Shown: positions 1 to 64,000 of the stretch, piece by piece
How positions within the stretch are numbered: position 1 is the first letter of the stretch
How the letters are laid out: each line of letters starts with the position of its first letter
Origin: Elusimicrobiota bacterium
Lineage (GTDB): Bacteria > Elusimicrobiota > Elusimicrobia > Elusimicrobiales > UBA9959
Reading direction: 5' to 3'
Assembly (NCBI GenBank): GCA_019135865.1
Contig: JAGVVD010000022.1
Coordinates: forward strand, 1 to 64,000
DNA: 64,000 nucleotides
The notes under the pieces: model-generated
What the model saw: only the letters and a program-made list of their open reading frames with translations
The model's database searches: none
What the model was told of the DNA's origin: nothing
Position numbers and translations under genes: made by a program

Positions 1-78
1 TCAGGAGAGGGCAGCATTGGGACAGCGGGATGGCGGCGAAATGCCTTTGCGGGGCTTGAACCCGTGAAAATCCGCCTG

Positions 79-128
79 TCAGACATTACAGTTGCTCCTC
101 ATGTTCCTCGCCGCGTGTCCCCGGGAGG
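79..128. repeat. Degraded copy of a palindromic intergenic repeat
   Basis: The gap before the first gene (1-217) has no credible coding sequence. Bases 96-128 match 23951-23983 at 29 of 33 positions, and both copies have TCAGACATT upstream (79-87 here; 23895-23903 there). At 23.8 kb this block is the right arm of a 201-bp palindrome; here the matching left arm is not visible, so this looks like a decayed or truncated copy. Confidence 0.6.
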
Positions 129-205
129 AACCACGCATCGGTTCGGGCAAGGACGGAGCGAAAAAACGTAACATTTCGTAAACAATAATGAAAAAGAGCG
201 TTTCT

Positions 206-211
206 TATAAT
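206..211 (+). promoter_or_regulatory. Predicted leaderless -10 box for the HEAT gene
   Basis: TATAAT followed by 6 nt and the ATG at 218, so transcription would begin at the A of the start codon. There is no Shine-Dalgarno before this ATG and no clear -35. Confidence 0.5.
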
Positions 212-217
212 ATTCGC

Positions 218-1312
218 ATGAAAGCGCGGTTCCTCGCGGCGCTCTGCCTCTTTTTCACGCCTTCTTTAGGGGCGGAGGACGGGAAAGCCCTTGGCCGTAA
301 GGCCCTGGGCATCGTCGTCACCCACCTGGCCGACGCCGATTCGGAGGTCCGGGAAAAGGCCCTCCGCGTGATGGGCGCGACCGGCAACAGAGGCGCCCTC
401 TCCACGCTGCGCAAGTCGCTTTCGGACCCCGACAAGCATGTCCGCATAGCCGCGGCGGAAGCCCTCTGGCAGCTCGGCGACTCTTCCGGGCTCAGGACCG
501 TCAACGCGATCATAAACGATAAGCCGGCCCAGGGCACCATAGTCAACTCGCCCCTGGTCGAACTGAAAATGATCTCCCAGAACAATATCCGGGCGCGCGC
601 CGTGCAGGCGCTCGCGGCCATGAGGGGGAAGAAGTCCGAGCAGGCGCTGTTCGCCCTCCTCAACGACAGTTTCGGGAAGATACGCGATACCGCGGCGCTG
701 GAACTGGCGCGCCTGGGCCACGCCGACCAGCTCGGGCAGTTCACCCGCGCCCTCGCCAGCGAGGACGAAGGGCTCAGGTTCGCGGGAGCCTCGGCCCTTG
801 CGGCCATCTGCTCCGGCGGCGCGGTCTCCGGCCTGCGCGACCTTCTCTCGGCGGAAACCTCGGTGCGGGTGAAGATGGCCGCGCTCGACGCCCTGGCCTG
901 CTCGGAGGGGAAAGAAGAGGCGCTCGCCGAATTGCTCTCACTTTCCCAGGACAAGAATCCCAGCGTCAGCATAAAGGCCCTTTCCGCCCTGGGAGGCATC
1001 AGGAGCGCCCGGGCTTTCGAACGCCTGACCGCCGTGATCGACGACGCGGAAAGCGACCTCGGCCTCAAACTGGCCGCCGCGGGAAGCCTGACCGTCTCCG
1101 GCCGGAAACCGCCCGTCCAGCTCCTCAGGCGCGCCGCGGATTCCAACAGTCCCGAAGCGCGCATGGCGGGGCTTCGCCTCCTTCCCCAGCTAGCCGACGC
1201 GGAAGCTTCGCCGTACCTGGAGGCCTTTCTCGCCGACGGCGATCTGGGCGTCAGGCTGGAGGCCGCCCTGCAGACCCTTAAGCGCTTTTCGGACCCGGAG
1301 AGGAAAAGGTGA
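218..1312 (+). CDS. Exported HEAT-repeat protein
   Basis: A 364-aa protein with signal peptide MKARFLAALCLFFTPSLGA followed by a run of about 30-residue HEAT/PBS-lyase-type helical repeats (recurring patterns such as D.....VR..A..AL..LG). Such solenoids are protein-interaction scaffolds; no catalytic motif is visible. I chose the ATG at 218 rather than the in-frame ATG at 188 because it starts the signal peptide directly and sits 6 nt after TATAAT. The stop overlaps the GTG start of the metallopeptidase (GTGA), so the two are probably co-translated and the protein may serve that enzyme or its export in the periplasm. The partner is an inference from position only. Confidence 0.8.
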   Translation: MKARFLAALCLFFTPSLGAEDGKALGRKALGIVVTHLADADSEVREKALRVMGATGNRGALSTLRKSLSDPDKHVRIAAAEALWQLGDSSGLRTVNAIINDKPAQGTIVNSPLVELKMISQNNIRARAVQALAAMRGKKSEQALFALLNDSFGKIRDTAALELARLGHADQLGQFTRALASEDEGLRFAGASALAAICSGGAVSGLRDLLSAETSVRVKMAALDALACSEGKEEALAELLSLSQDKNPSVSIKALSALGGIRSARAFERLTAVIDDAESDLGLKLAAAGSLTVSGRKPPVQLLRRAADSNSPEARMAGLRLLPQLADAEASPYLEAFLADGDLGVRLEAALQTLKRFSDPERKR

Positions 1313-4300
1313 AGAACTCTTTCCTTATATCTCTTATGCTCCTGCCTCTCGCCGCGGGAGCGCTGTACGCTGCCCCTAAGCAACGCCCGGCCGCCGCGCG
1401 TCTCACGCCGCTGTCGGACTCCTTCCGTCCCGCGAAGGCCGGACCTTCCGACGCCAGGATCGCCCAGTTCCGCGAATTCAGCGGCAAGAGCCCCAGGCCC
1501 TGGCGCGTCCGTTTCAGCCCGAGAACGGCCCTGCCCGAAGCCCTGGCCAGGGGCGAAACAAGGGCCTACGGTCCCGTTCCCGAAGCCGCGGCGCTGGCCT
1601 TCCTCGAAGAGAACCGCGCCCTGCTCTCCGTCGATCCGTCCGAACTCCGCCTGTCCAATTCCCGGACCTTCGCCGGCATCACCCATCTCCAGTACGCGCA
1701 GGTCCACAAGGGCGTTCCGGTCGAATTCGCCTATGTCCGCGTCCATCTGACCGCCGACGGCCGCGTGACGGGCTACCAGGCGAAATATGAGCCGCAGATA
1801 GACATTCCCCTTACGCCTTCGATCGGCGCCGCGCAGGCGAAGGCCGCCGTGCTGGCGCACCTCGGTTATCCCGCCCGCTCCGAGGCCGAACTGGTCGTCT
1901 TCCCGGACGAGTTCGACGGCGGTCCCAAACTGGCCTGGAAGGTCAAGGCGAGGGGCGAGGACCTGGCTTCCGGCAGGTGGGTCTATTACATAAGCGCTCT
2001 CGACGGGTCGGTCCTTTTCAGGTACGACAGCCTGAATTACGCCTGCGACGGGAGCCATGTGACCACCGGCACGGTAAAGGGCATGGTCTACGAGATCTCC
2101 CCGGATTACGGCGTAGCCGTCTCCACTCCCATAAGCGGCCAGTACGTCTGGGTGAACGACTATTCTTCGGCCGCCGTCACCATGAACGGCGTCTATTGCG
2201 CCACCAGGCCCGGCAAGGTGTTCGCGGGCCTCAAGGGGCCCTATTTCTCGGTGGCCAATTTCCGCGGGCCCGGCGGACATTTCGACAACGGGAACGGGCA
2301 GTGGCTGCAGAAGGCGCTTTCCGTGGTCTCGCCGCCCGGCTACGCCCCCGAAGCGGAGTACGATTACCCGGTGACCATAAACCCCACCGACTGGCAGGGG
2401 ACATATCCGTCCGGCGCTTTCGCCAAGGCGCTGCCCCGCTTCGCGACGTTCGATGTCGGCTCCATGGATAAAGGCGGGACCGTCGGGGACGCGGACAACG
2501 TGGTCCTGCTCAACGGCCCATCGCACGTGCTGCCGGGCGCCAGGACCGCCTCTTACCGCGGCACCCGGACCAGCGCCTTCTACGGCGCGGCCGTGGAGAG
2601 CCCGGCGTACACGATACGCCTGGTCTCGGACGGGGCGGGCAATTCCGGCTCTTTCACCGTCGCCCAGTCGAGTTACCTGGTCCTTACCGCCGCTCCGGGC
2701 ACGCAGAACAACGCCACGGGCTCGTTCACCTGGGACGCCTCCCGCTTCATCGACGGCAGGCTCGACGAGGTGAACGCGTTCTACCATCTCAACAAGATAC
2801 GCGACTACTTCACGCCGCTCAACAAGGACCCCAGCAGCACCGCTCTTCCCGCGGACCTCGGACGCCCGATCGAGGTCATGGTGCGGGCGCACGGCGAGGC
2901 GGACCGGCTGGACGCCATAGGCGGCATGTGGAACGCCTTTTACGACCTCGAGTACGACCATATCTATTTCGGCGACGGTCCTTCTCCCTCCGTCGGGGTG
3001 TATAATTCCTTCGCCCTCGACGGCACGGTGGTCCGCCACGAATACATACACCTGGTCGTCAACAGGATATATCCCATCATAAACTTCGGCGAGTTCGGCG
3101 CCCTCTCCGAGGCCATAGCGGACTATTTCGCCCTCTCCTCCTTCCTGCCGGACTACCCCGCCCTGGACACCATGGGCAACTATATAGACGCCGGCGAAGC
3201 CACCTCCCGGAACCTGGCCGGCGGCGCCCCGTCCGGCGTCAGGAGCATGCCGGACGACTGGTGGGGGGAGATACACGAGGACAGTCTGATCCTTTCGCAG
3301 GCGCTGTATAAACTGCGCGATCCGGGCAGCGCCCACTATCTGGGAACTTTCGGTCCGGGGGCCTTCCCGGGCCGGCACAAGTCTGACGTTTTCGCCTATG
3401 CCGCGCTGTTCTACTTCCCGGACAATTTCGCCAATTTCTACGAGGCGTTCAGCGAATCCTGCCGCCGGCTGGACCCCGCCGGCTGTCCGGCCCTGCAGGG
3501 CAAGATCGATTCCGCTTTCACCGAGCACGGCATCCCTCCGACCTATTTCGCGACCGGCGACTCCTATGAGACGGCCGGCGGGGGGGGCGATCTCTGCCAT
3601 AACAACAACGGGCCTTCCTGCGCGGTGGACATCAGCACCATTACGAGCCTTAACGCCTCCGTCTATCCGCCCGCCGACATCGATTATTACAGCTTCACCG
3701 CCCCCGCCGGGACCATCCGCGCCACGCTCGCCCTCCCGGCCGGCGCCGTGGCCGGGACCTATAACGCCTATTCCCTCTATCTCTTCGACGCCGACAGGAC
3801 CTACCTGACGGCCGCCGACCCGGTGATCTACATCGGGGACGCTTACGGTTTCTGCTCCCCCGCCGCCGGCGCCCAGTGCCTGACGCTCTCCGGAAGCGTC
3901 ACGCTGGAATACTCGGCGCCGTCCGCCGGCCGTTATTACCTGGCCGTTTCCGCCGCTCCCACCGAATTTTACGGCAACGGCGGGGTCAGTTCGGTCTCCC
4001 CCTACAGGCTGGCGCTGGACTTCTCGCGCAAAGGGTCCGCCGAGGCCTCGGTCGTTTCGCGGCTGTTCGACCGCGACGAGGTGTCTTTCTCGATGCCCTA
4101 CACCGTTTTCGAGATGCAGGTGCACCCGTCCTCCCCGTCGCTGCCCTCGCAGCCTTCCACCCCGGGCAGCGAGCTGTTCTACGAATACGCCTCGCTCCGG
4201 GACCATAACTTCGCGCCCATACCCCTGGCGCGCACCGACCTCCCTTCCGGATACCTGGAAACGGTCGAGGACAGCATACAGCAGTCCACCGACGGTCTGG

Positions 4301-4737
4301 GCCGGGACGTCCTGAACGGGCGGGTGAGGCTCAAGCCCGGTTTCGCGGCGCGCTACCCCGCCCTGGGGACGGTCTACCTGGAGGTGTTCGGACGCAATCA
4401 CATGGGACGGGTGCTTTCGATGGGCGTCTCCAACGCGATCCCCCTTACGGCCAACAGGTCGGCCCTCACCGCCTACGAGAACATCATCAATTCGGCCAAT
4501 AGTACGGCCATAATACGCTACGAATTGCTTTCCGCCGGCACGCTGACGATACGGGTATACACCGTGACGGGGGCGCTCGTCAAAACCCTTTTCAGCGGAC
4601 CGGTCCCGGCCGGGAAAGGCACCATAGAATGGGACGGCAGGAATTCCTCCGGCGGCAGGACGGCCAGCGGCATCTATTACGTGAAGGCCGAAGGTCCCGG
4701 ACTGGACGCGGTGGAGAAGATAGCCGTGGTCAGGTGA
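1309..4737 (+). CDS. Secreted M4/M36-type zinc metallopeptidase, multidomain
   Basis: A 1142-aa exported protease. After the signal peptide (about residues 1-20) comes an FTP/PepSY-like propeptide (roughly 50-200). The gluzincin site is HEYIH at residues 577-581, with the third zinc ligand Glu601 in GALSEAIADYF, giving the spacing of 20 from the second His seen in thermolysin. Downstream are a PPC-like beta domain (about 765-900) and a C-terminal FlgD/Ig-like domain (about 1060-1142) ending in GRTASGIYYVKAEG, a form used as a cell-surface sorting or anchoring domain in type IX-secreted proteins. The GTG start overlaps the stop of the HEAT gene, and a PorV-like barrel gene follows by 19 nt. 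The family call is strong; the exact subfamily and the secretion route are inferred. Confidence 0.85.
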   Translation: MKNSFLISLMLLPLAAGALYAAPKQRPAAARLTPLSDSFRPAKAGPSDARIAQFREFSGKSPRPWRVRFSPRTALPEALARGETRAYGPVPEAAALAFLEENRALLSVDPSELRLSNSRTFAGITHLQYAQVHKGVPVEFAYVRVHLTADGRVTGYQAKYEPQIDIPLTPSIGAAQAKAAVLAHLGYPARSEAELVVFPDEFDGGPKLAWKVKARGEDLASGRWVYYISALDGSVLFRYDSLNYACDGSHVTTGTVKGMVYEISPDYGVAVSTPISGQYVWVNDYSSAAVTMNGVYCATRPGKVFAGLKGPYFSVANFRGPGGHFDNGNGQWLQKALSVVSPPGYAPEAEYDYPVTINPTDWQGTYPSGAFAKALPRFATFDVGSMDKGGTVGDADNVVLLNGPSHVLPGARTASYRGTRTSAFYGAAVESPAYTIRLVSDGAGNSGSFTVAQSSYLVLTAAPGTQNNATGSFTWDASRFIDGRLDEVNAFYHLNKIRDYFTPLNKDPSSTALPADLGRPIEVMVRAHGEADRLDAIGGMWNAFYDLEYDHIYFGDGPSPSVGVYNSFALDGTVVRHEYIHLVVNRIYPIINFGEFGALSEAIADYFALSSFLPDYPALDTMGNYIDAGEATSRNLAGGAPSGVRSMPDDWWGEIHEDSLILSQALYKLRDPGSAHYLGTFGPGAFPGRHKSDVFAYAALFYFPDNFANFYEAFSESCRRLDPAGCPALQGKIDSAFTEHGIPPTYFATGDSYETAGGGGDLCHNNNGPSCAVDISTITSLNASVYPPADIDYYSFTAPAGTIRATLALPAGAVAGTYNAYSLYLFDADRTYLTAADPVIYIGDAYGFCSPAAGAQCLTLSGSVTLEYSAPSAGRYYLAVSAAPTEFYGNGGVSSVSPYRLALDFSRKGSAEASVVSRLFDRDEVSFSMPYTVFEMQVHPSSPSLPSQPSTPGSELFYEYASLRDHNFAPIPLARTDLPSGYLETVEDSIQQSTDGLGRDVLNGRVRLKPGFAARYPALGTVYLEVFGRNHMGRVLSMGVSNAIPLTANRSALTAYENIINSANSTAIIRYELLSAGTLTIRVYTVTGALVKTLFSGPVPAGKGTIEWDGRNSSGGRTASGIYYVKAEGPGLDAVEKIAVVR

Positions 4738-4756
4738 GACCGGCGGCGCGACGCAT

Positions 4757-5917
4757 ATGAAAATAAAGGCCCGGACGATAGGACTTGCCGCCGCGGCGCT
4801 CGGAGCGCTCGCGGGGCCCTATTGCCCGGCGGCCCTGGGCGGCGGACCCGGTTCCGCGGCCCTGCAGATGCTGAAGCTCGACACCAGTCCCCGCGCTCTC
4901 GGCATGGCCGGCGCCTTCGCGGCGGTGGCCGACGACGTCCACTCCGCCGAGTACAACCCCGCCGGCCTGGGCCAGCTCTACTTCCCCGAGGCCTCGGCGA
5001 TGTATTTCTCGGGTTTCGAAGGCAGCCGGATACAGCACCTTTCTTTCGGCGTTCCCCTGACGGTGACCGGGCTGGCCGGCGTCGACAAGCCCGCCATAGC
5101 CTTCTCCCTGCTAATGAGCCAGGCCGGGGACTTCACTTACAGGCATATCAACCCGGACGGCAGCGTGGCCTCCCGCTCCTACGACGCCCAGAGCGATACG
5201 GTGCTCACCTTCGGCTACGGGGAAAAGGTCCACACGGGAACGGCCAGGCTCGAAGGGCGGGAATTCCGCTTCGACCAGTATCTGGGCGGCGCGGCGAAGA
5301 TAATACGCTCCGAACTGCTCGACACCTATTCGGCCACCGCCTTCGCCCTGGACGCCGGCTGGCTGCTGCTGGAGCCCACCCTCGGCCTTACCGCCGGCGT
5401 CTCGCTCGCCAACTTCGGTTCGGGCATAAAGTACCACCAGGAGGCCGATCCTTTGCCCTCGATAGTACGCCTCGGTCTTTCCTGGCAGAAGCCTACCGTC
5501 CTGGACCAGTCCCTGCTGCTGTCCGCGCAGCTGGATTCCTACATCAATGAAAGCCTGAGGACGGCGAGGTTCGGCCTCGAATACCGCTTCCAGAAGATCT
5601 TCAATCTGCGGCTCGGGTACAAGGCTCTCGACGAGAATACCGGCCTGACCATGGGACTCGGGATACATCACGAGACCTTGTCGCTGGACCTGGCTATGGC
5701 CCCGGGAGAGGTCTACAGCTCCTCCCAGGTCGGCCTGACCTATAAGTTCACGGGCTGGTCCCCGCGCGAATACCGGAAGACCGTGACCTATAAGGACCCC
5801 GAGGACCGCCCCGCGCCCAGGGCGGAGAAAGAAAAGCGGCGCCCCGCCCAGCCCGAGCCCATAAAGCAGCGCGCGCCGCAGCAGAACAAGGGCCCCGACT
5901 TCTATTGGCTCTACTGA
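4757..5917 (+). CDS. PorV/PorQ-like outer-membrane beta-barrel protein
   Basis: A 386-aa protein with a signal peptide and the family's N-terminal signature (SPRALGMAGAFAAVADDVHSAEYNPAGLG, residues about 40-70), followed by alternating amphipathic strands typical of the PorV/PorQ (UPF0164) barrels, which are FadL-like. The C-terminal about 50 residues are a charged Pro/Lys/Arg-rich tail ending in YWLY. In Bacteroidetes PorV is the shuttle that takes type IX cargo from the translocon; here it directly follows a protease with a CTD-like C-terminal domain, which makes a functional link plausible. Third gene of the 218-5917 unit. Confidence 0.75.
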   Translation: MKIKARTIGLAAAALGALAGPYCPAALGGGPGSAALQMLKLDTSPRALGMAGAFAAVADDVHSAEYNPAGLGQLYFPEASAMYFSGFEGSRIQHLSFGVPLTVTGLAGVDKPAIAFSLLMSQAGDFTYRHINPDGSVASRSYDAQSDTVLTFGYGEKVHTGTARLEGREFRFDQYLGGAAKIIRSELLDTYSATAFALDAGWLLLEPTLGLTAGVSLANFGSGIKYHQEADPLPSIVRLGLSWQKPTVLDQSLLLSAQLDSYINESLRTARFGLEYRFQKIFNLRLGYKALDENTGLTMGLGIHHETLSLDLAMAPGEVYSSSQVGLTYKFTGWSPREYRKTVTYKDPEDRPAPRAEKEKRRPAQPEPIKQRAPQQNKGPDFYWLY

Positions 5918-5941
5918 GTCCGGGGCCGGGTCCGGTCCGCA

Positions 5942-5970
5942 TTGACACCCCTCCCTCTTGTTTATAGAAT
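5942..5970 (+). promoter_or_regulatory. Sigma70-type promoter for the lipoprotein pair
   Basis: TTGACA (5942-5947), 17-nt spacer, TAGAAT (5965-5970). The predicted start is near 5977, and AGGAGG (6009-6014) precedes the ATG at 6025. One of the best consensus promoters in the window. Confidence 0.8.
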
Positions 5971-6024
5971 CTGTCAACGGGGCGGATAGCGCCCCTCGCG
6001 GTATTCCAGGAGGGTCAATAAATT

Positions 6025-6474
6025 ATGAAAAAAGTCCTAATGCTGTCCGCAGCGGCGCTTTTCGTCGCCGCCTGCTCTTCTTCGCCCGATAAAGGCACCG
6101 TGGCCAAGACCGGCGAGATAGAGCGGGAATGGGTGGAGGAGGGCGTAACCAAGAACTACGTCTTCGCCCGCGGCATAGGCGCGGCCGACCAGACGCTGGA
6201 GAACAAGACCCAGCGCATGGCCACCTCGCGCAACGCCTCGATAGTCAACGCCCAGTACAACATGCTTTCCTTCCTCAAGGGCGTCCAGCTGGAAGGCGGC
6301 ATCACCGTGGAGAAGGCGATAGAGACGGACTCGGTGCTCGCGACCAAGATAGACCAGGTCATCAAGGGCGCCCAGGTGGTCCGCACCGAGTGGACCTCGG
6401 ACGACGGCTGCGTGGTGGTGCTGCGCCTTTCCAAGAAGTCGCTCAGGGAAGCGGGCGTAAAGATAGCGGAGTAA
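6025..6474 (+). CDS. LPP20-like lipoprotein
   Basis: A 149-aa protein with lipobox VAAC at residues 14-17 and a mature domain beginning with Ser residues, so lipid-anchored. The body (EGVTKNYVFARGIGAADQTLENKTQRMATSRNASIVNAQYNMLSFLKG) resembles LPP20/FlgT-type domains, in which a conserved sequence of A.R.A...A...L follows an early beta strand. AGGAGG lies 10 nt before the ATG and a strong promoter precedes it. The next gene, 9 nt downstream, has the same kind of N-terminal domain, so the two probably form one envelope complex. Function is unknown. Confidence 0.7.
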   Translation: MKKVLMLSAAALFVAACSSSPDKGTVAKTGEIEREWVEEGVTKNYVFARGIGAADQTLENKTQRMATSRNASIVNAQYNMLSFLKGVQLEGGITVEKAIETDSVLATKIDQVIKGAQVVRTEWTSDDGCVVVLRLSKKSLREAGVKIAE

Positions 6475-6483
6475 CGCCGCTCC

Positions 6484-7536
6484 ATGAACGCCAAGGTCCT
6501 TCGCCTGCTGGCGCTGCCGGCGGCGCTGTGCGTGTGCGCCTGCGGCGGCGCGCGCAAGTCCTCCCTTAACCCCGCCTACGAAGTCGAGAAAGTGGAGGCG
6601 GAAGGTTCGGCCCCGGTAGTCGACGGGGCCGACGCCGCCCGCAAGGCCGCGCTCGGCGACGCCCTGCGCAACGCGCTGGCCCTGGTGGTGGGCGTTTACG
6701 TCTCGCAGGAGTCCATGGTCTCGCAGGCCGTGCTCATCGACGAGACCATCACCTCCCAGACCGAGGGGTACATCGAAAAATACGAAACCCTCAAGGAATG
6801 GCGCGACGGCGACTTCTATAAAGTCCGCGTTCTGGCGCATGTCCGCAAGGAGGACCTGACGCTCAAACTGCGCGATCTGGAGCCAGAGCCGGTCAAGCTC
6901 GGCAATCCCGTGATCTGCTTCGCCGTCGAAGAGACCCACGACGGCGCCCTCCAGAAGACGTCCGCGGCCTCCACCGAGCTCCGGTCGGTCTTCGCGGGAG
7001 CGGGCTTCCTTACCGGCGAGACCGGGAACTGCGACATCACGCTGACGGGCTCGGTCGATTCCGCCTTCAACACGCGGGAGGGCCTGGGCGGCTTCGTCTC
7101 CTACCGCGCGACGCTGTCGCTTTCGGCCGAAAAGCAGGGAGGCGGGACGCTGGCCGCCGTGCAGGACGCCGCGGGGGGCATCGATCTCAACGACGCCGCA
7201 GCGGCGCGCGCCGCGGCCGCGAACGCGGCGAAAAAGGCCGGCCTGGACCTTAAGGAGAAGCTCCTGAAAGCGCTGCGCGAGACGACCGTGGTCAGTCTCT
7301 CCCTCTCCGGCGTGAACGGGATGAACCAGCTCAGCGACTACATGAAGAGCCTCAAGAACATCCCGGCCATCCGCGCCAGCTGGCTGCGCTCTTATTCGGG
7401 CGACTCGGCCCGCATAGACGTGGGCATGCGCAAAGGCGGGGCCAGGGAACTCTCCGAACTGCTGCAGAAGAACAAGAGCTTCCCGCTGAAGATAGTCCGC
7501 TCGGGCAGCTACGACATCGAGGGGCAGCTGCCTTAA
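6484..7536 (+). CDS. LPP20/FlgT-like lipoprotein
   Basis: A 350-aa lipoprotein (lipobox CVCAC near residue 20). Residues about 40-140 (GADAARKAALGDALRNALALVVGVYVSQE, then a KVRVLAHVRKEDL strand) resemble the FlgT N-terminal/LPP20 fold; the middle part (about 145-260) resembles the second FlgT-like domain (GDCDI-type strand then an Ala-rich helix); the C-terminal about 80 residues form a separate alpha/beta domain (LSDYMKSLKNIPAIRASWLRSY). No flagellar genes are near, so a flagellar role is not implied. Co-transcribed with the preceding lipoprotein and closed by the terminator at 7555. Confidence 0.65.
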   Translation: MNAKVLRLLALPAALCVCACGGARKSSLNPAYEVEKVEAEGSAPVVDGADAARKAALGDALRNALALVVGVYVSQESMVSQAVLIDETITSQTEGYIEKYETLKEWRDGDFYKVRVLAHVRKEDLTLKLRDLEPEPVKLGNPVICFAVEETHDGALQKTSAASTELRSVFAGAGFLTGETGNCDITLTGSVDSAFNTREGLGGFVSYRATLSLSAEKQGGGTLAAVQDAAGGIDLNDAAAARAAAANAAKKAGLDLKEKLLKALRETTVVSLSLSGVNGMNQLSDYMKSLKNIPAIRASWLRSYSGDSARIDVGMRKGGARELSELLQKNKSFPLKIVRSGSYDIEGQLP

Positions 7537-7554
7537 GCCGCCGCGACGGCGCAT

Positions 7555-7585
7555 AAAAAAGCCCCGCCGCATGGCGGGGCTTTTT
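7555..7585. terminator. Bidirectional intrinsic terminator
   Basis: GCCCCGCC (7561-7568), loop GCAT, GGCGGGGC (7573-7580), flanked by A6 and T5. It lies between convergent genes and can serve both. Confidence 0.9.
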
Positions 7586-7602
7586 CGTTCTCCGGGCGCG
7601 GC

Positions 7603-8331
7603 CTATTTCCCGCGCTTCAGCTTTTCCTCACGCCGGTCGTCGAAACCCTTCAGGCGGCCCGCGCGCTTCCCGATGTGCTCCTGCAGGAAATCCTCCCTGG
7701 CGGCCAGCCTGGCCCTGGTCTTGCGGACATAGGAGCGCAGCTTCTCGTAGCGGCGTTTTTCCGCCTGCATGGCCCGGTCCAGGCGGGGGGAGACCAGTAC
7801 CGCCCCTTCCGCGGCCGAAGCCTGCTGGCCGGGTTCCAGTATCTCCGGTTCGCCGTCCCCCGTCACCTCCAGCGAGCCTTCGAAAAGGCCGACTTCGGAG
7901 GAGGAAGAGGAGACCAGGACAGCGAAGTCGGTGCCTCTGACGGCGCACACGGCCGAGGGCGTGCGCACCGAGAAGCGGGAGGAACGGCGCCCGATCCTGG
8001 CGGCCATGAAAAGGAACTTCCCGGCCAGAGCTTTGACCGAGAAGGCCCGTTCGTCCGCGGAAAGACGCAGGTCCTCTATCTCGAGCGACGAATTCTCGGC
8101 CACGCGGACGATGGTGCCGTCCGCGTAGAGAATGTCCGCATAGGACCCGGAACGGGTCCTGACGGCGCTGCCGCGTACCAGTTCCGCGGCCTTGGGCGCC
8201 GGCTCCCAGGTCCCTTCGGGACCCCTCAAGTCGGCCTCGCCCCTGACCTCGTACAGCGCGGCCACGGGCGCGCCCGCCGCAGCCGCCGGGAACGCCGCTA
8301 AAAGCGGCGCGGCGATGATGAACGCTTTCAT
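7603..8331 (-). CDS. Exported FecR-domain protein
   Basis: A 242-aa protein. The signal peptide (MKAFIIAAPLLAAFPAAAAG) starts at the ATG at 8331, preceded by GGAGGC; a longer in-frame extension upstream lacks these features. Residues about 20-170 form a FecR domain (GSAVRTRSGSYADILYADGTIVRVAENSSLEI, then FSVRTPSAVCAVRGTDFAV). The C-terminal 60 residues are a basic coiled-coil-like helix (AEKRRYEKLRSYVRKTRARLAAREDF). Unlike FecR sigma regulators it has a cleavable signal peptide and no adjacent ECF sigma gene, so a structural or peptidoglycan-associated role is as likely as regulation. Transcribed divergently from the gene at 8411. Confidence 0.75.
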   Translation of the reverse strand: MKAFIIAAPLLAAFPAAAAGAPVAALYEVRGEADLRGPEGTWEPAPKAAELVRGSAVRTRSGSYADILYADGTIVRVAENSSLEIEDLRLSADERAFSVKALAGKFLFMAARIGRRSSRFSVRTPSAVCAVRGTDFAVLVSSSSSEVGLFEGSLEVTGDGEPEILEPGQQASAAEGAVLVSPRLDRAMQAEKRRYEKLRSYVRKTRARLAAREDFLQEHIGKRAGRLKGFDDRREEKLKRGK

Positions 8332-8393
8332 ATAGTGTGCCTCCGTTCTCCGCCGGCCCGCGCCGGCGCCACCCGAACCCAGATTAAATTTTA

Positions 8394-8399
8394 TAGAAT
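8394..8399 (+). promoter_or_regulatory. -10 box for the gene at 8411
   Basis: TAGAAT ends 11 nt before the ATG at 8411, so the predicted 5' leader is only about 5 nt. On the other strand the same gap offers TTGACT-N17-TAATCT for the FecR gene; that assignment is weaker. Confidence 0.4.
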
Positions 8400-8410
8400 T
8401 GGAAGTCAAG

Positions 8411-8707
8411 ATGCCCCTCCCCGATCTGCGTGCGCTCAATATTTTTCTTTTTCTGTGCCTGGGGGCGGCCCTGGGTTATCTGCTCGGCCGGGAAAGCCCT
8501 CCTCCCGCCGCGCCGTGCGTCCCCTCGGCGCGCGCCCGTTTCCAGCCCGCCGACGAGATATTCTCCCCGGAATACCTCCCGGAGACCCCGCGGGACGGGG
8601 ACCCGGAGTACGAGCTGCAGCTGCACCCGGAGGAGAACGGGACCGGACTCCTCCCGCCCGACGGGGATGAACTTCCGGCTGCCGCCGGGACAGGACGGGC
8701 GGACTAA
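8411..8707 (+). CDS. Small single-pass membrane protein, unknown
   Basis: A 98-aa protein with one hydrophobic segment (residues about 9-25, LNIFLFLCLGAALGYLLG) followed by a Pro- and acid-rich tail. I do not recognise a family. The start was set at the ATG at 8411; the in-frame TTG at 8399 lies in the promoter. The stop is 4 nt before the lipid kinase start, so the two share a transcript. Confidence 0.55.
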   Translation: MPLPDLRALNIFLFLCLGAALGYLLGRESPPPAAPCVPSARARFQPADEIFSPEYLPETPRDGDPEYELQLHPEENGTGLLPPDGDELPAAAGTGRAD

Positions 8708-8711
8708 TTTT

Positions 8712-9584
8712 ATGCCATACGCTTTCATAATCAATCCCAGGGCCGGGACGCGCGGCGCCGCGGCGGCGGAGATGATAGCCGCCGAGATGTCCGGCCGCCG
8801 CCTGGAGCACCGCATCTTCCTCACCGAACGCCCCGGCCACGGCCGCGACCTGGCCCGCGAAGCCGTGGTCGCCGGGTTCGACACCCTCGTAGCCGTCGGC
8901 GGGGACGGCACCATCAGGGAGACAGCCGAACCGCTGATAGGCAGGGAGAGGACGCTGGGGATAATCCCCTGCGGTTCGGGCAACGGCCTGGCCCGCAATC
9001 TGCACATACCGCTGGACCCGGACGCGGCGCTTAAAGGACTGCTCTCCTGGAAACCGCGCCGCATAGATACCGGTCTGGCCGACGGCAGGCCTTTTTTCTG
9101 CGCCGCCGGGGTGGGGCTGGACGCGCGCGTGGCCAGGCGCTTCAATTCGCCGGGCGGAGCCAGGGGAATATTCCCGTACGTCGCCCACGCTCTCTCCGAA
9201 TTCCTGAGTTACAAGCCCGAACCGCTGGTCATAACGACGGCCGAAAAGCGCGTGGCGACCGCCCCGCTCGTGGCGGCGGCCATGAACGGGCGCCAGTACG
9301 GGGGCGGCGCGCTGCTCGCGCCGGGCGCTTACATAGACGACGGGCTCCTCGACCTCGTCACGGTCAAAAAGGCCGGTTTCTTCACGACCATGTCCGCGCT
9401 GCCGTCCTTCTTCGCCGGTAAGATAGATTCCAGGCCGGACCTGGTGCGGAGTTTCACCACCCGGGCCCTGGAGATACACTGCGCGCCGGGGACGCCGTAC
9501 CATCTGGACGGCGAGGATTTCGAATCCGCGGGGCTCATCCGCATCTCGCTGCTGCCCGCTTCGCTTTCGGTCCTGGCGCCCTGA
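8712..9584 (+). CDS. Diacylglycerol/lipid kinase family protein
   Basis: A 290-aa protein of the DAGK catalytic family (YegS/DgkB/BmrU type). It starts FIINPRAGTRG, has the nucleotide-binding GGDGTIRE near residue 62 and GSGNGLARNL near residue 90, and ends with the C-terminal beta domain carrying an APGAYIDDGLLDL motif. These enzymes phosphorylate lipid hydroxyls such as diacylglycerol on the inner face of the membrane, using ATP. The ATG at 8712 is 4 nt after the previous stop with no clear Shine-Dalgarno, suggesting coupling. The precise lipid substrate cannot be read from sequence. Confidence 0.88.
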   Translation: MPYAFIINPRAGTRGAAAAEMIAAEMSGRRLEHRIFLTERPGHGRDLAREAVVAGFDTLVAVGGDGTIRETAEPLIGRERTLGIIPCGSGNGLARNLHIPLDPDAALKGLLSWKPRRIDTGLADGRPFFCAAGVGLDARVARRFNSPGGARGIFPYVAHALSEFLSYKPEPLVITTAEKRVATAPLVAAAMNGRQYGGGALLAPGAYIDDGLLDLVTVKKAGFFTTMSALPSFFAGKIDSRPDLVRSFTTRALEIHCAPGTPYHLDGEDFESAGLIRISLLPASLSVLAP

Positions 9585-9608
9585 GCCCTGCGCCGGGGAG
9601 GGGGACTT

Positions 9609-10643
9609 ATGTCCGACATGCAGCTCGACTCCGAAGCCAGGCTTTACAGGCCGATAGCCGGGGGAGACGTCCTCTGCCTGGCCTGCGCCCACCGCTGCCG
9701 CATCGCCGACGGGAAACGCGGCGTCTGCGGGGCCCGCGTCAACGCCGGCGGCCGGCTGCTGTGCCCGTACGGCTGGACCGCGGCCCTTTCGGCCGATCCC
9801 GTCGAGAAGAAGCCTTTCTACCACGTCCTGCCCGGCGCGCTGACCCTGTCCTTCGGGATGTACGGCTGTAATTTCCGCTGCTCTTTCTGCCAGAACCACG
9901 AGCTCGCCGACCCGGCCTCGGCCGCCCGCCCGCCCTTCGCCGAACCGGCGTCACCGGAGGGCATAACGGCGGCGGCCCGCCGCCTGGGGGCGGCCATGCT
10001 GGTCTCCACCTACAATGAACCGCTGATAACCGCGGAATGGGGCTCGGCGGTGCTCGCGGAGGGCAAAAAGGCCGGGCTGGCGGGCGCCTTCGTTTCCAAC
10101 GGCTACGCCACGCCCGAGGCGCTGGACTTCCTGCGTCCGTCGGTGGACTGCTTCAAGGTGGACCTCAAGTTCTTCCGCGACGAGACCTACCGCAAGGTGG
10201 CGGGCGCGCGCCTGGAGCCGGTAAAGACCGCCATACGCCTGATGCTGGAAAAGGGGTTCTGGGTGGAAGTCGTGACCCTCCTCATACCAGGTCTCAACGA
10301 TTCGAAGGAAGAGGTGTCGGAGCTGGCGGCGTTCCTGGCTTCCTTATCCAGGGATATCCCCTGGCATCTAACCGCCTTCCATCCGTCCCACCTGATGAAG
10401 GACCGGCCGCGGACCTCCCCGGCGGCGCTGGAGAAGGCCTGCGAGGCGGGTCTGACGGCCGGGCTGAAATACGTCTACACCGGGAACATCGACGGGGGGA
10501 GACAGGACACGCTCTGTCCCTCCTGCGGCGCGCGGCTGATCGTACGCGACGGCTACGAAGTGACGGCGGACCGGGTTTCCGGGACCGGGAAATGCGCGGA
10601 GTGCGGGAGGGGGATGGCGGGGTTCTGGGGCCCTAGAACCTGA
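9609..10643 (+). CDS. AmmeMemoRadiSam system radical SAM enzyme
   Basis: A 344-aa radical SAM protein. The N-terminal Cys pair region (CLACAHRCRIADGKRGVCGAR, about 25-45) precedes the [4Fe-4S] motif GCNFRCSFCQN (near residue 90), and a second Cys4 zinc-ribbon-like region (CPSCG ... CAECG) ends the protein. This layout is typical of AmmeMemoRadiSam (PflA-like) enzymes. The usual partners (Memo and AMMECR1 domains) are not adjacent; in some genomes they are fused or encoded elsewhere. It overlaps the convergent membrane gene by 11 nt. Substrate unknown. Confidence 0.88.
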   Translation: MSDMQLDSEARLYRPIAGGDVLCLACAHRCRIADGKRGVCGARVNAGGRLLCPYGWTAALSADPVEKKPFYHVLPGALTLSFGMYGCNFRCSFCQNHELADPASAARPPFAEPASPEGITAAARRLGAAMLVSTYNEPLITAEWGSAVLAEGKKAGLAGAFVSNGYATPEALDFLRPSVDCFKVDLKFFRDETYRKVAGARLEPVKTAIRLMLEKGFWVEVVTLLIPGLNDSKEEVSELAAFLASLSRDIPWHLTAFHPSHLMKDRPRTSPAALEKACEAGLTAGLKYVYTGNIDGGRQDTLCPSCGARLIVRDGYEVTADRVSGTGKCAECGRGMAGFWGPRT

Positions 10644-11094
10644 AGATATCCGTCCCCGAGTCTTTCCAGGGATTCTCCGCGTCCCGCTGGAACACGGCCG
10701 GCAGCGCTCCCAGCAGGAAAGCGGCGGCCAGCGGGAGCCAGGCCAGCCAGTAGGCCTCGAACCTGCTCCTCGCCGCCAGCGGGGCGAACACGAACATAGT
10801 GACGAAAAGCGCCGCCAGGACGGTGGAGACGGTGAGCGCCCGGTTCCGCTGGGAGCGCTGAAAAAGAGAGGCGAGATAGTACTGCGACAGGGCGGTCGCG
10901 ACGGCCATGAAAGCGAAGGCGGCCGAATCCAGCATGAGCGGGCCGGGGCAGACGCCTTCGGAGCAGAAAGGGCGCGCGGCGAGGTTCACGGCCAGTATCA
11001 GCAGCCCCGCGAGCACCACCTGCACCAGCAACAGCAGCCCGGACAGCGCCATGTAGGCGAGGGCCGCCGCGAAAGCGCGCTCAGCCGCCCGCAT
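10633..11094 (-). CDS. Four-helix membrane protein, unknown
   Basis: A 153-aa protein with about four transmembrane helices (near residues 10-38, 55-75, 88-108, 118-138). A pair of Cys in the first loop (FCSEGVC) could form a disulfide. No family recognised. Its start overlaps the end of era by 14 nt, so it is the last gene of a PPC-era-membrane protein unit. Confidence 0.6.
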   Translation of the reverse strand: MRAAERAFAAALAYMALSGLLLLVQVVLAGLLILAVNLAARPFCSEGVCPGPLMLDSAAFAFMAVATALSQYYLASLFQRSQRNRALTVSTVLAALFVTMFVFAPLAARSRFEAYWLAWLPLAAAFLLGALPAVFQRDAENPWKDSGTDIFRF

Positions 11095-12001
11095 TCTCCC
11101 TCCTGGCCTTGAGGAAGGCCGGGTCGTTCTCCCAGCCTTTGGTCACTTTCACCGTCAGTTCGAGGTCCGCGGGCCGGCCCAGCAGTTTCTCCAGCTTGGC
11201 CCGCGAGTTCTCGCGCAGTTTCCGTATCGCCCGCCCGCCGGCCCCCAGCAGTATGGGCTTGAGCGACGGGCGGCTGACATGCACCACGGCGTGGACGAAG
11301 TCCGGGCGGCCGGCCTCCTCCCTGAAATGGTCCACCTCCACGGCGCAGCAATACGGTATCTCGTCGGAAAAGAGGCGGAAAAGTTCCTCGCGGACTATCT
11401 CGCCGGCGTAGAAGCGCTCCCACCTGTCGGTGGACTGGTCCGTCGGATAGTACGGGGGATGTTCCGGCAGCCCGGCCAGCAGCGTCCGGCGGACCTCCCT
11501 GAGGCCGTCCCCGTTAAGGGCGGAGACGGGAAAGACCCCGGCGATGTCCGGCAGCAGGCCCTTGTGGAACTCGACGGCCGCGGCGACGGCGGCCTGGTCC
11601 CTGACCTGGTCGATCTTGTTTACCAGCAGGTAGAGGGGGATCTTCAGCCCCGCCAGGCGCTTTATGTGCTCGCGCTTCTCCGGCGGCGGGACGCGCGGCT
11701 CGGCGATCAGGAGGGCCAGGTCCGCGTCCTCGTTGAGGGCGCGCGAGATGTCGCCGGCCATCCCCTTCTCGAAGAGATTGCGCGGGGACAGCATGCCCGG
11801 GGTGTCGATGAAGACGGCCTGGAAGCCCTTGCCGTTGAGTATGCCCAGCACGCTGTCGCGCGTGGTCTGGGGGCGTGGGGAGACTATGGAAAGGCGGAAG
11901 CCGCAGAGCGTGTTTAGCAGCGTGGACTTGCCCGCGTTGGGCAGGCCGGCTATCGCCACGAAGCCGGCCTTGAACCCCGCGGGACCGCTGCCCTTTTCCA
12001 C
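11081..12001 (-). CDS. era: GTPase Era
   Basis: A 306-aa protein, the usual Era length. G1 is GLPNAGKS (Ala in place of the more common Val), then TTRD, G3 DTPG, and NKID for G4; a C-terminal KH domain carries KPILLGAGGRAIRKL. Era binds the 3' end of 16S rRNA and assists 30S assembly. I set the start at GTG 12001, 5 nt after the PPC gene's stop; a longer open frame continues upstream but only as a shadow of the neighbours. Translation is probably coupled to the upstream gene. Confidence 0.93.
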   Translation of the reverse strand: MEKGSGPAGFKAGFVAIAGLPNAGKSTLLNTLCGFRLSIVSPRPQTTRDSVLGILNGKGFQAVFIDTPGMLSPRNLFEKGMAGDISRALNEDADLALLIAEPRVPPPEKREHIKRLAGLKIPLYLLVNKIDQVRDQAAVAAAVEFHKGLLPDIAGVFPVSALNGDGLREVRRTLLAGLPEHPPYYPTDQSTDRWERFYAGEIVREELFRLFSDEIPYCCAVEVDHFREEAGRPDFVHAVVHVSRPSLKPILLGAGGRAIRKLRENSRAKLEKLLGRPADLELTVKVTKGWENDPAFLKARRENAGG

Positions 12002-12006
12002 CGGTC

Positions 12007-12456
12007 CTACTTGATGCAGATGGGATTGGCCCAGAGCGGCAGCTGGGTGGCCTTCTCGGTCTTGCGGACCTTGGGCTCGCCGCTGAGCTCCTGTATGGAC
12101 ACTTCGCAGCTGAAGACGCGGGTGCCGGCCATCAGGTGGCCGCCCCAGGCCTTGCCCTCGCTGTCGGAGAACATGATATGGACGTGGATCATCGGCTTGT
12201 CGTCGAAGATGCTGACATTGCCGTTGAGCGAGAGTATCTCGAGGTCCTTCTCCAGGTTTATCTTGTTGTACTTCTTGGCCTTCTGGTCGTAGACGCCGAA
12301 AGTCGCCTTCTCCACCGCGCCGATGGCGCTGATGGTGCCGCACCTTATCTGGTGATGCTGGCAGAAATGCTGTACGGCCAGCAGGAGGTCCTCCCCCTTG
12401 TGGATGCTGAATAAAAAAGTCCGTCCGGTGAGATAGGGTTTGTCCTGTGGCAGCAT
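12007..12456 (-). CDS. PPC/DUF296-domain protein
   Basis: A 149-aa single-domain protein of the PPC (DUF296) family: RTFLFSIHKGEDLL at the N terminus, GTISAIGAVEKA, then the metal-binding-like HVHIMFSDSEGKAWGGHL. In plants the domain accompanies AT-hooks, but bacterial stand-alone members lack them, and this one lacks an AT-hook, so 'DNA-binding' should not be assumed. AGGGAGGA precedes the ATG. It heads the era unit. Confidence 0.8.
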   Translation of the reverse strand: MLPQDKPYLTGRTFLFSIHKGEDLLLAVQHFCQHHQIRCGTISAIGAVEKATFGVYDQKAKKYNKINLEKDLEILSLNGNVSIFDDKPMIHVHIMFSDSEGKAWGGHLMAGTRVFSCEVSIQELSGEPKVRKTEKATQLPLWANPICIK

Positions 12457-12527
12457 GCGAAGTCCTCCCTAATAGCGTTCGTCCCAATGATATTTTACAA
12501 AATTTCGGGGCCGCTGACGAAGAAATG

Positions 12528-12557
12528 TTGACTTCTCCGGGAGGCAAGCAATATAAT
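12528..12557 (+). promoter_or_regulatory. Promoter of the aldolase gene
   Basis: TTGACT (12528-12533), 18-nt spacer, TATAAT (12552-12557); predicted start near 12564, with GGAGG 6 nt before the ATG at 12605. Confidence 0.75.
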
Positions 12558-12604
12558 GAGGACGGCGCGCCGCGCGTACCGGCGCCCCTTACCGGAGGAA
12601 AAAA

Positions 12605-13582
12605 ATGCCCGTATCCTACAAAGAACTCGGCTTCGTCAACACCCGCGAGATGTTCAAGGCCGCCATGAAGGACGGCTACGCCGTTCCCGCCTACAATTTC
12701 AACAACATGGAGCAGCTCCAGGCCATACTCACCGCCTGCTGCCGCAGCCGCTCCCCGGTGATCCTGCAGCTCTCCAAGGGCGCGCGCGACTACGCCAACG
12801 CCACGCTGCTGCGCTGGATGGGCCGCGGCGCGATGGAGATGATCAAGGAATTCAAGGAAGGCCCGGTGCCGGTGGCCCTTCACCTGGACCACGGCGACAC
12901 CTTCGAGCTCTGCAAGAGCTGCGTGGACAACGGCTTCTCCTCCGTCATGATCGACGCCTCCCACCATCCCTACGAGAAGAACGTCGAGATAACGAAGCAG
13001 GTGGTCGAGTACGCGCACAAGTACGACGTGACCGTGGAAGGCGAGCTGGGCGTGCTGGCCGGCATAGAGGACGAGGTATCCTCCGAGCATTCCCACTACA
13101 CCGACCCGGCGCAGGTGGAGGACTTCGTCAAGAAGACCGGCGTGGACTCGCTGGCCATCTCCATCGGCACCAGCCACGGCGCGTACAAGTTCAAGGTGAA
13201 GCCCGGCGAGAGCGTCCCGCCGCTGCGCTTCGATATCCTCGAGCAATGCGAGAAGCGCATACCCGGCTTCCCGATAGTCCTGCACGGCGCCAGCTCCGTG
13301 CTGACGGATTACATCGACATGATCAACAAGTACGGCGGCAAGATGGAGAACGCCGTCGGCGTGCCGGCCGAACAGCTGCGCAAGGCCGCCAAGAGCGCCG
13401 TCTGCAAGATCAACATCGACTCCGACGGCCGCCTGGTCATGACCGCGGTCATCCGCAAGGTCTTCGCCGAGAAGCCCGCCGAGTTCGACCCGCGCAAGTA
13501 CCTCGGCCCGGCCCGCGAGGAACTGGTCAAGATGTACATCGACAAGAACACCAACGTGCTCGGCTCGGCCGGGCGCGTTTAA
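12605..13582 (+). CDS. fba: Class II fructose-1,6-bisphosphate aldolase
   Basis: A 325-aa class II (zinc) aldolase of glycolysis/gluconeogenesis: cleavage of fructose 1,6-bisphosphate into DHAP and glyceraldehyde 3-phosphate in the cytosol. Visible are the AYNFNNMEQ N terminus, the catalytic/zinc region HLDHGD (near residue 95), EGELGVLAG, the zinc His in ISIGTSHG, HGAS and the phosphate-binding KINIDSD. The single gene has its own promoter and an intrinsic terminator. Confidence 0.93.
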   Translation: MPVSYKELGFVNTREMFKAAMKDGYAVPAYNFNNMEQLQAILTACCRSRSPVILQLSKGARDYANATLLRWMGRGAMEMIKEFKEGPVPVALHLDHGDTFELCKSCVDNGFSSVMIDASHHPYEKNVEITKQVVEYAHKYDVTVEGELGVLAGIEDEVSSEHSHYTDPAQVEDFVKKTGVDSLAISIGTSHGAYKFKVKPGESVPPLRFDILEQCEKRIPGFPIVLHGASSVLTDYIDMINKYGGKMENAVGVPAEQLRKAAKSAVCKINIDSDGRLVMTAVIRKVFAEKPAEFDPRKYLGPAREELVKMYIDKNTNVLGSAGRV

Positions 13583-13600
13583 GCCGGGAGAGCGGACGGG

Positions 13601-13626
13601 AAGCCCGGCCGCGCGCCGGGCTTTCC
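13601..13626 (+). terminator. Intrinsic terminator after the aldolase gene
   Basis: AAGCCCGGC (13601-13609), loop CGCGC, GCCGGGCTT (13615-13623), short T run. It ends only about 9 nt before the ATG of the next gene, which therefore relies on readthrough or an unrecognised promoter. Confidence 0.75.
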
Positions 13627-13632
13627 ATTTAT

Positions 13633-14889
13633 ATGGAGAAGGGCGACGATATAATAGTGATAGGGGCGGGAGCCTCCGGGCTGGCCGCGGCCGTCGCCGC
13701 CGCCCGCGCCGGGGCTTCGGTGCTGATCCTGGAGAAGAACCATGTCCCGGGCCGCAAGATAGCCTCGACGGGCTCGGGCAAATGCAATCTCTCCAACCGC
13801 CGGGTCTCGCCGGACGACTACAACCGCGGCGCGCGCCCTTTCCTCAAGAAGACCTTCGCCGCGCTGCCTCCGGCGGAAGCGCATTCTTTCTTCGAGGGAC
13901 TGGGGCTGCTCTTCTCGGAGGGGGAGGGAGGCCGGCTGTTCCCGCGCTCGCTGCGCGCGCAGGACGTGACGACGGCCCTCTGCAACGAACTCTCTTTCCG
14001 CGGCGCCAGGACGCGCCTGCTCACCGAGGCCGTGTCCGTCAGGGCCGTCCCCGGCGGCTTCGAAGTAAAAGCGCGCCAGGTCCCTCCCAGGTGGGAAAAG
14101 GACGCCAGACCCGGTCCCGCCGCCGTCCTGCGCTGCCGCCGCGTGGTGCTGGCCGCGGGCGGCGCCGCCTACCCGCAGATAGGCGGGGGAGAGGGCGGCT
14201 ACGCCCTGCTGCGCGCGCTGGGGCATACGGTCTCGCCTGTGTCGCCCTCTATAGTGCCGCTGCGCACCGTCAAGCCTCCGCCGAAGGAGCTCCACGGCGT
14301 AAGGCTGGACGCCGCGCTGAAACTTATCTCCAGGGACCGCGCCGCCGCGGAGTCCCGGGGGGAACTGCTTTTCACCGATTACGGGCTCTCGGGGCCCGCG
14401 GCCCTGGACCTTGGCCGCTCCGCCGCGGAGGCCCTGAAGGAAGGCCCCGTCGCCGTGGAGGCCGACTTTTTCCCGGAGCTGACGCCCGCGGCGCTGGAGA
14501 GGACGCTCGCGGAACGCGCCCGGGCCTTCGCCGGCCGCCCTTTCTCGCATTTCGCCCTGGGCCTGCTCAGCGAGAAGGTGCTCATGGCGGCCGCGGCGCG
14601 CGCCGGCATCCTATGGGACGCGCCCTCAGGGCCGGTGCAGGCCTTCGCCCGCGAACTCAAGAGCTTCGTCTCGGGCATAAGCGGCACGCTGGATTTCCGC
14701 GAGGCCATGGTGACGGCCGGCGGCTGCTCCCTCGGGGAGATAGACCCCGCCTCCTTCGCCTCCAAAAAGGTCCCGGGCCTGTATGTGACCGGCGAACTGC
14801 TGGACGCCGACGGCCGCTCGGGCGGCTTCAATCTCCATTTCGCCTGGACCTCCGGCATACTCGCCGGCCGGGCCGCCGCGCGTTTTTGA
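13633..14889 (+). CDS. HI0933/BaiN-like FAD-dependent oxidoreductase
   Basis: A 418-aa flavoprotein: Rossmann motif IVIGAGASGLAAAVAAARAG at residues 9-28, then the family signature PGRKIASTGSGKCNLSN, and the C-terminal GGCSLGEIDP...GLYVTGELLDADGRSGGFNLHFAWTSG. Family members are flavoproteins of mostly unknown substrate (some reduce bile-acid intermediates). The ATG at 13633 is directly preceded by the aldolase terminator; no clear ribosome-binding site is present. Its stop codon lies inside an FNR-type box. Confidence 0.88.
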   Translation: MEKGDDIIVIGAGASGLAAAVAAARAGASVLILEKNHVPGRKIASTGSGKCNLSNRRVSPDDYNRGARPFLKKTFAALPPAEAHSFFEGLGLLFSEGEGGRLFPRSLRAQDVTTALCNELSFRGARTRLLTEAVSVRAVPGGFEVKARQVPPRWEKDARPGPAAVLRCRRVVLAAGGAAYPQIGGGEGGYALLRALGHTVSPVSPSIVPLRTVKPPPKELHGVRLDAALKLISRDRAAAESRGELLFTDYGLSGPAALDLGRSAAEALKEGPVAVEADFFPELTPAALERTLAERARAFAGRPFSHFALGLLSEKVLMAAAARAGILWDAPSGPVQAFARELKSFVSGISGTLDFREAMVTAGGCSLGEIDPASFASKKVPGLYVTGELLDADGRSGGFNLHFAWTSGILAGRAAARF

Positions 14890-14928
14890 CGCCCGTCAAA
14901 GGAATAACGGGCCTCCGCCTGCTATCAT
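14886..14928 (+). promoter_or_regulatory. FNR-type box plus -10 (class II geometry)
   Basis: TTGAC-GCCC-GTCAA at 14886-14899 is a perfect 5-4-5 palindrome of the FNR type. TATCAT at 14923-14928 gives a predicted start near 14935, placing the box centre at about -42, the class II activator position. The -10 lies within the palindrome CTGCTATCATATAGCAG (14919-14935). Confidence 0.6.
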
Positions 14929-14953
14929 ATAGCAGGGAGTTACGGAGGTAAGG

Positions 14954-15502
14954 ATGATATTTTTCCCGATCATAGTTCTGCTCGCCGCGGCGCCGGTAAG
15001 CGCGTCCGGAACGGCCATGGAAACCCTTCGCGCGGTGTCTTTTGATATTCCCGCCGCGGCGGTGCCCGCGGCGCCCGAACCGGCCGAAGCCCGGGAGATA
15101 AAATCCGACGGGCTTTATCGTTCCTACTGCTGGGGGCGCGCGCCGCACGAGAAGGCGGACGCCGAAGGCATGCCCGCCGCTTTCTGCGTCTCCTCTTTCC
15201 GGGTACAGCTCAGGCCCGATCCGGCCGCCTTCCTGGTCCTCGACGGCGACATGCCGGGCGAGTTCCCTCTCCGGATCAAGTTCATCGGCGACGGGCTCTA
15301 CTCCGGGACGGCCTTGGTCTTCCGCCGCTACCAGGGCTCGGCCTGCACGGAGGGGACCGACGCGGTGATAGAGATAACCGTAAAGATGGACGCCAGGGGC
15401 GCCATAATCGAGGAGCCCTCCCTTAAAGCCTTCTACGGCAGCACGTCCGACGTCTGCCATTCGGACTGGGACTACGCGGAGATATTCTACCTCCGCCGCT
15501 GA
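14954..15502 (+). CDS. Secreted protein, unknown
   Basis: A 182-aa protein with signal peptide MIFFPIIVLLAAAPVSASG and a mature domain with four Cys (CW, FCVSS, ACTEG, VCHSD), likely disulfide-bonded in the periplasm or outside. I do not recognise a family. GGAGGT sits 4 nt before the ATG. The gene stands alone between an FNR-type promoter and a terminator, so oxygen- or redox-responsive expression is a reasonable inference. Confidence 0.65.
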   Translation: MIFFPIIVLLAAAPVSASGTAMETLRAVSFDIPAAAVPAAPEPAEAREIKSDGLYRSYCWGRAPHEKADAEGMPAAFCVSSFRVQLRPDPAAFLVLDGDMPGEFPLRIKFIGDGLYSGTALVFRRYQGSACTEGTDAVIEITVKMDARGAIIEEPSLKAFYGSTSDVCHSDWDYAEIFYLRR

Positions 15503-15523
15503 AACCACCCCTCTTTAAAAGAG

Positions 15524-15549
15524 AAGGCCGCCCCTAAGGGCGGCCTTCC
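15524..15549. terminator. Bidirectional terminator
   Basis: AAGGCCGCCC (15524-15533), loop CTAA, GGGCGGCCTT (15538-15547), between two convergent genes. The T tract is short on the plus strand; AAAAGAG on the other side gives a better U run for the minus-strand transcript. Confidence 0.7.
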
Positions 15550-15569
15550 TGTTTTAAGCGGGGAAAGGC

Positions 15570-16574
15570 TCAACGTTTCAGCACAAGTACGGCCAGTTCA
15601 TAGCAGGCGGCGCCTATGACGGCAGCCCCGGGGATCGTCAGGACCCAGGCCCAGACTATCTGCCCGGCGACGCCCCATTTTACGGCGCTGAAGCGTTTTA
15701 TGGTGCCGGCGCCCATTATGGCGCCGGTTATGGTATGCGTGGTGCTGACCGGCACGCCCAGCGCGGAAGCCGTGTAGAGGCTCATGGCGCCGGCGGCTTC
15801 GGCGGAGAACCCGTCTATGGGCTTGAGCTTGGAGATCTTGGTCCCCATCGTCTTGACTATGCGCCAGCCGCCGAAAAGAGTGCCTATCCCCATGGCCGCG
15901 TAGCAGGCCATTGCCACCCAGGCGGGGACCCGGAAGTCGCCCTGCATATAGCCGGCGCTGAAAAGCAGGCCGGTTATCAGGCCCATGGTCTTCTGCGCGT
16001 CGTTGCCGCCGTGCCCCACGCAGTAGGCGGCGGAAGAAATGAGCTGGAACTGCTTGAACGACCTGTTGACCTGGCTGGGGGTATAGGAGGAGGCGAGGCG
16101 GTAGAAGATGGTGGCCAGGATCATGCCGAGCAGCAGGCCCAGCAGGGGGGATATCACGATGAAGGCCACTATCATGAGTATGCCTTTCATGATCAGGGCG
16201 CCGGGGCCCGCCTTGACCAGGGCGGCGCCGGCCAGGCCGCCCATCAGGGCGTGCGAGGAGCTGGAAGGCATGCCGAAATACCAGGTGATGATGTTCCAGG
16301 CGCAGGCCCCGGCGAGGGCCCCGAAGACCACGAAGTTGTCCACCACGCCGATATCGACGATCCCTTTGCCGACGGTCTTGGCGACCTCGTGGTTGAAGAT
16401 GAAAAAGGCGACCACGTTGAAGAAGGCCGCCCAGATCACCGCCTGGCGGGGAGAGAAGAGGCGCGTCGAGACGGCCGTCGCTATGGAGTTGGCGGCGTCG
16501 TGAAAACCGTTGAGGAAGTCGAAGACCAGGGCCAGGGCCACCAGGAAAACGACGCCCAGGAGGATGCTATCCAT
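15570..16574 (-). CDS. pit: PiT-family inorganic phosphate transporter
   Basis: A 334-aa inner-membrane permease with about ten helices. The duplicated PiT signatures are visible: DFLNGFHDAANSIATAVSTR near residue 20 and GHGGNDAQKTMG near residue 195, plus PSSSSHALMGGL and PVSTTHTITGAIMG. It imports metal-phosphate with protons or sodium. It overlaps the DUF47 gene by 8 nt, the common pairing for regulated low-affinity phosphate uptake. Confidence 0.93.
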   Translation of the reverse strand: MDSILLGVVFLVALALVFDFLNGFHDAANSIATAVSTRLFSPRQAVIWAAFFNVVAFFIFNHEVAKTVGKGIVDIGVVDNFVVFGALAGACAWNIITWYFGMPSSSSHALMGGLAGAALVKAGPGALIMKGILMIVAFIVISPLLGLLLGMILATIFYRLASSYTPSQVNRSFKQFQLISSAAYCVGHGGNDAQKTMGLITGLLFSAGYMQGDFRVPAWVAMACYAAMGIGTLFGGWRIVKTMGTKISKLKPIDGFSAEAAGAMSLYTASALGVPVSTTHTITGAIMGAGTIKRFSAVKWGVAGQIVWAWVLTIPGAAVIGAACYELAVLVLKR

Positions 16575-17193
16575 GCTTTACCAGTATCCCCTCGATGGTC
16601 TTGGCGACGTGCTCGCAGACGTCGAGCGTGCCCTCGGCCACCTCGTAGACCTCTTTCCATTTCATGATCTGCAGCGGATCGCGCTCCTTCTCGAAGAGCT
16701 CGCTGATGGCCTTCTCGCGGAGCTGGTCGCCCATGTTCTCCAGGCGGTTGATCTCTATGCAGTAGTCGGTGACGCGGCGGGCGCGCTTGGTGTCGTGCAG
16801 GTGCTTCACCGCGTTGGAGAGTGCGCGCGCGGACTGCTCGATATAGTCCATGAACAGCGTCAGGTTCTCGTCGCGGGGGTCGAGTTTGTAGAGCTTCATG
16901 CGCGAGGTGATGGCGTTTATCAGATCCATCACGTCGTCGAGCGTGTTGGCCAGCGCGTAGATGTCCTCCCGGTCCAGGGGGGTGATGAAGGTGCGGTTGA
17001 GCATGTCGGTGATCTCGTGGGAGAGAGTGTCGCCCTCGTGCTCGAAATCCTTTATTTTCTTTACGGTCTCCTCGCAGACCGAATCCTTCTTGATGGCTTG
17101 GCGCAGGTACTCCGCGGCCTTGACGATGTTCTCGGCCTGCAGCGCGAGGTAATCGAAGAACTTGACTTCTTTTGGGACCAGGTTGAAACCCAT
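16567..17193 (-). CDS. DUF47/PhoU-like phosphate transport regulator
   Basis: A 208-aa all-helical protein of the DUF47 (TIGR00153) family, with the PhoU-like repeats EHEGDTLSHEIT (near residue 50) and RLENMGDQLREKAI (near 150) that bind metal clusters. Such proteins are encoded next to Pit permeases and are thought to gate them. ATG at 17193 has GGAGA upstream. First gene of the two-gene phosphate operon. Confidence 0.88.
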   Translation of the reverse strand: MGFNLVPKEVKFFDYLALQAENIVKAAEYLRQAIKKDSVCEETVKKIKDFEHEGDTLSHEITDMLNRTFITPLDREDIYALANTLDDVMDLINAITSRMKLYKLDPRDENLTLFMDYIEQSARALSNAVKHLHDTKRARRVTDYCIEINRLENMGDQLREKAISELFEKERDPLQIMKWKEVYEVAEGTLDVCEHVAKTIEGILVKHG

Positions 17194-17223
17194 CTTAATC
17201 TCCTTGCCGGGCGGGATACTTAA

Positions 17224-17254
17224 ATTATATCCTTTTTCCCCCGAGCCCCGTCAA
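17224..17254 (-). promoter_or_regulatory. Promoter of the DUF47-pit operon
   Basis: On the minus strand TTGACG (17254-17249) and TATAAT (17229-17224) are separated by 19 nt, a long spacer. Predicted start near 17217. Confidence 0.5.
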
Positions 17255-17273
17255 AGATCACTGGAGAAAGGAC

Positions 17274-18506
17274 ATGGAATTCAAGAAAGAACTTTACGCC
17301 AGGCTGGAAAAGTACTGCAAGGTGGACACCCGGTCCGACCCGGACTCCAAAACCTTCCCTTCCACCAGAAAGCAGCTCGTCCTGCTGAAGATGCTGGCGG
17401 CCGAGCTTAAGAAGATCGGCGCGAAAAAAGTGAAGATGGACCGCTGGGGCTACGTGACCGCCGAGCTCCCGGCCACGGTAAAAGGGAAAAAGCCCGTCAT
17501 CGGTTTCCTGGCGCACGCCGACACCTCGCCCGACGCCTCCGGCGCCGGCGTCAGGCCGCAGGTGCACAGGGCCTGGCGTGGCGGCGATATCGTCATCAGC
17601 CGGAAGCTTGGGGTGATGCTCAATAAGAAGAACTGCCCGGAACTCGCCGGACGGGAGGGGGAGGACATCGTCACGGCCTCCGGCGACACGCTGCTGGGCG
17701 CCGACAACAAGGCCGGTCTCGCGATAATAGTCACCGCCGCGGAATACCTACTGAAGCACCCGGAAATGCCGCGCGGGACCGTAAAGCTGGGCTTCACCCC
17801 CGACGAGGAAGTGGGCCAGGGCGTCAAATATTTCGATGTGAAGGCCTTCGGCGCGGACTACGCTTATACCGTCGACGGGGACGTGGCCGGCGCCATAGAA
17901 GAGGAGACCTTCAACGCCGACGGGGTCAGGATAGAGATAACCGGCAAGAGCGTCCACCCCGGCACGGCCAAGAACGCGCTGGCCAACGCGGTGCGCATAG
18001 CCGCCGATATCGCCGCCTCCTGGCCCGAGAACATGCTCCCCGAGACCACCGAGAAGCGCGAAGGCTTCGTTATGTTCACCGACCTCTCGGCCGGCATCGA
18101 GAAGGCGGAGCTGACCGGAATAGTCCGGGAACACGACCTGAAAAAGCTCAGGTCCATGGAGAGGCAGCTGGAAGCGATAGTCGCGGCCAAGCGTCTCAAG
18201 TATCCGCTCGCGGACATAAAACTCTCTTTCCGCGAGCAGTACCGCAACATGGGGATAGTCATGGCGAAGCACCCCGTGGTCATGGAGAAGCTCAAGACCG
18301 CCGTGCGCGCGGCGGGGCTCGAGCCGAAAATAAAACCGGTACGCGGCGGTACCGACGGGGCGCGGCTCTCCTACATGGGCCTGCCGACGCCGAACGTCTT
18401 CACCGGCGGCTACAATTACCACGGCCGCTACGAATGGGTCTCGCTCGACGGCATGAACAAGTCGGCCGAAGTCCTTATAAACCTGGTCCGCGAATGGGCG
18501 AAGTGA
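17274..18506 (+). CDS. pepT: Peptidase T (tripeptidase)
   Basis: A 410-aa M20B metallopeptidase that removes the N-terminal residue of tripeptides in the cytosol. Visible motifs: FLAHADTSPDASG (metal His/Asp, near residue 80), GADNKAGLAI (metal Asp, near 140), TPDEEVGQG (catalytic and metal Glu, near 175), VDGD, GKSVHPGTAKN in the dimerisation domain and RGGTDGARLS with the C-terminal FTGGYNYHGRYEW. Length matches the family. GGAGAAAGG precedes the ATG. A TolC-like gene starts 5 nt after the stop. Confidence 0.93.
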   Translation: MEFKKELYARLEKYCKVDTRSDPDSKTFPSTRKQLVLLKMLAAELKKIGAKKVKMDRWGYVTAELPATVKGKKPVIGFLAHADTSPDASGAGVRPQVHRAWRGGDIVISRKLGVMLNKKNCPELAGREGEDIVTASGDTLLGADNKAGLAIIVTAAEYLLKHPEMPRGTVKLGFTPDEEVGQGVKYFDVKAFGADYAYTVDGDVAGAIEEETFNADGVRIEITGKSVHPGTAKNALANAVRIAADIAASWPENMLPETTEKREGFVMFTDLSAGIEKAELTGIVREHDLKKLRSMERQLEAIVAAKRLKYPLADIKLSFREQYRNMGIVMAKHPVVMEKLKTAVRAAGLEPKIKPVRGGTDGARLSYMGLPTPNVFTGGYNYHGRYEWVSLDGMNKSAEVLINLVREWAK

Positions 18507-18511
18507 GGCCG

Positions 18512-19738
18512 ATGAAAGCGTTCCTGGCCGCATTCGTCCTCTCCGCCGCCCTTCCCGCCGCCGCGCAGCCGCCCGCGCCGCGGGACCTCACGCTGGACGA
18601 GGCCTATAACCTGGCCCTGACCCGCAGCGAGGAACTGGCCGCCTCGGCCGAAGGCGTGAAGCAGCTCGAATACGCCGAGCGCCAGATACGCGCGGCCTTC
18701 CGGCCCTCCCTTTACGGCTTCGCCTCCGAGACCGTCGGCGAGGGGATAAGCGGCCGGGCCCAGGCCGGCGTCGCCCTCGATTACAACCTTTTCTCCGGCA
18801 TGCGCGATTACCTGGCCGCGAAGTCCGGCAGGCTGCGTTCGGAAGCCGCCGCGCTGGCCCTGGCCCGCGCCAGGGAGGCCCTCTACCGCGACACCGCCCG
18901 GGCCTATATCAACCTCTACGAACTGGGCGCCGAGATACGCATAAGGCGCGAGCAGCTCAAGATCACCGAAGGACGGCTCAAGGAGCTCGAATCCCGCGCG
19001 GCCATAGGCCGCAGCCGGCGCAGCGAAGTGGTGGAGGCCCGCGCCCGCCTGGCCCAGGACGAAGCCTCGCTGCAGGCGGCTCTCTCCGACGAGGAAGGAG
19101 CGCGCTTCACTTTCGCCTTCATCACCGGACTAGGGACGGAGCCGCGCCTGGCCGAACTACCGGCTCCGCCGCCCGGGCCCGTCGAAACCTATCTTTCCCG
19201 GACCCCTCTACGCCGCGACATAGCCGCCGCCCGCAAAGCCCTGGAAGCGGCGGAGAACGAAGCGAAGGCGGGAGAGCGCCTCATATGGCCTTCGCTGGAT
19301 TTGTCCGCCGACTACTATCTCGAGCGCCCCTCTCCTAACGAGAAGAAGGACTGGGAAGCGGCGCTCTCGCTGAAGTTCCCTTTCTATACGGGCGGCTACG
19401 CCTCCGCCGCGGCGGAGCAGTACCGCTCCCGGGTCGAGGCCGCGCGCCTGGCGCTGCGCCTGGCCGAAAGGCGGGCCGCCGACGAAGTGAAGAGGGCCCA
19501 TTCGGCGCTGGGACGCGCCATAGCCGTGGCCGATTCTCTCGCTAAAGCCCTGGGGCTGGCCCTGGAGAACTCGGAACTACAGGCCGCCGACTATAAGAAC
19601 GGACTGGTCACCAATATAGACGTGCTCAACGCGCAGAACTCGGTGCTGCAGAACGCCCTTTCACTGGAGCAGGCGCGGGCCCGCGCGGTCTACGCCGCGG
19701 TGGAGCTGGAGATCGCCGCCGGCACGGAGAACCCATGA
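18512..19738 (+). CDS. TolC-family outer-membrane efflux protein
   Basis: A 408-aa protein with signal peptide MKAFLAAFVLSAALPAAAQ and two OEP repeats (LTLDEAYNLALTRSEELAA at the start; FYTGGYASAAAEQYRSRVEAARLALRLAERR in the second half), with long Ala/Glu/Arg-rich coiled coils. It would form the trimeric outer-membrane duct. I chose ATG 18512, which begins the signal peptide. It overlaps the RND gene by ATGA, so the two are translationally coupled. Confidence 0.88.
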   Translation: MKAFLAAFVLSAALPAAAQPPAPRDLTLDEAYNLALTRSEELAASAEGVKQLEYAERQIRAAFRPSLYGFASETVGEGISGRAQAGVALDYNLFSGMRDYLAAKSGRLRSEAAALALARAREALYRDTARAYINLYELGAEIRIRREQLKITEGRLKELESRAAIGRSRRSEVVEARARLAQDEASLQAALSDEEGARFTFAFITGLGTEPRLAELPAPPPGPVETYLSRTPLRRDIAAARKALEAAENEAKAGERLIWPSLDLSADYYLERPSPNEKKDWEAALSLKFPFYTGGYASAAAEQYRSRVEAARLALRLAERRAADEVKRAHSALGRAIAVADSLAKALGLALENSELQAADYKNGLVTNIDVLNAQNSVLQNALSLEQARARAVYAAVELEIAAGTENP

Positions 19739-22700
19739 CCCTTTCCGACCTTTCGATAAAGCGCCCCGTCTTCGCCTGGATGATCATGGCCGCGCTGATC
19801 TCTTTCGGCGCCATCGCCTTCTCCCGGATGGGCATCAGCCAGCTGCCCGACGTGGACTATCCCGTGGTCAGCGTCAGCGTGGACCTGGAGGGCGCGGCTC
19901 CCGAGGTCATGGAAACCCAGGTCACCGACGTGCTGGAAGGCGCCGTGATGACCATAGCCGGCATCCGCGACATCTCGTCGGTCTCGCGCCGCGGCTCGGC
20001 CCGCATCACGCTCGAGTTCGAGCTCGAACACGACATCGACGACGCCATGCAGGAAGTGCAGGCCAAGGTCTCGCAGGCCCAGCGCCGCCTGCCGCGCGAC
20101 ATAGACCCGCCGATAGTCACCAAGACCAATCCCGAGGACCAGCCGATAATCTGGATAGCGCTGTCCGGCGACAGGCCGCTGACCGACCTGATGAACTACA
20201 CCAACGACGTGCTGCGCGACCAGCTCAGCATCATCGAAGGCGTGGGCGACGTGACGATGGGCGGCTATACCGACCCGGCGCTGCGCGTCTGGCTGGACGC
20301 CGACAAGATGGACGCGGCCCAGCTGACCGTGACCGATATCATGAACGCCATCACGGCCCAGCACGCCGAGCAGCCCGCGGGCTATATCGACACGGGCAAG
20401 AAGGAGTTCAATGTCCGCGTCCTGGGCGAAGCGCCGACCCCCGAGGCCTTCTCCCGCATGGTCATACAGGCCCGCGGCGGCGCGGCCATCTGGCGCACCT
20501 ACCGCATAGGCGACGTCGCGACGGTGGAGGACGGCCTGGACGACGTCCGCAGGATAGCGCGCAGCCAGGGCCGGCGGGCCGTCGGCCTGGGCGTGCGCAA
20601 GCAGCGCGGCGCCAACGCGGTCGCCACGGGTCGGCTGGTAAAGGAGAAGCTGGAACTCATCAAGAAGGACCTGCCCGATGGTATGAGGCTGGAGATCGTC
20701 AACGACTCCACCCGCTTCATCGAGGAATCCACCCATGAGCTCAATTTCACCCTGGTGCTCTCGGCCCTGCTGACGGCGGTCGCCTGCTGGCTGTTCCTGG
20801 GTTCCTGGTCTTCCACGCTCAATGTCCTGCTGGCCATACCCACCTCCATCGTCGGCGCCTTCATAGTCCTCTATTTCATGGGCTTCACGCTCAATACCTT
20901 CACCCTGCTGGGCCTGACCCTGGCCATCGGCATAGTGGTCGACGACGCGATCATGATGCTCGAGAACATCGTGCGCCACAACGAGAAGGGGGAGGGCCGC
21001 GTGCGCGCGGCCATAGTCGGCGCCCGCGAGATGACCTTCCCCGCGATGGCCGCCTCGATAGCCATCCTGGCCATCTTCATCCCGGTCATCTTCATGGAAG
21101 GCATCATCGGCAAGTTCTTCTTCCAGTTCGGCGTGACCATGACGGCCGCCGTCATGCTCTCGCTGCTCGAAGCCCTAACGCTCACGCCGATGCGCTGCTC
21201 GCAGTTCGTCACGGCCGAGCGCACGCTCTGGATAGGCCGCGCGATAGACGCGCTGATGGAGAAGGCCCGCCGCGGCTACGCGGCGCTGCTGGGCCGCCTG
21301 CTGGAGCGCCGCTGGACCGTCCTTATCGCGGCGACGCTCGTCTTCGCCGTCTCGCTGTCGCTCATAAAGTTCATCCCCAGGGAATTCTCGCCCGCCCAGG
21401 ACCAGAGCCGGTTCCTGGTGCGCGTGCAGATGCCCGTCGGCACGGCCATGGACGTGACGGCGAAGGCGATGGAAGAGGCCGAGAAATGGGCGCTGGCCCA
21501 GCCCAATATCCGCACCTTCATGGCCAATACCGGCGGCTTCGGCGGCGGTCAGGTCAACCAGGGCATGATCATGGTGGCGATGCGGCCGCCGGGCGAGCGC
21601 GTGCCGCTGCCGGGGGAGACGAGGCCGCCGACGCAGCAGGAGTTCATGCGCTACGCCCGCAAGCCGCTCAATTCCATCCCCGGCGTGCGCCGCGTGGCCA
21701 TACAGGACCCTTCGCTGGGCGGCTTCACGGCCCAGCGCGGCTTTCCGATAGAGTTCAGCCTGCGCGGCAAGGACTGGGAGCGGCTGGCAGAATACAGCGA
21801 ACGGATGATGGAAGGGATGCGTGTCTCGGGCAAAATGAACGACGTCGACACCGACTACCAGGAAGGCATGCCCGAGGTGCGCGTGGTGCCCGACCGCGAG
21901 AAGGCGGCCGCGCGCGGCGTCAGCGTGGCCTCCATCGGCGACGCGGTCAACGCGATGATAGGCGGCGTGCGCAGCGGCAAGTTCACGCGCGGCGGCCGGC
22001 GCTACGACGTGCGCGTCCAGCTGCTCGACAAGGACCGCCGCGATGCGCGCGACATCAAGAAGATCTGGGTGCGCAACAACCGCGGCGAGGTGATAAGGCT
22101 TTCGGAAGTGGTCAACATAATGGAGAAGCCCACGCTGCTCTCCATCTCGCGCAAGAACCGCGAGCGCGCCATAGGCGTTTTCGCCAACGTAGCCGACGGC
22201 GCCTCGCAGGAGGAAGCCATAAAGGAAGTGGAGCGGCTGGCGGGGGAGATCCTTCCCGAAGGCTACAAGGTGGTCTTCTCCGGGACTTCGAAGACCTTCC
22301 AGGACTCGTTCAGGAGCCTCAACTTCGCGCTGGTGCTGGGCGTTTTCGTCGCCTACATGATACTCGCTTCGCAGTTCAACAGCTTCGTGCACCCGGTGAC
22401 GGTGCTGCTGGCTCTTCCGTTCAGTGTGACGGGGGCTTTCATCGCGCTCAAGCTGGGCGGCTATTCCCTGTCCATCTACAGCATGATAGGCATCATCCTG
22501 CTGATGGGCATCGTGAAGAAGAATTCCATACTGCTGGTGGATTTCACCAATCACCGCCGGCGCGACGGCGGGCTGGGCGTCAACGAAGCCCTGCTGGAGG
22601 CCTGCCCGATAAGGCTGCGGCCCATCCTCATGACCTCTTTCGCCACCATAGCCGCCGCCATACCGCCGGCGCTGGGCTACGGTCCCGGCGCCGAGACGCG

Positions 22701-22875
22701 CATACCGATGGCGCTGGTGGTGATAGGCGGCGTGTTCTTCTCGACGCTGCTGACGCTGCTGGTGGTGCCCTGCGCCTACAGCCTGATGTCGAACCTCGAG
22801 AGCCGCCGGCACGAGCAGGCCCTCAAGACCGCGCTAAAAGAGCTCGACGAGGCGGGGGAAGAGGGGAAAGTTTAA
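19735..22875 (+). CDS. RND (HAE1/AcrB-type) efflux permease
   Basis: A 1046-aa inner-membrane pump with the duplicated RND layout: 12 helices and two large periplasmic loops. The proton-relay residues are present: Asp-Asp in GIVVDDAIMMLEN (near residue 405) and the partner Lys in GIVKKNSILLVDF (near 925). Opens with LSDLSIKRPVFAWMIMAALI. Substrates are not predictable. The usual membrane-fusion adaptor gene is missing on both sides: a TolC-like gene is upstream and a convergent hydrolase downstream. Confidence 0.93.
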   Translation: MTLSDLSIKRPVFAWMIMAALISFGAIAFSRMGISQLPDVDYPVVSVSVDLEGAAPEVMETQVTDVLEGAVMTIAGIRDISSVSRRGSARITLEFELEHDIDDAMQEVQAKVSQAQRRLPRDIDPPIVTKTNPEDQPIIWIALSGDRPLTDLMNYTNDVLRDQLSIIEGVGDVTMGGYTDPALRVWLDADKMDAAQLTVTDIMNAITAQHAEQPAGYIDTGKKEFNVRVLGEAPTPEAFSRMVIQARGGAAIWRTYRIGDVATVEDGLDDVRRIARSQGRRAVGLGVRKQRGANAVATGRLVKEKLELIKKDLPDGMRLEIVNDSTRFIEESTHELNFTLVLSALLTAVACWLFLGSWSSTLNVLLAIPTSIVGAFIVLYFMGFTLNTFTLLGLTLAIGIVVDDAIMMLENIVRHNEKGEGRVRAAIVGAREMTFPAMAASIAILAIFIPVIFMEGIIGKFFFQFGVTMTAAVMLSLLEALTLTPMRCSQFVTAERTLWIGRAIDALMEKARRGYAALLGRLLERRWTVLIAATLVFAVSLSLIKFIPREFSPAQDQSRFLVRVQMPVGTAMDVTAKAMEEAEKWALAQPNIRTFMANTGGFGGGQVNQGMIMVAMRPPGERVPLPGETRPPTQQEFMRYARKPLNSIPGVRRVAIQDPSLGGFTAQRGFPIEFSLRGKDWERLAEYSERMMEGMRVSGKMNDVDTDYQEGMPEVRVVPDREKAAARGVSVASIGDAVNAMIGGVRSGKFTRGGRRYDVRVQLLDKDRRDARDIKKIWVRNNRGEVIRLSEVVNIMEKPTLLSISRKNRERAIGVFANVADGASQEEAIKEVERLAGEILPEGYKVVFSGTSKTFQDSFRSLNFALVLGVFVAYMILASQFNSFVHPVTVLLALPFSVTGAFIALKLGGYSLSIYSMIGIILLMGIVKKNSILLVDFTNHRRRDGGLGVNEALLEACPIRLRPILMTSFATIAAAIPPALGYGPGAETRIPMALVVIGGVFFSTLLTLLVVPCAYSLMSNLESRRHEQALKTALKELDEAGEEGKV

Positions 22876-23690
22876 AGGCCGGAGAAGAAGTCCAGCAGCT
22901 TCGGTCTGAACGTGCCGCCGTGGACGCCGAAGGCCTCTATATGGTCCGACGGGGTGCTCCAGAAAGTCTTGGGCTCCGGGGCAGCTTCGAAAAGTTTCCT
23001 GCCCTGGGAATAGGGGACCGTGGGGTCCTTCTCCGAATGGATGAAGACCTTGGGGCAGTTTATCAGCCCGATGCTCTCCGACGGGGAATGGGCCCCGCTG
23101 ACGGCTATGGCCGGCAGCCAGGCGAACGGCCAGGCGTACCAGCGGTCCAGCAGCACCTGCCTCCCGACTCCCCTGTATGAATGGAAAGTTCCCTCCAGCA
23201 CCATCGCCAGCGGCTTGAAACCGGATTCGCCGACGGCGGCCACGGCCACCGCGCCGCCCAGGCTCTGGCCGAGAATTATTATCCTGTCGGGCGAGGCACC
23301 GGGCAACTTTAAAGCGTGGGCCAGCGCGGCCTTGCCGTCCATTACCACGCCTTCGAGGGTAGGCCGGCCGCCGGAAGCGCCGTAACCCCTGTAATCGAAG
23401 ATGAAGACGTTGTATCCTTCGCCGGCCAGCCAGGCCGAATAGGGATAATGGGTGGTCATGTTCCGCGCGTTCCCGTGGAAGTGGACGACGGTGGCTTTCG
23501 GTTCCCCGGCGGGGGGGAAGTAAAGGCCGGTCAGCGGGGTGCCGTCGAGCGACTCGAACTTTATCGCTTCGTACTTGTAGCCCAGGTGCGCCGGATCGGA
23601 ATGGGCGGCGCGCGTCGGCTGGAAGAACAGGTGCGTACACCCGCCCAGCATCCCCGCCGCCAGCAGCACCGCCGCTCTGACCTTTCGCAT
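22872..23690 (-). CDS. Lipid-anchored alpha/beta hydrolase
   Basis: A 272-aa lipoprotein (lipobox LGGC near residue 19) with an alpha/beta-hydrolase fold of the YfhR/ABHD13 type: VVHFHGNARNM (oxyanion His-Gly), FDYRGYGASGG, nucleophile elbow GQSLGG (Ser near residue 146), acid in HSEKDPTVP and catalytic His in PSDHIEAFG. Probably a periplasmic esterase or peptidase. The ATG at 23690 was chosen over longer starts because it opens the lipoprotein signal and lies 6 nt after TATAAT. Its end overlaps the RND gene's end by 4 nt. Confidence 0.85.
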   Translation of the reverse strand: MRKVRAAVLLAAGMLGGCTHLFFQPTRAAHSDPAHLGYKYEAIKFESLDGTPLTGLYFPPAGEPKATVVHFHGNARNMTTHYPYSAWLAGEGYNVFIFDYRGYGASGGRPTLEGVVMDGKAALAHALKLPGASPDRIIILGQSLGGAVAVAAVGESGFKPLAMVLEGTFHSYRGVGRQVLLDRWYAWPFAWLPAIAVSGAHSPSESIGLINCPKVFIHSEKDPTVPYSQGRKLFEAAPEPKTFWSTPSDHIEAFGVHGGTFRPKLLDFFSGL

Positions 23691-23696
23691 ATCTAC

Positions 23697-23702
23697 ATTA
23701 TA
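23697..23702 (-). promoter_or_regulatory. Predicted leaderless -10 box for the hydrolase
   Basis: Minus-strand TATAAT ends 6 nt before the ATG at 23690, with no Shine-Dalgarno between. Confidence 0.55.
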
Positions 23703-23786
23703 CTTTCTCATCGCACGAGTGTGCCTTCTTGTAAGGAACGAATATCGGGATTCTGTCGACAGTCCACGGCTAAAACCGCGCTTAAC

Positions 23787-23987
23787 GGCTCCCCCCGGGG
23801 ACACACGCTCGTCACGGTTCAGTTTTTCCGGGCCCACCCTTCGCTCGTTCGGCCGGGCACGAACTCGGCCTGCGCGCATAGCGCGCTAGGCCTCAGACAT
23901 TCATGCCCGTCCGGCAGTGCCGGTTCCCTCTCTCGCTCGGGGGAAAAACTTCCTCATGTGACTCGCCGCATGTCCCCGGGGGGAGCC
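23787..23987. repeat. 201-bp imperfect palindrome (MITE-like or hairpin RNA)
   Basis: The outer arms are GGCTCCCCCCGGGGAC (23787-23802) and its exact complement (23972-23987). Further in, GTCACGG...TTTTTCC pairs with GGAAAAACT...GTGAC, and the centre is GCGCGC-ATA-GCGCGC (23872-23886). The whole segment can fold into one long hairpin. Its right arm recurs at 96-128. There is no open reading frame of note. Confidence 0.7.
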
Positions 23988-24023
23988 TATCCGCCGGTTT
24001 ACCGTAAGGAGACAACCGGGGGA

Positions 24024-24199
24024 GGCGTGCCCTCACCGGAGCAAAACCCTTCGGAGCCGCGAGCTTACGGAGTATGCGCCGGAGCTAGCCGGTGGAATCG
24101 CTTCTCGAGGGTGCGGAGGCGCATACGAGCGATTGCGGCGAGAACGGGAAGGGCGCGCACGGTGTGCGCGACCCTGTTTTTGCGAGGTGAGGGCACGCC
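24024..24199. repeat. 176-bp element with 14-bp terminal inverted repeats
   Basis: GGCGTGCCCTCACC (24024-24037) is repeated inverted at 24186-24199. Inside are two interleaved complementary pairs: GTATGCGCC (24072-24080) with GGCGCATAC (24118-24126), and AATCGCT (24096-24102) with AGCGATT (24128-24134). A GC-rich hairpin with a T run follows at 24151-24180. The 23691-24228 gap therefore holds two structured elements and no gene that I can support. Confidence 0.65.
24151..24180 (+). terminator. Terminator-like hairpin without an upstream plus-strand gene
   Basis: GGG-CGCGCAC, loop GGT, GTGCGCG-A-CCC, then TGTTTTT. It would end a plus-strand transcript, but no coding gene on that strand precedes it within 1 kb, which favours a non-coding transcript. 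Confidence 0.6.
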
Positions 24200-24228
24200 A
24201 TGCCCCCGTATATTTATTCCTCACCTTG

Positions 24229-26169
24229 CTACGGCGGAAAGACGAAGTGGTGGAAGTAGAGGCCGAGCTCGCGGTAGTCGTCGCCGCGCCAGGCGAATTC
24301 GGCGCGCAGGGAATCGTCGCGGGAAAGCTTTAAAGAAGCGGCGGCCGTGCCGGCCCATAGCGGCCGCGAGTCGCCGAAAGCGTAACCGATATAGCGGGCC
24401 TCGAGCAGCCCGCGGAAAGCGCCGCGCGAGGCCAGCAGGCCGGCCTTGAGTCCGCCGCCCAGCCGCCAGTTCTCCCGCAGAACGCCGCCGAAAGCCGTGT
24501 CCGCCTCGGCCATCGCGTACCAGAGCTGCCGCACCGGCCCGTCCCATTCGGCCGCCAGCCCCGCGCCGGCGTTCATCGCCCAGACCGTCGAGCGGCCGGC
24601 CTCGCGGCCGGTCTCCGGCGCCTGCTCGATACCCGCGGCTATGCCCCAGGACTGCCGCCGCACCCAGTCGTCCCAGGGATTGAGGCTCATCACCTGCGCC
24701 AGCCGGGCCTGCTGCACGAAAAGTCGGCTCTCGTTCTCTTCGTAGCGGAGCTTCAGTGAGCCCATCTCCAGCGCCGCGTCGGGCAGGTAGCCCTCGGGAT
24801 CGTCGAGCAGGTCCTGCAGGGCGAAGCGGGCCTGCAACTCATAGGCCGGGCCATTCTCGAGCGAGACCAGGCCGACGCCCAGCCGCGTGCTCTCGTGCGA
24901 GGCCATTATCGAAGCCGGGCGTGCCGGGACGCCGGGGAAGGTGTTCTGCGGGCCCAGGGCGGCCCTGGCCGCCAGCAACGGGTCCGTGCGGCCGTCGAGT
25001 TCCTTCTGATCTATCTTCCGGGCATGGTAGCGCCAGTTGAGATAATCGGCCGCCAGTTCGAGCACCGGGGCTTTGAGCGCGGGGTGGACGGGAGCGAGCC
25101 GGGCCAGTTCCGCCTCCTGGTCTCCGCGCGCCAGCTCCAGCACCGAGTCGCGCTGGGCGGGGGACAGCTGCGCGCGCTTCCACTCCACCGTCTTCCAGAG
25201 CGAAGGCCGCCAGACCGGCTCGCCGGCGGGAGAGGCAGCGATCACGGCCCGGGCCGTATCCGACGGTATCACCCAGAAATGGAACCGGCGCGCCAGGTCC
25301 AGCTCCGGCTTGGCTATATCGAGCAGCGGCAGCAGCTGCCAGGAGCAGTTGCGCGTGAAGAAAAGGTAGGGGAAGGAGGCCTTGCCCAGCTCCCAGGCGT
25401 GGCGCAGCAGGCGGTCTATCTCCTCGTCGGTGAAGTCGAGGGGGAACTCCCAGAGGTCCCGGTTCTCGATATTGCGGTATTCCTGTATCTTGAGGTAATA
25501 GGGAATGGTGGAGAACTGGCCGGGATAGGCGCCGACGAGACCTTTGAGCGCGTAAAGGATCCCGCCCCTGTCGTCGGTGGTGGCCGCGTAATTTATGGTG
25601 TAATCGAGCAGGTCGGCGCCGGCCCCGCCCCGGGTGTGGAGGCGCAGGAAGGTGTGGCCGTAAAGCGTGGAGGGATTATTGAGATAGCCCGCCGCGAAGA
25701 GCAGGCTGACCTTGTCGATGTCGAGCCGGGACCGCCAGCTTTCGTATTTCGGACAGACCGGCGCGGGGAATTCCTCCGCCGGAAGGCTCAGCGCGGCCCG
25801 CAGCCAGCGGTAGCGTTCGGGGAAAGCGCAGGCGGGAGCCTCGTCGGCCCCGCCCTCGTAAAAGAGCCCGTCTATCGCCGCCTCGAGCTCCAGGCGGGGA
25901 TTTATGCGCCCCCACCGGGACAGGAAGAACTTCGGGTTCGTGCAGGGGCTCTGGGTCCCGCCGAAGAGACCGTCCTCGTAGTAAAGGAGCCTGCGCCAGC
26001 CCGCGTCCTCCCAGAGCTCCGCCTTGAGCGCGGCCTGCCGCAGGGCCAGCCGGCGCAGTTCCTGTTGCGGAGCCAGCGCGGAGGCGCAGAGGGGGAAGAG
26101 GAAGGGGAGAAGGAGAAAAAGAGAACGGACCGGGCTCGTGCTGGCCCCGGTCCGTTCTGCTGCCTTCAT
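24229..26169 (-). CDS. DUF4105 (Lnb-type) exported protein
   Basis: A 646-aa protein with signal peptide core SLFLLLPFLFPLCASALA. Residues about 100-330 form the DUF4105/Lnb N-terminal domain: SLLFAAGYLNNPSTLYGHTFLRL, DYTINYAATTDDRGG and FFTRNCSWQLLPLLD, containing the conserved His and Cys expected of a papain-like (NlpC/P60-related) site. The C-terminal half looks like beta strands of an outer-membrane barrel (repeated ELQARFALQDLL, LWYAMAEADTAFGG). It follows the DUF3015 gene, a frequent pairing. The DUF3015 terminator lies inside this gene's first codons, so expression probably depends on readthrough. Confidence 0.8.
   Translation of the reverse strand: MKAAERTGASTSPVRSLFLLLPFLFPLCASALAPQQELRRLALRQAALKAELWEDAGWRRLLYYEDGLFGGTQSPCTNPKFFLSRWGRINPRLELEAAIDGLFYEGGADEAPACAFPERYRWLRAALSLPAEEFPAPVCPKYESWRSRLDIDKVSLLFAAGYLNNPSTLYGHTFLRLHTRGGAGADLLDYTINYAATTDDRGGILYALKGLVGAYPGQFSTIPYYLKIQEYRNIENRDLWEFPLDFTDEEIDRLLRHAWELGKASFPYLFFTRNCSWQLLPLLDIAKPELDLARRFHFWVIPSDTARAVIAASPAGEPVWRPSLWKTVEWKRAQLSPAQRDSVLELARGDQEAELARLAPVHPALKAPVLELAADYLNWRYHARKIDQKELDGRTDPLLAARAALGPQNTFPGVPARPASIMASHESTRLGVGLVSLENGPAYELQARFALQDLLDDPEGYLPDAALEMGSLKLRYEENESRLFVQQARLAQVMSLNPWDDWVRRQSWGIAAGIEQAPETGREAGRSTVWAMNAGAGLAAEWDGPVRQLWYAMAEADTAFGGVLRENWRLGGGLKAGLLASRGAFRGLLEARYIGYAFGDSRPLWAGTAAASLKLSRDDSLRAEFAWRGDDYRELGLYFHHFVFPP
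26116..26158 (-). terminator. Intrinsic terminator inside the DUF4105 signal-peptide codons
   Basis: A 13-bp perfect stem (26122-26134 with 26146-26158, 11-nt loop) is followed on the minus strand by C-TTTTT-C. It comes 27 nt after the DUF3015 stop but about 11 nt after the DUF4105 ATG at 26169. Confidence 0.8.
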
Positions 26170-26184
26170 CAAGCTGCGCCGTTA

Positions 26185-26631
26185 TCAGATAACGGGAACG
26201 AGCTTGTTGATGGCGCTGACGGCGGTCTTCGCGTCGTTGGCGGCGAAGATCGTCGTATAGTTCTTCTGCAGCAGCTGCGAGAACTGCCAGGCGTTCTGCG
26301 GGGTGTACCCGTAGAGGACGGCCAGGCTGTTGACGTACTCGCCCTTGCCCGCCGCGGCGTCGCGGGACAGGTCCTTGTAGTTGGCCTCGATGAACGACTC
26401 GCGGGCCATGCTCAGCTTGACCATGCCCTCGGCGTTGCAGTTCGAGGTGCCGAACGTGATGCCGAAGGTCTGGCTGCCGAAGGTCCCGTTGGTGGTGGCC
26501 GCGAGGATCTGGGTCATGTCGTTCTTCTGGAACGCCAGGCTGCCCAGGCCGCAGCCGGCGCTGCCGTAATCGGCGGCGAAGGCGGCGGAGCTGAAGGACA
26601 GCGCTATTACCGTCGCTAGTATTTTTTTCAT
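26185..26631 (-). CDS. DUF3015 family exported protein
   Basis: A 148-aa protein with signal peptide MKKILATVIALSFSSAAFA and the DUF3015 body: YGSAGCGLGSLAF, TNGTFGSQTFGITFGTSNC and the C-terminal NAWQFSQLLQKNYTTIF. Members are small periplasmic proteins of unknown function often next to DUF4105 genes, as here. GGGAGGG lies before the ATG. A likely promoter is TTGACA (minus strand, 26703-26698) with CAGAAT 18 nt on, and a strong terminator follows. Confidence 0.85.
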   Translation of the reverse strand: MKKILATVIALSFSSAAFAADYGSAGCGLGSLAFQKNDMTQILAATTNGTFGSQTFGITFGTSNCNAEGMVKLSMARESFIEANYKDLSRDAAAGKGEYVNSLAVLYGYTPQNAWQFSQLLQKNYTTIFAANDAKTAVSAINKLVPVI

Positions 26632-26708
26632 TAGTTCCCTCCCTTATCTCTGCTGACTGAACTACCCGTCTGAATTCTGCCACTAATACGCCCGGCGTGT
26701 CAAACTCC

Positions 26709-27584
26709 TCAATGAAGGCCGATGCGGCAGTTGTGCTCCCTGGAATACTTCTCCAGGGCGCCGCGCTCCATTTCGCGGTAGGCGGCGGTGCGCTTCATCA
26801 ACTGGTCGAAGTTCACCTGGTGCGCGTCGAACATCGGCCCGTCGACACAGGCGAATCTGGGCTTGCCGCCCACTTCGACGCGGCAGCCGCCGCACATACC
26901 CGTGCCGTCGAGCATGATCGGGTTGAGGCTGGCGAAGGTGGGCGTACCGTGCGGGCGCGAGGTCTCGCCGACGAATTTCATCATGATTATCGGCCCTATC
27001 GTGAAGATGGCGTCCGGCCCCTTGCCGGCGGCGTAGAGCTCCTTCATCGCGTCGGTGACCAGGCCCCTCTTCCCGGCCGAGCCGTCGTCGGTGGTGACCA
27101 TGACCTCGCCGAGCCCGGCCATCTCCTTCTCCAGTATCAGCAGGTCCTTGGAGCGGGCGCCGAGTACGGAGATCACCTTATTGCCGGCCTCCTTGTAGGC
27201 CCTGGCTATCGGATAGAGTTCGGCTATGCCCACGCCGCCGCCCACGCCCAGGACGGTGCCCCACTTCTTCATCTCGACCGGCGTGCCCAGCGGGCCGGCC
27301 ACGTCGGCGAAGTGATCGCCGGCCTTCATGGCGTTCATCTGTGCCGTGCTCTTGCCTATGGCCTGTATGATCACGGTCACGGTGCCGTTCTCCGGGCTCC
27401 AGTCCACCAGCGTGACCGGTATGCGCTCGCCGCCCTCGGCCGCGCGGAGGATGACGAAATGCCCGGCCTTCGCCTTGGCGGCGATCAGCGGCGCATAGAT
27501 CACGTGCCTGGAGATGGAAGGGGAGAGCCCGGTCTTCTCGACGATCCTGTAAAGCCCTTCGGTGGAATAGATATCGCGGTTCAT
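26709..27584 (-). CDS. NfnA/SudB-like ferredoxin-NADP reductase subunit alpha
   Basis: A 291-aa sulfide/dihydroorotate dehydrogenase-like flavoprotein. FAD-binding region: HFVILRAAEGGERIPVTL; NAD-binding: GTVLGVGGGVGIAELYPIARA; a C-terminal [2Fe-2S] cluster site: MCGGCRVEVGGKPRFACVDGP. With the next subunit it forms the NfnAB/SudAB-type enzyme that exchanges electrons among ferredoxin, NADH and NADPH (or reduces polysulfide). It overlaps the large-subunit gene by 4 nt (stop/start coupling). It lies in the same 7-kb block as pyruvate:ferredoxin oxidoreductase, whose reduced ferredoxin it could use. Confidence 0.88.
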   Translation of the reverse strand: MNRDIYSTEGLYRIVEKTGLSPSISRHVIYAPLIAAKAKAGHFVILRAAEGGERIPVTLVDWSPENGTVTVIIQAIGKSTAQMNAMKAGDHFADVAGPLGTPVEMKKWGTVLGVGGGVGIAELYPIARAYKEAGNKVISVLGARSKDLLILEKEMAGLGEVMVTTDDGSAGKRGLVTDAMKELYAAGKGPDAIFTIGPIIMMKFVGETSRPHGTPTFASLNPIMLDGTGMCGGCRVEVGGKPRFACVDGPMFDAHQVNFDQLMKRTAAYREMERGALEKYSREHNCRIGLH

Positions 27585-28999
27585 TTCGCGCCCCCGGCGG
27601 CGAGTTTTTCGTGTATGGCCCTGGCGGCGGCTTTGCCGTCCTTCATGGCCAGCAGCACCGTCGCGCCGCCGCGCACCACGTCGCCGCCGGCGTAAACGCC
27701 GTCGAGCGAGGTGGCGGCGGTGGTCTCGTCTATGACTATGCCGCCCCATTTGTTCGCGGCCAGGCCGGGCGTGGTCCGCTGTATGACGGGATTGGGACTC
27801 TGCCCTATGGCGACCACGACGCTGTCGGCCTCCAGCCAGAACTCGGAGCCTTTCCGCGGGACCGGCCGCCTGCGGCCGCTGGCGTCGGGTTCGCCCAGCT
27901 CCATGCGAATACACTTCATGCGCTTCAGGCGGCCCTTGTCGTCGCCCTCCAGTTCGACGGGGGCGGTGAGGAACTCGAACTTCACGCCCTCCTCCAGCGC
28001 GTTCTCCACTTCCTCGCCGCGGGCGGGCATCTCGGCGCGCGTGCGCCGGTAGAGCAGCGTCACGCTCTCCGGGCCCAGGCGCATGGCGCAGCGGGCCGAG
28101 TCCATCGCGGTATTGCCGCCGCCTATCACCACGACCTTCTTCCCTATATAGAAAGGGGTGTCGGTCTCGGGGAACTTATAGGCCTGCATCAGGTTGATGC
28201 GGGTAAGGAATTCGTTGGAACTGTAGACGCCTATAAGGTCCTCTCCGGGCGCGTTCATGGGCGTGGGCAGACCGGCGCCGGAGCCGATATACACGATATC
28301 GAAGTCCTTTTTCAGTTCCTCGATGGTTATGGATTTGCCGACCAGTACGTTCTTGAGGAATTTGACGCCCATCTTCCGCAGCATGTCCACTTCGAAGCGG
28401 ACGACCTCGCGCGGCAGCCGGAAGGTCGGGATGCCGTAGCTGAGCACCCCGCCGAATTCGTGCAGGGCCTCGAAGACCGTGACGGAGTGGCCCAGCTTGC
28501 GCAGTTCCGCGGCCACCGCCAGGGAGGTGGGGCCGGAACCGACGCAGGCGATCTTCTTTCCCGTGTCGGGGGCGCAGGCCGGGGGGGTGATAAGGCCGTT
28601 CTTGCGGGCATGGTCCGCCGTGAACCGCTCCAGCCGGCCTATGGAGACCGGGCCGAACTTGTCCTTTATGACGCAGGCCTTCTCGCAATAGTTCTCCTGC
28701 GGGCAGACGCGGCCGCAGATGGCCGGAAAAAGGGAGGTCTCGAAGATCTTGGAGGCCGCGGCGCCCAGGTCCTGCCTGTACACCAGGTCCACGAACTCGG
28801 GTATTTTCACATTGACCGGGCAGGCCAGTTCGCAGGGTCTATTGCGGCAGTTGAGACAGCGGGCGGCCTCGGTGACGGCCTCGTCCAGGCCGAAACCGAG
28901 GGCGACCTCGTCGAAATTGGAGCGGCGTGCCACCGGGTCCTGGTGGCGGCCCAGGTTCTGTTTTATCGATGGTGTAGGTTTTTTGGGCTTGCTTTGCAT
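27581..28999 (-). CDS. NfnB/GltD-like NAD(P)-dependent flavoprotein subunit
   Basis: A 472-aa protein of the glutamate synthase small-chain family. The N-terminal Cys-rich region (CLNCRNRPCELACPVNVKIP and CGRVCPQENYCEKACV) binds [4Fe-4S] clusters; then come the FAD motif VGSGPTSLAVAAELRKLG (about 155) and NAD(P) motif VIGGGNTAMDSARCAMRLG (about 290). The pairing with an NfnA-like subunit, and no GltB gene nearby, argue for the Nfn/Sud enzyme rather than glutamate synthase. The ATG lies 6 nt after TATAAT on the minus strand. Confidence 0.88.
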   Translation of the reverse strand: MQSKPKKPTPSIKQNLGRHQDPVARRSNFDEVALGFGLDEAVTEAARCLNCRNRPCELACPVNVKIPEFVDLVYRQDLGAAASKIFETSLFPAICGRVCPQENYCEKACVIKDKFGPVSIGRLERFTADHARKNGLITPPACAPDTGKKIACVGSGPTSLAVAAELRKLGHSVTVFEALHEFGGVLSYGIPTFRLPREVVRFEVDMLRKMGVKFLKNVLVGKSITIEELKKDFDIVYIGSGAGLPTPMNAPGEDLIGVYSSNEFLTRINLMQAYKFPETDTPFYIGKKVVVIGGGNTAMDSARCAMRLGPESVTLLYRRTRAEMPARGEEVENALEEGVKFEFLTAPVELEGDDKGRLKRMKCIRMELGEPDASGRRRPVPRKGSEFWLEADSVVVAIGQSPNPVIQRTTPGLAANKWGGIVIDETTAATSLDGVYAGGDVVRGGATVLLAMKDGKAAARAIHEKLAAGGAK

Positions 29000-29005
29000 C
29001 CCTCA

Positions 29006-29011
29006 ATTATA
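29006..29011 (-). promoter_or_regulatory. Predicted leaderless -10 box for the Nfn-like operon
   Basis: Minus-strand TATAAT is followed by TGAGGG and the ATG at 28999. TGAGGG could be read as a weak Shine-Dalgarno, but it leaves no room for a leader. Confidence 0.5.
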
Positions 29012-29052
29012 CAAAAACACGACTTTACCCTTGCCGATTCCCGGGACATTGT

Positions 29053-29082
29053 TTGGATATCCATATGTGAAGGCGCTATAAT
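29053..29082 (+). promoter_or_regulatory. Promoter of the lipoprotein at 29108
   Basis: TTGGAT (29053-29058), 18-nt spacer, TATAAT (29077-29082); AGGAGG at 29095-29100 is 7 nt before the ATG. Confidence 0.6.
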
Positions 29083-29107
29083 ACCGGAAGCGGTAGGAGG
29101 CAACATA

Positions 29108-29599
29108 ATGAAATTTTATTCCATAGTCGTTATATTGTGTGGGGCGCTTTTAAGTGGCTGCGGCGGCCAGGGAAAAGAAGGCGCCATGCCGTCGCTCTCG
29201 AAGCTCATTGAGCTCCAGAATAACATCGGAGTCGGAGTTACCCGCGTCTACGATAAGGCCCTTGTCTATGATTTCGAAGACGCCTCGTTCAAGGACTGGG
29301 GCACGATTATAGTCCTGGACGAAGCCGCGAAAGCTTCCCGACAGCCGGATCCCTATCCCTGCATCAACGACGCCCCCGCAGGGGAACGGCTGGTGCTTAC
29401 CATAGCCGAATACGCCGCCCTCGTACAAAAAGACCCTCCCACCGCCCCGAAACCAGTACTCCCCGGTGAAAATTACGCTACCGTGGACCAGCACATCGCG
29501 CAGATACAGAGCGAACTTAAGCAGTATTCCGCGGTAGTCTACCGCTACTGCGCCAAATATCCCGTACGTCCTCCCAAAAAAACTTCCGCAAAAAAGTGA
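29108..29599 (+). CDS. Small lipoprotein, unknown
   Basis: A 163-aa lipoprotein: MKFYSIVVILCGALLSGCGG with lipobox LSGC, cleaved before Cys18. The mature part has no family I recognise; two Cys (PYPCIND and YRYCAKY) could form a disulfide, and the tail is Lys/Pro-rich (PPKKTSAKK). The gene has its own consensus promoter and Shine-Dalgarno and is followed by two hairpins, so it is a monocistronic unit divergent from the Nfn-like operon. Confidence 0.65.
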   Translation: MKFYSIVVILCGALLSGCGGQGKEGAMPSLSKLIELQNNIGVGVTRVYDKALVYDFEDASFKDWGTIIVLDEAAKASRQPDPYPCINDAPAGERLVLTIAEYAALVQKDPPTAPKPVLPGENYATVDQHIAQIQSELKQYSAVVYRYCAKYPVRPPKKTSAKK

Positions 29600-29610
29600 G
29601 CCAGCGCCGG

Positions 29611-29662
29611 CCGCCGGGGAGACCCGGCGGTTCTGTTAATAACAGGTAGCAACTACCTTTTT
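29611..29662 (+). terminator. Two hairpins ending the lipoprotein gene
   Basis: CCGCCGGG-GAGA-CCCGGCGG (29611-29630, GNRA-type loop) is followed by GGTAG-CAA-CTACC-TTTTT (29645-29662). The second has the better U run; the first has the stronger stem. Confidence 0.7.
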
Positions 29663-29663
29663 A

Positions 29664-30000
29664 TGCGTGAGCCGGCATATTTCCCCGAGTGAGCACTAGG
29701 GCGCAGGGCCCAAAATGAGGAGTGGAGCCCAAAGCCGGACCGGCGGCAGGGGCGGAAAGGGACTTAGGTACGGGTGCGGTGTTCCTGCCGGAACCAGTTG
29801 GGGGGAGTGGAGCAATTACTGTGAGCGGGTGGCGCACGGGCCCAGCCTTTCCGGAGCCGGCCGCGGAAGGTGAACGGCAGGCACGCTTCTCGCCTTCCTA
29901 GCAGGGGATGGGTGAAGCGGCCGGGCCGGAAAGGCTGGGCCCGGGCGACAGGACCCGCGAACCATGCGTAACGGGGGTAACGGGGCGAGGGTCCGGGCCC
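29664..30000 (+). ncRNA. Candidate structured RNA or mobile non-coding element
   Basis: This GC-rich gap between the terminators and the pyruvate:ferredoxin oxidoreductase promoter has no credible ORF. It contains a perfect 17-bp inverted repeat (29838-29854 with 29926-29942), an inner GCCGGCCGC/GCGGCCGGG pairing, an inner GGAAGG/CCTTCC hairpin, four GGGCCC blocks (29706, 29838, 29937, 29995) that can pair alternatively, and three GTGAGC copies. The strand is uncertain. I could not match it to RNase P, tmRNA, SRP or 6S RNA. Confidence 0.5.
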
Positions 30001-30011
30001 ATGGGCAAAAA

Positions 30012-30020
30012 TGCTATACT
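30012..30020 (+). promoter_or_regulatory. Extended -10 promoter for pyruvate:ferredoxin oxidoreductase
   Basis: TGCTATACT: TATACT at 30015-30020 with an upstream TG. No good -35 is visible. AAGGAGAT precedes the ATG at 30072. Confidence 0.55.
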
Positions 30021-30071
30021 AAAGCCGTCGGTTTCCCGCTTTCCGCAGAACCTATCAAGGAGATACCAATA

Positions 30072-33668
<3,597 letters not shown>

Positions 33669-33685
33669 ACCCTTCCGGCCCTGAA

Positions 33686-33721
33686 AGAAGACCCGGACCC
33701 CGCGGTCCGGGTCTTCTTTTT
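33686..33721 (+). terminator. Terminator of pyruvate:ferredoxin oxidoreductase
   Basis: AGAAGACCCGGACC (33686-33699), loop CCGC, GGTCCGGGTCTTCT (33704-33717), then T's. Perfect 14-bp stem. Confidence 0.9.
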
Positions 33722-33735
33722 GCCGGGCCGGCTCA

Positions 33736-33776
33736 TTGACGGAGATCAATCCCCTCTAGGACCTTTGGCCTATAAA
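33736..33776 (+). promoter_or_regulatory. FNR-type box with class II spaced -10
   Basis: TTGAC-GGAG-ATCAA (33736-33749) and TATAAA (33771-33776). With a start near 33783 the box centre lies at about -41. A second -10, TATAAT at 33842-33847, is closer to the gene and may give an independent start. Confidence 0.6.
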
Positions 33777-33807
33777 AAGCCTGGGCCATCAGCCCGCCGG
33801 GCATGGG

Positions 33808-33833
33808 TCCGGGGACACTTATGGTTTTCCGGA
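33808..33833. repeat. Short REP-like palindrome
   Basis: TCCGG (33808-33812) and CCGGA (33829-33833) flank GGACACTTATGGTTTT. The GGGGACAC core recurs at 23797 and 36932. Resembles fragments of REP elements but is short. Confidence 0.35.
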
Positions 33834-33881
33834 ATGAGGACTATAATTTATACGCAGGACGACAGGAAGGACGAGGAAAAA

Positions 33882-34727
33882 ATGACCATGAAAAAAATCG
33901 CTTCGACGCTGATGACCGCCGCCGCCTTCTTTTCATTTTCCGCCGCCGCCTTCGCGCAACAGCCGGGGGGGACGCCTGAATTCACCGACAGCGAGAAGCG
34001 GATCGCCCAGCGCAACCCGGACTATTACACGATCGACCCGGCTTCTATCCGCCTGGTCCGCATAACCGAAGGCGAGGACCCCAACCTCCTGGAAGAGCAG
34101 CGGAAAGCCGCGCAGAACAATACCGGAGAGGGCCTGGTCCTTATAGAGAAGATAATTAATATCGCGGAGAAGATCTGGGCCATAATCGAGAAGAACGCTC
34201 CCGTGGTCAACATCAACACCCAGTACGCCACGGCCGTTCCGGACGGCATCACCGCCTGGACGCAGCTGCAGAGCTGGAGCCGCCCCCGCACCTACACCTA
34301 CGGTTTTTACGCGGAGAACCTCTACGGCGTCACCGTCCTGGACGTGCAGTACAAGGTGGCCTATACCTACGGCGGCAACTATAACGGCAAGGGCAAGTAC
34401 CTCACCGGCGTGACCGTGATCCCCGAGAAGGTCGACCTGGCCTGGGGCTACAAGTTCAGCATGAACGCGCAGGTGCCCGACAGCACCGTGGTCAATGTCG
34501 GCACGCACACCGATCCCAAGGCCGCGATGCAGCTCAAGCTCAACTGGCGCATCTCGACCGCCATCAAATCTTCGGACGGCACCAGCGTTTACTATATAGA
34601 GGGGGACGGGCGGTTCTCCGAGATAGCCAGCCCCTGGAAAGCGTCCGACGCCAGGTTCGACGATATGGACCTCGGTCCCTACCGTGCCGCGGCCCCGCTG
34701 ACCTCGGACGACAGGATCTTCGAGTAA
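33882..34727 (+). CDS. Secreted protein of a tandem paralog pair, unknown (copy 1)
   Basis: A 281-aa protein with signal peptide MTMKKIASTLMTAAAFFSFSAAAFA. The start could equally be the ATG two codons later; GAGG lies before the first. A helix (VLIEKIINIAEKIWAIIEKNAPVVN, near 90-115) precedes a beta-rich domain beginning with the signature ITAWTQLQSWSRPRTYTYGF. The next gene shares this core (PVVN..T.YA.AVP.G...WTQLQ.WSRP) and the order of later strands, so they are paralogs. I do not recognise the family. Its upstream FNR-type box suggests redox-controlled expression. Confidence 0.65.
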   Translation: MTMKKIASTLMTAAAFFSFSAAAFAQQPGGTPEFTDSEKRIAQRNPDYYTIDPASIRLVRITEGEDPNLLEEQRKAAQNNTGEGLVLIEKIINIAEKIWAIIEKNAPVVNINTQYATAVPDGITAWTQLQSWSRPRTYTYGFYAENLYGVTVLDVQYKVAYTYGGNYNGKGKYLTGVTVIPEKVDLAWGYKFSMNAQVPDSTVVNVGTHTDPKAAMQLKLNWRISTAIKSSDGTSVYYIEGDGRFSEIASPWKASDARFDDMDLGPYRAAAPLTSDDRIFE

Positions 34728-34752
34728 GTCGGTAAAAAAGGAAGGAGGAAAG

Positions 34753-35625
34753 ATGAACAACGTGACAAAGACGGCATTCGCCCTCATAGCGGGCGCGCTG
34801 TTCGCCGGGAACGCCTCGGCCAACAGCTTCGACGCGAAGTACTTCGAGGTGGACGAGGGCTCCATCATGATCGAAGAGATCGCGATGGACAAGGGCGGGA
34901 CCATACAGATCCCGCTGAGCACCGGCCCCGCGGCCGGTCCCACAAAGCCCGGTCTCCCGACGCCCCCTACGGGCCCGGTCATCAACCCGCCCGGCCCCGG
35001 CGCCACCGGAGCCCCGACCAACGGGCTCAATGAGGCCAGCCAGACCGTGGACCTTCTGGATAAGATAGTCAACCTCGCCCAGAAGATCTTCAACATCATC
35101 GAGAAGAACCAGCCCGTGGTGAACGTCACGACCAACTACGCCAATGCGGTGCCCTACGGCACCAGCCACTGGACGCAGTTGCAGGGCTGGAGCAGGCCCG
35201 CCACCAAGCGCTACGCCTTCTCCATGAAGAACGGCTACGGCTCCGAGGTGGTCAAGGTCACCTACCAGGTGCACTATACCCACAACGGCAACTTCCAGGG
35301 CAAGGGCAAGTTCCTTACCGGCGTGACCGTCGAGCCCCTCAACATCGAGACCGCCTGGGGCTACAAGGTCAGCCTGGTCAGCGAGGTCCCGGACTCCACG
35401 ATAGCCAACGTCGGCACCAGCGAGGACCCGATAGCGTCGATGCAGGTCCAGCTCAAGTGGAACGTGCACACCGTCATCAAGGACATCACCTCGAAGGCGG
35501 TGTACTATGTCCAGGGCGACGGTCTCCTGCAGGAGATAGGCACTCCCTTCAATAACGCGAAGGACGCCAAAGCGGCCGCCGCGACCGAGAAGGCCGCGCT
35601 TCAGATAGAGAACGCCCGCTTCTAA
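34753..35625 (+). CDS. Secreted protein of a tandem paralog pair, unknown (copy 2)
   Basis: A 290-aa protein with signal peptide MNNVTKTAFALIAGALFAGNASA. It differs from copy 1 by a Pro/Gly/Thr-rich linker (about residues 58-90) before the shared helix KIVNLAQKIFNIIEKNQPVVN and the domain opening SHWTQLQGWSRPATKRYAF. The C terminus is Ala/Lys-rich and helical. GGAAGGAGG precedes the ATG and the gene begins 25 nt after copy 1, so both are one transcript, closed by the terminator at 35652. Fibre or surface-layer subunits are one possibility, but nothing in the sequence proves it. Confidence 0.65.
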   Translation: MNNVTKTAFALIAGALFAGNASANSFDAKYFEVDEGSIMIEEIAMDKGGTIQIPLSTGPAAGPTKPGLPTPPTGPVINPPGPGATGAPTNGLNEASQTVDLLDKIVNLAQKIFNIIEKNQPVVNVTTNYANAVPYGTSHWTQLQGWSRPATKRYAFSMKNGYGSEVVKVTYQVHYTHNGNFQGKGKFLTGVTVEPLNIETAWGYKVSLVSEVPDSTIANVGTSEDPIASMQVQLKWNVHTVIKDITSKAVYYVQGDGLLQEIGTPFNNAKDAKAAAATEKAALQIENARF

Positions 35626-35651
35626 GAAGCGGTAAAAGAAACCTCCTTTCT

Positions 35652-35691
35652 CCCCTGTCCGCAGCCGAAAGGCGGCGGGCAGGGGTTTTTT
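35652..35691 (+). terminator. Terminator of the paralog pair
   Basis: CCCCTG...CAGGGG outer stem with an inner GCC-GAAA-GGC hairpin, followed by T6. Confidence 0.85.
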
Positions 35692-35751
35692 CTTTATTCA
35701 AGGGAATAAAAAAGCCGGGCGCGCGGCCCGGCCGAAGAGGGGCGGGAAGGC

Positions 35752-36714
35752 CTAAGCGCTTTCCCTGAGCTTGCGGAAGAGTTCGAGCTGGGCCTGGGAA
35801 AGTTTTTCGGGGAGGGTTATCTCGAGCACGGCGTAGAGATCGCCGCGGCCGCCCTTATGCGGCAGGCCCTTCCCCGTCAGGCGCATGCGCTTGCCGGCGC
35901 GGGAACCAGGGGGGATCTTTATCTTCAGCGAACCTCCGGGATAGAACACCTGCGCCTCGCCGCCCAGCGCGGCGTCCCAGGGATATACCTGCACCCTGGT
36001 CTCCAGGTCCCGGCCGCTCACGGCGAAGCGCGGATCGGGCTCCACCGAGACCTTCAGGTAGAGGTCGCCGGCGCGGCCCTGCGCCGAGGCGCCCTGGCCT
36101 TTGAGCCTTATGACGGCCCCGTCGGTTATGTTCTTAGGAAGATTCACCGATAGATTCCGGGTCTCCGTCCGGCCGCCCGCCCGATAGGAGAAAGAAAGGT
36201 CCTTGCGGCCGCCGGAGACGAGCTCGGCCAGGGTCAGCCGCAGCTCGGCTTCCATGTCCAGGCCGGAGCGGCGCCCGCGAGGGGGGGCGAAACCGCCTTC
36301 CTCCTCCTGGAAACCGCCGCCGAAGCCGGCCGGGCCGCCGGCGAAACCCCCGAGATTGCCGAACACCGATTTGAAGAACTCGCTGAAATCGCCGAACTGC
36401 TCGAAACCCTGGCCGCCCTGGTACTGGAAGCCGCCCGGGCCGCCGGAGAAGCCGCCGCCGGGCGGGGGGCGGAATTCCTGCCCCTCGCGGTAATTCCGGC
36501 CCAACTGGTCGTAGAGACCGCGCTTCTTGGGGTCGGAGAGCACCTCGTAGGCCTCGTTTATTTCCTTGAACTTGTTCTCGGCTTCTTTGCTGCCCGGGTT
36601 CTTGTCGGGATGGTACTTCATCGCCAGCTTGCGGTAAGCCGACTTTATCTCGTTCTCGCCGGCGCCGCGGGCGACGCCGAGCAATGAATAATAGTCCTTA
36701 TACTTCAGGGACAT
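35752..36714 (-). CDS. cbpA: Curved-DNA-binding-protein-like J-domain co-chaperone
   Basis: A 320-aa type II DnaJ protein: J domain at residues 6-70 with the essential HPD in [12 protein letters not shown], a Gly/Phe-rich region (about 80-145), then two C-terminal substrate-binding beta domains ([17 protein letters not shown]... and [21 protein letters not shown]). It lacks the Cys-rich zinc finger of DnaJ, hence CbpA/DjlB-like. It would stimulate DnaK's ATPase. The CbpM modulator is not adjacent. Its start overlaps the end of the preceding 109-aa gene by 17 nt. Confidence 0.85.
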
Positions 36715-37027
36715 CGGGATCTTTCTTCTTGCGGGTCAGGAAGAGTATCAGGACGCAGAAGAGGGCCAGCGGCAGCATGAGCCAGCGCTCCAGCCTGGCC
36801 TCGCTGACCGGGGTGAAGTATTCCGCGGCCCAGGTGCCGAAGAGGAGAGCGGCGAGGAACCCCCAGAAGAGCAGGACGAGGCCCGAAGTGACCGGTTTTT
36901 CCGTGGCGGCGGGTTCGGCGGCGGACGGTACGGGGACACCATGCCGCATGGTGTCCCCCGCTGATGCGGACGGCGTCTCCGGCCCGGGGACCGGCTGCTG
37001 CCTGTTCTTCCTGTCTTTTTTCGCCAT
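36698..37027 (-). CDS. Small two-helix membrane protein carrying a REP-like palindrome
   Basis: A 109-aa protein: Lys/Arg-rich N terminus, a Pro/Ser/Ala-rich low-complexity stretch (about 10-45), then two transmembrane helices (near 48-68 and 80-98) and a short basic tail. No family recognised. Codons for DTMRHGV (about residues 25-31) are made by an 11-bp perfect palindrome (36932-36958) that resembles a REP element, so the variable stretch may have arisen by insertion of that repeat. It starts 2 nt from the PAS gene stop. Confidence 0.55.
36932..36958. repeat. REP-like perfect palindrome inside a coding sequence
   Basis: GGGGACACCAT (36932-36942), loop GCCGC, ATGGTGTCCCC (36948-36958). The half-site resembles the GGTGTCCCC-type REP palindromes associated with TnpA-REP (RAYT) transposases in other bacteria; no such transposase is in the window. 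Confidence 0.6.
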
Positions 37028-37028
37028 G

Positions 37029-37406
37029 TTATTTCTTCCCCGATGCGACGAAGGAGATATCCTGGAAGATGACCGTAACGCCCAGTTCCATGCCGTCGTG
37101 ATTCCTGACGCGCATGGTGCTGTACCCGATGACGAGCGGGACATTGGCGTGCATGACCGAGATCTCGGCGCGGCGCACGGATTTGCCGGTCTCCAGCGCC
37201 TCCCTGACCACGTCCAGCAGGGCCGGGAAACCGGCGTAGGCTTTTTTATAATCGCAGCCGAGGCATTTATGGTCCTCGTCCAGGTGAAGGATCTTGCCGG
37301 CCATCGGGTTCATGTACACGACCTTGCCCGAAAGGTCGACGCTTATCAGGCCGCCGGTCAGGTTGTCGAGTATGCACTGGTAATATTCTTTTATGTCGCT
37401 CACCAT
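37029..37406 (-). CDS. Stand-alone PAS-domain protein
   Basis: A 125-aa protein consisting of one PAS fold (YQCILDNLTGGLISVDLSGKVVYMNPMAGKILHL at the start; VTVIFQDIS at the end). There is no output domain, so it would act by binding another protein or a small ligand; a CLGCDY motif near residue 48 might hold a metal or redox group. Predicted leaderless start: TAGAAT ends 6 nt before the ATG. First gene of the PAS-membrane protein-cbpA unit. Confidence 0.75.
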   Translation of the reverse strand: MVSDIKEYYQCILDNLTGGLISVDLSGKVVYMNPMAGKILHLDEDHKCLGCDYKKAYAGFPALLDVVREALETGKSVRRAEISVMHANVPLVIGYSTMRVRNHDGMELGVTVIFQDISFVASGKK

Positions 37407-37412
37407 GGGACT

Positions 37413-37418
37413 ATTCTA
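37413..37418 (-). promoter_or_regulatory. Predicted leaderless -10 box for the PAS gene
   Basis: Minus-strand TAGAAT, 6 nt before the ATG at 37406. Confidence 0.5.
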
Positions 37419-37462
37419 CAAAAAAAGGCGCGCCCGGTTGCCGGGCATCCGGCTATTTTTTG

Positions 37463-37468
37463 TATAAT
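37463..37468 (+). promoter_or_regulatory. -10 box of the tRNA-Asn gene
   Basis: TATAAT, 17 nt before the mature tRNA 5' end at 37486. TTGCCG at 37438-37443 is a possible -35 with a 19-nt spacer. Confidence 0.6.
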
Positions 37469-37485
37469 TATCACGCAGTAGTGAT

Positions 37486-37794
37486 TCCCCGGTAGCTCAA
37501 TGGTGGAGCATTCGGCTGTAACTATGTTGCAGCTTCCGCCGGAAACGGCGGTTGAAAAATCAGGTGAATTCAGGGAAATCCGCGATAAGCGGGCTATCCT
37601 GAGCCAAGCCCGGGACATCGGTCCCGGGAAGGTGCAGAGACTATCCCGTGAGGGAGTACCTTCCGCGCGAGCGGTCGGGAAGCGCCTGAGTCCGTAATCC
37701 GAAAGGATCGGACATGATATAGTCCAAGCCTCGAAGCAATTCGAGGGCCCTTGTAACCGAAGGGTTGTTGGTTCGAGTCCAACCCGGGGAGCCA
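37486..37794 (+). tRNA. tRNA-Asn(GUU), interrupted by a group I intron
   Basis: Exon 1 (37486-37519) holds acceptor TCCCCGG, D-arm GCTC...GAGC and the anticodon stem TTCGG with loop bases CTGT. Exon 2 (37754-37794) continues TAA-CCGAA, variable loop GGGTT, T-arm GTTGG-TTCGAGT-CCAAC, acceptor CCGGGGA, discriminator G and encoded CCA. Joined, the loop is CTGTTAA with anticodon GTT. The intron sits after U35, inside the anticodon. Reading the loop without the intron boundary rule would give a false tRNA-Tyr. All stems pair perfectly in the spliced form. Confidence 0.93.
37520..37753 (+). ncRNA. Group I intron (IC3-like) in tRNA-Asn
   Basis: A 234-nt intron that begins after U and ends with G (37753), the group I rule. 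P1: exon GCTGT (37515-37519) pairs with guide GCAGC (37529-37533), with the conserved U-G at the splice site and a 9-nt loop. P2 is CCGCCG-GAAA-CGGCGG (37536-37551). The core matches the cyanobacterial tRNA-Leu intron: TTCAGGGAAAT (37569-37579), ATCCTGAGCCAAGCC (37596-37610), GGTGCAGAGACTA (37631-37643) and ATATAGTCC (37717-37725). A GCAA-capped stem (37729-37746) ends it. No homing endonuclease is encoded. Confidence 0.93.
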
Positions 37795-37799
37795 GATTT

Positions 37800-37827
37800 A
37801 AAAGGCCGCGCTTTGCCGCGGCCTTTT
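37800..37827 (+). terminator. Terminator of the tRNA gene
   Basis: AAAAGGCCGCG (37800-37810), loop CTTTGC, CGCGGCCTTTT (37817-37827). Confidence 0.85.
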
Positions 37828-37916
37828 AAATTCGGTCCCTTCATTTCAAGCCCCCGCGACACGACGTTGTCGCACCCGTGTTTTACGCTATAAGGGCGGA
37901 AACACAAGGGGGTGTT

Positions 37917-38363
37917 ATGAGCAACCTGAATAAAGTGATGCTGATAGGACGGCTGACGCGGGACCCGGAGATCACGGAGTTCGCCAACGGCGGCAAGGTG
38001 GCCAATCTCGGCTTCGCCGTCAATAACCGGCGGCGCAACGGCGAGACCGGCGAATGGGAGGAGGTCCCGGTCTGGCTGAACCTCAAGGCCTTCAACCGGG
38101 AGAGCGGGCGAAAACTGGCCGACCGGGCCGCCGTGCTCACCAAGGGCCGGCAGGTCTACGTGGAGGGCCATCTGGCGCTGGAGGAATGGACCGGCAAGGA
38201 CGACGGCAAGCCCCATTCCCGCACGCTGGTCTACGTGGACAACATGGAGTTCCTCGGCGGCGCCAGGCCCCGGCCGGAGGCGGAGGCCGGAGAGAAGCCG
38301 GCGCGGACCGGGCGGCCCCGGAAGCGGGCGGAAGAGCGGGTTCCCGCCGCGGACGCCGCGTAG
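37917..38363 (+). CDS. ssb: Single-stranded DNA-binding protein
   Basis: A 148-aa protein with an OB fold over residues 1-105: NLNKVMLIGRLTRDPEI, FAVNNRRRNGETGEWEEVPVWLNLKAFN, and KGRQVYVEGHLALEEW. The start is ATG 37917 with AAGGGGGTG upstream, not the longer frame. The C-terminal tail is Pro/Arg/Glu-rich and ends VPAADAA; the acidic DDDIPF-type tip through which SSB recruits repair and replication proteins is absent. It may therefore be a secondary SSB. A -10-like TATAAG lies upstream at 37889. Confidence 0.85.
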   Translation: MSNLNKVMLIGRLTRDPEITEFANGGKVANLGFAVNNRRRNGETGEWEEVPVWLNLKAFNRESGRKLADRAAVLTKGRQVYVEGHLALEEWTGKDDGKPHSRTLVYVDNMEFLGGARPRPEAEAGEKPARTGRPRKRAEERVPAADAA

Positions 38364-38423
38364 AACGGGACGCGGCGCTGCGGCAAGGCGGGGATGGGGC
38401 TGCGGGGGAACGGCGGAATTATA

Positions 38424-38448
38424 TATAATTGGTTCCGGCGGATATTAT
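38424..38448 (+). promoter_or_regulatory. Two possible -10 boxes for the M28 peptidase
   Basis: TATAAT at 38424-38429 and TATTAT at 38443-38448; the second ends 6 nt before the ATG at 38455, a leaderless arrangement. Confidence 0.45.
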
Positions 38449-38461
38449 TGACCTATGTCAA
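38448..38461. promoter_or_regulatory. FNR-type palindrome over the start codon
   Basis: TTGAC-CTAT-GTCAA spans the ATG at 38455. For either predicted transcription start the site lies at or downstream of +1, so repression is more likely than activation. Confidence 0.55.
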
Positions 38462-39558
38462 AAATGCTCCTCTCCCTGTCCCTCCTCGCCTTGCTCCTGC
38501 CGCCGCTGTCCGCGGCCGGCGGCGGGGACGCCTACCTTCTTACGGAACGCGATCCTTTTTTCCTGGCCAGGAACGGGATATACCTCTCCGTCGCCTACGA
38601 CAAAGGAAGGACCAGGCTGGTCCGCCCGCTGCTCCCGTACGACTCGCTCCCGGCCGAACTCAGAGCGGCGCTGCGCCCCGTCGCCCCGGGAGAGGTCCGC
38701 AATGAACCGGCCGGCTCTTTCGCTAAAGTGGAAGCGGACCCGGCGGTCCGCGACCTTTTGTCCCGCGTGGATCCGAGGAACATCTCGGCCTGGGCCGAGC
38801 GCCTGACCATGACCGGCAAACGCAGCGCCGGCGCCCTGGACCTGAGCCCGGCTTCCGGCAACCGCCTGGCCGCCGACATGATAGCGGACGAACTGGGGCG
38901 GCTCGGCTACGCCGTGGAGCGCCACTGCTACCGTACCCGCAAGAAGGACGACGAATGCAATGTGGCCGGGCGGCGCGAGGGGGAGAGATACGTCCTGGTC
39001 GCCGCCCATTTCGACACGGTGGGACATGAGAACGCCGGCGCCGACGATAACGCTTCCGGGGCCGCGGCCCTGCTGGAGATGGCGCGGGTCCTGGCCGCTT
39101 ACCGGTCGGACCTGGGCCTCATCTTCCTGGCCGCCAACGGCGAAGAGACCGGGATAGCGGGCTCTTACGCTTACGCGAAAAAACTCCGCGCCTCCGGCGA
39201 GCTCTCCAAAGTGGCCTGGGCCATTAACATGGACATGGTGGCCTATAACAAGGACGGGGTGATAGAACTGGAGACGAACGGGGAATTCGCGGCTCACGCC
39301 GAATGGGTGGCCGCGCTGGCCCGGGTCTATACCGGGATGACGCCGCATATAGCCATGCCGGCCTGGGGCAGCGACCATGTCCCCTTCCTGGAGGCCGGCA
39401 TCCCGACCTATCTGTCCATCGAACACTGGGACGACCACAACCCCTGCTACCACAGGCCCTGCGACACCATGCAGGGGCTGGACTGGGACTTCGCGGCCGA
39501 CATCGCCCGGCTCAACCTGGCCGTCATAGCCGGCAAAGCCCGCCTGACGCCCAATTAA
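38455..39558 (+). CDS. Secreted M28-family metallopeptidase
   Basis: A 367-aa exported aminopeptidase-like enzyme with signal peptide MSKMLLSLSLLALLLPPLSAAG. The two-zinc site is complete: HFDTVG (His/Asp, near residue 182), DDNASGAAALLEM (bridging Asp), NGEETGIAGS (catalytic Glu-Glu, near 225), NMDMVAY (Asp) and the final His in STEHW-type context (LSIEHWDDHNPCYH). The N-terminal 120 residues are a separate domain. Preceded by possible leaderless promoter and FNR-type box; ends at a strong terminator. Likely digests peptides in the periplasm or outside. Confidence 0.88.
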   Translation: MSKMLLSLSLLALLLPPLSAAGGGDAYLLTERDPFFLARNGIYLSVAYDKGRTRLVRPLLPYDSLPAELRAALRPVAPGEVRNEPAGSFAKVEADPAVRDLLSRVDPRNISAWAERLTMTGKRSAGALDLSPASGNRLAADMIADELGRLGYAVERHCYRTRKKDDECNVAGRREGERYVLVAAHFDTVGHENAGADDNASGAAALLEMARVLAAYRSDLGLIFLAANGEETGIAGSYAYAKKLRASGELSKVAWAINMDMVAYNKDGVIELETNGEFAAHAEWVAALARVYTGMTPHIAMPAWGSDHVPFLEAGIPTYLSIEHWDDHNPCYHRPCDTMQGLDWDFAADIARLNLAVIAGKARLTPN

Positions 39559-39613
39559 GCGAACCGCGCTAAGACGGCCGCCCCGGGGCGGATAACCACT
39601 CTTTACGAAACAA

Positions 39614-39641
39614 TAAAAAAAGCCCCGCGAGGGGCTTTTTT
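39614..39641. terminator. Bidirectional terminator
   Basis: A8-GCCCC-GCGA-GGGGC-T6, between convergent genes. Confidence 0.85.
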
Positions 39642-39663
39642 ATTACGGCCGCGCGGGGCTCCT

Positions 39664-40548
39664 TCAGTAGGAGGCCAGCACCTGCGCGCCTATGCGGTCG
39701 GCCAGGGAAGGATCGTCGATATAGGGATTGCGGTTGCCCTGGAAGGCCGCGATGAGGTCGTTGCGGCGGCGTTCGGCGGCGTCGGGCGGGTCCTGCCGGT
39801 TCCACTCCAGGAACATCGGAACGCGGCTGGTCCAGAAATTATCGTAATTCATGCCCTGCCGGATGTTCTTGTCATGATACATCGTGACGAAGTAGAGCAT
39901 GGCGCGGGCGACATTGCCTTTGACGGCGTCGGCCGGCTCGAAGCCCTCCCGGCCCAGGAGGGAGCCGGCGGAGGTGCCGTAGGAGGGGTTGGAGACTTCG
40001 GCGAACGGCAGGTTGCTCCGGCGGGAGTTGGGGGTCATGAAAGTGGGGGAAAGGTGATGCAGGTCCGACTTCATCGGGTAGGCTTCCTTGAAATAGCCCT
40101 GCGGCCAGATATGCTCGGCGTTTATAAAACTGTCCACCACGCCGTCGCCGTTCAGGTCGCCGCGCTCGGGATAGGAATTGCCGTTGCCGCTGCTGCCGCT
40201 GACGCAGACCTGGGAGTAGAAGGTGACTATGCCGGGCCCGCCGCCGCAGCCGACATTGTCCGCGGTCGAGTACATGTAGGATTTGGCTTCGGTGTAGCCG
40301 ATCACCGTTTTCTGCCACTGGGAGGGCCTGGCGGCCTGGTGGAGGTGATTGAAAAGGGCCTCGCCGCGCAGAGCCAGGGGTACGCCCGCCGCGCCGGGTT
40401 CGCCGGCCGCGGGGATCTCGATATCGGAGATGGAAAGCGAAGCCGCGCCCTGCAGGGAGTCGAGGGCGGGGGAGAGTTGGGCCTTGAGCGGCGAAACGAG
40501 GAGGGCGGCGGCAAGCGCCGGGTTTAAGAGCCTGATGACGATGTTCAA
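39664..40548 (-). CDS. Secreted endonuclease I-family nuclease (copy 1, TTG start)
   Basis: A 294-aa exported nuclease of the EndA/NucM (endonuclease I) family: the active-site motif NAEHIWPQGYF with His as base, then DLHHLSPTFMTPNSRRSNLPF, and the C-terminal EWNRQDPPDAAERRRNDLIAAFQGNRNPYIDDP, which is highly typical. Just before the catalytic motif is DLNGDGVVD, a Ca-binding DxNxDGxxD loop. The start is TTG at 40548, with GGAGG and a 4-nt spacer; the signal peptide then begins. Cys residues suggest disulfides. FNR-type boxes lie just upstream. It would degrade extracellular DNA or RNA. Confidence 0.88.
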   Translation of the reverse strand: MNIVIRLLNPALAAALLVSPLKAQLSPALDSLQGAASLSISDIEIPAAGEPGAAGVPLALRGEALFNHLHQAARPSQWQKTVIGYTEAKSYMYSTADNVGCGGGPGIVTFYSQVCVSGSSGNGNSYPERGDLNGDGVVDSFINAEHIWPQGYFKEAYPMKSDLHHLSPTFMTPNSRRSNLPFAEVSNPSYGTSAGSLLGREGFEPADAVKGNVARAMLYFVTMYHDKNIRQGMNYDNFWTSRVPMFLEWNRQDPPDAAERRRNDLIAAFQGNRNPYIDDPSLADRIGAQVLASY

Positions 40549-40566
40549 ACTGCCTCCGTTGACTTG

Positions 40567-40595
40567 TTGACTGATATCAATTTGACTGCCGTCAA
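40567..40595. promoter_or_regulatory. Tandem FNR-type boxes upstream of endonuclease copy 1
   Basis: TTGAC-TGAT-ATCAA (40567-40580) and TTGAC-TGCC-GTCAA (40582-40595), centres 15 bp apart; a further TTGAC half-site is at 40559-40563. They end about 11 nt from the start-codon Shine-Dalgarno region. Confidence 0.6.
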
Positions 40596-40693
40596 CTAAA
40601 GTTTATGCCATCGTACCCATTTCGCAAGGGCCAAAGGGCCTACGCTAAAAATAGGCCTTTCGGGTAAATTTCAGTAAAAACAGCGGGATTTGA

Positions 40694-40719
40694 CGAAAAA
40701 AAACCCGCCGAAGCGGGTT
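40694..40719 (-). terminator. Terminator of endonuclease copy 2
   Basis: Minus strand: AACCCGC-TTCG-GCGGGTT followed by T's (UUCG tetraloop). Confidence 0.9.
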
Positions 40720-40741
40720 GCGGGAGCGGAAGGCCCCGGGT

Positions 40742-41599
40742 CTAGTGGCGGGAGAAGACGGCCTCGCCTACGCGCTCCGCCAGCGAAGGGTCGTCGATAT
40801 AGGGATTGCGGTTGCCCTGGAAGGTCTCTATCAGGTCGTTGCGGCGGCGCTCGGCTGCGTCCGGCGGATCCTGCCGGTTCCAGTCCAGGAACATCGCTAT
40901 GCGGTCGGTCCAGAATTCCCGGTAGTCCATTCCGTCGTCTATGTTCCGGTCATGGTAGCGGGTGACGAAGTAGAGCATGGCGCGGGCGACATTGCCTTTG
41001 ACGGCGTCGGCCGGCTCGAACTCGCCGGTGCTGGAGAGAATGGAGCCCGCGGAGGTGGAATATACGGCATCGCCGGCCAGGCCGAAAGGATAACTGCCGC
41101 GCATGCCGTTGGGCGTCAGGAAAGTCGGAGCGAGATGATGCAGGTCGGCCTTCATCGGGTAGGCCGAGTTGAAATAGCCCTGGGGCCAGATATGCTCGGC
41201 GTTCATGCTGTTGTCGGAATAACCGTCGCCGTTGACGTCGCCGGTCTCGCCGTAGTCGCCGCCGTACTCGCTCTCGCCCCGCACGCAGACCTGCGAATAG
41301 AAGGCGGTCACGCCCGGGCGGCCGCCGCAGCCGGTATTGTCGGCCCGGGAGAACATGAACTTCTTGGCCTTGAGATAATCGTGGCCGCCCATGTTCTTGG
41401 GTATCTCCGTGGCGTCGTGAAGAGCGTCGAACAGGCGGGCGCCGGAAAGTCCGGAATAAGAAGGATAGTAGCGGGCCTCGGGGAGGCCGATCTCCGCGGA
41501 CCCGGAGAAAAGCTGTTCGGAAGGGGAGGGGGACGCGGCCCCGGCCGGTAAAGCCGGTATCAGGAGGAGTATCGTGGCGACCGCGGAAAACCTAGTCAG
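40742..41599 (-). CDS. Secreted endonuclease I-family nuclease (copy 2, probable CTG start)
   Basis: A paralog of the gene at 39664 (about 285 aa) with the same motifs: NAEHIWPQGYF, DLHHLAPTFLTPN, FEPADAVKGNVARAMLYF and EWNRQDPPDAAERRRNDLI-like ending, and the Ca-loop DVNGDGYSD. No ATG or GTG lies near the signal peptide (TRFSAVATILLLIPALPAGAA); the codon placed as in copy 1 (GGAGG, 4 nt, then start) is CTG at 41599. The in-frame TTG at 41647 overlaps the promoter TATAAT (41641-41636). So a CTG start is favoured. Confidence 0.8.
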   Translation of the reverse strand: MTRFSAVATILLLIPALPAGAASPSPSEQLFSGSAEIGLPEARYYPSYSGLSGARLFDALHDATEIPKNMGGHDYLKAKKFMFSRADNTGCGGRPGVTAFYSQVCVRGESEYGGDYGETGDVNGDGYSDNSMNAEHIWPQGYFNSAYPMKADLHHLAPTFLTPNGMRGSYPFGLAGDAVYSTSAGSILSSTGEFEPADAVKGNVARAMLYFVTRYHDRNIDDGMDYREFWTDRIAMFLDWNRQDPPDAAERRRNDLIETFQGNRNPYIDDPSLAERVGEAVFSRH

Positions 41600-41635
41600 G
41601 CTGCCTCCACCGCTGTGTCTTTCTACGCCGCTGTT

Positions 41636-41641
41636 ATTATA
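41636..41641 (-). promoter_or_regulatory. -10 box of endonuclease copy 2
   Basis: Minus-strand TATAAT; predicted start near 41629. A degenerate FNR-like site TTGAC-CGGC-GACAA (41660-41673) lies upstream and is one base off in one half. Confidence 0.5.
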
Positions 41642-41656
41642 CAACAATCGAGCCGG

Positions 41657-42301
41657 TCATTGACCGGCGACAAGCCCCTTTATTCCTTCCCAGATTATCT
41701 GCACCCCTATCGCCAGGAGGATGAAGGCCGAGATCTTGGAAATGACCTGCGCGCCGGCCCTGCCCAGTCTGGGCAGTATGCTGTCGCAGTAGCGGTAGAA
41801 GACGAAGACCGCCAGAGCGGCCAGGGCTATGCCGGCCGCGTCGCCGGCGAACTTGAGCCAGGTGGAGCCGGCCAGCAGCGAACCCGTCGGTACCAGCGTC
41901 AGCGTCACGGCGATGGAACCGGGACCGGCGGTGACGGGCATGGTCATGGGGAAGAAAGCGCGCGAGGTCATGCGGGACTGCAGTTCTTCCTGCTCCTCCC
42001 GGGAGAACTTGGGCTCGCTGTTGAGCATTTTCCAGGCGGTATTGAACAGGAGGAGGCCGCCGGCGACGCGGATGACCGGGATGGAGATGCCGAAGATCTT
42101 GAGCATCCAGCCGCCGGCGATGAGGATGGTGAAAAGGAAGAGGAAGGTGTAGCGCCCGACCAGGCCGGCGAGCCGGTGGCGGTCCGCGGAAGAGAGGGAG
42201 GAGGTCATCTCCATGAAGATGGGCGCCATGGCCGGCGGGTTGAGTATGGGAAAAAGCGCCAGGAAGGCCAGCGCGGCGGAGTCGAAGAAGAAGTGTTGCA
42301 T
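41657..42301 (-). CDS. MarC-family inner-membrane protein
   Basis: A 214-aa protein with six predicted helices and the MarC signatures: FLALFPILNPPAMAPIFMEM near the start, RVAGGLLLFNTAWKML, and PMTMPVTAGPGSIAVTLTL in the middle. The family's transport role is not established and it is not a proven drug-resistance determinant. I set the start at ATG 42301, preceded at 6 nt by AATAAT, one mismatch from a -10 box. Confidence 0.88.
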   Translation of the reverse strand: MQHFFFDSAALAFLALFPILNPPAMAPIFMEMTSSLSSADRHRLAGLVGRYTFLFLFTILIAGGWMLKIFGISIPVIRVAGGLLLFNTAWKMLNSEPKFSREEQEELQSRMTSRAFFPMTMPVTAGPGSIAVTLTLVPTGSLLAGSTWLKFAGDAAGIALAALAVFVFYRYCDSILPRLGRAGAQVISKISAFILLAIGVQIIWEGIKGLVAGQ

Positions 42302-42307
42302 GGGGAT

Positions 42308-42313
42308 ATTATT
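42308..42313 (-). promoter_or_regulatory. Predicted leaderless -10 box for the MarC gene
   Basis: Minus-strand AATAAT, 6 nt before the ATG at 42301. Confidence 0.4.
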
Positions 42314-42377
42314 CCAAAAAGACGCCGTCCCCATCCACTCCCGCGGTTTTTTCGTGGCTATTGCCGTCCATATATGG

Positions 42378-42383
42378 GATAAT
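42378..42383 (+). promoter_or_regulatory. Predicted leaderless -10 box for DEAD-box helicase 1
   Basis: GATAAT ends 5 nt before the ATG at 42389; no Shine-Dalgarno. Confidence 0.45.
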
Positions 42384-42388
42384 TGAGT

Positions 42389-43987
42389 ATGACAGAAACG
42401 AAACCTCTTCCCGCTTCGGGCTTCTACGGCCTCAATATCGCCCCCGGTCTCCTGGCCGAGCTCGACCGCCTCAAGTTCACCGTCCCCACCCCTATACAGC
42501 AGAAGGCCATACCCCCGGCCTGCGAGGGGAAGGACCTGGTCGGCATAGCCCAGACCGGCACCGGCAAGACCATCGCCTTCGCCATCCCCATGCTCCAGCG
42601 CCTGGCGGCCCTCCCCGGCCGCGGCCTCATCCTGCTGCCCACGCGCGAGCTGGCGCTGCAGGTCAACGAGGTCTTCAAGAAGTTCGCCCGCGCCGCCGGC
42701 ATACAGACCTCGGTGCTCATCGGCGGCGAGTCCATAGGCAGGCAGCAGCAGGACCTGCGCAAGCAACCGCGCGTCCTGATAGCCACGCCGGGGCGCCTCA
42801 TCGACCACATGGGCCAGCGCACCGTGAAGCTTTCCGATATAAGCGTGCTCGTCCTGGACGAGGCCGACCGGATGTTCGACATGGGCTTCGCCCCGCAGAT
42901 AGAGAAGATCCTGGCCGGGGTGCCCAAGGACAGGCAGACCATGCTTTTCTCCGCCACCATGCCCGACGACATAATGGCGCTGGCCTCGCGCCACATGAAA
43001 CTGCCGCTGCGCCTGGAGGTCGCCCGCTCCGGGACCACCGCCGAAGGCGTGGACCAGGAACTCTACGTCGTCGCCAGCCGCACGGAGAAGAACGCGCTGC
43101 TGGGCAAGCTGCTGGACAAGTACTGGGGCCCGGTGCTGCTCTTCATGCGCACCAAGCATCACGCCAAGCGGGTGGCCCGCGACCTGCGCGACATGGGGCA
43201 CAGCGCCGCGGAGATACATTCCAACCGCTCGCTCAACCAGCGCAAGGAGGCCCTGGAAGGCTTCAAGAGCGGCAAGTACCGCGTCCTGGTGGCCACCGAC
43301 ATAGCCGCCCGCGGCATCGACGTCACGGGGATAGAGCTGGTCATCAATTACGACCTGCCCGACGAGGACGAAAATTACGTGCACCGCATCGGCCGCACAG
43401 GCCGGGCGGGCAAGACGGGGCACGCGATAAGCTTCGCGACGCCGGACCAGGCGCAGATGGTGCGCTCCATAGAGAAGCTCATACGCAAGCCGCTCAAGCT
43501 TTCGGCGCATCCGGACATCAAGCCTTCCGCCCTGCACGGCTCGGCCGCGCCGGCGCAGCGGCGGCCAGCCGCCGGGGGCCAGCGGCAGCAGTCGCCGCGG
43601 CCGAACCGGCAGGACCAGAGACCGCAGCGGCGGCCCGGACCCGGGGCCGCCGGGAACGGCGGACAGTCCCGGCAGCAGCAGCCCCGCCCGGCGCGGGGAG
43701 GGAACCGCGACGAGCGCACTCCCGGCCGGCGCGAAGACCGCCGGGATTTCCGCCGCCAGGGCGGCGACCGCGACAGGAACGCGGGACGGCCGCGCTCCGG
43801 CGGCAGGGTCGAGGACTCGCCTTATTTCCCGGAGGACGGGCGGGGGATGTGGCGCGGCCAGGGCGGACGGGACCGCAACAGGGGCCGCGACGAGAGGCCC
43901 CAGCGCCCCGCGCCCGGACCCGCGCGCCAGGACGAGTCCCGCCGCAAGCCCCGCTGGTTCGATTTTTTCCGGAAGGAAAAGCGCTGA
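42389..43987 (+). CDS. DEAD-box RNA helicase with RG-rich tail (copy 1)
   Basis: A 532-aa ATP-dependent RNA helicase of the RhlE type. Helicase motifs in order: Q motif region TPIQQKAIP, I AQTGTGKT (near residue 53), Ia PTRELALQ, II DEAD, III SAT, IV FMRTKHHAKRV, V TDIAARGID, VI HRIGRTGRAGK. After residue about 385 comes a roughly 145-residue tail rich in Arg, Gly, Gln and Pro (NRQDQRPQRRPG-like), which should be disordered and bind RNA. The next gene is a close paralog lacking the long tail. Confidence 0.93.
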   Translation: MTETKPLPASGFYGLNIAPGLLAELDRLKFTVPTPIQQKAIPPACEGKDLVGIAQTGTGKTIAFAIPMLQRLAALPGRGLILLPTRELALQVNEVFKKFARAAGIQTSVLIGGESIGRQQQDLRKQPRVLIATPGRLIDHMGQRTVKLSDISVLVLDEADRMFDMGFAPQIEKILAGVPKDRQTMLFSATMPDDIMALASRHMKLPLRLEVARSGTTAEGVDQELYVVASRTEKNALLGKLLDKYWGPVLLFMRTKHHAKRVARDLRDMGHSAAEIHSNRSLNQRKEALEGFKSGKYRVLVATDIAARGIDVTGIELVINYDLPDEDENYVHRIGRTGRAGKTGHAISFATPDQAQMVRSIEKLIRKPLKLSAHPDIKPSALHGSAAPAQRRPAAGGQRQQSPRPNRQDQRPQRRPGPGAAGNGGQSRQQQPRPARGGNRDERTPGRREDRRDFRRQGGDRDRNAGRPRSGGRVEDSPYFPEDGRGMWRGQGGRDRNRGRDERPQRPAPGPARQDESRRKPRWFDFFRKEKR

Positions 43988-44069
43988 CCGGGCGCCGCGG
44001 CTTTAAAAAGGCCGGCGGAATTTGATATTTTTATAGCAGTCCAATACACAACGGAGACTTCCGCTAACG

Positions 44070-45344
44070 ATGAAATCACTGATAAAGAAAATAGGGCTCA
44101 AGACCCTCAAAAAACTGGGGTTCGCCCGCAAAAAAACTTCCGGCTTCTACGGCCTCGGCATAGCCCCCGGCCTGCTGGAGGAGCTGGACAAGAAGAAATT
44201 CGTGACGCCCACCCCCATACAGCAGCAGTCCATCCCGGTGGCTTCCGAGGGCAAGGACATGGTGGGAGTGGCGCAGACCGGCACAGGCAAGACCATCGCC
44301 TTCGCCATACCGATGATACAGCGGCTCGCCGCCACCAAGGGTAAGAAGGGCCTGGTGCTGCTGCCGACGCGCGAGCTGGCCATGCAGGTCAGCGAAGTGA
44401 TGAAGCAGTTCGCGCCGGTCATGGGCATGGGCGCCGTATGCCTGATAGGCGGCGAGGAGATGAACAAGCAGATGCGCGAACTTAAAAAGCGCCCGCGCAT
44501 ATTTATAGCCACGCCGGGGCGGCTGCTCGACCACATGGAGCGCCGCACGGTCCACGTCGACGACGTGGAAGTCCTCGTCCTCGACGAGGCCGACCGCATG
44601 TTCGACATGGGTTTCGCCCCGCAGATCAACCGCATCATGCGGGCGCTGCCGCGCGCCAGGCAGACCATGCTTTTCTCGGCCACCATGCCCGACGAGGTGA
44701 TGAAGCTTGCGTCCGACCACATGCACCTGCCGGTGCGCATAGAAGTCGCCCGCTCCGGCACGGCGGCCGAACTGGTGCGCCAGGAGCTCTACATCGTGGG
44801 GCACGGGGCCAAGTACGCGCTGTTGGGGAAAGTACTCCAGAAATATACCGGCAGCGTCCTGGTCTTCGTCCGCACCCGCGAGGACGCCATGAAGGTCACG
44901 CAGGTCATCGCCCACATGAAGCACCGGGTCTCGGAACTTCATTCCGACCGTTCCATGGGCCAGCGCAAGGAGGCCCTGGAGGGCTTCAAGAGCGGCAAGT
45001 ACCGCATACTGGTGGCCACCGATATAGCCGCCCGCGGCATCGACGTGACGGGCATCGAGGTCGTCATCAATTACACGCTTCCCGACGAGGACGACGCCTA
45101 CGTGCATCGCATCGGCCGCACCGGCCGCGCCGGGCAGCCGGGCCTGGCCATAACTTTCGCCACCCCCGACCAGGGGCCGGACGTGCGCAGTATAGAGGCC
45201 CTCATCAAGTCCAAGCTCAACGTGGTGACGCATCCCGAGATACAGCCGGCGGAATTCTGGGACGTGCGCAACACCGTGGCCACGGGCCGCGGCTGGAACC
45301 AGGGAGCGGGCCGCCGCCGCACCTTCGGCGGCCGGCGGAGATAG
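44070..45344 (+). CDS. DEAD-box RNA helicase (copy 2)
   Basis: A 424-aa RhlE-type helicase, highly similar to the preceding one (shared FYGL.IAPGLL.ELD.......TPTPIQQ, FSATMPD.., HRIGRTGRAG). It adds a basic N-terminal helix (KSLIKKIGLKTLKKLGFARKK) and has only a short Arg/Gly tail (GAGRRRTFGGRRR). No intrinsic terminator separates the two genes, but the 82-nt gap contains AT-rich -10-like sequence. Its stop lies 3 nt before the next start, so it probably leads a six-gene run up to 52886. Confidence 0.92.
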   Translation: MKSLIKKIGLKTLKKLGFARKKTSGFYGLGIAPGLLEELDKKKFVTPTPIQQQSIPVASEGKDMVGVAQTGTGKTIAFAIPMIQRLAATKGKKGLVLLPTRELAMQVSEVMKQFAPVMGMGAVCLIGGEEMNKQMRELKKRPRIFIATPGRLLDHMERRTVHVDDVEVLVLDEADRMFDMGFAPQINRIMRALPRARQTMLFSATMPDEVMKLASDHMHLPVRIEVARSGTAAELVRQELYIVGHGAKYALLGKVLQKYTGSVLVFVRTREDAMKVTQVIAHMKHRVSELHSDRSMGQRKEALEGFKSGKYRILVATDIAARGIDVTGIEVVINYTLPDEDDAYVHRIGRTGRAGQPGLAITFATPDQGPDVRSIEALIKSKLNVVTHPEIQPAEFWDVRNTVATGRGWNQGAGRRRTFGGRRR

Positions 45345-45347
45345 CCG

Positions 45348-46766
45348 ATGGCCGGCCCGGCGTTGCCCGCGCGGATAACTTTCCACGGCGCGGCCGGCGA
45401 GGTGACCGGCTCCCGCCACCTGCTCGAAGCCGGGGGAGCCCGGGTCCTGCTCGACTGCGGCCTCTTCCAGGGCCGCCGCGCCGAGGCCGCCGCCAAGAAC
45501 CGCAATTCGCCTTTCGACCCCGCCTCCCTCTCGGCCGTTCTTCTCTCACACGCCCACATAGACCATTGCGGCCTGCTGCCCCGCCTGGCCGGCGACGGCT
45601 TCAAGGGCCCCGTCTACGCCACCCGCGAGACCGCCGACCTGGTCGCCATAATGCTGGCCGACTCCGCCCGCCTGCAGGAGCTGGACGCCAAATTCTTCAA
45701 CAAGATCCACGCGGACGACGGCGAGAGGATAGAGCCCCTTTACGGCGAGAAGGAGGCCGACCTGGCGGTCTCCCTGCTGCGCCCCTGCGCCCCGGGCGAC
45801 GTGATCAGCCCCTCCCCCGGCCTGCGCGCGCGCTTCCTCAACGCCGGCCATGTCCTGGGTTCCGCGATGATACAAATCGACATGGAAACTCCCGCCGGGC
45901 CCCGCCGGCTGCTTTACACCGGAGATCTCGGGCGCCGCGAGGTGCCGCTCATGAAAGCGCCGGAACCTCCGCCGGACGTGGACTACCTGGTGCTGGAATC
46001 GACCTACGGCGGCCGCACGCACGCTCCCTCCTCCGAGATAGACGCCGAACTGGGCCGCCTGCTGCGCAAGGCGGCCGCCGAAAAAGGAAAGATCATAATC
46101 CCCGCTTTCGCGCTGGAACGCTCGCAGGAAATAATCGTCGCGCTCGACAGGCTGCGCAACGATCCTTCGATGCCGGAGATCCCGGTCTACGTCGACAGCC
46201 CGATGGCGATAAACATAACCGAAATTTTCAACAAGCACCTCGGGGGCTTCAGTTTCGACCGGGAGTTCAAAGCCTACGCCCGGAAGGACGGGGACCCTTT
46301 CGGTTTCGACTTCATAAAGTACGCCAGGTCCAAGGAAGAATCGCAGGCCCTCAATACCCGTCCCGGCCCCATGATAATAATCTCCGCCTCCGGCATGTGC
46401 GAGGGCGGCCGCATACTGCATCACCTGCGCAACAATATCGCCGATCCCTCGGCGACCGTGCTGATAGTCGGCTACCAGGCCGCGGGCACGCTGGGCCGCC
46501 GGCTCCAGGACGGTCAGAAGAAAGTGCGCATCTTCGGCCTGCAGCACGAAGTGGCGGCCGAGATAAGGACGATGCCGCATTTCTCGTCGCACGCGGACAG
46601 GGACGACGCGCTCGCTTTCGTAAAGGGGCTCGACAGGAAGCCCGGGAAGATCTTCCTGGTGCACGGCGAGGATTCGCAGCGCGACGCGCTGGCGGAGGCG
46701 CTGAAGGCCGAAGGCTGCGGCGCACCGGAGAAGCCGGGGCACGGGGAGTCTTTCGTTCTCGACTGA
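45348..46766 (+). CDS. MBL-fold beta-CASP ribonuclease
   Basis: A 472-aa metallo-beta-lactamase/beta-CASP protein of the RNA-processing (CPSF-like/YSH1) type: SHAHIDHCG (motif 2, near residue 68), NAGHVLGSAM, TGDLG, STYGGR, a central beta-CASP domain, then SASGMCEGGRILHHL and PHFSSHADRDDAL. These are two-zinc endo/exonucleases acting on RNA. Directly after a DEAD-box helicase, so a degradosome-like pairing is a reasonable inference. Confidence 0.9.
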   Translation: MAGPALPARITFHGAAGEVTGSRHLLEAGGARVLLDCGLFQGRRAEAAAKNRNSPFDPASLSAVLLSHAHIDHCGLLPRLAGDGFKGPVYATRETADLVAIMLADSARLQELDAKFFNKIHADDGERIEPLYGEKEADLAVSLLRPCAPGDVISPSPGLRARFLNAGHVLGSAMIQIDMETPAGPRRLLYTGDLGRREVPLMKAPEPPPDVDYLVLESTYGGRTHAPSSEIDAELGRLLRKAAAEKGKIIIPAFALERSQEIIVALDRLRNDPSMPEIPVYVDSPMAINITEIFNKHLGGFSFDREFKAYARKDGDPFGFDFIKYARSKEESQALNTRPGPMIIISASGMCEGGRILHHLRNNIADPSATVLIVGYQAAGTLGRRLQDGQKKVRIFGLQHEVAAEIRTMPHFSSHADRDDALAFVKGLDRKPGKIFLVHGEDSQRDALAEALKAEGCGAPEKPGHGESFVLD

Positions 46767-46784
46767 AGAGACAGAGGGGGGCTG

Positions 46785-48317
46785 ATGTCTAAAAAAATAG
46801 CGATCGTCGGCGCGGGGCCGGGAGGTCTGACTTCGGCCATGATACTGGCCGCGAGGGGGTTCGATGTCACGGTCTTCGAGGCCAAGGACAGGGTCGGGGG
46901 CCGGAACGCGGAGCTGAGGCTGGGAGAGTTTCGTTTCGACACGGGCCCCACCTTCCTGATGCTCAATTTCATACTGCGCGAGATGTTCGAAGAGGCCGGC
47001 AGGAACGTAGACGACTACCTCTCCTTCACCAGGCTGGACCCGCTCTACCGCCTCGTTTTCGACGACAGGGACTTCAGGCCGTCCGGCGACCCGGCGAAGA
47101 TGCGCGCCGAGATCGCCCGCGCTTTCCCGGGCCAGGAGAAAGGGCTGGACGGGTTCCTCGCGGCCGAGAAGGTGCGCTTCGAAAAGCTCTTCCCCTGCAT
47201 ACAGAAGGACTACTCAACCTTCGGCTCTCTTTTCAGCGCGCCGCTGCTCAAGGCTGCGCCCTACCTGGACATAGGGCGGTCCGTTTTCGGCGTCCTGGGC
47301 AAGTATTTCGGCGAGGACAAACTGAAGCTGGCCTTCACTTTCCAGGCGAAGTACCTCGGGATGTCGCCCTGGGACTGCCCGGGTTTCTTCACGATGCTTT
47401 CCTACATAGAGCACGCCTACGGCATCTACCACGTCCGGGGCGGACTGAACTCCATCTCCGCCGCCATGGCGAAGGCCGCCGTGGAGAACGGGGCGAAGAT
47501 CCGGCTCTCCTCGCCCGTTAAGAGGATCATCACGGAAGGCGGCGCGGCCCGGGGCGTGGAACTGGCCGGCGGAGGCGTCTTCCGCTGCGACGAGGTGGTC
47601 GTAAACGCCGACTTCGGCCACGCGGCGACGACCCTCTTCGACAGGGGAGTACTCTCCAAGTATTCCCCGGAGAAAATGCAGTCCCGCGATTTTTCCTGCT
47701 CCACGTTCATGCTCTACCTGGGCGTGGACAGGGTCTACCCGGACCTGCCGCATCACACCATCGCCTTCGCGGCCGATTACAGGAGGAACGTGGAGGATAT
47801 CTTCCACCGCAAGTCCCTCTCGAAGGACGTTTCCATATACGTCCAGAACGCCTCGCCTACCGACCCCACCCTGGCCCCGCCCGGGAAATCGACCATCTAC
47901 ATACTGGTGCCGGTCCCCAACCTCGACGGCGGGGCCGACTGGGCGGCCGAGCGGCCGCGGCTGCGCGAACTGGCTCTCAGGCTGGCCGAGGAGCGCGCCG
48001 GGTTCAGGGGCCTGCGGGAGCATATACAGGCCGAGCGAGTGATCACCCCGGCCGACTGGCGGGACGAGTTCGGCGTCTACAAGGGAGCGACCTTCAACCT
48101 CTCTCACAAGCTCGGCCAGATGCTCTACCTGCGGCCGCGCAACAAGTTCGAGGAGGTCGCCAACTGCTGGCTGGTGGGCGGAGGGACCCATCCGGGCAGC
48201 GGGCTTCCCACCATATACGAATCGGCCCGTATCACCTCCAACCTGCTCTGCCGCGAGCACGGCGTGGCGTTCCGGGAGCCGACCTTCCTGGGCGCAAAGA
48301 AGGAAGTCTCCGCGTGA
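46785..48317 (+). CDS. CrtI-family FAD oxidoreductase (carotenoid desaturase/oxygenase type, copy 1)
   Basis: A 510-aa protein of the phytoene-desaturase family: Rossmann motif IVGAGPGGLTSAMILAARG at residues 7-25, FEAKDRVGGRNAE, FDTGPTFLM, the FSYRALVG-like region, and the C-terminal GGGTHPGSGLPTIYESARI. The family inserts double bonds in, or oxidises, carotenoid chains, or acts on unrelated substrates, so the exact reaction is open. The GTG start of the next gene overlaps its stop (GTGA). Together with the aldehyde dehydrogenase and the second CrtI protein it resembles a C30 carotenoid end-group oxidation cluster. Confidence 0.85.
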   Translation: MSKKIAIVGAGPGGLTSAMILAARGFDVTVFEAKDRVGGRNAELRLGEFRFDTGPTFLMLNFILREMFEEAGRNVDDYLSFTRLDPLYRLVFDDRDFRPSGDPAKMRAEIARAFPGQEKGLDGFLAAEKVRFEKLFPCIQKDYSTFGSLFSAPLLKAAPYLDIGRSVFGVLGKYFGEDKLKLAFTFQAKYLGMSPWDCPGFFTMLSYIEHAYGIYHVRGGLNSISAAMAKAAVENGAKIRLSSPVKRIITEGGAARGVELAGGGVFRCDEVVVNADFGHAATTLFDRGVLSKYSPEKMQSRDFSCSTFMLYLGVDRVYPDLPHHTIAFAADYRRNVEDIFHRKSLSKDVSIYVQNASPTDPTLAPPGKSTIYILVPVPNLDGGADWAAERPRLRELALRLAEERAGFRGLREHIQAERVITPADWRDEFGVYKGATFNLSHKLGQMLYLRPRNKFEEVANCWLVGGGTHPGSGLPTIYESARITSNLLCREHGVAFREPTFLGAKKEVSA

Positions 48318-49795
48318 ACGTTCCGGCGGACTCCATCGTCAGGGCCAGGGCGGCCTCGGCGCGGCTGCGCGCCGCGGGCTGGCCGGCCAGGCTGGAGCTG
48401 CTGCGGCGGCTGCGGCTTAACATGGCGGCCGACCTCGACGGGCTGGCCGGGGAGATAGCCGCCGTCACGGGCAAGCCGCGCGCCGAAGCCCTGATGAGCG
48501 AGATCTACCCGTGCCTGGAGATACTGCGCTATTACGAGCGCGAGGCGGAAAAAATACTCGCGCCGCGGCGAAGGCCCACCCCGTTCTTTTTCACCGGTTC
48601 CGACTCGAGAATCGAGTACCGCCCTTACGGCGCCGTGCTCGTTATAGGGCCCTATAACTTCCCGTTCCAGCTCACCTTCATCCCGGCCGTGACGGCCCTG
48701 GCGGCCGGCAATGCCGCCGTCATAAAGCCCTCCGAACTGGCGCCCGGCGCCGGGTCCCTTCTCCGGCGCGTATTCGCGGCGGCCGGGACGGACCCGGACC
48801 TGGCGGTGGTCGAGGAAGGGGGACGGGAAAAGGTCTCCGCCCTTATAGAGCAGGGCCCGGATAAGGTTTTTTTCACGGGCGGCGCGCCCGGAGGGCGGGC
48901 CGTCATGCGGCTTTGCGCCGAGAGGACCATTCCTCTCTGCCTGGAGCTCGGGGGGAAATCCCCCATGCTGGTTTTCGACGACGCGGACATCGAAAGGGCG
49001 GCGCAGGGCGCCGCCTACGGCGCTTTCTCCAATTCCGGCCAGGTATGCGTGTCGGCCGAGCGCGTCTATGTGCAGCGCCCCGTCTACGGCGAGTTCAGGG
49101 CCGCCTTCGCGCGCGCGGCGCTGGCCGTCAAACCCGGCGGGCCCGACGGCGACTACGGCCCCATGATATCGCGGGAGAAGGCGGAAGACGTCATGGCGAT
49201 GGCCCGCGAAGCCGCCGAAGGCGGCGCGGAACTGCTCACGCCCCTCAAATATGAGGACGGGGTCCTCCACCCGATAATAGTATCGGACCCGCCCCCGTCG
49301 TGCCGCCTCATGACCGCGGAGATCTTCGGCCCCGCCGCCGCCGTCATCCCTTTCGACGAAGAGGAGGAAGGTATAACCCTGGCCAATTCCCGCCACGGCG
49401 GCCTGGCCGCCAGCGTCTGGACCCGCGACAGGCGCAGGGCGGCCCGGACCGCGGCCGCGCTCGAGACCGGTTCGGTGAGCGTCAACGATATCGTGCGGTC
49501 CGTCGGCAGTCCCTACCTGCCGTTCGGCGGGCACAAGTCCAGCGGGTTCGGCAGTTATCACGGCCCGGAAGGTCTTTACGAATTCTCCCGGCCGACGGCG
49601 ATAATGGAGAATTTTTCAGGCAAGCCTTCCGAAGCCAACTGGTTCCCGTATGGGCCGGACCTGTACGCGGCCATGCGCGATCCCATGCGGGCGCTGTTCG
49701 GCCCCTTCTCGCCGGCCGCGTGGCGCCGGGCCGCGGGAGCGGTAAAACTGATAAAGGACCGGCGCGACAGGAGGATATCCGATGACGGGAAATAG
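48314..49795 (+). CDS. Aldehyde dehydrogenase (CrtNc/AldH-like context)
   Basis: A 493-aa NAD(P)-dependent aldehyde dehydrogenase. IGPYNFPFQLTFIPAVTALAAGNAAVIKPSE (cofactor-binding, near 110-140), FTGGAPGGR, ELGGKSPMLVF (catalytic Glu), and the nucleophile in FSNSGQVCVSAERV (Cys near 235). In C30 carotenoid routes (staphyloxanthin-type) an AldH/CrtNc turns the carotenal end group into the acid; its position between two CrtI-family genes supports that reading. GTG start at 48314 overlaps the previous stop; its own stop overlaps the next start by 14 nt. Confidence 0.85.
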   Translation: MNVPADSIVRARAASARLRAAGWPARLELLRRLRLNMAADLDGLAGEIAAVTGKPRAEALMSEIYPCLEILRYYEREAEKILAPRRRPTPFFFTGSDSRIEYRPYGAVLVIGPYNFPFQLTFIPAVTALAAGNAAVIKPSELAPGAGSLLRRVFAAAGTDPDLAVVEEGGREKVSALIEQGPDKVFFTGGAPGGRAVMRLCAERTIPLCLELGGKSPMLVFDDADIERAAQGAAYGAFSNSGQVCVSAERVYVQRPVYGEFRAAFARAALAVKPGGPDGDYGPMISREKAEDVMAMAREAAEGGAELLTPLKYEDGVLHPIIVSDPPPSCRLMTAEIFGPAAAVIPFDEEEEGITLANSRHGGLAASVWTRDRRRAARTAAALETGSVSVNDIVRSVGSPYLPFGGHKSSGFGSYHGPEGLYEFSRPTAIMENFSGKPSEANWFPYGPDLYAAMRDPMRALFGPFSPAAWRRAAGAVKLIKDRRDRRISDDGK

Positions 49796-51272
49796 GACCG
49801 CGGTCGTAATAGGGGCGGGCATAGGCGGTCTCGCCGAGGCGGTATCGCTCGCCTGCGCCGGTTTCAGGGTGACGCTTTTCGAGAAGAACAAGGGCCCGGG
49901 GGGCAAGCTCAACCAGCTGGAGAAGGACGGCTTCCGCTTCGACCTCGGCCCGTCGATACTGACCATGCCCGGGATCTTCCGCGCCCTTTTCGCCAGGGCG
50001 GGGAAGGAAATGAAGGATTACGCGGCGATAGAGGAGATAAGGCCGCACTGGCGCAATTTCTTCGGGGGCGGCTTCACCTTCGACTTCACCCCGGATTCCC
50101 GCCTGATGGAGGCGGAACTCGGGAAGTTCCCGGACGGCGGGCGCGGCTTCCACTCCTTCATGGAGTACTCGCGCCGGCAGAGCCTCCTGACGGAAGAAGG
50201 CTACTTCAGACACGGCTACGACACGCTGGCGGAGATGCGGGCGGGCTACGGCAATCTCCGGGCGCTGCTGGGTTTCGACTGGATGCGCTCGATGGACGCC
50301 GGGGTCCGCTCTTACGTAAAAGACCCGCGGCTCGTCGACGCGCTGAACTATTTCATAAAGTACGTCGGTTCCTCGCCTTACGACGCGCCCGGCACGATGA
50401 ACCTGCTGCCCCACGTGCAGTTCGGCTACGGCCTCTGGTACGTCTCGGGCGGCATGTACAAAATGGCCCTGGCCCTGGAGAAGCTGGCCCGCGACTGCGG
50501 CGTGGACATAAAATACGGCCACGAGGCCGCGTCCATAGAGCGGTCCGGGGACCGCGTCACCGCCGTCACGGCGAAGAACGGCGCGCGGGCCCGGGCCGAC
50601 GCCGTGGTTTCCAATATGGAGGTGATCCCCGCCTGCCGCGAACTGCTCGGCGAGGACGAAGCTTTCATGCGCTCGCTCGACAAGTTCGAGCCGGCCTGCT
50701 CGGGGCTGGTCATCGACCTGGGAATAAAAGGCTCCTACCCCGCCCTGGCCCATCACAACTTCTTCTATTCCGCTTCGCCGAAGGAGCATTTCGACGCCGT
50801 CTTCCGGAAGAAGGAGCTCTCCTCCGACCCGACGATATACCTGGTGGCGCCCTGCGTCACGGACCCCTCGGCCGCGCCCGCCGGCTGCTCGGTGCTGAAG
50901 ATACTGCCTCATATCCCGCACATACGGGACGAGAAGCCCTATACCAGGGCCGATTACATGGCCTTCCGCGACACGGTACTGGCCAAGCTGGAAAGGATGG
51001 GCCTCGAGGGACTGCGCTCCCGCATAATCACCGAGGACGTTCTCACGCCCGACGACATAAAGGCGATGTATTACTCCAACAAGGGCGCCATCTACGGCGT
51101 GGTATCGGACAGGAAGCTCAACGGGGCCTTCCGCGCCCCCAAGCGCAGCCCCAAATACGGGAACCTGTTCTTCGTCGGGGGAAGCGTGAACCCGGGGGCG
51201 GGGATGCCGATGGTCGCGCTCTCGGGTATGCTCGCCTGCGACATGTTGACCGGCAGGATAAAGGAGAAATAA
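49782..51272 (+). CDS. CrtI-family FAD oxidoreductase (copy 2)
   Basis: A 496-aa CrtI-family protein: VVIGAGIGGLAEAVSLACAG at residues 7-26, FEKNKGPGGKLNQLEKDGFRFDLGPSILTMP (the classic desaturase start), VSGGMYKMALALEKL, and GGSVNPGAGMPMVALSG at the C terminus. It is closer than copy 1 to canonical phytoene desaturases in the N-terminal motif. No phytoene or diapophytoene synthase is in the window, so the substrate must come from elsewhere. Five-gene overlap/short-gap arrangement with its neighbours. Confidence 0.88.
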   Translation: MTGNRTAVVIGAGIGGLAEAVSLACAGFRVTLFEKNKGPGGKLNQLEKDGFRFDLGPSILTMPGIFRALFARAGKEMKDYAAIEEIRPHWRNFFGGGFTFDFTPDSRLMEAELGKFPDGGRGFHSFMEYSRRQSLLTEEGYFRHGYDTLAEMRAGYGNLRALLGFDWMRSMDAGVRSYVKDPRLVDALNYFIKYVGSSPYDAPGTMNLLPHVQFGYGLWYVSGGMYKMALALEKLARDCGVDIKYGHEAASIERSGDRVTAVTAKNGARARADAVVSNMEVIPACRELLGEDEAFMRSLDKFEPACSGLVIDLGIKGSYPALAHHNFFYSASPKEHFDAVFRKKELSSDPTIYLVAPCVTDPSAAPAGCSVLKILPHIPHIRDEKPYTRADYMAFRDTVLAKLERMGLEGLRSRIITEDVLTPDDIKAMYYSNKGAIYGVVSDRKLNGAFRAPKRSPKYGNLFFVGGSVNPGAGMPMVALSGMLACDMLTGRIKEK

Positions 51273-51275
51273 GAC

Positions 51276-52886
51276 GTGAAACTATCCGGACTTTTTTCGA
51301 AGGGCGACTTCTCGGGCTTCTGGGCCCTGCTGGCCGATAACCTGGCCAACATAGTGATAATCGCCGGGGTCTGCAAGGGCGTTTTCAGGATGCCCGACGA
51401 GGTGGTCTTCGGCAGGATAGTGCCCGGCATAGGAGTGGCGCTGCTGGCCGGCACAGCGGCCTACGCCTGGATGGCGCTGAAGCTGGCCGAAAGGGAGAAG
51501 CGGGATAACGTGACGGCGCTGCCCTACGGCATCTCCACCCCGATAATGTTCGTCTACCTCTTCGGCGTCATCGGCCCGGTCTATTTCAGGACCGGCGACC
51601 CGGTGGCCGCCTGGCAATGCGGGATAGCCGCGGCCTTCATCGGCGGACTGGTGGAGATGGCCGGCGGCCTCGTCGGCCCCTGGATAAAGCGCCACACGCC
51701 GCGCGCCGGAATGCTGGGCACGCTGGCCGGCATTGCCATAGTCTGGATCGCGACCATCCCTTTCGCGGAGGTTATGGAGCACCCGCTCATCGGCTTCATC
51801 TCCCTGTCGATAATACTGCTGGGTCTGGTGGCCGGCGTGAGGCTGCCTTTCGGGGTCCCGGCGGGACTGGCGGCGATACTGGCCGGCACGGCCGCGGCGC
51901 TGGCCACGGGCGTCTCCAAGGTCTCGGCCGCCGGGATAGGGTTCCACCCGCCGCTGCTTATACCGGCGGACCTGCTCTCCGGGCTAAAATTGGTGATGAA
52001 CAACCCGGCGATCATAGCGGTGATACTGCCGATAGAGATCTACAACTTCATCGAGACCATGAACAACGTGGAGTCCGCGGAAGCGGCCGGCGACAAGTAC
52101 CCGGTGCGCCGCACGCAGGTCATCGACGGCCTGGGCACCATAGTCGGCGGCCTTTTCGGCTCCCCGTTCCCCACGACCGTATACATCGGCCACCCGGCCT
52201 ATAAAAGGCTGGGCTCGCGCAGCGGCTACGCCCTCGCCGTCGGCGCGGTGCTTTTCCTGGCCGCCCTCTCCGGCCTCATAAACTTCCTCTACGGCCTGAT
52301 CCCCGTGGCCGCCGTGGCGCCGATACTGATATTCGTGGCGATAATCATAACGGCGCAGGCCTATATCTGCGTGAAGCCTTCGCACGCGCTGGCGGTGTCG
52401 ATAGCGCTGGTGCCGCACGTCGCCGACCTGGTGTACAAACAGGTCGGAGGGGCGATAAGCGGCGTCGGCGGCTACGCGGCTTCACTCGCGGGCGCGGGAG
52501 AGGCGGGGGGCTTCCTGTCGGGCCTGGCCTCCGGTTCCGTGCCGCAGGCGCTCAAGGACCATCTGCTCGCCGCCGGCGGACTCCACCTGGAAGGCCTCGC
52601 GGCGCTGAGCCAGGGCGCGATAATCTCCGGGCTTCTCTGGGGCGCCATCTGCGCCTCCCTTATCGACTGCCGCTACAAGGCCGCGGCCTGGTTCTCGGGC
52701 GCGGCCGCGGCGCTGGCCGGAGCCGGCGTCATACACGCCCCGGCCGCCGGCCTGGACCTTGCCTCGCCTTTCTTGAGGTCCTACCTGCTGATGGCGGTCT
52801 TCTTCGCGGTCTGCGCCAGGCTGGGGCTTAAGTGCCACCTGGACGACTTTTCGGAGATGATGCTGGGGAAAGGGGAGTCCCGCTGA
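51276..52886 (+). CDS. NCS2-family permease
   Basis: A 536-aa inner-membrane protein with about 12-14 helices of the NCS2/AzgA (xanthine-uracil/adenine-type) transporter family: ADNLANIVIIAGVC, ALPYGISTPIMFVYLFGVIGP, the NNPAIIAVILPIEIYNFIETMNNVESAEA motif with the acidic Glu residues and SPFPTTVYIGHPAYKRLGSRSGY. Base or hydroxybenzoate-type substrates are known for the family; this one has no nucleotide genes around it, and follows the carotenoid-type cluster by 4 nt. AAGGAG precedes its GTG start. Confidence 0.85.
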   Translation: MKLSGLFSKGDFSGFWALLADNLANIVIIAGVCKGVFRMPDEVVFGRIVPGIGVALLAGTAAYAWMALKLAEREKRDNVTALPYGISTPIMFVYLFGVIGPVYFRTGDPVAAWQCGIAAAFIGGLVEMAGGLVGPWIKRHTPRAGMLGTLAGIAIVWIATIPFAEVMEHPLIGFISLSIILLGLVAGVRLPFGVPAGLAAILAGTAAALATGVSKVSAAGIGFHPPLLIPADLLSGLKLVMNNPAIIAVILPIEIYNFIETMNNVESAEAAGDKYPVRRTQVIDGLGTIVGGLFGSPFPTTVYIGHPAYKRLGSRSGYALAVGAVLFLAALSGLINFLYGLIPVAAVAPILIFVAIIITAQAYICVKPSHALAVSIALVPHVADLVYKQVGGAISGVGGYAASLAGAGEAGGFLSGLASGSVPQALKDHLLAAGGLHLEGLAALSQGAIISGLLWGAICASLIDCRYKAAAWFSGAAAALAGAGVIHAPAAGLDLASPFLRSYLLMAVFFAVCARLGLKCHLDDFSEMMLGKGESR

Positions 52887-52913
52887 AAGAACGGGGAGAG
52901 GGGATATAAAGGT

Positions 52914-53411
52914 TCAGTAGAACGGTTCCTGCTTCAGAAGCCGGGCGGTCAGGCCCCTGGCCTTGAGCAGCCGCAGGTAGGCCTTGTCCTTGCCGCCCAG
53001 TACCGTCAGCATTATCTCCATAGATTCGCTGCCGACGAGCGGCTCGTCCCAGGAGAAAGGCCTGTCATAGAGCACGGCGCCCTTCTGGTCGCTCAGGACG
53101 AGGCGGCCCCTGAAAGAGCGCAGCGTGCGCGTGGAGAGGTTCCGGAAATAAAGGAACAACTGAAGGCCGAACCTGTCGTCCTCGACCACGTTCTTCTTGC
53201 GCAGGAACTGCACGGCCACGGGCGCGGCCGGGTCCTTGAGTATCGCCGGCACCGCGGCCCCGGCGGACGGGCGGACCTTTTCCAGCGCGGAGACGCGGGT
53301 CTCCAGCCGTTCGACCCGCACCTCCACCTCCTCCACCCTGCGTTCGGTGACGGCGGCGAAGACCAGCGATGACGACGCGCACAGCAGCGCGGCGGATAGC
53401 AGCGACCTCAT
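52914..53411 (-). CDS. Exported coiled-coil protein, unknown
   Basis: A 165-aa protein with signal peptide MRSLLSAALLCASSSLVFAA, an initial coiled coil (RRVEEVEVRVERLETRVSALEKV), and a beta-rich domain (FGLQLFLYFRNLSTRTLRSFRGRLVLSDQKGAVLY) that looks like a DUF-type immunoglobulin-like fold. I recognise no family. The start is ATG 53411, 6 nt after TATAAT, rather than the longer frame. The final residues are KQEPFY. Confidence 0.65.
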   Translation of the reverse strand: MRSLLSAALLCASSSLVFAAVTERRVEEVEVRVERLETRVSALEKVRPSAGAAVPAILKDPAAPVAVQFLRKKNVVEDDRFGLQLFLYFRNLSTRTLRSFRGRLVLSDQKGAVLYDRPFSWDEPLVGSESMEIMLTVLGGKDKAYLRLLKARGLTARLLKQEPFY

Positions 53412-53417
53412 AACTGA

Positions 53418-53423
53418 ATTATA
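53418..53423 (-). promoter_or_regulatory. Predicted leaderless -10 box for the coiled-coil gene
   Basis: Minus-strand TATAAT, 6 nt before the ATG at 53411; TGGACA 16 nt upstream is a plausible -35. Confidence 0.55.
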
Positions 53424-53460
53424 GCAGGAATGTCGGAAATGTCCAGCGGGCGCCCCGGGC

Positions 53461-54603
53461 TCAGGGCGCTTTGGCCGCGTCGAAGAGCCTGTCGAACTCC
53501 GCGCCGTAGACGCCGACATAGTACGGTTCCATGGTGAAGATCGTGTTCTCCGCGTTCTTATCCTCGGCGGTGGCCGTCCAGTTGAAGGCGCCGTTTATCA
53601 GCAGCGTCCCGTCGAGGACGGCGAACTTGTTGTGCATCTGGCCGCGCTCGGTGCGGCCGGGGGAGAAGCGCAGGTCGAAACGGCTCTTCAGCGCGTCCTG
53701 GAAGAAGGGGAAGCTGGAGCCGGCGTTATGCATCAGCCTGACGCTCACGCCGCGGTCCGCGGCGCGCACGAGGGCGGACATTATCGGCTCGGAGGTCAGC
53801 GTGAACATGGCCACCTTTATCTCCGACCCGGAGGCGTCTATGGCCTTTATTATGGCGGCTTCGGTGCCGCCGCGCGGGGAGAAGGCGTAGCGCGGAAGGT
53901 AAACCCCGTTGAAATAGAGCGAGGGGGAGGGGTCCGACGGCACGGGGCCTGGCGGCGGGGCCTGGGCGTCGGGACTGGAGACAAGCCGAGACTGGTTCCA
54001 CATCCATTCGAAATTGGCCTGGTAGCCGGCTATGACGTACGGATCGTAGATGAAGAGCATGTTCTCGTAGCTGGCCGTCCCGGCGAAAGAGGTCCAGTTG
54101 GCCGAACCGGTCTGGAGGCCGACGCCGTCGAAGATGGCGTACTTGTTGTGCATCGCGCCGCTGCGGCCGCGGCCGCGCATGACGCGGACGTCCATGCCGG
54201 AATCCAGCAGGCGCTGTATGTCGGCGTTGCGCTTGGGAAAGACGTGCTTGTCGTCCAGGACCACGCGGACCCGGACGCCGCGGTCGCGGGCGGCGATCAT
54301 CGCGTCCACGGCCTCCGGCATCTGGAGATTGTAGAGCGCCACGTCCAGCGTGCCGCTCACGGCGTTCATGGCGCGCGCCAGCACGGGGGCGATGGCGGTC
54401 TCCTCGGAGAAAAGGTGGAAAGGCAGGCCGGCGTGGTCGAAGCGGGCCTTCGGCAGGGCGGCGGGCGGCTCGCGGAGCGGGGAGAGGAGGGGGACGTCGG
54501 GCGCCGTCAGGGCGTCCAGCGCGAAACCGGCCGAGCGGGCCGGCAGGGATAAGAGGGAAAGGTGGACGAGCGCGATTAAGAACGAAAGGGCGGTTCTGGA
54601 CAT
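53461..54603 (-). CDS. Exported phospholipase D-like protein with two HKD motifs
   Basis: A 380-aa protein with signal peptide MSRTALSFLIALVHLSLLSLPARSAG and two PLD catalytic half-sites: SGAMHNKYAIFDGVGLQTGSANWT (HKD 1, near residue 150) and GQMHNKFAVLDGTLLINGAFNWT (HKD 2, near 320). Each has the H-x-K-x4-D pattern. PLD-superfamily enzymes cleave phosphodiester bonds (phospholipids or nucleic acids); export points to a periplasmic or extracellular substrate. Start at ATG 54603, 6 nt after TACAAT, not the longer frame. Confidence 0.88.
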   Translation of the reverse strand: MSRTALSFLIALVHLSLLSLPARSAGFALDALTAPDVPLLSPLREPPAALPKARFDHAGLPFHLFSEETAIAPVLARAMNAVSGTLDVALYNLQMPEAVDAMIAARDRGVRVRVVLDDKHVFPKRNADIQRLLDSGMDVRVMRGRGRSGAMHNKYAIFDGVGLQTGSANWTSFAGTASYENMLFIYDPYVIAGYQANFEWMWNQSRLVSSPDAQAPPPGPVPSDPSPSLYFNGVYLPRYAFSPRGGTEAAIIKAIDASGSEIKVAMFTLTSEPIMSALVRAADRGVSVRLMHNAGSSFPFFQDALKSRFDLRFSPGRTERGQMHNKFAVLDGTLLINGAFNWTATAEDKNAENTIFTMEPYYVGVYGAEFDRLFDAAKAP

Positions 54604-54609
54604 ATGGAC

Positions 54610-54615
54610 ATTGTA
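54610..54615 (-). promoter_or_regulatory. Predicted leaderless -10 box for the PLD-like gene
   Basis: Minus-strand TACAAT, 6 nt before the ATG at 54603. Confidence 0.5.
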
Positions 54616-54722
54616 TCCTCGCACGGACGCGTCCGTATCGGGCATAGGACCCGGGAGCCCGGCCTATTTCGGCCTATGCCCCGGTGGGTCCATGGGCATA
54701 TGACAGACGGCGCGGGCTTTAC

Positions 54723-54728
54723 TATAAT
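54723..54728 (+). promoter_or_regulatory. Predicted leaderless -10 box for the GNAT gene
   Basis: TATAAT, 7 nt before the ATG at 54736. Confidence 0.5.
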
Positions 54729-54735
54729 CAGAACG

Positions 54736-55209
54736 ATGGCGACGGCGAAGGACGGAATAGAGGTCGGGGAAGTGCGCAGGGAGGACGCCTCGTGGAAGAG
54801 GGCCTTCCGGGCGTTCTATGCCGACTGCCCGAGGCCGGACCGTACAAAATTGGATCACGCTTATTTCGCGGCCCGGGCCGGTAAGAAACTGGCCGGCCAC
54901 AGCGAGATATACTTCGACCACGGACGCTGGGTGCTGGACGGGCTGCGGGTCGCGCCCGAGTTCAGGGAGAGGGGGGTGGCCAAACGTCTCACCGCGGCCC
55001 GTATCCTCTACGCCGCGGGCCGCGGCGCCAAAGAGGTCTGGTACGCCTGCGACGACGGGAACCTAGTCACCATCTGCTGCCACCTGCGCTTCGGCTTCAA
55101 GAAGGTCTGTCCCGCAGGCCACTCCTGCAACGCGGCCACGGCCCACTGGTACCGGCTGAAGGTGAATAAAACGCTTTTGAAACGTATCGACGGCATCTCG
55201 CCCGCCTGA
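54736..55209 (+). CDS. GNAT-family N-acetyltransferase
   Basis: A 157-aa GNAT-fold protein. WVLDGLRVAPEFRERGVAKRLTAARI carries the acetyl-CoA pyrophosphate-binding pattern (R-x-x-G-V/I-A), followed by a short helix and the strand-turn NLVTICCHLRFGFKKV expected before the last strands. The substrate is unknown. The start was placed at 54736 because it lies 7 nt after TATAAT and starts the domain cleanly. It converges with the AI-2E-family gene, which begins 10 nt from its stop. Confidence 0.8.
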   Translation: MATAKDGIEVGEVRREDASWKRAFRAFYADCPRPDRTKLDHAYFAARAGKKLAGHSEIYFDHGRWVLDGLRVAPEFRERGVAKRLTAARILYAAGRGAKEVWYACDDGNLVTICCHLRFGFKKVCPAGHSCNAATAHWYRLKVNKTLLKRIDGISPA

Positions 55210-55218
55210 AAGCCCGCT

Positions 55219-56247
55219 TCAGGCCGCTTCGGCTTTCCAGGTCTCCAGCATCGAAAAAAGTATCGCGGCCACCACGGGCCCGAGTATAACCCCGAGTATC
55301 CCGAAAGTCCCTATCCCGGCGAAGATCGACACTATCGCCAGCAGCGGATGCATATTGGCCTGTCCCTTCAGGAAGGCCGGCTTGATGGTGTAATCGAGCA
55401 TGCTGGCGGTAAAACTTATCACCGCGAGGACGATAATCCTCCCCATGTATCCCTGCATATAAAGGTAAATCGCGCCGACCAGGCAGACGGGGAAACTTCC
55501 AAGCACGGGGATCCAGCCGAATATAAAGGTGATGCCAGCCGCGATGAACATCCCGGGGATTTCCAGCAGCCAGAACCCGGCCAGCACCGTCAGGGCCTGG
55601 GCGGTGGCCGAAGCGGAGGTGGCCCAGACTATGGTGGAGGTCGTGCCGCGGAAAGACGACCAGATCCTTCCCCTCAGGTCTATGTCGAGGGGCAGCCGGG
55701 CCGTCAGCCATTTCATGAAGGGTTCGCCCTCGCAGAGGGCGAAGAACCAGGTGAGTACGACAAGCGCGCCTTTCAGGGTCGCGGCGGGCAGGGCGGCGGC
55801 CTGTACCAGTATCGCGGTGCTGAGCCCGGCGGCGGCGTTGCGCAGGAATTCCATGCCCTTGGACTGCAGTGCCGCGGGATCGTCCAGGAAGAACGCGGCG
55901 GGCCTGAGCGCCATGACGGAGTCTATGGCCTTGCGCAGCAGCGCTCCGCCCTGCGGCCCCGCCAGCGCCTGGGTGAGTTCGACTCCCTGGTTTATGGCGG
56001 CATAGGCGAACAGCGTCAGCGGAACGATTATGACCGTGAACATGATGAGCAGCGAAACGGACGCGGCGAGCTTAGGCCCGGCCCCCGTTTTTATCAGGCG
56101 GTCGTAAAGCGGACGGGTAAGCAGCGCCAGGATGACTCCGATCAGCAGGGAGAGAAGAAAAGGCCAGACCATGGCAAGGAATATGCCCAGGAATACCAGT
56201 ATCAGCGCCGGCAGGGCGGCGGGGTATTTTTTCAGATCTTTTGTCAC
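55219..56247 (-). CDS. AI-2E/PerM-family membrane protein
   Basis: A 342-aa inner-membrane protein with about eight helices of the AI-2E transporter (TqsA/PerM/YdiK) superfamily: the N-terminal ALILVFLGIFLAMVWPFLLSLLIGVILALLTRPLYDRLIK and the C-terminal signature WIPVLGSFPVCLVGAIYLYMQG...NMHPLLAIVSIFAGIGTFGILGVILGPVVAAIL. Members export varied small molecules or act as antiporters; the substrate is not predictable. Its start overlaps the stop of the upstream gene by 4 nt. Confidence 0.88.
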   Translation of the reverse strand: MTKDLKKYPAALPALILVFLGIFLAMVWPFLLSLLIGVILALLTRPLYDRLIKTGAGPKLAASVSLLIMFTVIIVPLTLFAYAAINQGVELTQALAGPQGGALLRKAIDSVMALRPAAFFLDDPAALQSKGMEFLRNAAAGLSTAILVQAAALPAATLKGALVVLTWFFALCEGEPFMKWLTARLPLDIDLRGRIWSSFRGTTSTIVWATSASATAQALTVLAGFWLLEIPGMFIAAGITFIFGWIPVLGSFPVCLVGAIYLYMQGYMGRIIVLAVISFTASMLDYTIKPAFLKGQANMHPLLAIVSIFAGIGTFGILGVILGPVVAAILFSMLETWKAEAA

Positions 56248-56786
56248 GCGGTCCTCCCGGCGCTGCGCGCGCCGTAAAAACCAAGTATTATTCCCAGCGC
56301 CAGGGACCAGATGGCGGCTAGCCCTATCCTGAGATCCTCCGGCAGCATGAAAGTGACAGTGTGGGCCGGCACCCAGAACCAGAGCAGGGAGAGCAGTGCC
56401 CTGTCGAGGCCGGCCCAGTTGCGGCGCCCGTCTATGCCGTTGTCTATCAGCCTGTGCGCGATGACCAGGAAAGGTCCGAACTGCAGGTTCATGGAAAGGG
56501 AGACCGCGAAGGCGAAGGCGAAGGGACCGAGCTGCGCGGGCAGCAGCCCCTTGGCGGAAAGCCCGGCTACGAAAGCGGTGAAGCCGGCGAAGGCGTATTT
56601 TATACAGACCGCCAGCGCGGACCAGCCCAGCGCCTTCAGGAGCGCGGCGCGCGCCGGGAAAGGGGCGAAGAAACGGCGCTCGCGGAGCCAGGCCGCCGCG
56701 GCCTCTCCCAGCGTGCCCAGCACCGCGAACTGGAGCGCCGCCGAGGTTAACGGCCAGGCCCTTACGAAAGAAACATAGGCGTCCAT
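56244..56786 (-). CDS. Membrane protein, Mpv17/PMP22-like (tentative)
   Basis: A 180-aa protein with about five hydrophobic segments. Motifs such as AWPLTSAALQFAVLGTLGEAAAAWL near the start and WFWVPAHTVTFMLPEDLRIGLAAIWSLALGIILGFYG near the end resemble the Mpv17/PMP22 family (the W-x-P-A...P...R......W pattern), which is mostly eukaryotic but has bacterial members. An unrelated membrane family is possible. Predicted leaderless: TACAAT ends 7 nt before the ATG at 56786. First gene of the pair with the AI-2E-family gene. Confidence 0.5.
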   Translation of the reverse strand: MDAYVSFVRAWPLTSAALQFAVLGTLGEAAAAWLRERRFFAPFPARAALLKALGWSALAVCIKYAFAGFTAFVAGLSAKGLLPAQLGPFAFAFAVSLSMNLQFGPFLVIAHRLIDNGIDGRRNWAGLDRALLSLLWFWVPAHTVTFMLPEDLRIGLAAIWSLALGIILGFYGARSAGRTA

Positions 56787-56793
56787 ATGAGCG

Positions 56794-56799
56794 ATTGTA
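56794..56799 (-). promoter_or_regulatory. Predicted leaderless -10 box for the membrane gene
   Basis: Minus-strand TACAAT, 7 nt before the ATG at 56786. It lies just inside the intergenic gap next to the DUF1667 stop. Confidence 0.5.
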
Positions 56800-57183
56800 T
56801 CAATTTGCGGGAGACCCGGCCGCGGGACCCAGCGGCCTCGCCGCCAGCAGGTCGACGCCGAGCCCGAGAAAATCCTTCGCGACGGCCTGGCCGGTCTCGA
56901 CGGGCGTTCCGACGACTATCCTCTTCACGGCGGCCATCGCGTCCGGCAGCCGCCCCTTGGGGATGGGTCCGGAGGTGCGCACGGGCAGCATCCGGAGTTC
57001 CAGCCCGCGGGTCAGGACGCAGGTGGTGAGGGTGCGCATGGGCGACTCCACCTCCTGCCTGGCGTACTTCTCGCCGCGCGGGCACTGGTGCCCGGCGACG
57101 GCCGAGACCTTCCACTCGTTCTCGAGCGTAACTTCCAGCGCGCAGCCGCGCGGGCATTCTATGCAGGTCATGGTCCTCTTCAT
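56800..57183 (-). CDS. DUF1667-family protein (GlpA-cluster small subunit)
   Basis: A 127-aa protein with two N-terminal Cys pairs (CIECPRGC near residues 7-14 and HQCPRGEKYA near 32), the DUF1667 signature, likely binding an Fe-S cluster or zinc. In many anaerobes it sits after a GlpA-type dehydrogenase and an NAD(P)/FAD oxidoreductase, as here. It overlaps the upstream oxidoreductase by 4 nt, implying a stoichiometric complex. Last gene in the cluster. Confidence 0.85.
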   Translation of the reverse strand: MKRTMTCIECPRGCALEVTLENEWKVSAVAGHQCPRGEKYARQEVESPMRTLTTCVLTRGLELRMLPVRTSGPIPKGRLPDAMAAVKRIVVGTPVETGQAVAKDFLGLGVDLLAARPLGPAAGSPAN

Positions 57184-58160
57184 CGCGCGCCCCCTGCCAG
57201 GTACGCGGCCGCGGCCCTGCCGGCCAGTTCGCTGTCACGGCTGACCCAGTCGACGAGATCGTACACCTTGAAGGAGTTGCCGCAGGCGAAAACGCCCGGG
57301 ATGGAAGTGCCGTTCAGTTCGGCGGAAACGGGGCCGTTCGTGCGCGGGTCGATCGCGGCGCCGGCCGCCTCCAGCAGTTCGTTCTCGGGGATGAGGCCGA
57401 CCGAGACCAGGACGGTGTCGCAGGAGATGGTGAAGCCGGAGCCGGGCACCGCCGCGAACTTATCGTCGACCCTTACCACGTCCACTGCCTCCACCCTGTC
57501 GCGGCCGCGTATAGCGGCGACCTTGTGCCGCATATAGAGGGGGATGCCGAAATCTTCCAGGCACTGCACCACGTTGCGCACCAGGCCCCGGGTCTTGTCC
57601 TGTATCTCGATGACCGCGCGCACCTTGACGCCTTCCAGCGCCATGCGCCGCGCCATGATCAGGCCTATGTCGCCCGAGCCGATCACGACCGCCTCGCGGC
57701 CCGGTATCCAGCCCTCCATGTTCACCATCTTCTGGGCCAGCCCGGCCGGGTAGACGCCGGCCGGGCGGGTGCCGGGGATCGGGATCATCTCGCGCGTGCG
57801 CTCCCGGCAGCCCGTGGCCATTATGACCGCGCGGGCCCGCACCTCTTCCAGCGCGCCCGGCTTGAGGTACGAGACCCGGCGCTCCGGTGTCAGTCCGACC
57901 ACGAAGGAGCGCAGGCTGACCTCTATTTCCGGCGCGGCGGCGGTCATCTTCGCGAACCTGTCGGCGTATTCCGGCCCCGTCAGCTCGGCCTTGAAACGGT
58001 GCAGGCCGAAACCGGGGTGTATGCACTGGTTGAGTATGCCGCCGAGGTGCTGGTCGCGCTCGAGCAGGAGTATGTCGCGGACCCCGGCGTCGCGCGCGGC
58101 CAGGGCCGCGGCCATGCCGGCCGGGCCTCCGCCCACGACCACGAGGTCCCTCGTCCTCAT
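57180..58160 (-). CDS. NAD(P)/FAD-dependent oxidoreductase of the GlpA cluster
   Basis: A 326-aa pyridine nucleotide-disulfide-type flavoprotein: FAD motif VVVGGGPAGMAAALAARDAG (residues 8-27), NAD motif VVIGSGDIGLIMARRMALEG (about 165-185), and a C-terminal GVFACGNSFKVYDLVDWVSRD. It has no redox-active CxxC in the usual position; Cys46 in NQCIHPGFGLH is characteristic of this subfamily. Together with the GlpA-like and DUF1667 proteins it matches the anaerobic glycerol-3-phosphate dehydrogenase modules of clostridia and Thermotoga. Neighbour inference is strong; the true substrate is unproven. Confidence 0.85.
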   Translation of the reverse strand: MRTRDLVVVGGGPAGMAAALAARDAGVRDILLLERDQHLGGILNQCIHPGFGLHRFKAELTGPEYADRFAKMTAAAPEIEVSLRSFVVGLTPERRVSYLKPGALEEVRARAVIMATGCRERTREMIPIPGTRPAGVYPAGLAQKMVNMEGWIPGREAVVIGSGDIGLIMARRMALEGVKVRAVIEIQDKTRGLVRNVVQCLEDFGIPLYMRHKVAAIRGRDRVEAVDVVRVDDKFAAVPGSGFTISCDTVLVSVGLIPENELLEAAGAAIDPRTNGPVSAELNGTSIPGVFACGNSFKVYDLVDWVSRDSELAGRAAAAYLAGGAR

Positions 58161-58161
58161 G

Positions 58162-58287
58162 TCAGTTCAGGTAGAGGTCGAACACGGCGCGGCCGCGCTT
58201 GACCGGCACGCCGAGCGCGGTCCGGAGGAGGCGGCGGTCCTTCCTGGCCGTGGGCCTCATGTAGATTATCTTGGGTGTTTCGGCCAT
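58162..58287 (-). CDS. 41-residue basic protein in the GlpA cluster, unknown
   Basis: A 41-aa ORF: MAETPKIIYMRPTARK, then DRRLLRTALGVPVKRGRAVFD, ending LYLN. It is too short for routine ORF calling. AAAGGAAG precedes the ATG at 58287, which begins 1 nt after the GlpA-like stop (TAATATG), and it ends 1 nt from the next gene's start. The composition is basic (Arg/Lys-rich). I know no family for it; the tight packing and Shine-Dalgarno argue that it is translated and part of the cluster. Confidence 0.6.
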   Translation of the reverse strand: MAETPKIIYMRPTARKDRRLLRTALGVPVKRGRAVFDLYLN

Positions 58288-58288
58288 A

Positions 58289-59722
58289 TTACTTCCTTTC
58301 GTCCTTTATGATCTCGGAACCGGGCCCGCGTTTGGTTATCTCCGCGGCGGACAGCCCGAGCTCTTCCTGCATTATCTTCATCAGCCTGGTGGTGCAGAAA
58401 CCGCCGTGGCAGCGGCCCGCCTGCGCGCGGGTGCGGAACTTGATCCCGTCGAGCGTGCGGGCGCCCCTCTTTATGGCGTCGCGCACCTCCCTGGCGGAGA
58501 CCAGTTCGCAGCGACAGACTATGTCGCCGTAAGCCGGGTCCTCTTCGATGAGTTCGCGCGTGCGCGGGAGGGGGACCTTGAAAAGGTGAACCGTTCTTTC
58601 CCTCAGGGGCCTGAAATCCTCTTTCGGTTCCAGGCGCAGGCCCCGCTCGGCCAGCAGGCCTTTGAGCATGAGCGCTATCGCCGGCGCCGCCGTGAGCCCG
58701 GGAGACTGGATGCCGGCGGCGCTGAAGAAGCCGGGAACCGCTTCCTCGTGCCGGACGATAAAATCGTCTCCGGCCGCGGGCCGAAGCCCTGCGAAATAGG
58801 CGATGATGTCCGACTTGTTCACGGAGGGCATGAGCCGGCGGGCGCCTTCGAGCACTTCGTCGAGCCCCTCGTCCGTGGTGGAGAGGTCCTCCCGGTCGGC
58901 CGTGTCGTGGGCGGTGGGCCCTATCATCGGGTTGCCGTCGGAGGTCTTGATGACCAGGATGCCCTTGGACTTGCCGGAGGGCAGGGGGAAGATTATGCGG
59001 TTGGCGATATGCTCGCGCTTGCGGTCGAGCAGGTACTCCTCTCCCTTGCGGGGCCGTATCGGGTAGGGAGGAAGGCCGGCCATGCGCGCGATATCGTCGG
59101 CGTAGAGACCGGCCGCGTTGACGACGGAACGGGCCTTATAGTTCCCGCCGCCGGCGGTCAGCGAAAATACGCCGTCCGCGCCCCTGCTAATCGCGGTGAC
59201 GGGCGAGAGCTCCCGCAGGACGACGCCGTTGCCGACCGCGTTCTCTACGAGGGCGTGCACGAAACGGTAGGGACTGATCATCCCCGCCGTAGGGCAGTGC
59301 AGGGCCGCAGTCGCTTCGCGGGAAAGGTTCGGCTCATTGGCGTCGAGCCAGGCGCGGTCCACGATCTCCAGACCTTCGACCCCCATGGCCTCGCCTTCGG
59401 CCTTTATGTTCTCCAGCCGGGGCAGATCGCCGGGGCCGAAAGCGGCTATGAGCTGGCCGCAGCGGATGAAATCCAGACCCAGCTCCTCCGACAGCGGACC
59501 GCTTATCAGGCGGTTGCCCTCCGCGCAAAGCCGGGCCTTGAGCGAGCCGGGAGGGTTCTGCGTCCCGGCGTGCACGATGCCGCTGTTGGACTTGGAGACG
59601 CCGAAAGCGGGCTCCGCCTCTTTCTCGAGCAACAGCAGCGAAAGCCTGTAGCGGGAGAGTTCGCGCGCGAGCGCGGCGCCGGTTATCCCGGCCCCTATTA
59701 TGGCCACGTCATGGACTTTCAT
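58289..59722 (-). CDS. GlpA/LhgO-like FAD-dependent dehydrogenase with BFD-type Fe-S domain
   Basis: A 477-aa flavoprotein: DAO-fold FAD motif VAIIGAGITGAALARELSRY (residues 5-24), KSNSGIVHAGTQNPPGSLKARLC (the GlpA/LhgO signature), and a C-terminal [2Fe-2S] BFD-like domain with CRCELVSAREVRDAI and CHGGFCTTRL. This is the architecture of anaerobic glycerol-3-phosphate dehydrogenase GlpA or hydroxyglutarate oxidases. Start at ATG 59722; a weak -10 (TAAGAT, 8 nt upstream) suggests a near-leaderless transcript. First of four genes (GlpA-like, 41-aa, oxidoreductase, DUF1667). Confidence 0.88.
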   Translation of the reverse strand: MKVHDVAIIGAGITGAALARELSRYRLSLLLLEKEAEPAFGVSKSNSGIVHAGTQNPPGSLKARLCAEGNRLISGPLSEELGLDFIRCGQLIAAFGPGDLPRLENIKAEGEAMGVEGLEIVDRAWLDANEPNLSREATAALHCPTAGMISPYRFVHALVENAVGNGVVLRELSPVTAISRGADGVFSLTAGGGNYKARSVVNAAGLYADDIARMAGLPPYPIRPRKGEEYLLDRKREHIANRIIFPLPSGKSKGILVIKTSDGNPMIGPTAHDTADREDLSTTDEGLDEVLEGARRLMPSVNKSDIIAYFAGLRPAAGDDFIVRHEEAVPGFFSAAGIQSPGLTAAPAIALMLKGLLAERGLRLEPKEDFRPLRERTVHLFKVPLPRTRELIEEDPAYGDIVCRCELVSAREVRDAIKRGARTLDGIKFRTRAQAGRCHGGFCTTRLMKIMQEELGLSAAEITKRGPGSEIIKDERK

Positions 59723-59763
59723 GCCGCGATATCTTATCAAACTTCCGCGCCCGGGAATAATCC

Positions 59764-59793
59764 TTGAAAACGCTCCGTATTCATATATAGAAT
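59764..59793 (+). promoter_or_regulatory. Promoter of the TonB-receptor operon
   Basis: TTGAAA (59764-59769), 18-nt spacer, TAGAAT (59788-59793); start near 59800. The roughly 95-nt leader has a hairpin (ACCTCC 59815-59820 with GGAGGT 59825-59830) that hides GGAGGTGATC, a full anti-Shine-Dalgarno match with no start codon at normal distance. Confidence 0.65.
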
Positions 59794-59894
59794 GAAGGCA
59801 GCCGCCGACGCGCGACCTCCACCGGGAGGTGATCGATAAATTTCAGTCCGGCCGGCCGCCCCGCGGCGCCGGAGACGGCACAAGGAGAGACGCG

Positions 59895-61925
59895 GTGAGA
59901 ACTGGATATCTCTTCCGTTCCCTACGGTCCTGCGCCGCGGCGCTGCTCCTGGCGTTCCCGCCGGCTGCGCCGGCCGCGGAAGGGCCGGAGGAGTTCTGGG
60001 ACTTCATGAGCGAGGAAGCCTCCAGCCTGACGGTCGCCTCCCCCATCCCCGAAACGGTTTTCGACAGCGTCTCCAATGTCGCCGTCATAGACCGCTCCGC
60101 TATAGAGCGGTACAACTTCGCCTCGGTCTCCGACGCCCTCAGGACGCTGCCCGGCATAGCGGTGACCAGGACCTACCTTATGCACGCTCTCCCGACCATA
60201 CGGGGGGCCCTGCAGGAGCATTACGCCAACAAGGTCCTCGTGATGATAAATAATGTCCCGATGTGGAACGCGGTGACCGGGGAAGGGGACCTCGATAGGG
60301 TGGACATCAACGCCGTCGAACGAATAGAGGTCCTGCGCGGACCGGCTTCCGTCCTTTACGGGTCGAACGCCCTTACCGGGGCGATCAACATAGTTCTGCG
60401 CGAGACCGCGGCGCCCTCGGCGGGCGGATTCTGGGGTGGTCTCGGCACGGCGGCCGGCGGCTATGGCGGCAAGCTCTCGCTCTCCAGGGCCGGGGGCTTT
60501 TATTCCGGGAAGCGGGGGGACGCCTCTTTCACCGCGGCGGCCGGCTCCAGGAACGAGGAACAGCCCAGGACCTTCTTCACCGACGAGGACAGGAACGTCG
60601 CCCTGGCGCACGAGTACATAAGGCCCCGCGGACTCTCGCTCGCCGCGCGACGGGGGGGGACTTCGCTGCTTTTCAACGCCGCCGCCAGCGAACAGAACTA
60701 CCTGGGCAACTCGCTGGACCTGCCGAGCGGCGGGCTTTTCAGCGAGACGAAGGAGATGGCGGCTGCCGCTGCCTCCCACGAGTTCGCGCCGTCCTGGGGC
60801 GGCCTGAAACTGTCCGCGGTCTACGACTGGCAGCGGCGCAATATCCCGCGCGACGCCTCGGACGATCTGCGCTCCGACATAGAGGGATCGCGACTGAACG
60901 CCTCCGCGGTGGCCGTGGCGCGGCTGGGCGGGAACGGCCACCTGGAGGCCGGCGCCGCCCGGGAGTACCGGGAGGCGATGCGCTATCGCAACTATTACAG
61001 CAAGAGCGGGACCGAGGAATCGGACAACGGCCTGGCCGGACGCTCGAGCGCCGAGACTTCCGCCCATCTCCAGGCCGGCTATGAAAGCGGCCCCTGGCGC
61101 CTGCTGGCCGGCGGCCGCTATACGCGCGACAGCCGTTCCTGGAACAACACCTCGGCCAGGGCCTCGGCCATCTACGAGTTCGACGCCCGCAAGAGCCTGA
61201 AACTGCTTTTCAGCCAGTCGTTCCGCGCTCCCACCCCTTTCGAACAGTATTTCGAGCCCTCCACGGTCACGGTACTGGGAAATCCCGCCCTGGAACCCGA
61301 ACGTATGGAGACCTGGGAACTCGCCTACCTGGTCTCCCGGGACAACCTGTTCGCGCATTTCACGGTCTACAGCGCGAAGTACAGGGATACGATATTCCGC
61401 GCCCTCGGCGATTTCACCCGGGACGGGGTCTCCTACACGAACGTCAATCACTACGCGAACGCCCCGTCCTACGGCGCGGAGGGACTGGAGATCCATCTGC
61501 GGCGTAACGCCGGGAGCCTGCACTATTTCCTCTCGCTGGACGTCTCCCGCGGCGACCGCGGGGACGAAAGGGCCGTGCCGGCGCCCGGGGCGTTCGGTCT
61601 CGCGGGAGGGACGTCCTGGAACTACAAGTACGTGCCGCAGTACAGCTTCTCCGGAGGCCTCTACGGCGAACGGGGCCGTTTCTCGGCCTCCTGCGTCCTT
61701 AATTCCTGGGGACCGACGCGCTCGCTGCGGGAGAGGATCCCCGCGCAGTTCTGGGCCGACCTGAACCTGGGCTGGAGGTCCGGCCCCGGGCGGCACGCCC
61801 TCGCGGTCAGGAACATAGCGGGCAATGCCGTCGAGGTGCCGGAGTACGTGCGTCTCAAGGTAGTGGAGAGGCTGCCGTTATACACGGGCAGGACGATGGA
61901 GTACACTTTCAATTACCGTTTCTGA
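59895..61925 (+). CDS. TonB-dependent outer-membrane receptor
   Basis: A 676-aa protein with signal peptide and a plug domain (about residues 55-165: NVAVIDRSAIERYNFASVSDALRTLPGIAV, ERIEVLRGPASVLYGSNALTGAINIVLRE), then a 22-strand-type barrel ending in FNYRF with the terminal aromatic. I selected the GTG at 59895 because AAGGAG lies 7 nt upstream; an in-frame GTG at 59829 would add a non-signal extension. The ligand (metal chelate, cobalamin, sugar or other) is unknown. It begins a cassette with a periplasmic binding protein and a sensor kinase. Confidence 0.9.
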   Translation: MRTGYLFRSLRSCAAALLLAFPPAAPAAEGPEEFWDFMSEEASSLTVASPIPETVFDSVSNVAVIDRSAIERYNFASVSDALRTLPGIAVTRTYLMHALPTIRGALQEHYANKVLVMINNVPMWNAVTGEGDLDRVDINAVERIEVLRGPASVLYGSNALTGAINIVLRETAAPSAGGFWGGLGTAAGGYGGKLSLSRAGGFYSGKRGDASFTAAAGSRNEEQPRTFFTDEDRNVALAHEYIRPRGLSLAARRGGTSLLFNAAASEQNYLGNSLDLPSGGLFSETKEMAAAAASHEFAPSWGGLKLSAVYDWQRRNIPRDASDDLRSDIEGSRLNASAVAVARLGGNGHLEAGAAREYREAMRYRNYYSKSGTEESDNGLAGRSSAETSAHLQAGYESGPWRLLAGGRYTRDSRSWNNTSARASAIYEFDARKSLKLLFSQSFRAPTPFEQYFEPSTVTVLGNPALEPERMETWELAYLVSRDNLFAHFTVYSAKYRDTIFRALGDFTRDGVSYTNVNHYANAPSYGAEGLEIHLRRNAGSLHYFLSLDVSRGDRGDERAVPAPGAFGLAGGTSWNYKYVPQYSFSGGLYGERGRFSASCVLNSWGPTRSLRERIPAQFWADLNLGWRSGPGRHALAVRNIAGNAVEVPEYVRLKVVERLPLYTGRTMEYTFNYRF

Positions 61926-61929
61926 ACCG

Positions 61930-62808
61930 ATGAAAATCCTTTCGCTATCGCTTCTGCAGGTCTTCTCCTGGTGCTCCGCGCCGGCCCTGGCCGCCCGCGA
62001 CGAGCGGGTGATAGCCGTGCTGACCCGGGCGGAGAGCGTCTACATGGAGGCTTTTTCCGCCTTCCAGGCGGCCTACGGCTCGGAGATAAGATACTACGAT
62101 CTCTCCAAAGGTGCCCCTGCTTTGCCGAAGGAGGCGCGGACCATAGTCACTTTCGGCGGCAAGGCGGCCTCTTTCCGTTATCCGGGAGGCACGAAGGTGA
62201 TCTACGCGATGGCCCCCGGCCTGCGGTTGCCCGGAACGCGCTCCCCCGGCGCCGTCAAGATAAGCATGGTCCCTCCCGTCGCCCGCGTCCTGAAAAGGCT
62301 GAAAGAGATACAACCGGGCCTGATGACCCTCGCGATTTTCTGGACCGCCGAACGCTACGCCCCTCTGATCGAGGAGGCCGGACTCCGCGGCAGGGAGCTC
62401 GGCGTTTCGATCTCCGCCGTGAAGATAAAGACCCCCGGGGACCTGCCGGCCGCCATACGCGCGGAGAACGGCAGGATGGACGCCATCTGGCTGCCGCCGG
62501 ACCCGTTGCTGCTGACCCCTTCGACGCTGCGCATATTCACCTCCTTCGCCTGGGGCAACGCGGTCCCTCTTTACGGCAGCACGAGAGGCATGACGCGGGA
62601 AGGCGCGGCCGCCTCGGTCGGAGTAAGTTTTAAAGTCATCGGGATGGCCGCGGCCGAAGCGGCCAGGAAGGCGGAAGCGGGGGAACCCCTGCCCGACATA
62701 ATCTATCCGGAGAGCGAGGACCTGACGCTCAACGCCTCCTCCGCCAGGCGCTGCGGGCTCAGGTTCTCCCGCGAGCTGGTGGAAAGCGCGGAGTACCTCT
62801 TCCCATGA
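61930..62808 (+). CDS. ABC-substrate-binding-like periplasmic protein
   Basis: A 292-aa exported protein with signal peptide MKILSLSLLQVFSWCSAPALA. The body (IAVLTRAESVYMEAFSAFQAAYG, GGKAASFRYPGGTKVIYAM, MTLAIFWTAERYAPLIEEAGLRGRELGVSI) is that of the ABC_sub_bind (TrpX-like) periplasmic fold. No ABC permease or ATPase gene is adjacent; instead a histidine kinase overlaps its stop by ATGA, suggesting a ligand sensor for the kinase rather than an importer part. Confidence 0.8.
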   Translation: MKILSLSLLQVFSWCSAPALAARDERVIAVLTRAESVYMEAFSAFQAAYGSEIRYYDLSKGAPALPKEARTIVTFGGKAASFRYPGGTKVIYAMAPGLRLPGTRSPGAVKISMVPPVARVLKRLKEIQPGLMTLAIFWTAERYAPLIEEAGLRGRELGVSISAVKIKTPGDLPAAIRAENGRMDAIWLPPDPLLLTPSTLRIFTSFAWGNAVPLYGSTRGMTREGAAASVGVSFKVIGMAAAEAARKAEAGEPLPDIIYPESEDLTLNASSARRCGLRFSRELVESAEYLFP

Positions 62809-64000
62809 AACTGCACCTGAAAGTCATGCTCTTCGCCCTGGCCCTGATAGGAGGGGCCCTGGCGGCGAACATCTACTTTTCCCGCGCCGCTGTCTCCGAG
62901 GCGATAAGCGCCCAGATAGCCGAGGCGGGGGAGATCGCGGCGACCGGGCTGTTCCCCGCCATGCGGGAAGCGCTGAACGCGCGCAGCGAGGCCGAGGGCC
63001 TCAGGGCGCTGCACGACTTCTCGCGCAGGACCGGCGCCCTCTACGCGGCCCTGGTCCTCGCCGACGGGCAGGTCGTGGCCCATACCAACGTGGCGCTGGC
63101 CGGCTCTTCGATGGCCGACCCGCTGCTTTCGCGGGCGGTCTGGAGCGGGGACATAGCCTTCCTCCGTTCCGCCGTCGGAGAAGGCGACCTCCGGGAAGAG
63201 ACCGTCGAGACCCTCATTCCCGTTCCTTACGAGGCCCCGCCCTCCGGCGAGTCGCTCATATTCGAAGGGATCCCGGAAGGGGACAAGTTCGCCGGTTTCC
63301 TGCGCGCCGCCCTTCCACTGGCCCCGGCGAAAAAGGCCGAGACCGACATCGGCTTCAAACTGATGATAGTCGCCCTGGTCATCTCCGCCGCTACGCTGGT
63401 CATATCGGCTCTTTTCATCAGGCTGATACTGCGCCAGGTCGCCCTGCTGAGCGAGGGCATGATGAAGGTGCGCGAGGGCGACTACGACGTCTCCGTACCC
63501 GTTGTCTCGCGCGACGAACTGGGGGAGGCGGCCGAAAGTTTCAACAAGCTCAGCCGCGGCCTCGCGGAAACGACGGTCTCGAAGGAACACCTCGACTCCC
63601 TGATAGAAGGCATGCCCGACCCGGTGATCATCGCCGGCCTGGACGGCGGGATCATCCGGGCGAACAGGGCGGCGGTCCTCTTCTCGGGCTACGATTTCAA
63701 AGGACCGGAGCCCGTGGCCCTCCGCGCCATGCTGGAGCCCGAGGCGGCGGGGGCTCCCCATCCCTGCGACCTTCTGGAGAAGGGCGCGCATATACGCGAA
63801 CTGGACCTCTTGCTGGTGGCCAGCGACGGCCGCCGCAGGCCCGCCATGCTCTCGGCCGCGCCGGCCGGGGATCAGCTGGTCGTGGTGCTCAAGGACACCG
63901 CCCAGCATAAGGAATCGGAAGCGCGGGTGGCCAGGTACCTGAAAGAGGTGGAGCGCGTCAACAGCGAACTGGACTCCTTCGCGCATACGGTCTCGCACGA
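62805..64000 (+). CDS. Sensor histidine kinase, truncated by the window end
   Basis: Starts ATG 62805 and is still open at 64000 (398 codons seen). Two transmembrane helices (about residues 8-25 and 182-205) flank a periplasmic sensor domain of about 155 residues; then HAMP (QVALLSEGMMKVREGDYDVSV, through SRDELGEAAESFN), a PAS domain (SLIEGMPDPVIIAGLDGGIIRANRAA) and the start of the H-box, ELDSFAHTVSHD, with the phospho-accepting His. The kinase domain lies beyond the window. It overlaps the binding protein by ATGA, so the receptor, binding protein and kinase form a signalling operon. Confidence 0.85.
   Translation, partial: MKLHLKVMLFALALIGGALAANIYFSRAAVSEAISAQIAEAGEIAATGLFPAMREALNARSEAEGLRALHDFSRRTGALYAALVLADGQVVAHTNVALAGSSMADPLLSRAVWSGDIAFLRSAVGEGDLREETVETLIPVPYEAPPSGESLIFEGIPEGDKFAGFLRAALPLAPAKKAETDIGFKLMIVALVISAATLVISALFIRLILRQVALLSEGMMKVREGDYDVSVPVVSRDELGEAAESFNKLSRGLAETTVSKEHLDSLIEGMPDPVIIAGLDGGIIRANRAAVLFSGYDFKGPEPVALRAMLEPEAAGAPHPCDLLEKGAHIRELDLLLVASDGRRRPAMLSAAPAGDQLVVVLKDTAQHKESEARVARYLKEVERVNSELDSFAHTVSH

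Follow-up and report, generated by a model that had tools for sequence, protein, structure and literature searches.

A subgroup IA2 group I intron within the anticodon of a tRNA-Asn(GUU) gene in an Elusimicrobiota bacterium

Group I introns are known from several bacterial tRNA genes. The hosts in the literature are tRNA-Leu, tRNA-fMet, tRNA-Ile2, and tRNA-Arg, with tRNA-Gly and tRNA-Lys in one study. A literature search spanning few subscription journals found no published group I intron in a bacterial tRNA-Asn, including for Nitrospira, Elusimicrobia, and subgroup IA2. The IC3 introns of cyanobacterial tRNA-Leu(UAA) and Azoarcus tRNA-Ile(CAU) are like the tRNA-Asn intron described here in their small size, insertion in the anticodon loop, GNRA-capped P2, and restoration of the tRNA by splicing, whereas they interrupt another tRNA at another anticodon position and lack the hairpins P7.1 and P7.2. 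To our knowledge, the known IC3 tRNA introns are mostly without an endonuclease frame. The tRNA-fMet intron of Synechocystis is also a bacterial tRNA intron, and its endonuclease, I-Ssp6803I, targets the anticodon region (cited in PMC3984707). However, I-Ssp6803I is a PD-(D/E)XK enzyme with a tRNA-fMet host, whereas HNH frames and a tRNA-Asn host are found here. The tmRNA T-loop introns are group I introns of a tRNA-like RNA in many phyla, but they occupy another gene and site, and their endonucleases are rare (4.1%) and of the LAGLIDADG type (PMC11915505).

IA2 is a subgroup common in phages. It has been assigned by the presence of P7.1 and P7.2 joined through a G-U-A sequence (PMC3428280). 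What sets the td ribozyme (IA2) apart from the otherwise similar IC3 ribozymes is a P7.1/7.2 extension that lies between P7 and P3 (PMC4498298), and the same trait was used for the subgroup in another study (PMC4227781). The phage IA2 introns, i.e., those of T4 td, the Pf-WMP3 DNA polymerase gene, and the thymidylate synthase gene of Vibrio phage pVa5, share with the tRNA-Asn family the P7.1/P7.2 hairpins between P7 and P3, the GUA linker, GNRA loops, the U.G pair at the splice site, the terminal G, and HNH endonucleases in several members. The phage introns lie in protein genes, whereas the tRNA-Asn family lies in a cellular tRNA gene. The HNH gene of the Pf-WMP3 intron is placed in P6a, whereas the frame of the tRNA-Asn family is placed in the P1 loop.

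In the window, i.e., the whole stretch of 64,000 nucleotides that was analysed, a tRNA-Asn(GUU) gene was located at 37486-37794 (+). A group I intron of 234 nt (37520-37753) splits it between U35 and U36. The features are as follows.

37486-37519 (+), 5' exon: acceptor, D arm, 5' side of the anticodon stem, C32 U33 G34 U35; 100% match to the spliced tRNA, ARAGORN fold of the joined exons
37520-37753 (+), group I intron, subgroup IA2: 234 nt, no ORF, terminal G; RF00028 match and covariation
37754-37794 (+), 3' exon: U36 A37 A38, 3' side of the anticodon stem, variable loop, T arm, acceptor, CCA; 100% match, ARAGORN
37514-37534 (+), P1: exon GGCUGU and intron AAC paired with GUU and GCAGCU, 9 bp, U.G at the 5' splice site; fold of -11.0 kcal/mol
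37529-37533 (+), internal guide sequence GCAGC: invariant across all aligned cores
37536-37551 (+), P2: 6 bp, GAAA loop; double-sided changes in 6/6 pairs
37560-37566 with 37683-37689 (+), P3, 5' and 3' strands: double-sided changes in 4/7 pairs, 98.8% paired
37570-37633 (+), P4-P5-P6 domain: drawn on the window sequence, counted on 24 cores
37570-37574/37598-37602 (+), P4: pairing counted on 24 cores
37579-37583/37589-37593 (+), P5: compensatory changes present
37603-37605/37631-37633 (+), P6: pairing counted on 24 cores
37609-37615/37622-37628 (+), P6a: compensatory changes present
37639-37643 with 37720-37724 (+), P7, the guanosine-binding helix, 5' strand GACUA and 3' strand: invariant in all 24 sequences
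37644-37655 (+), P7.1 hairpin UCCC GUGA GGGA: double-sided changes in 4/4 pairs, 95.8% paired
37656-37658 (+), GUA linker between P7.1 and P7.2, the IA2 signature: sequence, defined in PMC3428280
37663-37674 (+), P7.2 hairpin CCGC GCGA GCGG: double-sided changes in 4/4 pairs, 91.1% paired
37690-37694/37709-37713 (+), P8, spanning 37690-37713: double-sided changes in 4/5 pairs
37729-37735/37740-37746 (+), P9: GCAA loop; double-sided changes in 6/7 pairs
37726-37727 with 37751-37752 (+), P9.0, AA with UU: invariant
37753 (+), terminal G of the intron: sequence

The intron was recognized by cmscan as a full-length match to the Rfam model RF00028 (Intron_gpI) at 37510-37746 (+), with 82.4 bits (E 2e-19) against a gathering score of 50 bits, and the host genome has no other RF00028 match. 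ARAGORN recognized a tRNA neither in the window nor in the unspliced tRNA-Asn gene alone, but the joined exons folded as a complete canonical 75-nt tRNA-Asn(GTT) with CCA. The sequence-only reading had proposed a group I intron after U35 of tRNA-Asn(GUU), with U.G at the splice site in P1, a GNRA-capped P2, and no homing endonuclease. The covariance model, the exon match with the fold of the spliced form, the 9-bp P1 fold, and the 6-bp P2 stem with its GAAA loop agree with it, and the window copy indeed contains no endonuclease frame. A sigma-70 scan gave no promoter.

Two gene pairs of the window were noted besides the intron. At 39664-41647, two adjoining similar genes resemble secreted nucleases of the endonuclease I family (NAEHIWPQGYF...DLHHLSPTF). 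At 42383-45344, two DEAD-box RNA helicase genes lie side by side at a distance of about 5 kb from the intron. DEAD-box helicases can serve as group I intron chaperones elsewhere; no link to the window genes is drawn here.

The secondary structure from P2 to P9.0 was drawn on the window sequence, and its 60 pairs were counted across 24 related cores. Over these pairs, 95.9% of cells were paired. Double-sided changes were found in 40 of the 60 pairs (shuffled mean 26.4) and in 238 cells (shuffled mean 68), and none of 500 shuffles reached either value, where the shuffle does not correct for relatedness and the sequence used to draw the structure was itself among the 24. When the partner was shifted by one column, pairing fell to 46-48%; these slid controls retain relatedness, yet they fall far short of the proposed pairing. 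Compensatory changes were seen in P2, P3, P5, P6a, P7.1, P7.2, P8, and P9. P4 and P7 are nearly invariant; thus, conservation is what supports them. All paired core regions and both exons are intact in the window copy.

By the P7.1/P7.2-GUA criterion, the window intron is IA2, not IC3, because P7.1 and P7.2 with the GUA linker lie between P7 and P3 and both hairpins covary. The sequence between the two hairpins is GUA-CCUU, and two mismatched positions lie beneath the four G-C pairs of P7.2. The P7.1 region of the Nitrospirota-type members of the family differs from that of the window. In blastn, the nearest phage matches were introns in protein genes, e.g., thymidylate synthase, and the pVa5 thymidylate synthase intron, which also holds an HNH gene, has the same layout (...GACTATCCCATAGGGGAGTACATCGC...) as the window intron.

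The intron had been read from the sequence as IC3-type, with core blocks like those of the cyanobacterial tRNA-Leu intron. This assignment, which would also make it kin of the Azoarcus tRNA-Ile intron, did not survive. The same kind of host (a tRNA anticodon loop), the similar size, the GNRA-capped P2, and core blocks in common with the Azoarcus intron (GAGCCAAGC, AAGGTG, and GAGACTA) speak for it. However, the covarying P7.1/P7.2 extension with its GUA linker is foreign to IC3 introns (PMC4498298) and is not known from the Azoarcus intron, whereas the TCCC-loop-GGGA-GTA-hairpin layout recurs in the Vibrio phage intron. An IC3 intron is therefore quite unlikely here.

In about a third of the distinct tRNA-Asn introns, the P1 loop contains an HNH endonuclease frame. 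These introns are 531-619 nt long, and the frame has a conserved C-x2-C ... HH ... C-x-NCH-x-E-x-H motif. One of them, a 531-nt intron, was found in a genome of the window's own genus (G001), with a ribozyme core 96.5% identical to that of the window. The Nitrospira protein passed the cut-off of Pfam PF01844 (HNH) with 22.0 bits against 21.4; the same-genus Elusimicrobiota protein had no Pfam match but has motifs in common with the Nitrospira copy. The HNH proteins gave no NCBIfam match, and a PDB sequence search with them gave only cytochrome CxxCH matches. The AlphaFold2 model of the same-genus protein (mean pLDDT 67.9, with most of residues 11-60 and 71-100 above 80) matched mainly HNH nucleases in the PDB, i.e., Cap5, Geobacter HNH nickase, ZRANB3, endonuclease VII, and Cas9, with probability up to 0.97 and E values from 0.017 upward, none below 0.001. 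The C-terminal tail (LQLPxETxVEKSGEFRE) is encoded by the ribozyme core and is modeled with pLDDT below 50. The tail is probably passive coding, and the trace of it in the window intron was therefore not counted as a remnant.

Copies of 313-319 nt (L042/L124 and L073) keep no more of the frame than its end, ..LCANCHREVHA. On a tree of 45 cores, at least 11 switches between HNH and no HNH are required. Such a distribution of the frame is as expected of a homing cycle of invasion, decay, and loss. In two copies (L045:1163-1672 and L069:1859-2476), the HNH frame continues without a stop across the tRNA 5' exon (PGSSMVEHSAV...). Annotation software may therefore place the start of the protein within the tRNA. 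Other group I introns were seen in relatives of the host. One (L046, G016:C154:4174-4478) lies apparently in the T-loop of a tmRNA gene (GGTTCGA ... GTCCCGGCGCCTCCA), a known kind (PMC11915505). Three others (L044, L049, and L050; G012:C317 and G007:C132) lie in 23S rRNA genes, with frames that look like the LAGLIDADG type near L049 and inside L050.

We consider the window element to be a self-splicing group I intron in tRNA-Asn(GUU) from a site-specific lineage, mobile through HNH proteins in some members and now probably inherited vertically in the window copy, with a probability of roughly 0.93. In the pre-tRNA, GCUGU at the end of the 5' exon would pair with the guide GCAGC. An external guanosine held in P7 would attack after U35, and the freed U35 would then attack after the terminal G of the intron, so that the exons join and form the anticodon GUU. 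Such splicing is predicted from the anatomy and the covariation. The HNH protein of some members most likely acts in homing: it would cut tRNA-Asn genes that have no intron, so that the intron can be copied into them. The window copy has no HNH frame; it is therefore probably inherited vertically now and would be kept by precise splicing.

The distribution of the family was searched with one exact-pattern scan of 84,980 species genomes followed by exon reconstruction. Because an exact pattern was used, the true range may be wider. Of 60 scan contigs, approximately 15-20 were chance matches without tRNA exons and were left out. Introns at the identical position of tRNA-Asn were found in at least four phyla, i.e., Elusimicrobiota (the phylum of the window), Nitrospirota, Omnitrophota, and Bipolaricaulota, and the same site was occupied in individual MAGs that bear the labels Clostridia, Actinobacteria, or unnamed bacteria. 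Asn had been called an unusual host from the sequence. No published bacterial case was found in the literature searched, and the window intron is not an isolated one. The tree splits the Elusimicrobiota copies between two clades, both strongly supported; one of them also holds Nitrospirota and Bipolaricaulota. This fits transfer of the intron between phyla as read from the core sequences, although misbinned MAGs could be behind single cross-phylum cases. A contig labelled Lokiarchaeota (L086, JAUWZR010000081.1) holds the end of a tRNA-Asn intron, and its core and 3' exon are nearly the same as those of a Clostridia-labelled copy (L076). A misbinned bacterial contig is more likely than an archaeal intron. 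Carriage of the tRNA-Asn intron by phages was also considered; the sole viral-contig match lacks exon 1 and looks like chance, and where phages and plasmids matched the tRNA part, the matches were to ordinary tRNA exons.

Both split and uninterrupted tRNA-Asn genes are present within three genera of the host family (g3, g4, and g9). In g4, the flanks of an interrupted copy (L036) and an uninterrupted copy (L177) align at approximately 75% on both sides, and the 5' exons are identical. Therefore, the intron was gained or lost at one and the same locus. Such variation inside genera agrees with a neutral element that is gained and lost, and it speaks against another explanation, in which the intron is not a tolerated selfish element but is kept for a regulatory role, with its splicing setting how much tRNA-Asn is available. 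Retention without an endonuclease frame in many lineages and the single-copy, essential host gene would suit such a role. However, closely related genomes live with an uninterrupted tRNA-Asn gene and the intron has no sign of a sensor domain, which leaves regulation improbable.

The sequence-only reading had made dependence on self-splicing conditional on a sole tRNA-Asn gene; in the assembly of the host, i.e., 2.95 Mb in 59 contigs, no other one was found. The RF00005 model search of this assembly listed 43 other tRNA genes, none for Asn, and a search of the host genome with the spliced tRNA gave only the two exons of the split gene. Separately, tRNA-Glu(UUC) and tRNA-Thr(GGU) are also absent from the tRNA list, with no extra RF00028 match; assembly gaps or other causes may account for it. 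Given the 59 contigs and these two absences, a second tRNA-Asn may lie in the unassembled part of this genome. In the window's genus, the intron was found in 4/4 genomes and a free tRNA-Asn in none; the introns of the three other genomes are identical to those in contigs of Elusimicrobiales bacterium Ess09-09, Elusimicrobia bacterium X2_MetaBAT.4, and UBA11179. Among 59 genomes of the host family, 30 have exactly one uninterrupted tRNA-Asn, 15 others have the split form, and none has both, whereas approximately 7.6 genomes with both would be expected if the states were independent (p about 2e-6 by our own arithmetic). Nitrospira moscoviensis NSP M-1 has, on its complete chromosome, the split form as its only tRNA-Asn, and the six next-best matches fall in Arg, Lys, Met, and Thr tRNAs.

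The remaining explanation is that the gene is a pseudogene or its intron has stopped splicing, and that the true tRNA-Asn falls in a gap of the assembly. This could draw on the 59 contigs and the two other missing tRNAs, but it is the least likely and highly improbable against the intact core and exons, the uniform genus, the exclusive states across 45 family genomes, and the same state in a complete chromosome. The AAU and AAC codons are read by tRNA-Asn(GUU) alone. Therefore, cells in which the split gene is the sole copy must splice it, and growth would depend on this splicing.

With these results, tRNA-Asn joins the tRNAs whose genes host introns in bacteria. They also show that phage-typical IA2 introns, besides IC3, reside in bacterial tRNA genes. 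Many stages of the homing cycle are found at one site, even inside one genus, i.e., the uninterrupted gene, an intron with its endonuclease, a decaying endonuclease, and the bare intron. Because annotation programs miss the split gene, such genomes appear to lack tRNA-Asn. N. moscoviensis is cultured and has a closed genome with the split gene as its only tRNA-Asn, so splicing is directly testable in it. The tRNA-Asn introns may have originated from phage-type introns. We give an even chance to a fuller history, in which a phage-type IA2 lineage entered tRNA-Asn, specialised on one site, and crossed phyla with an HNH protein reading the anticodon arm, leaving clades that include the nitrite-oxidising Nitrospira dependent on a ribozyme. 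If such a site-specialised lineage is real, the protein synthesis of whole clades would depend on a ribozyme.
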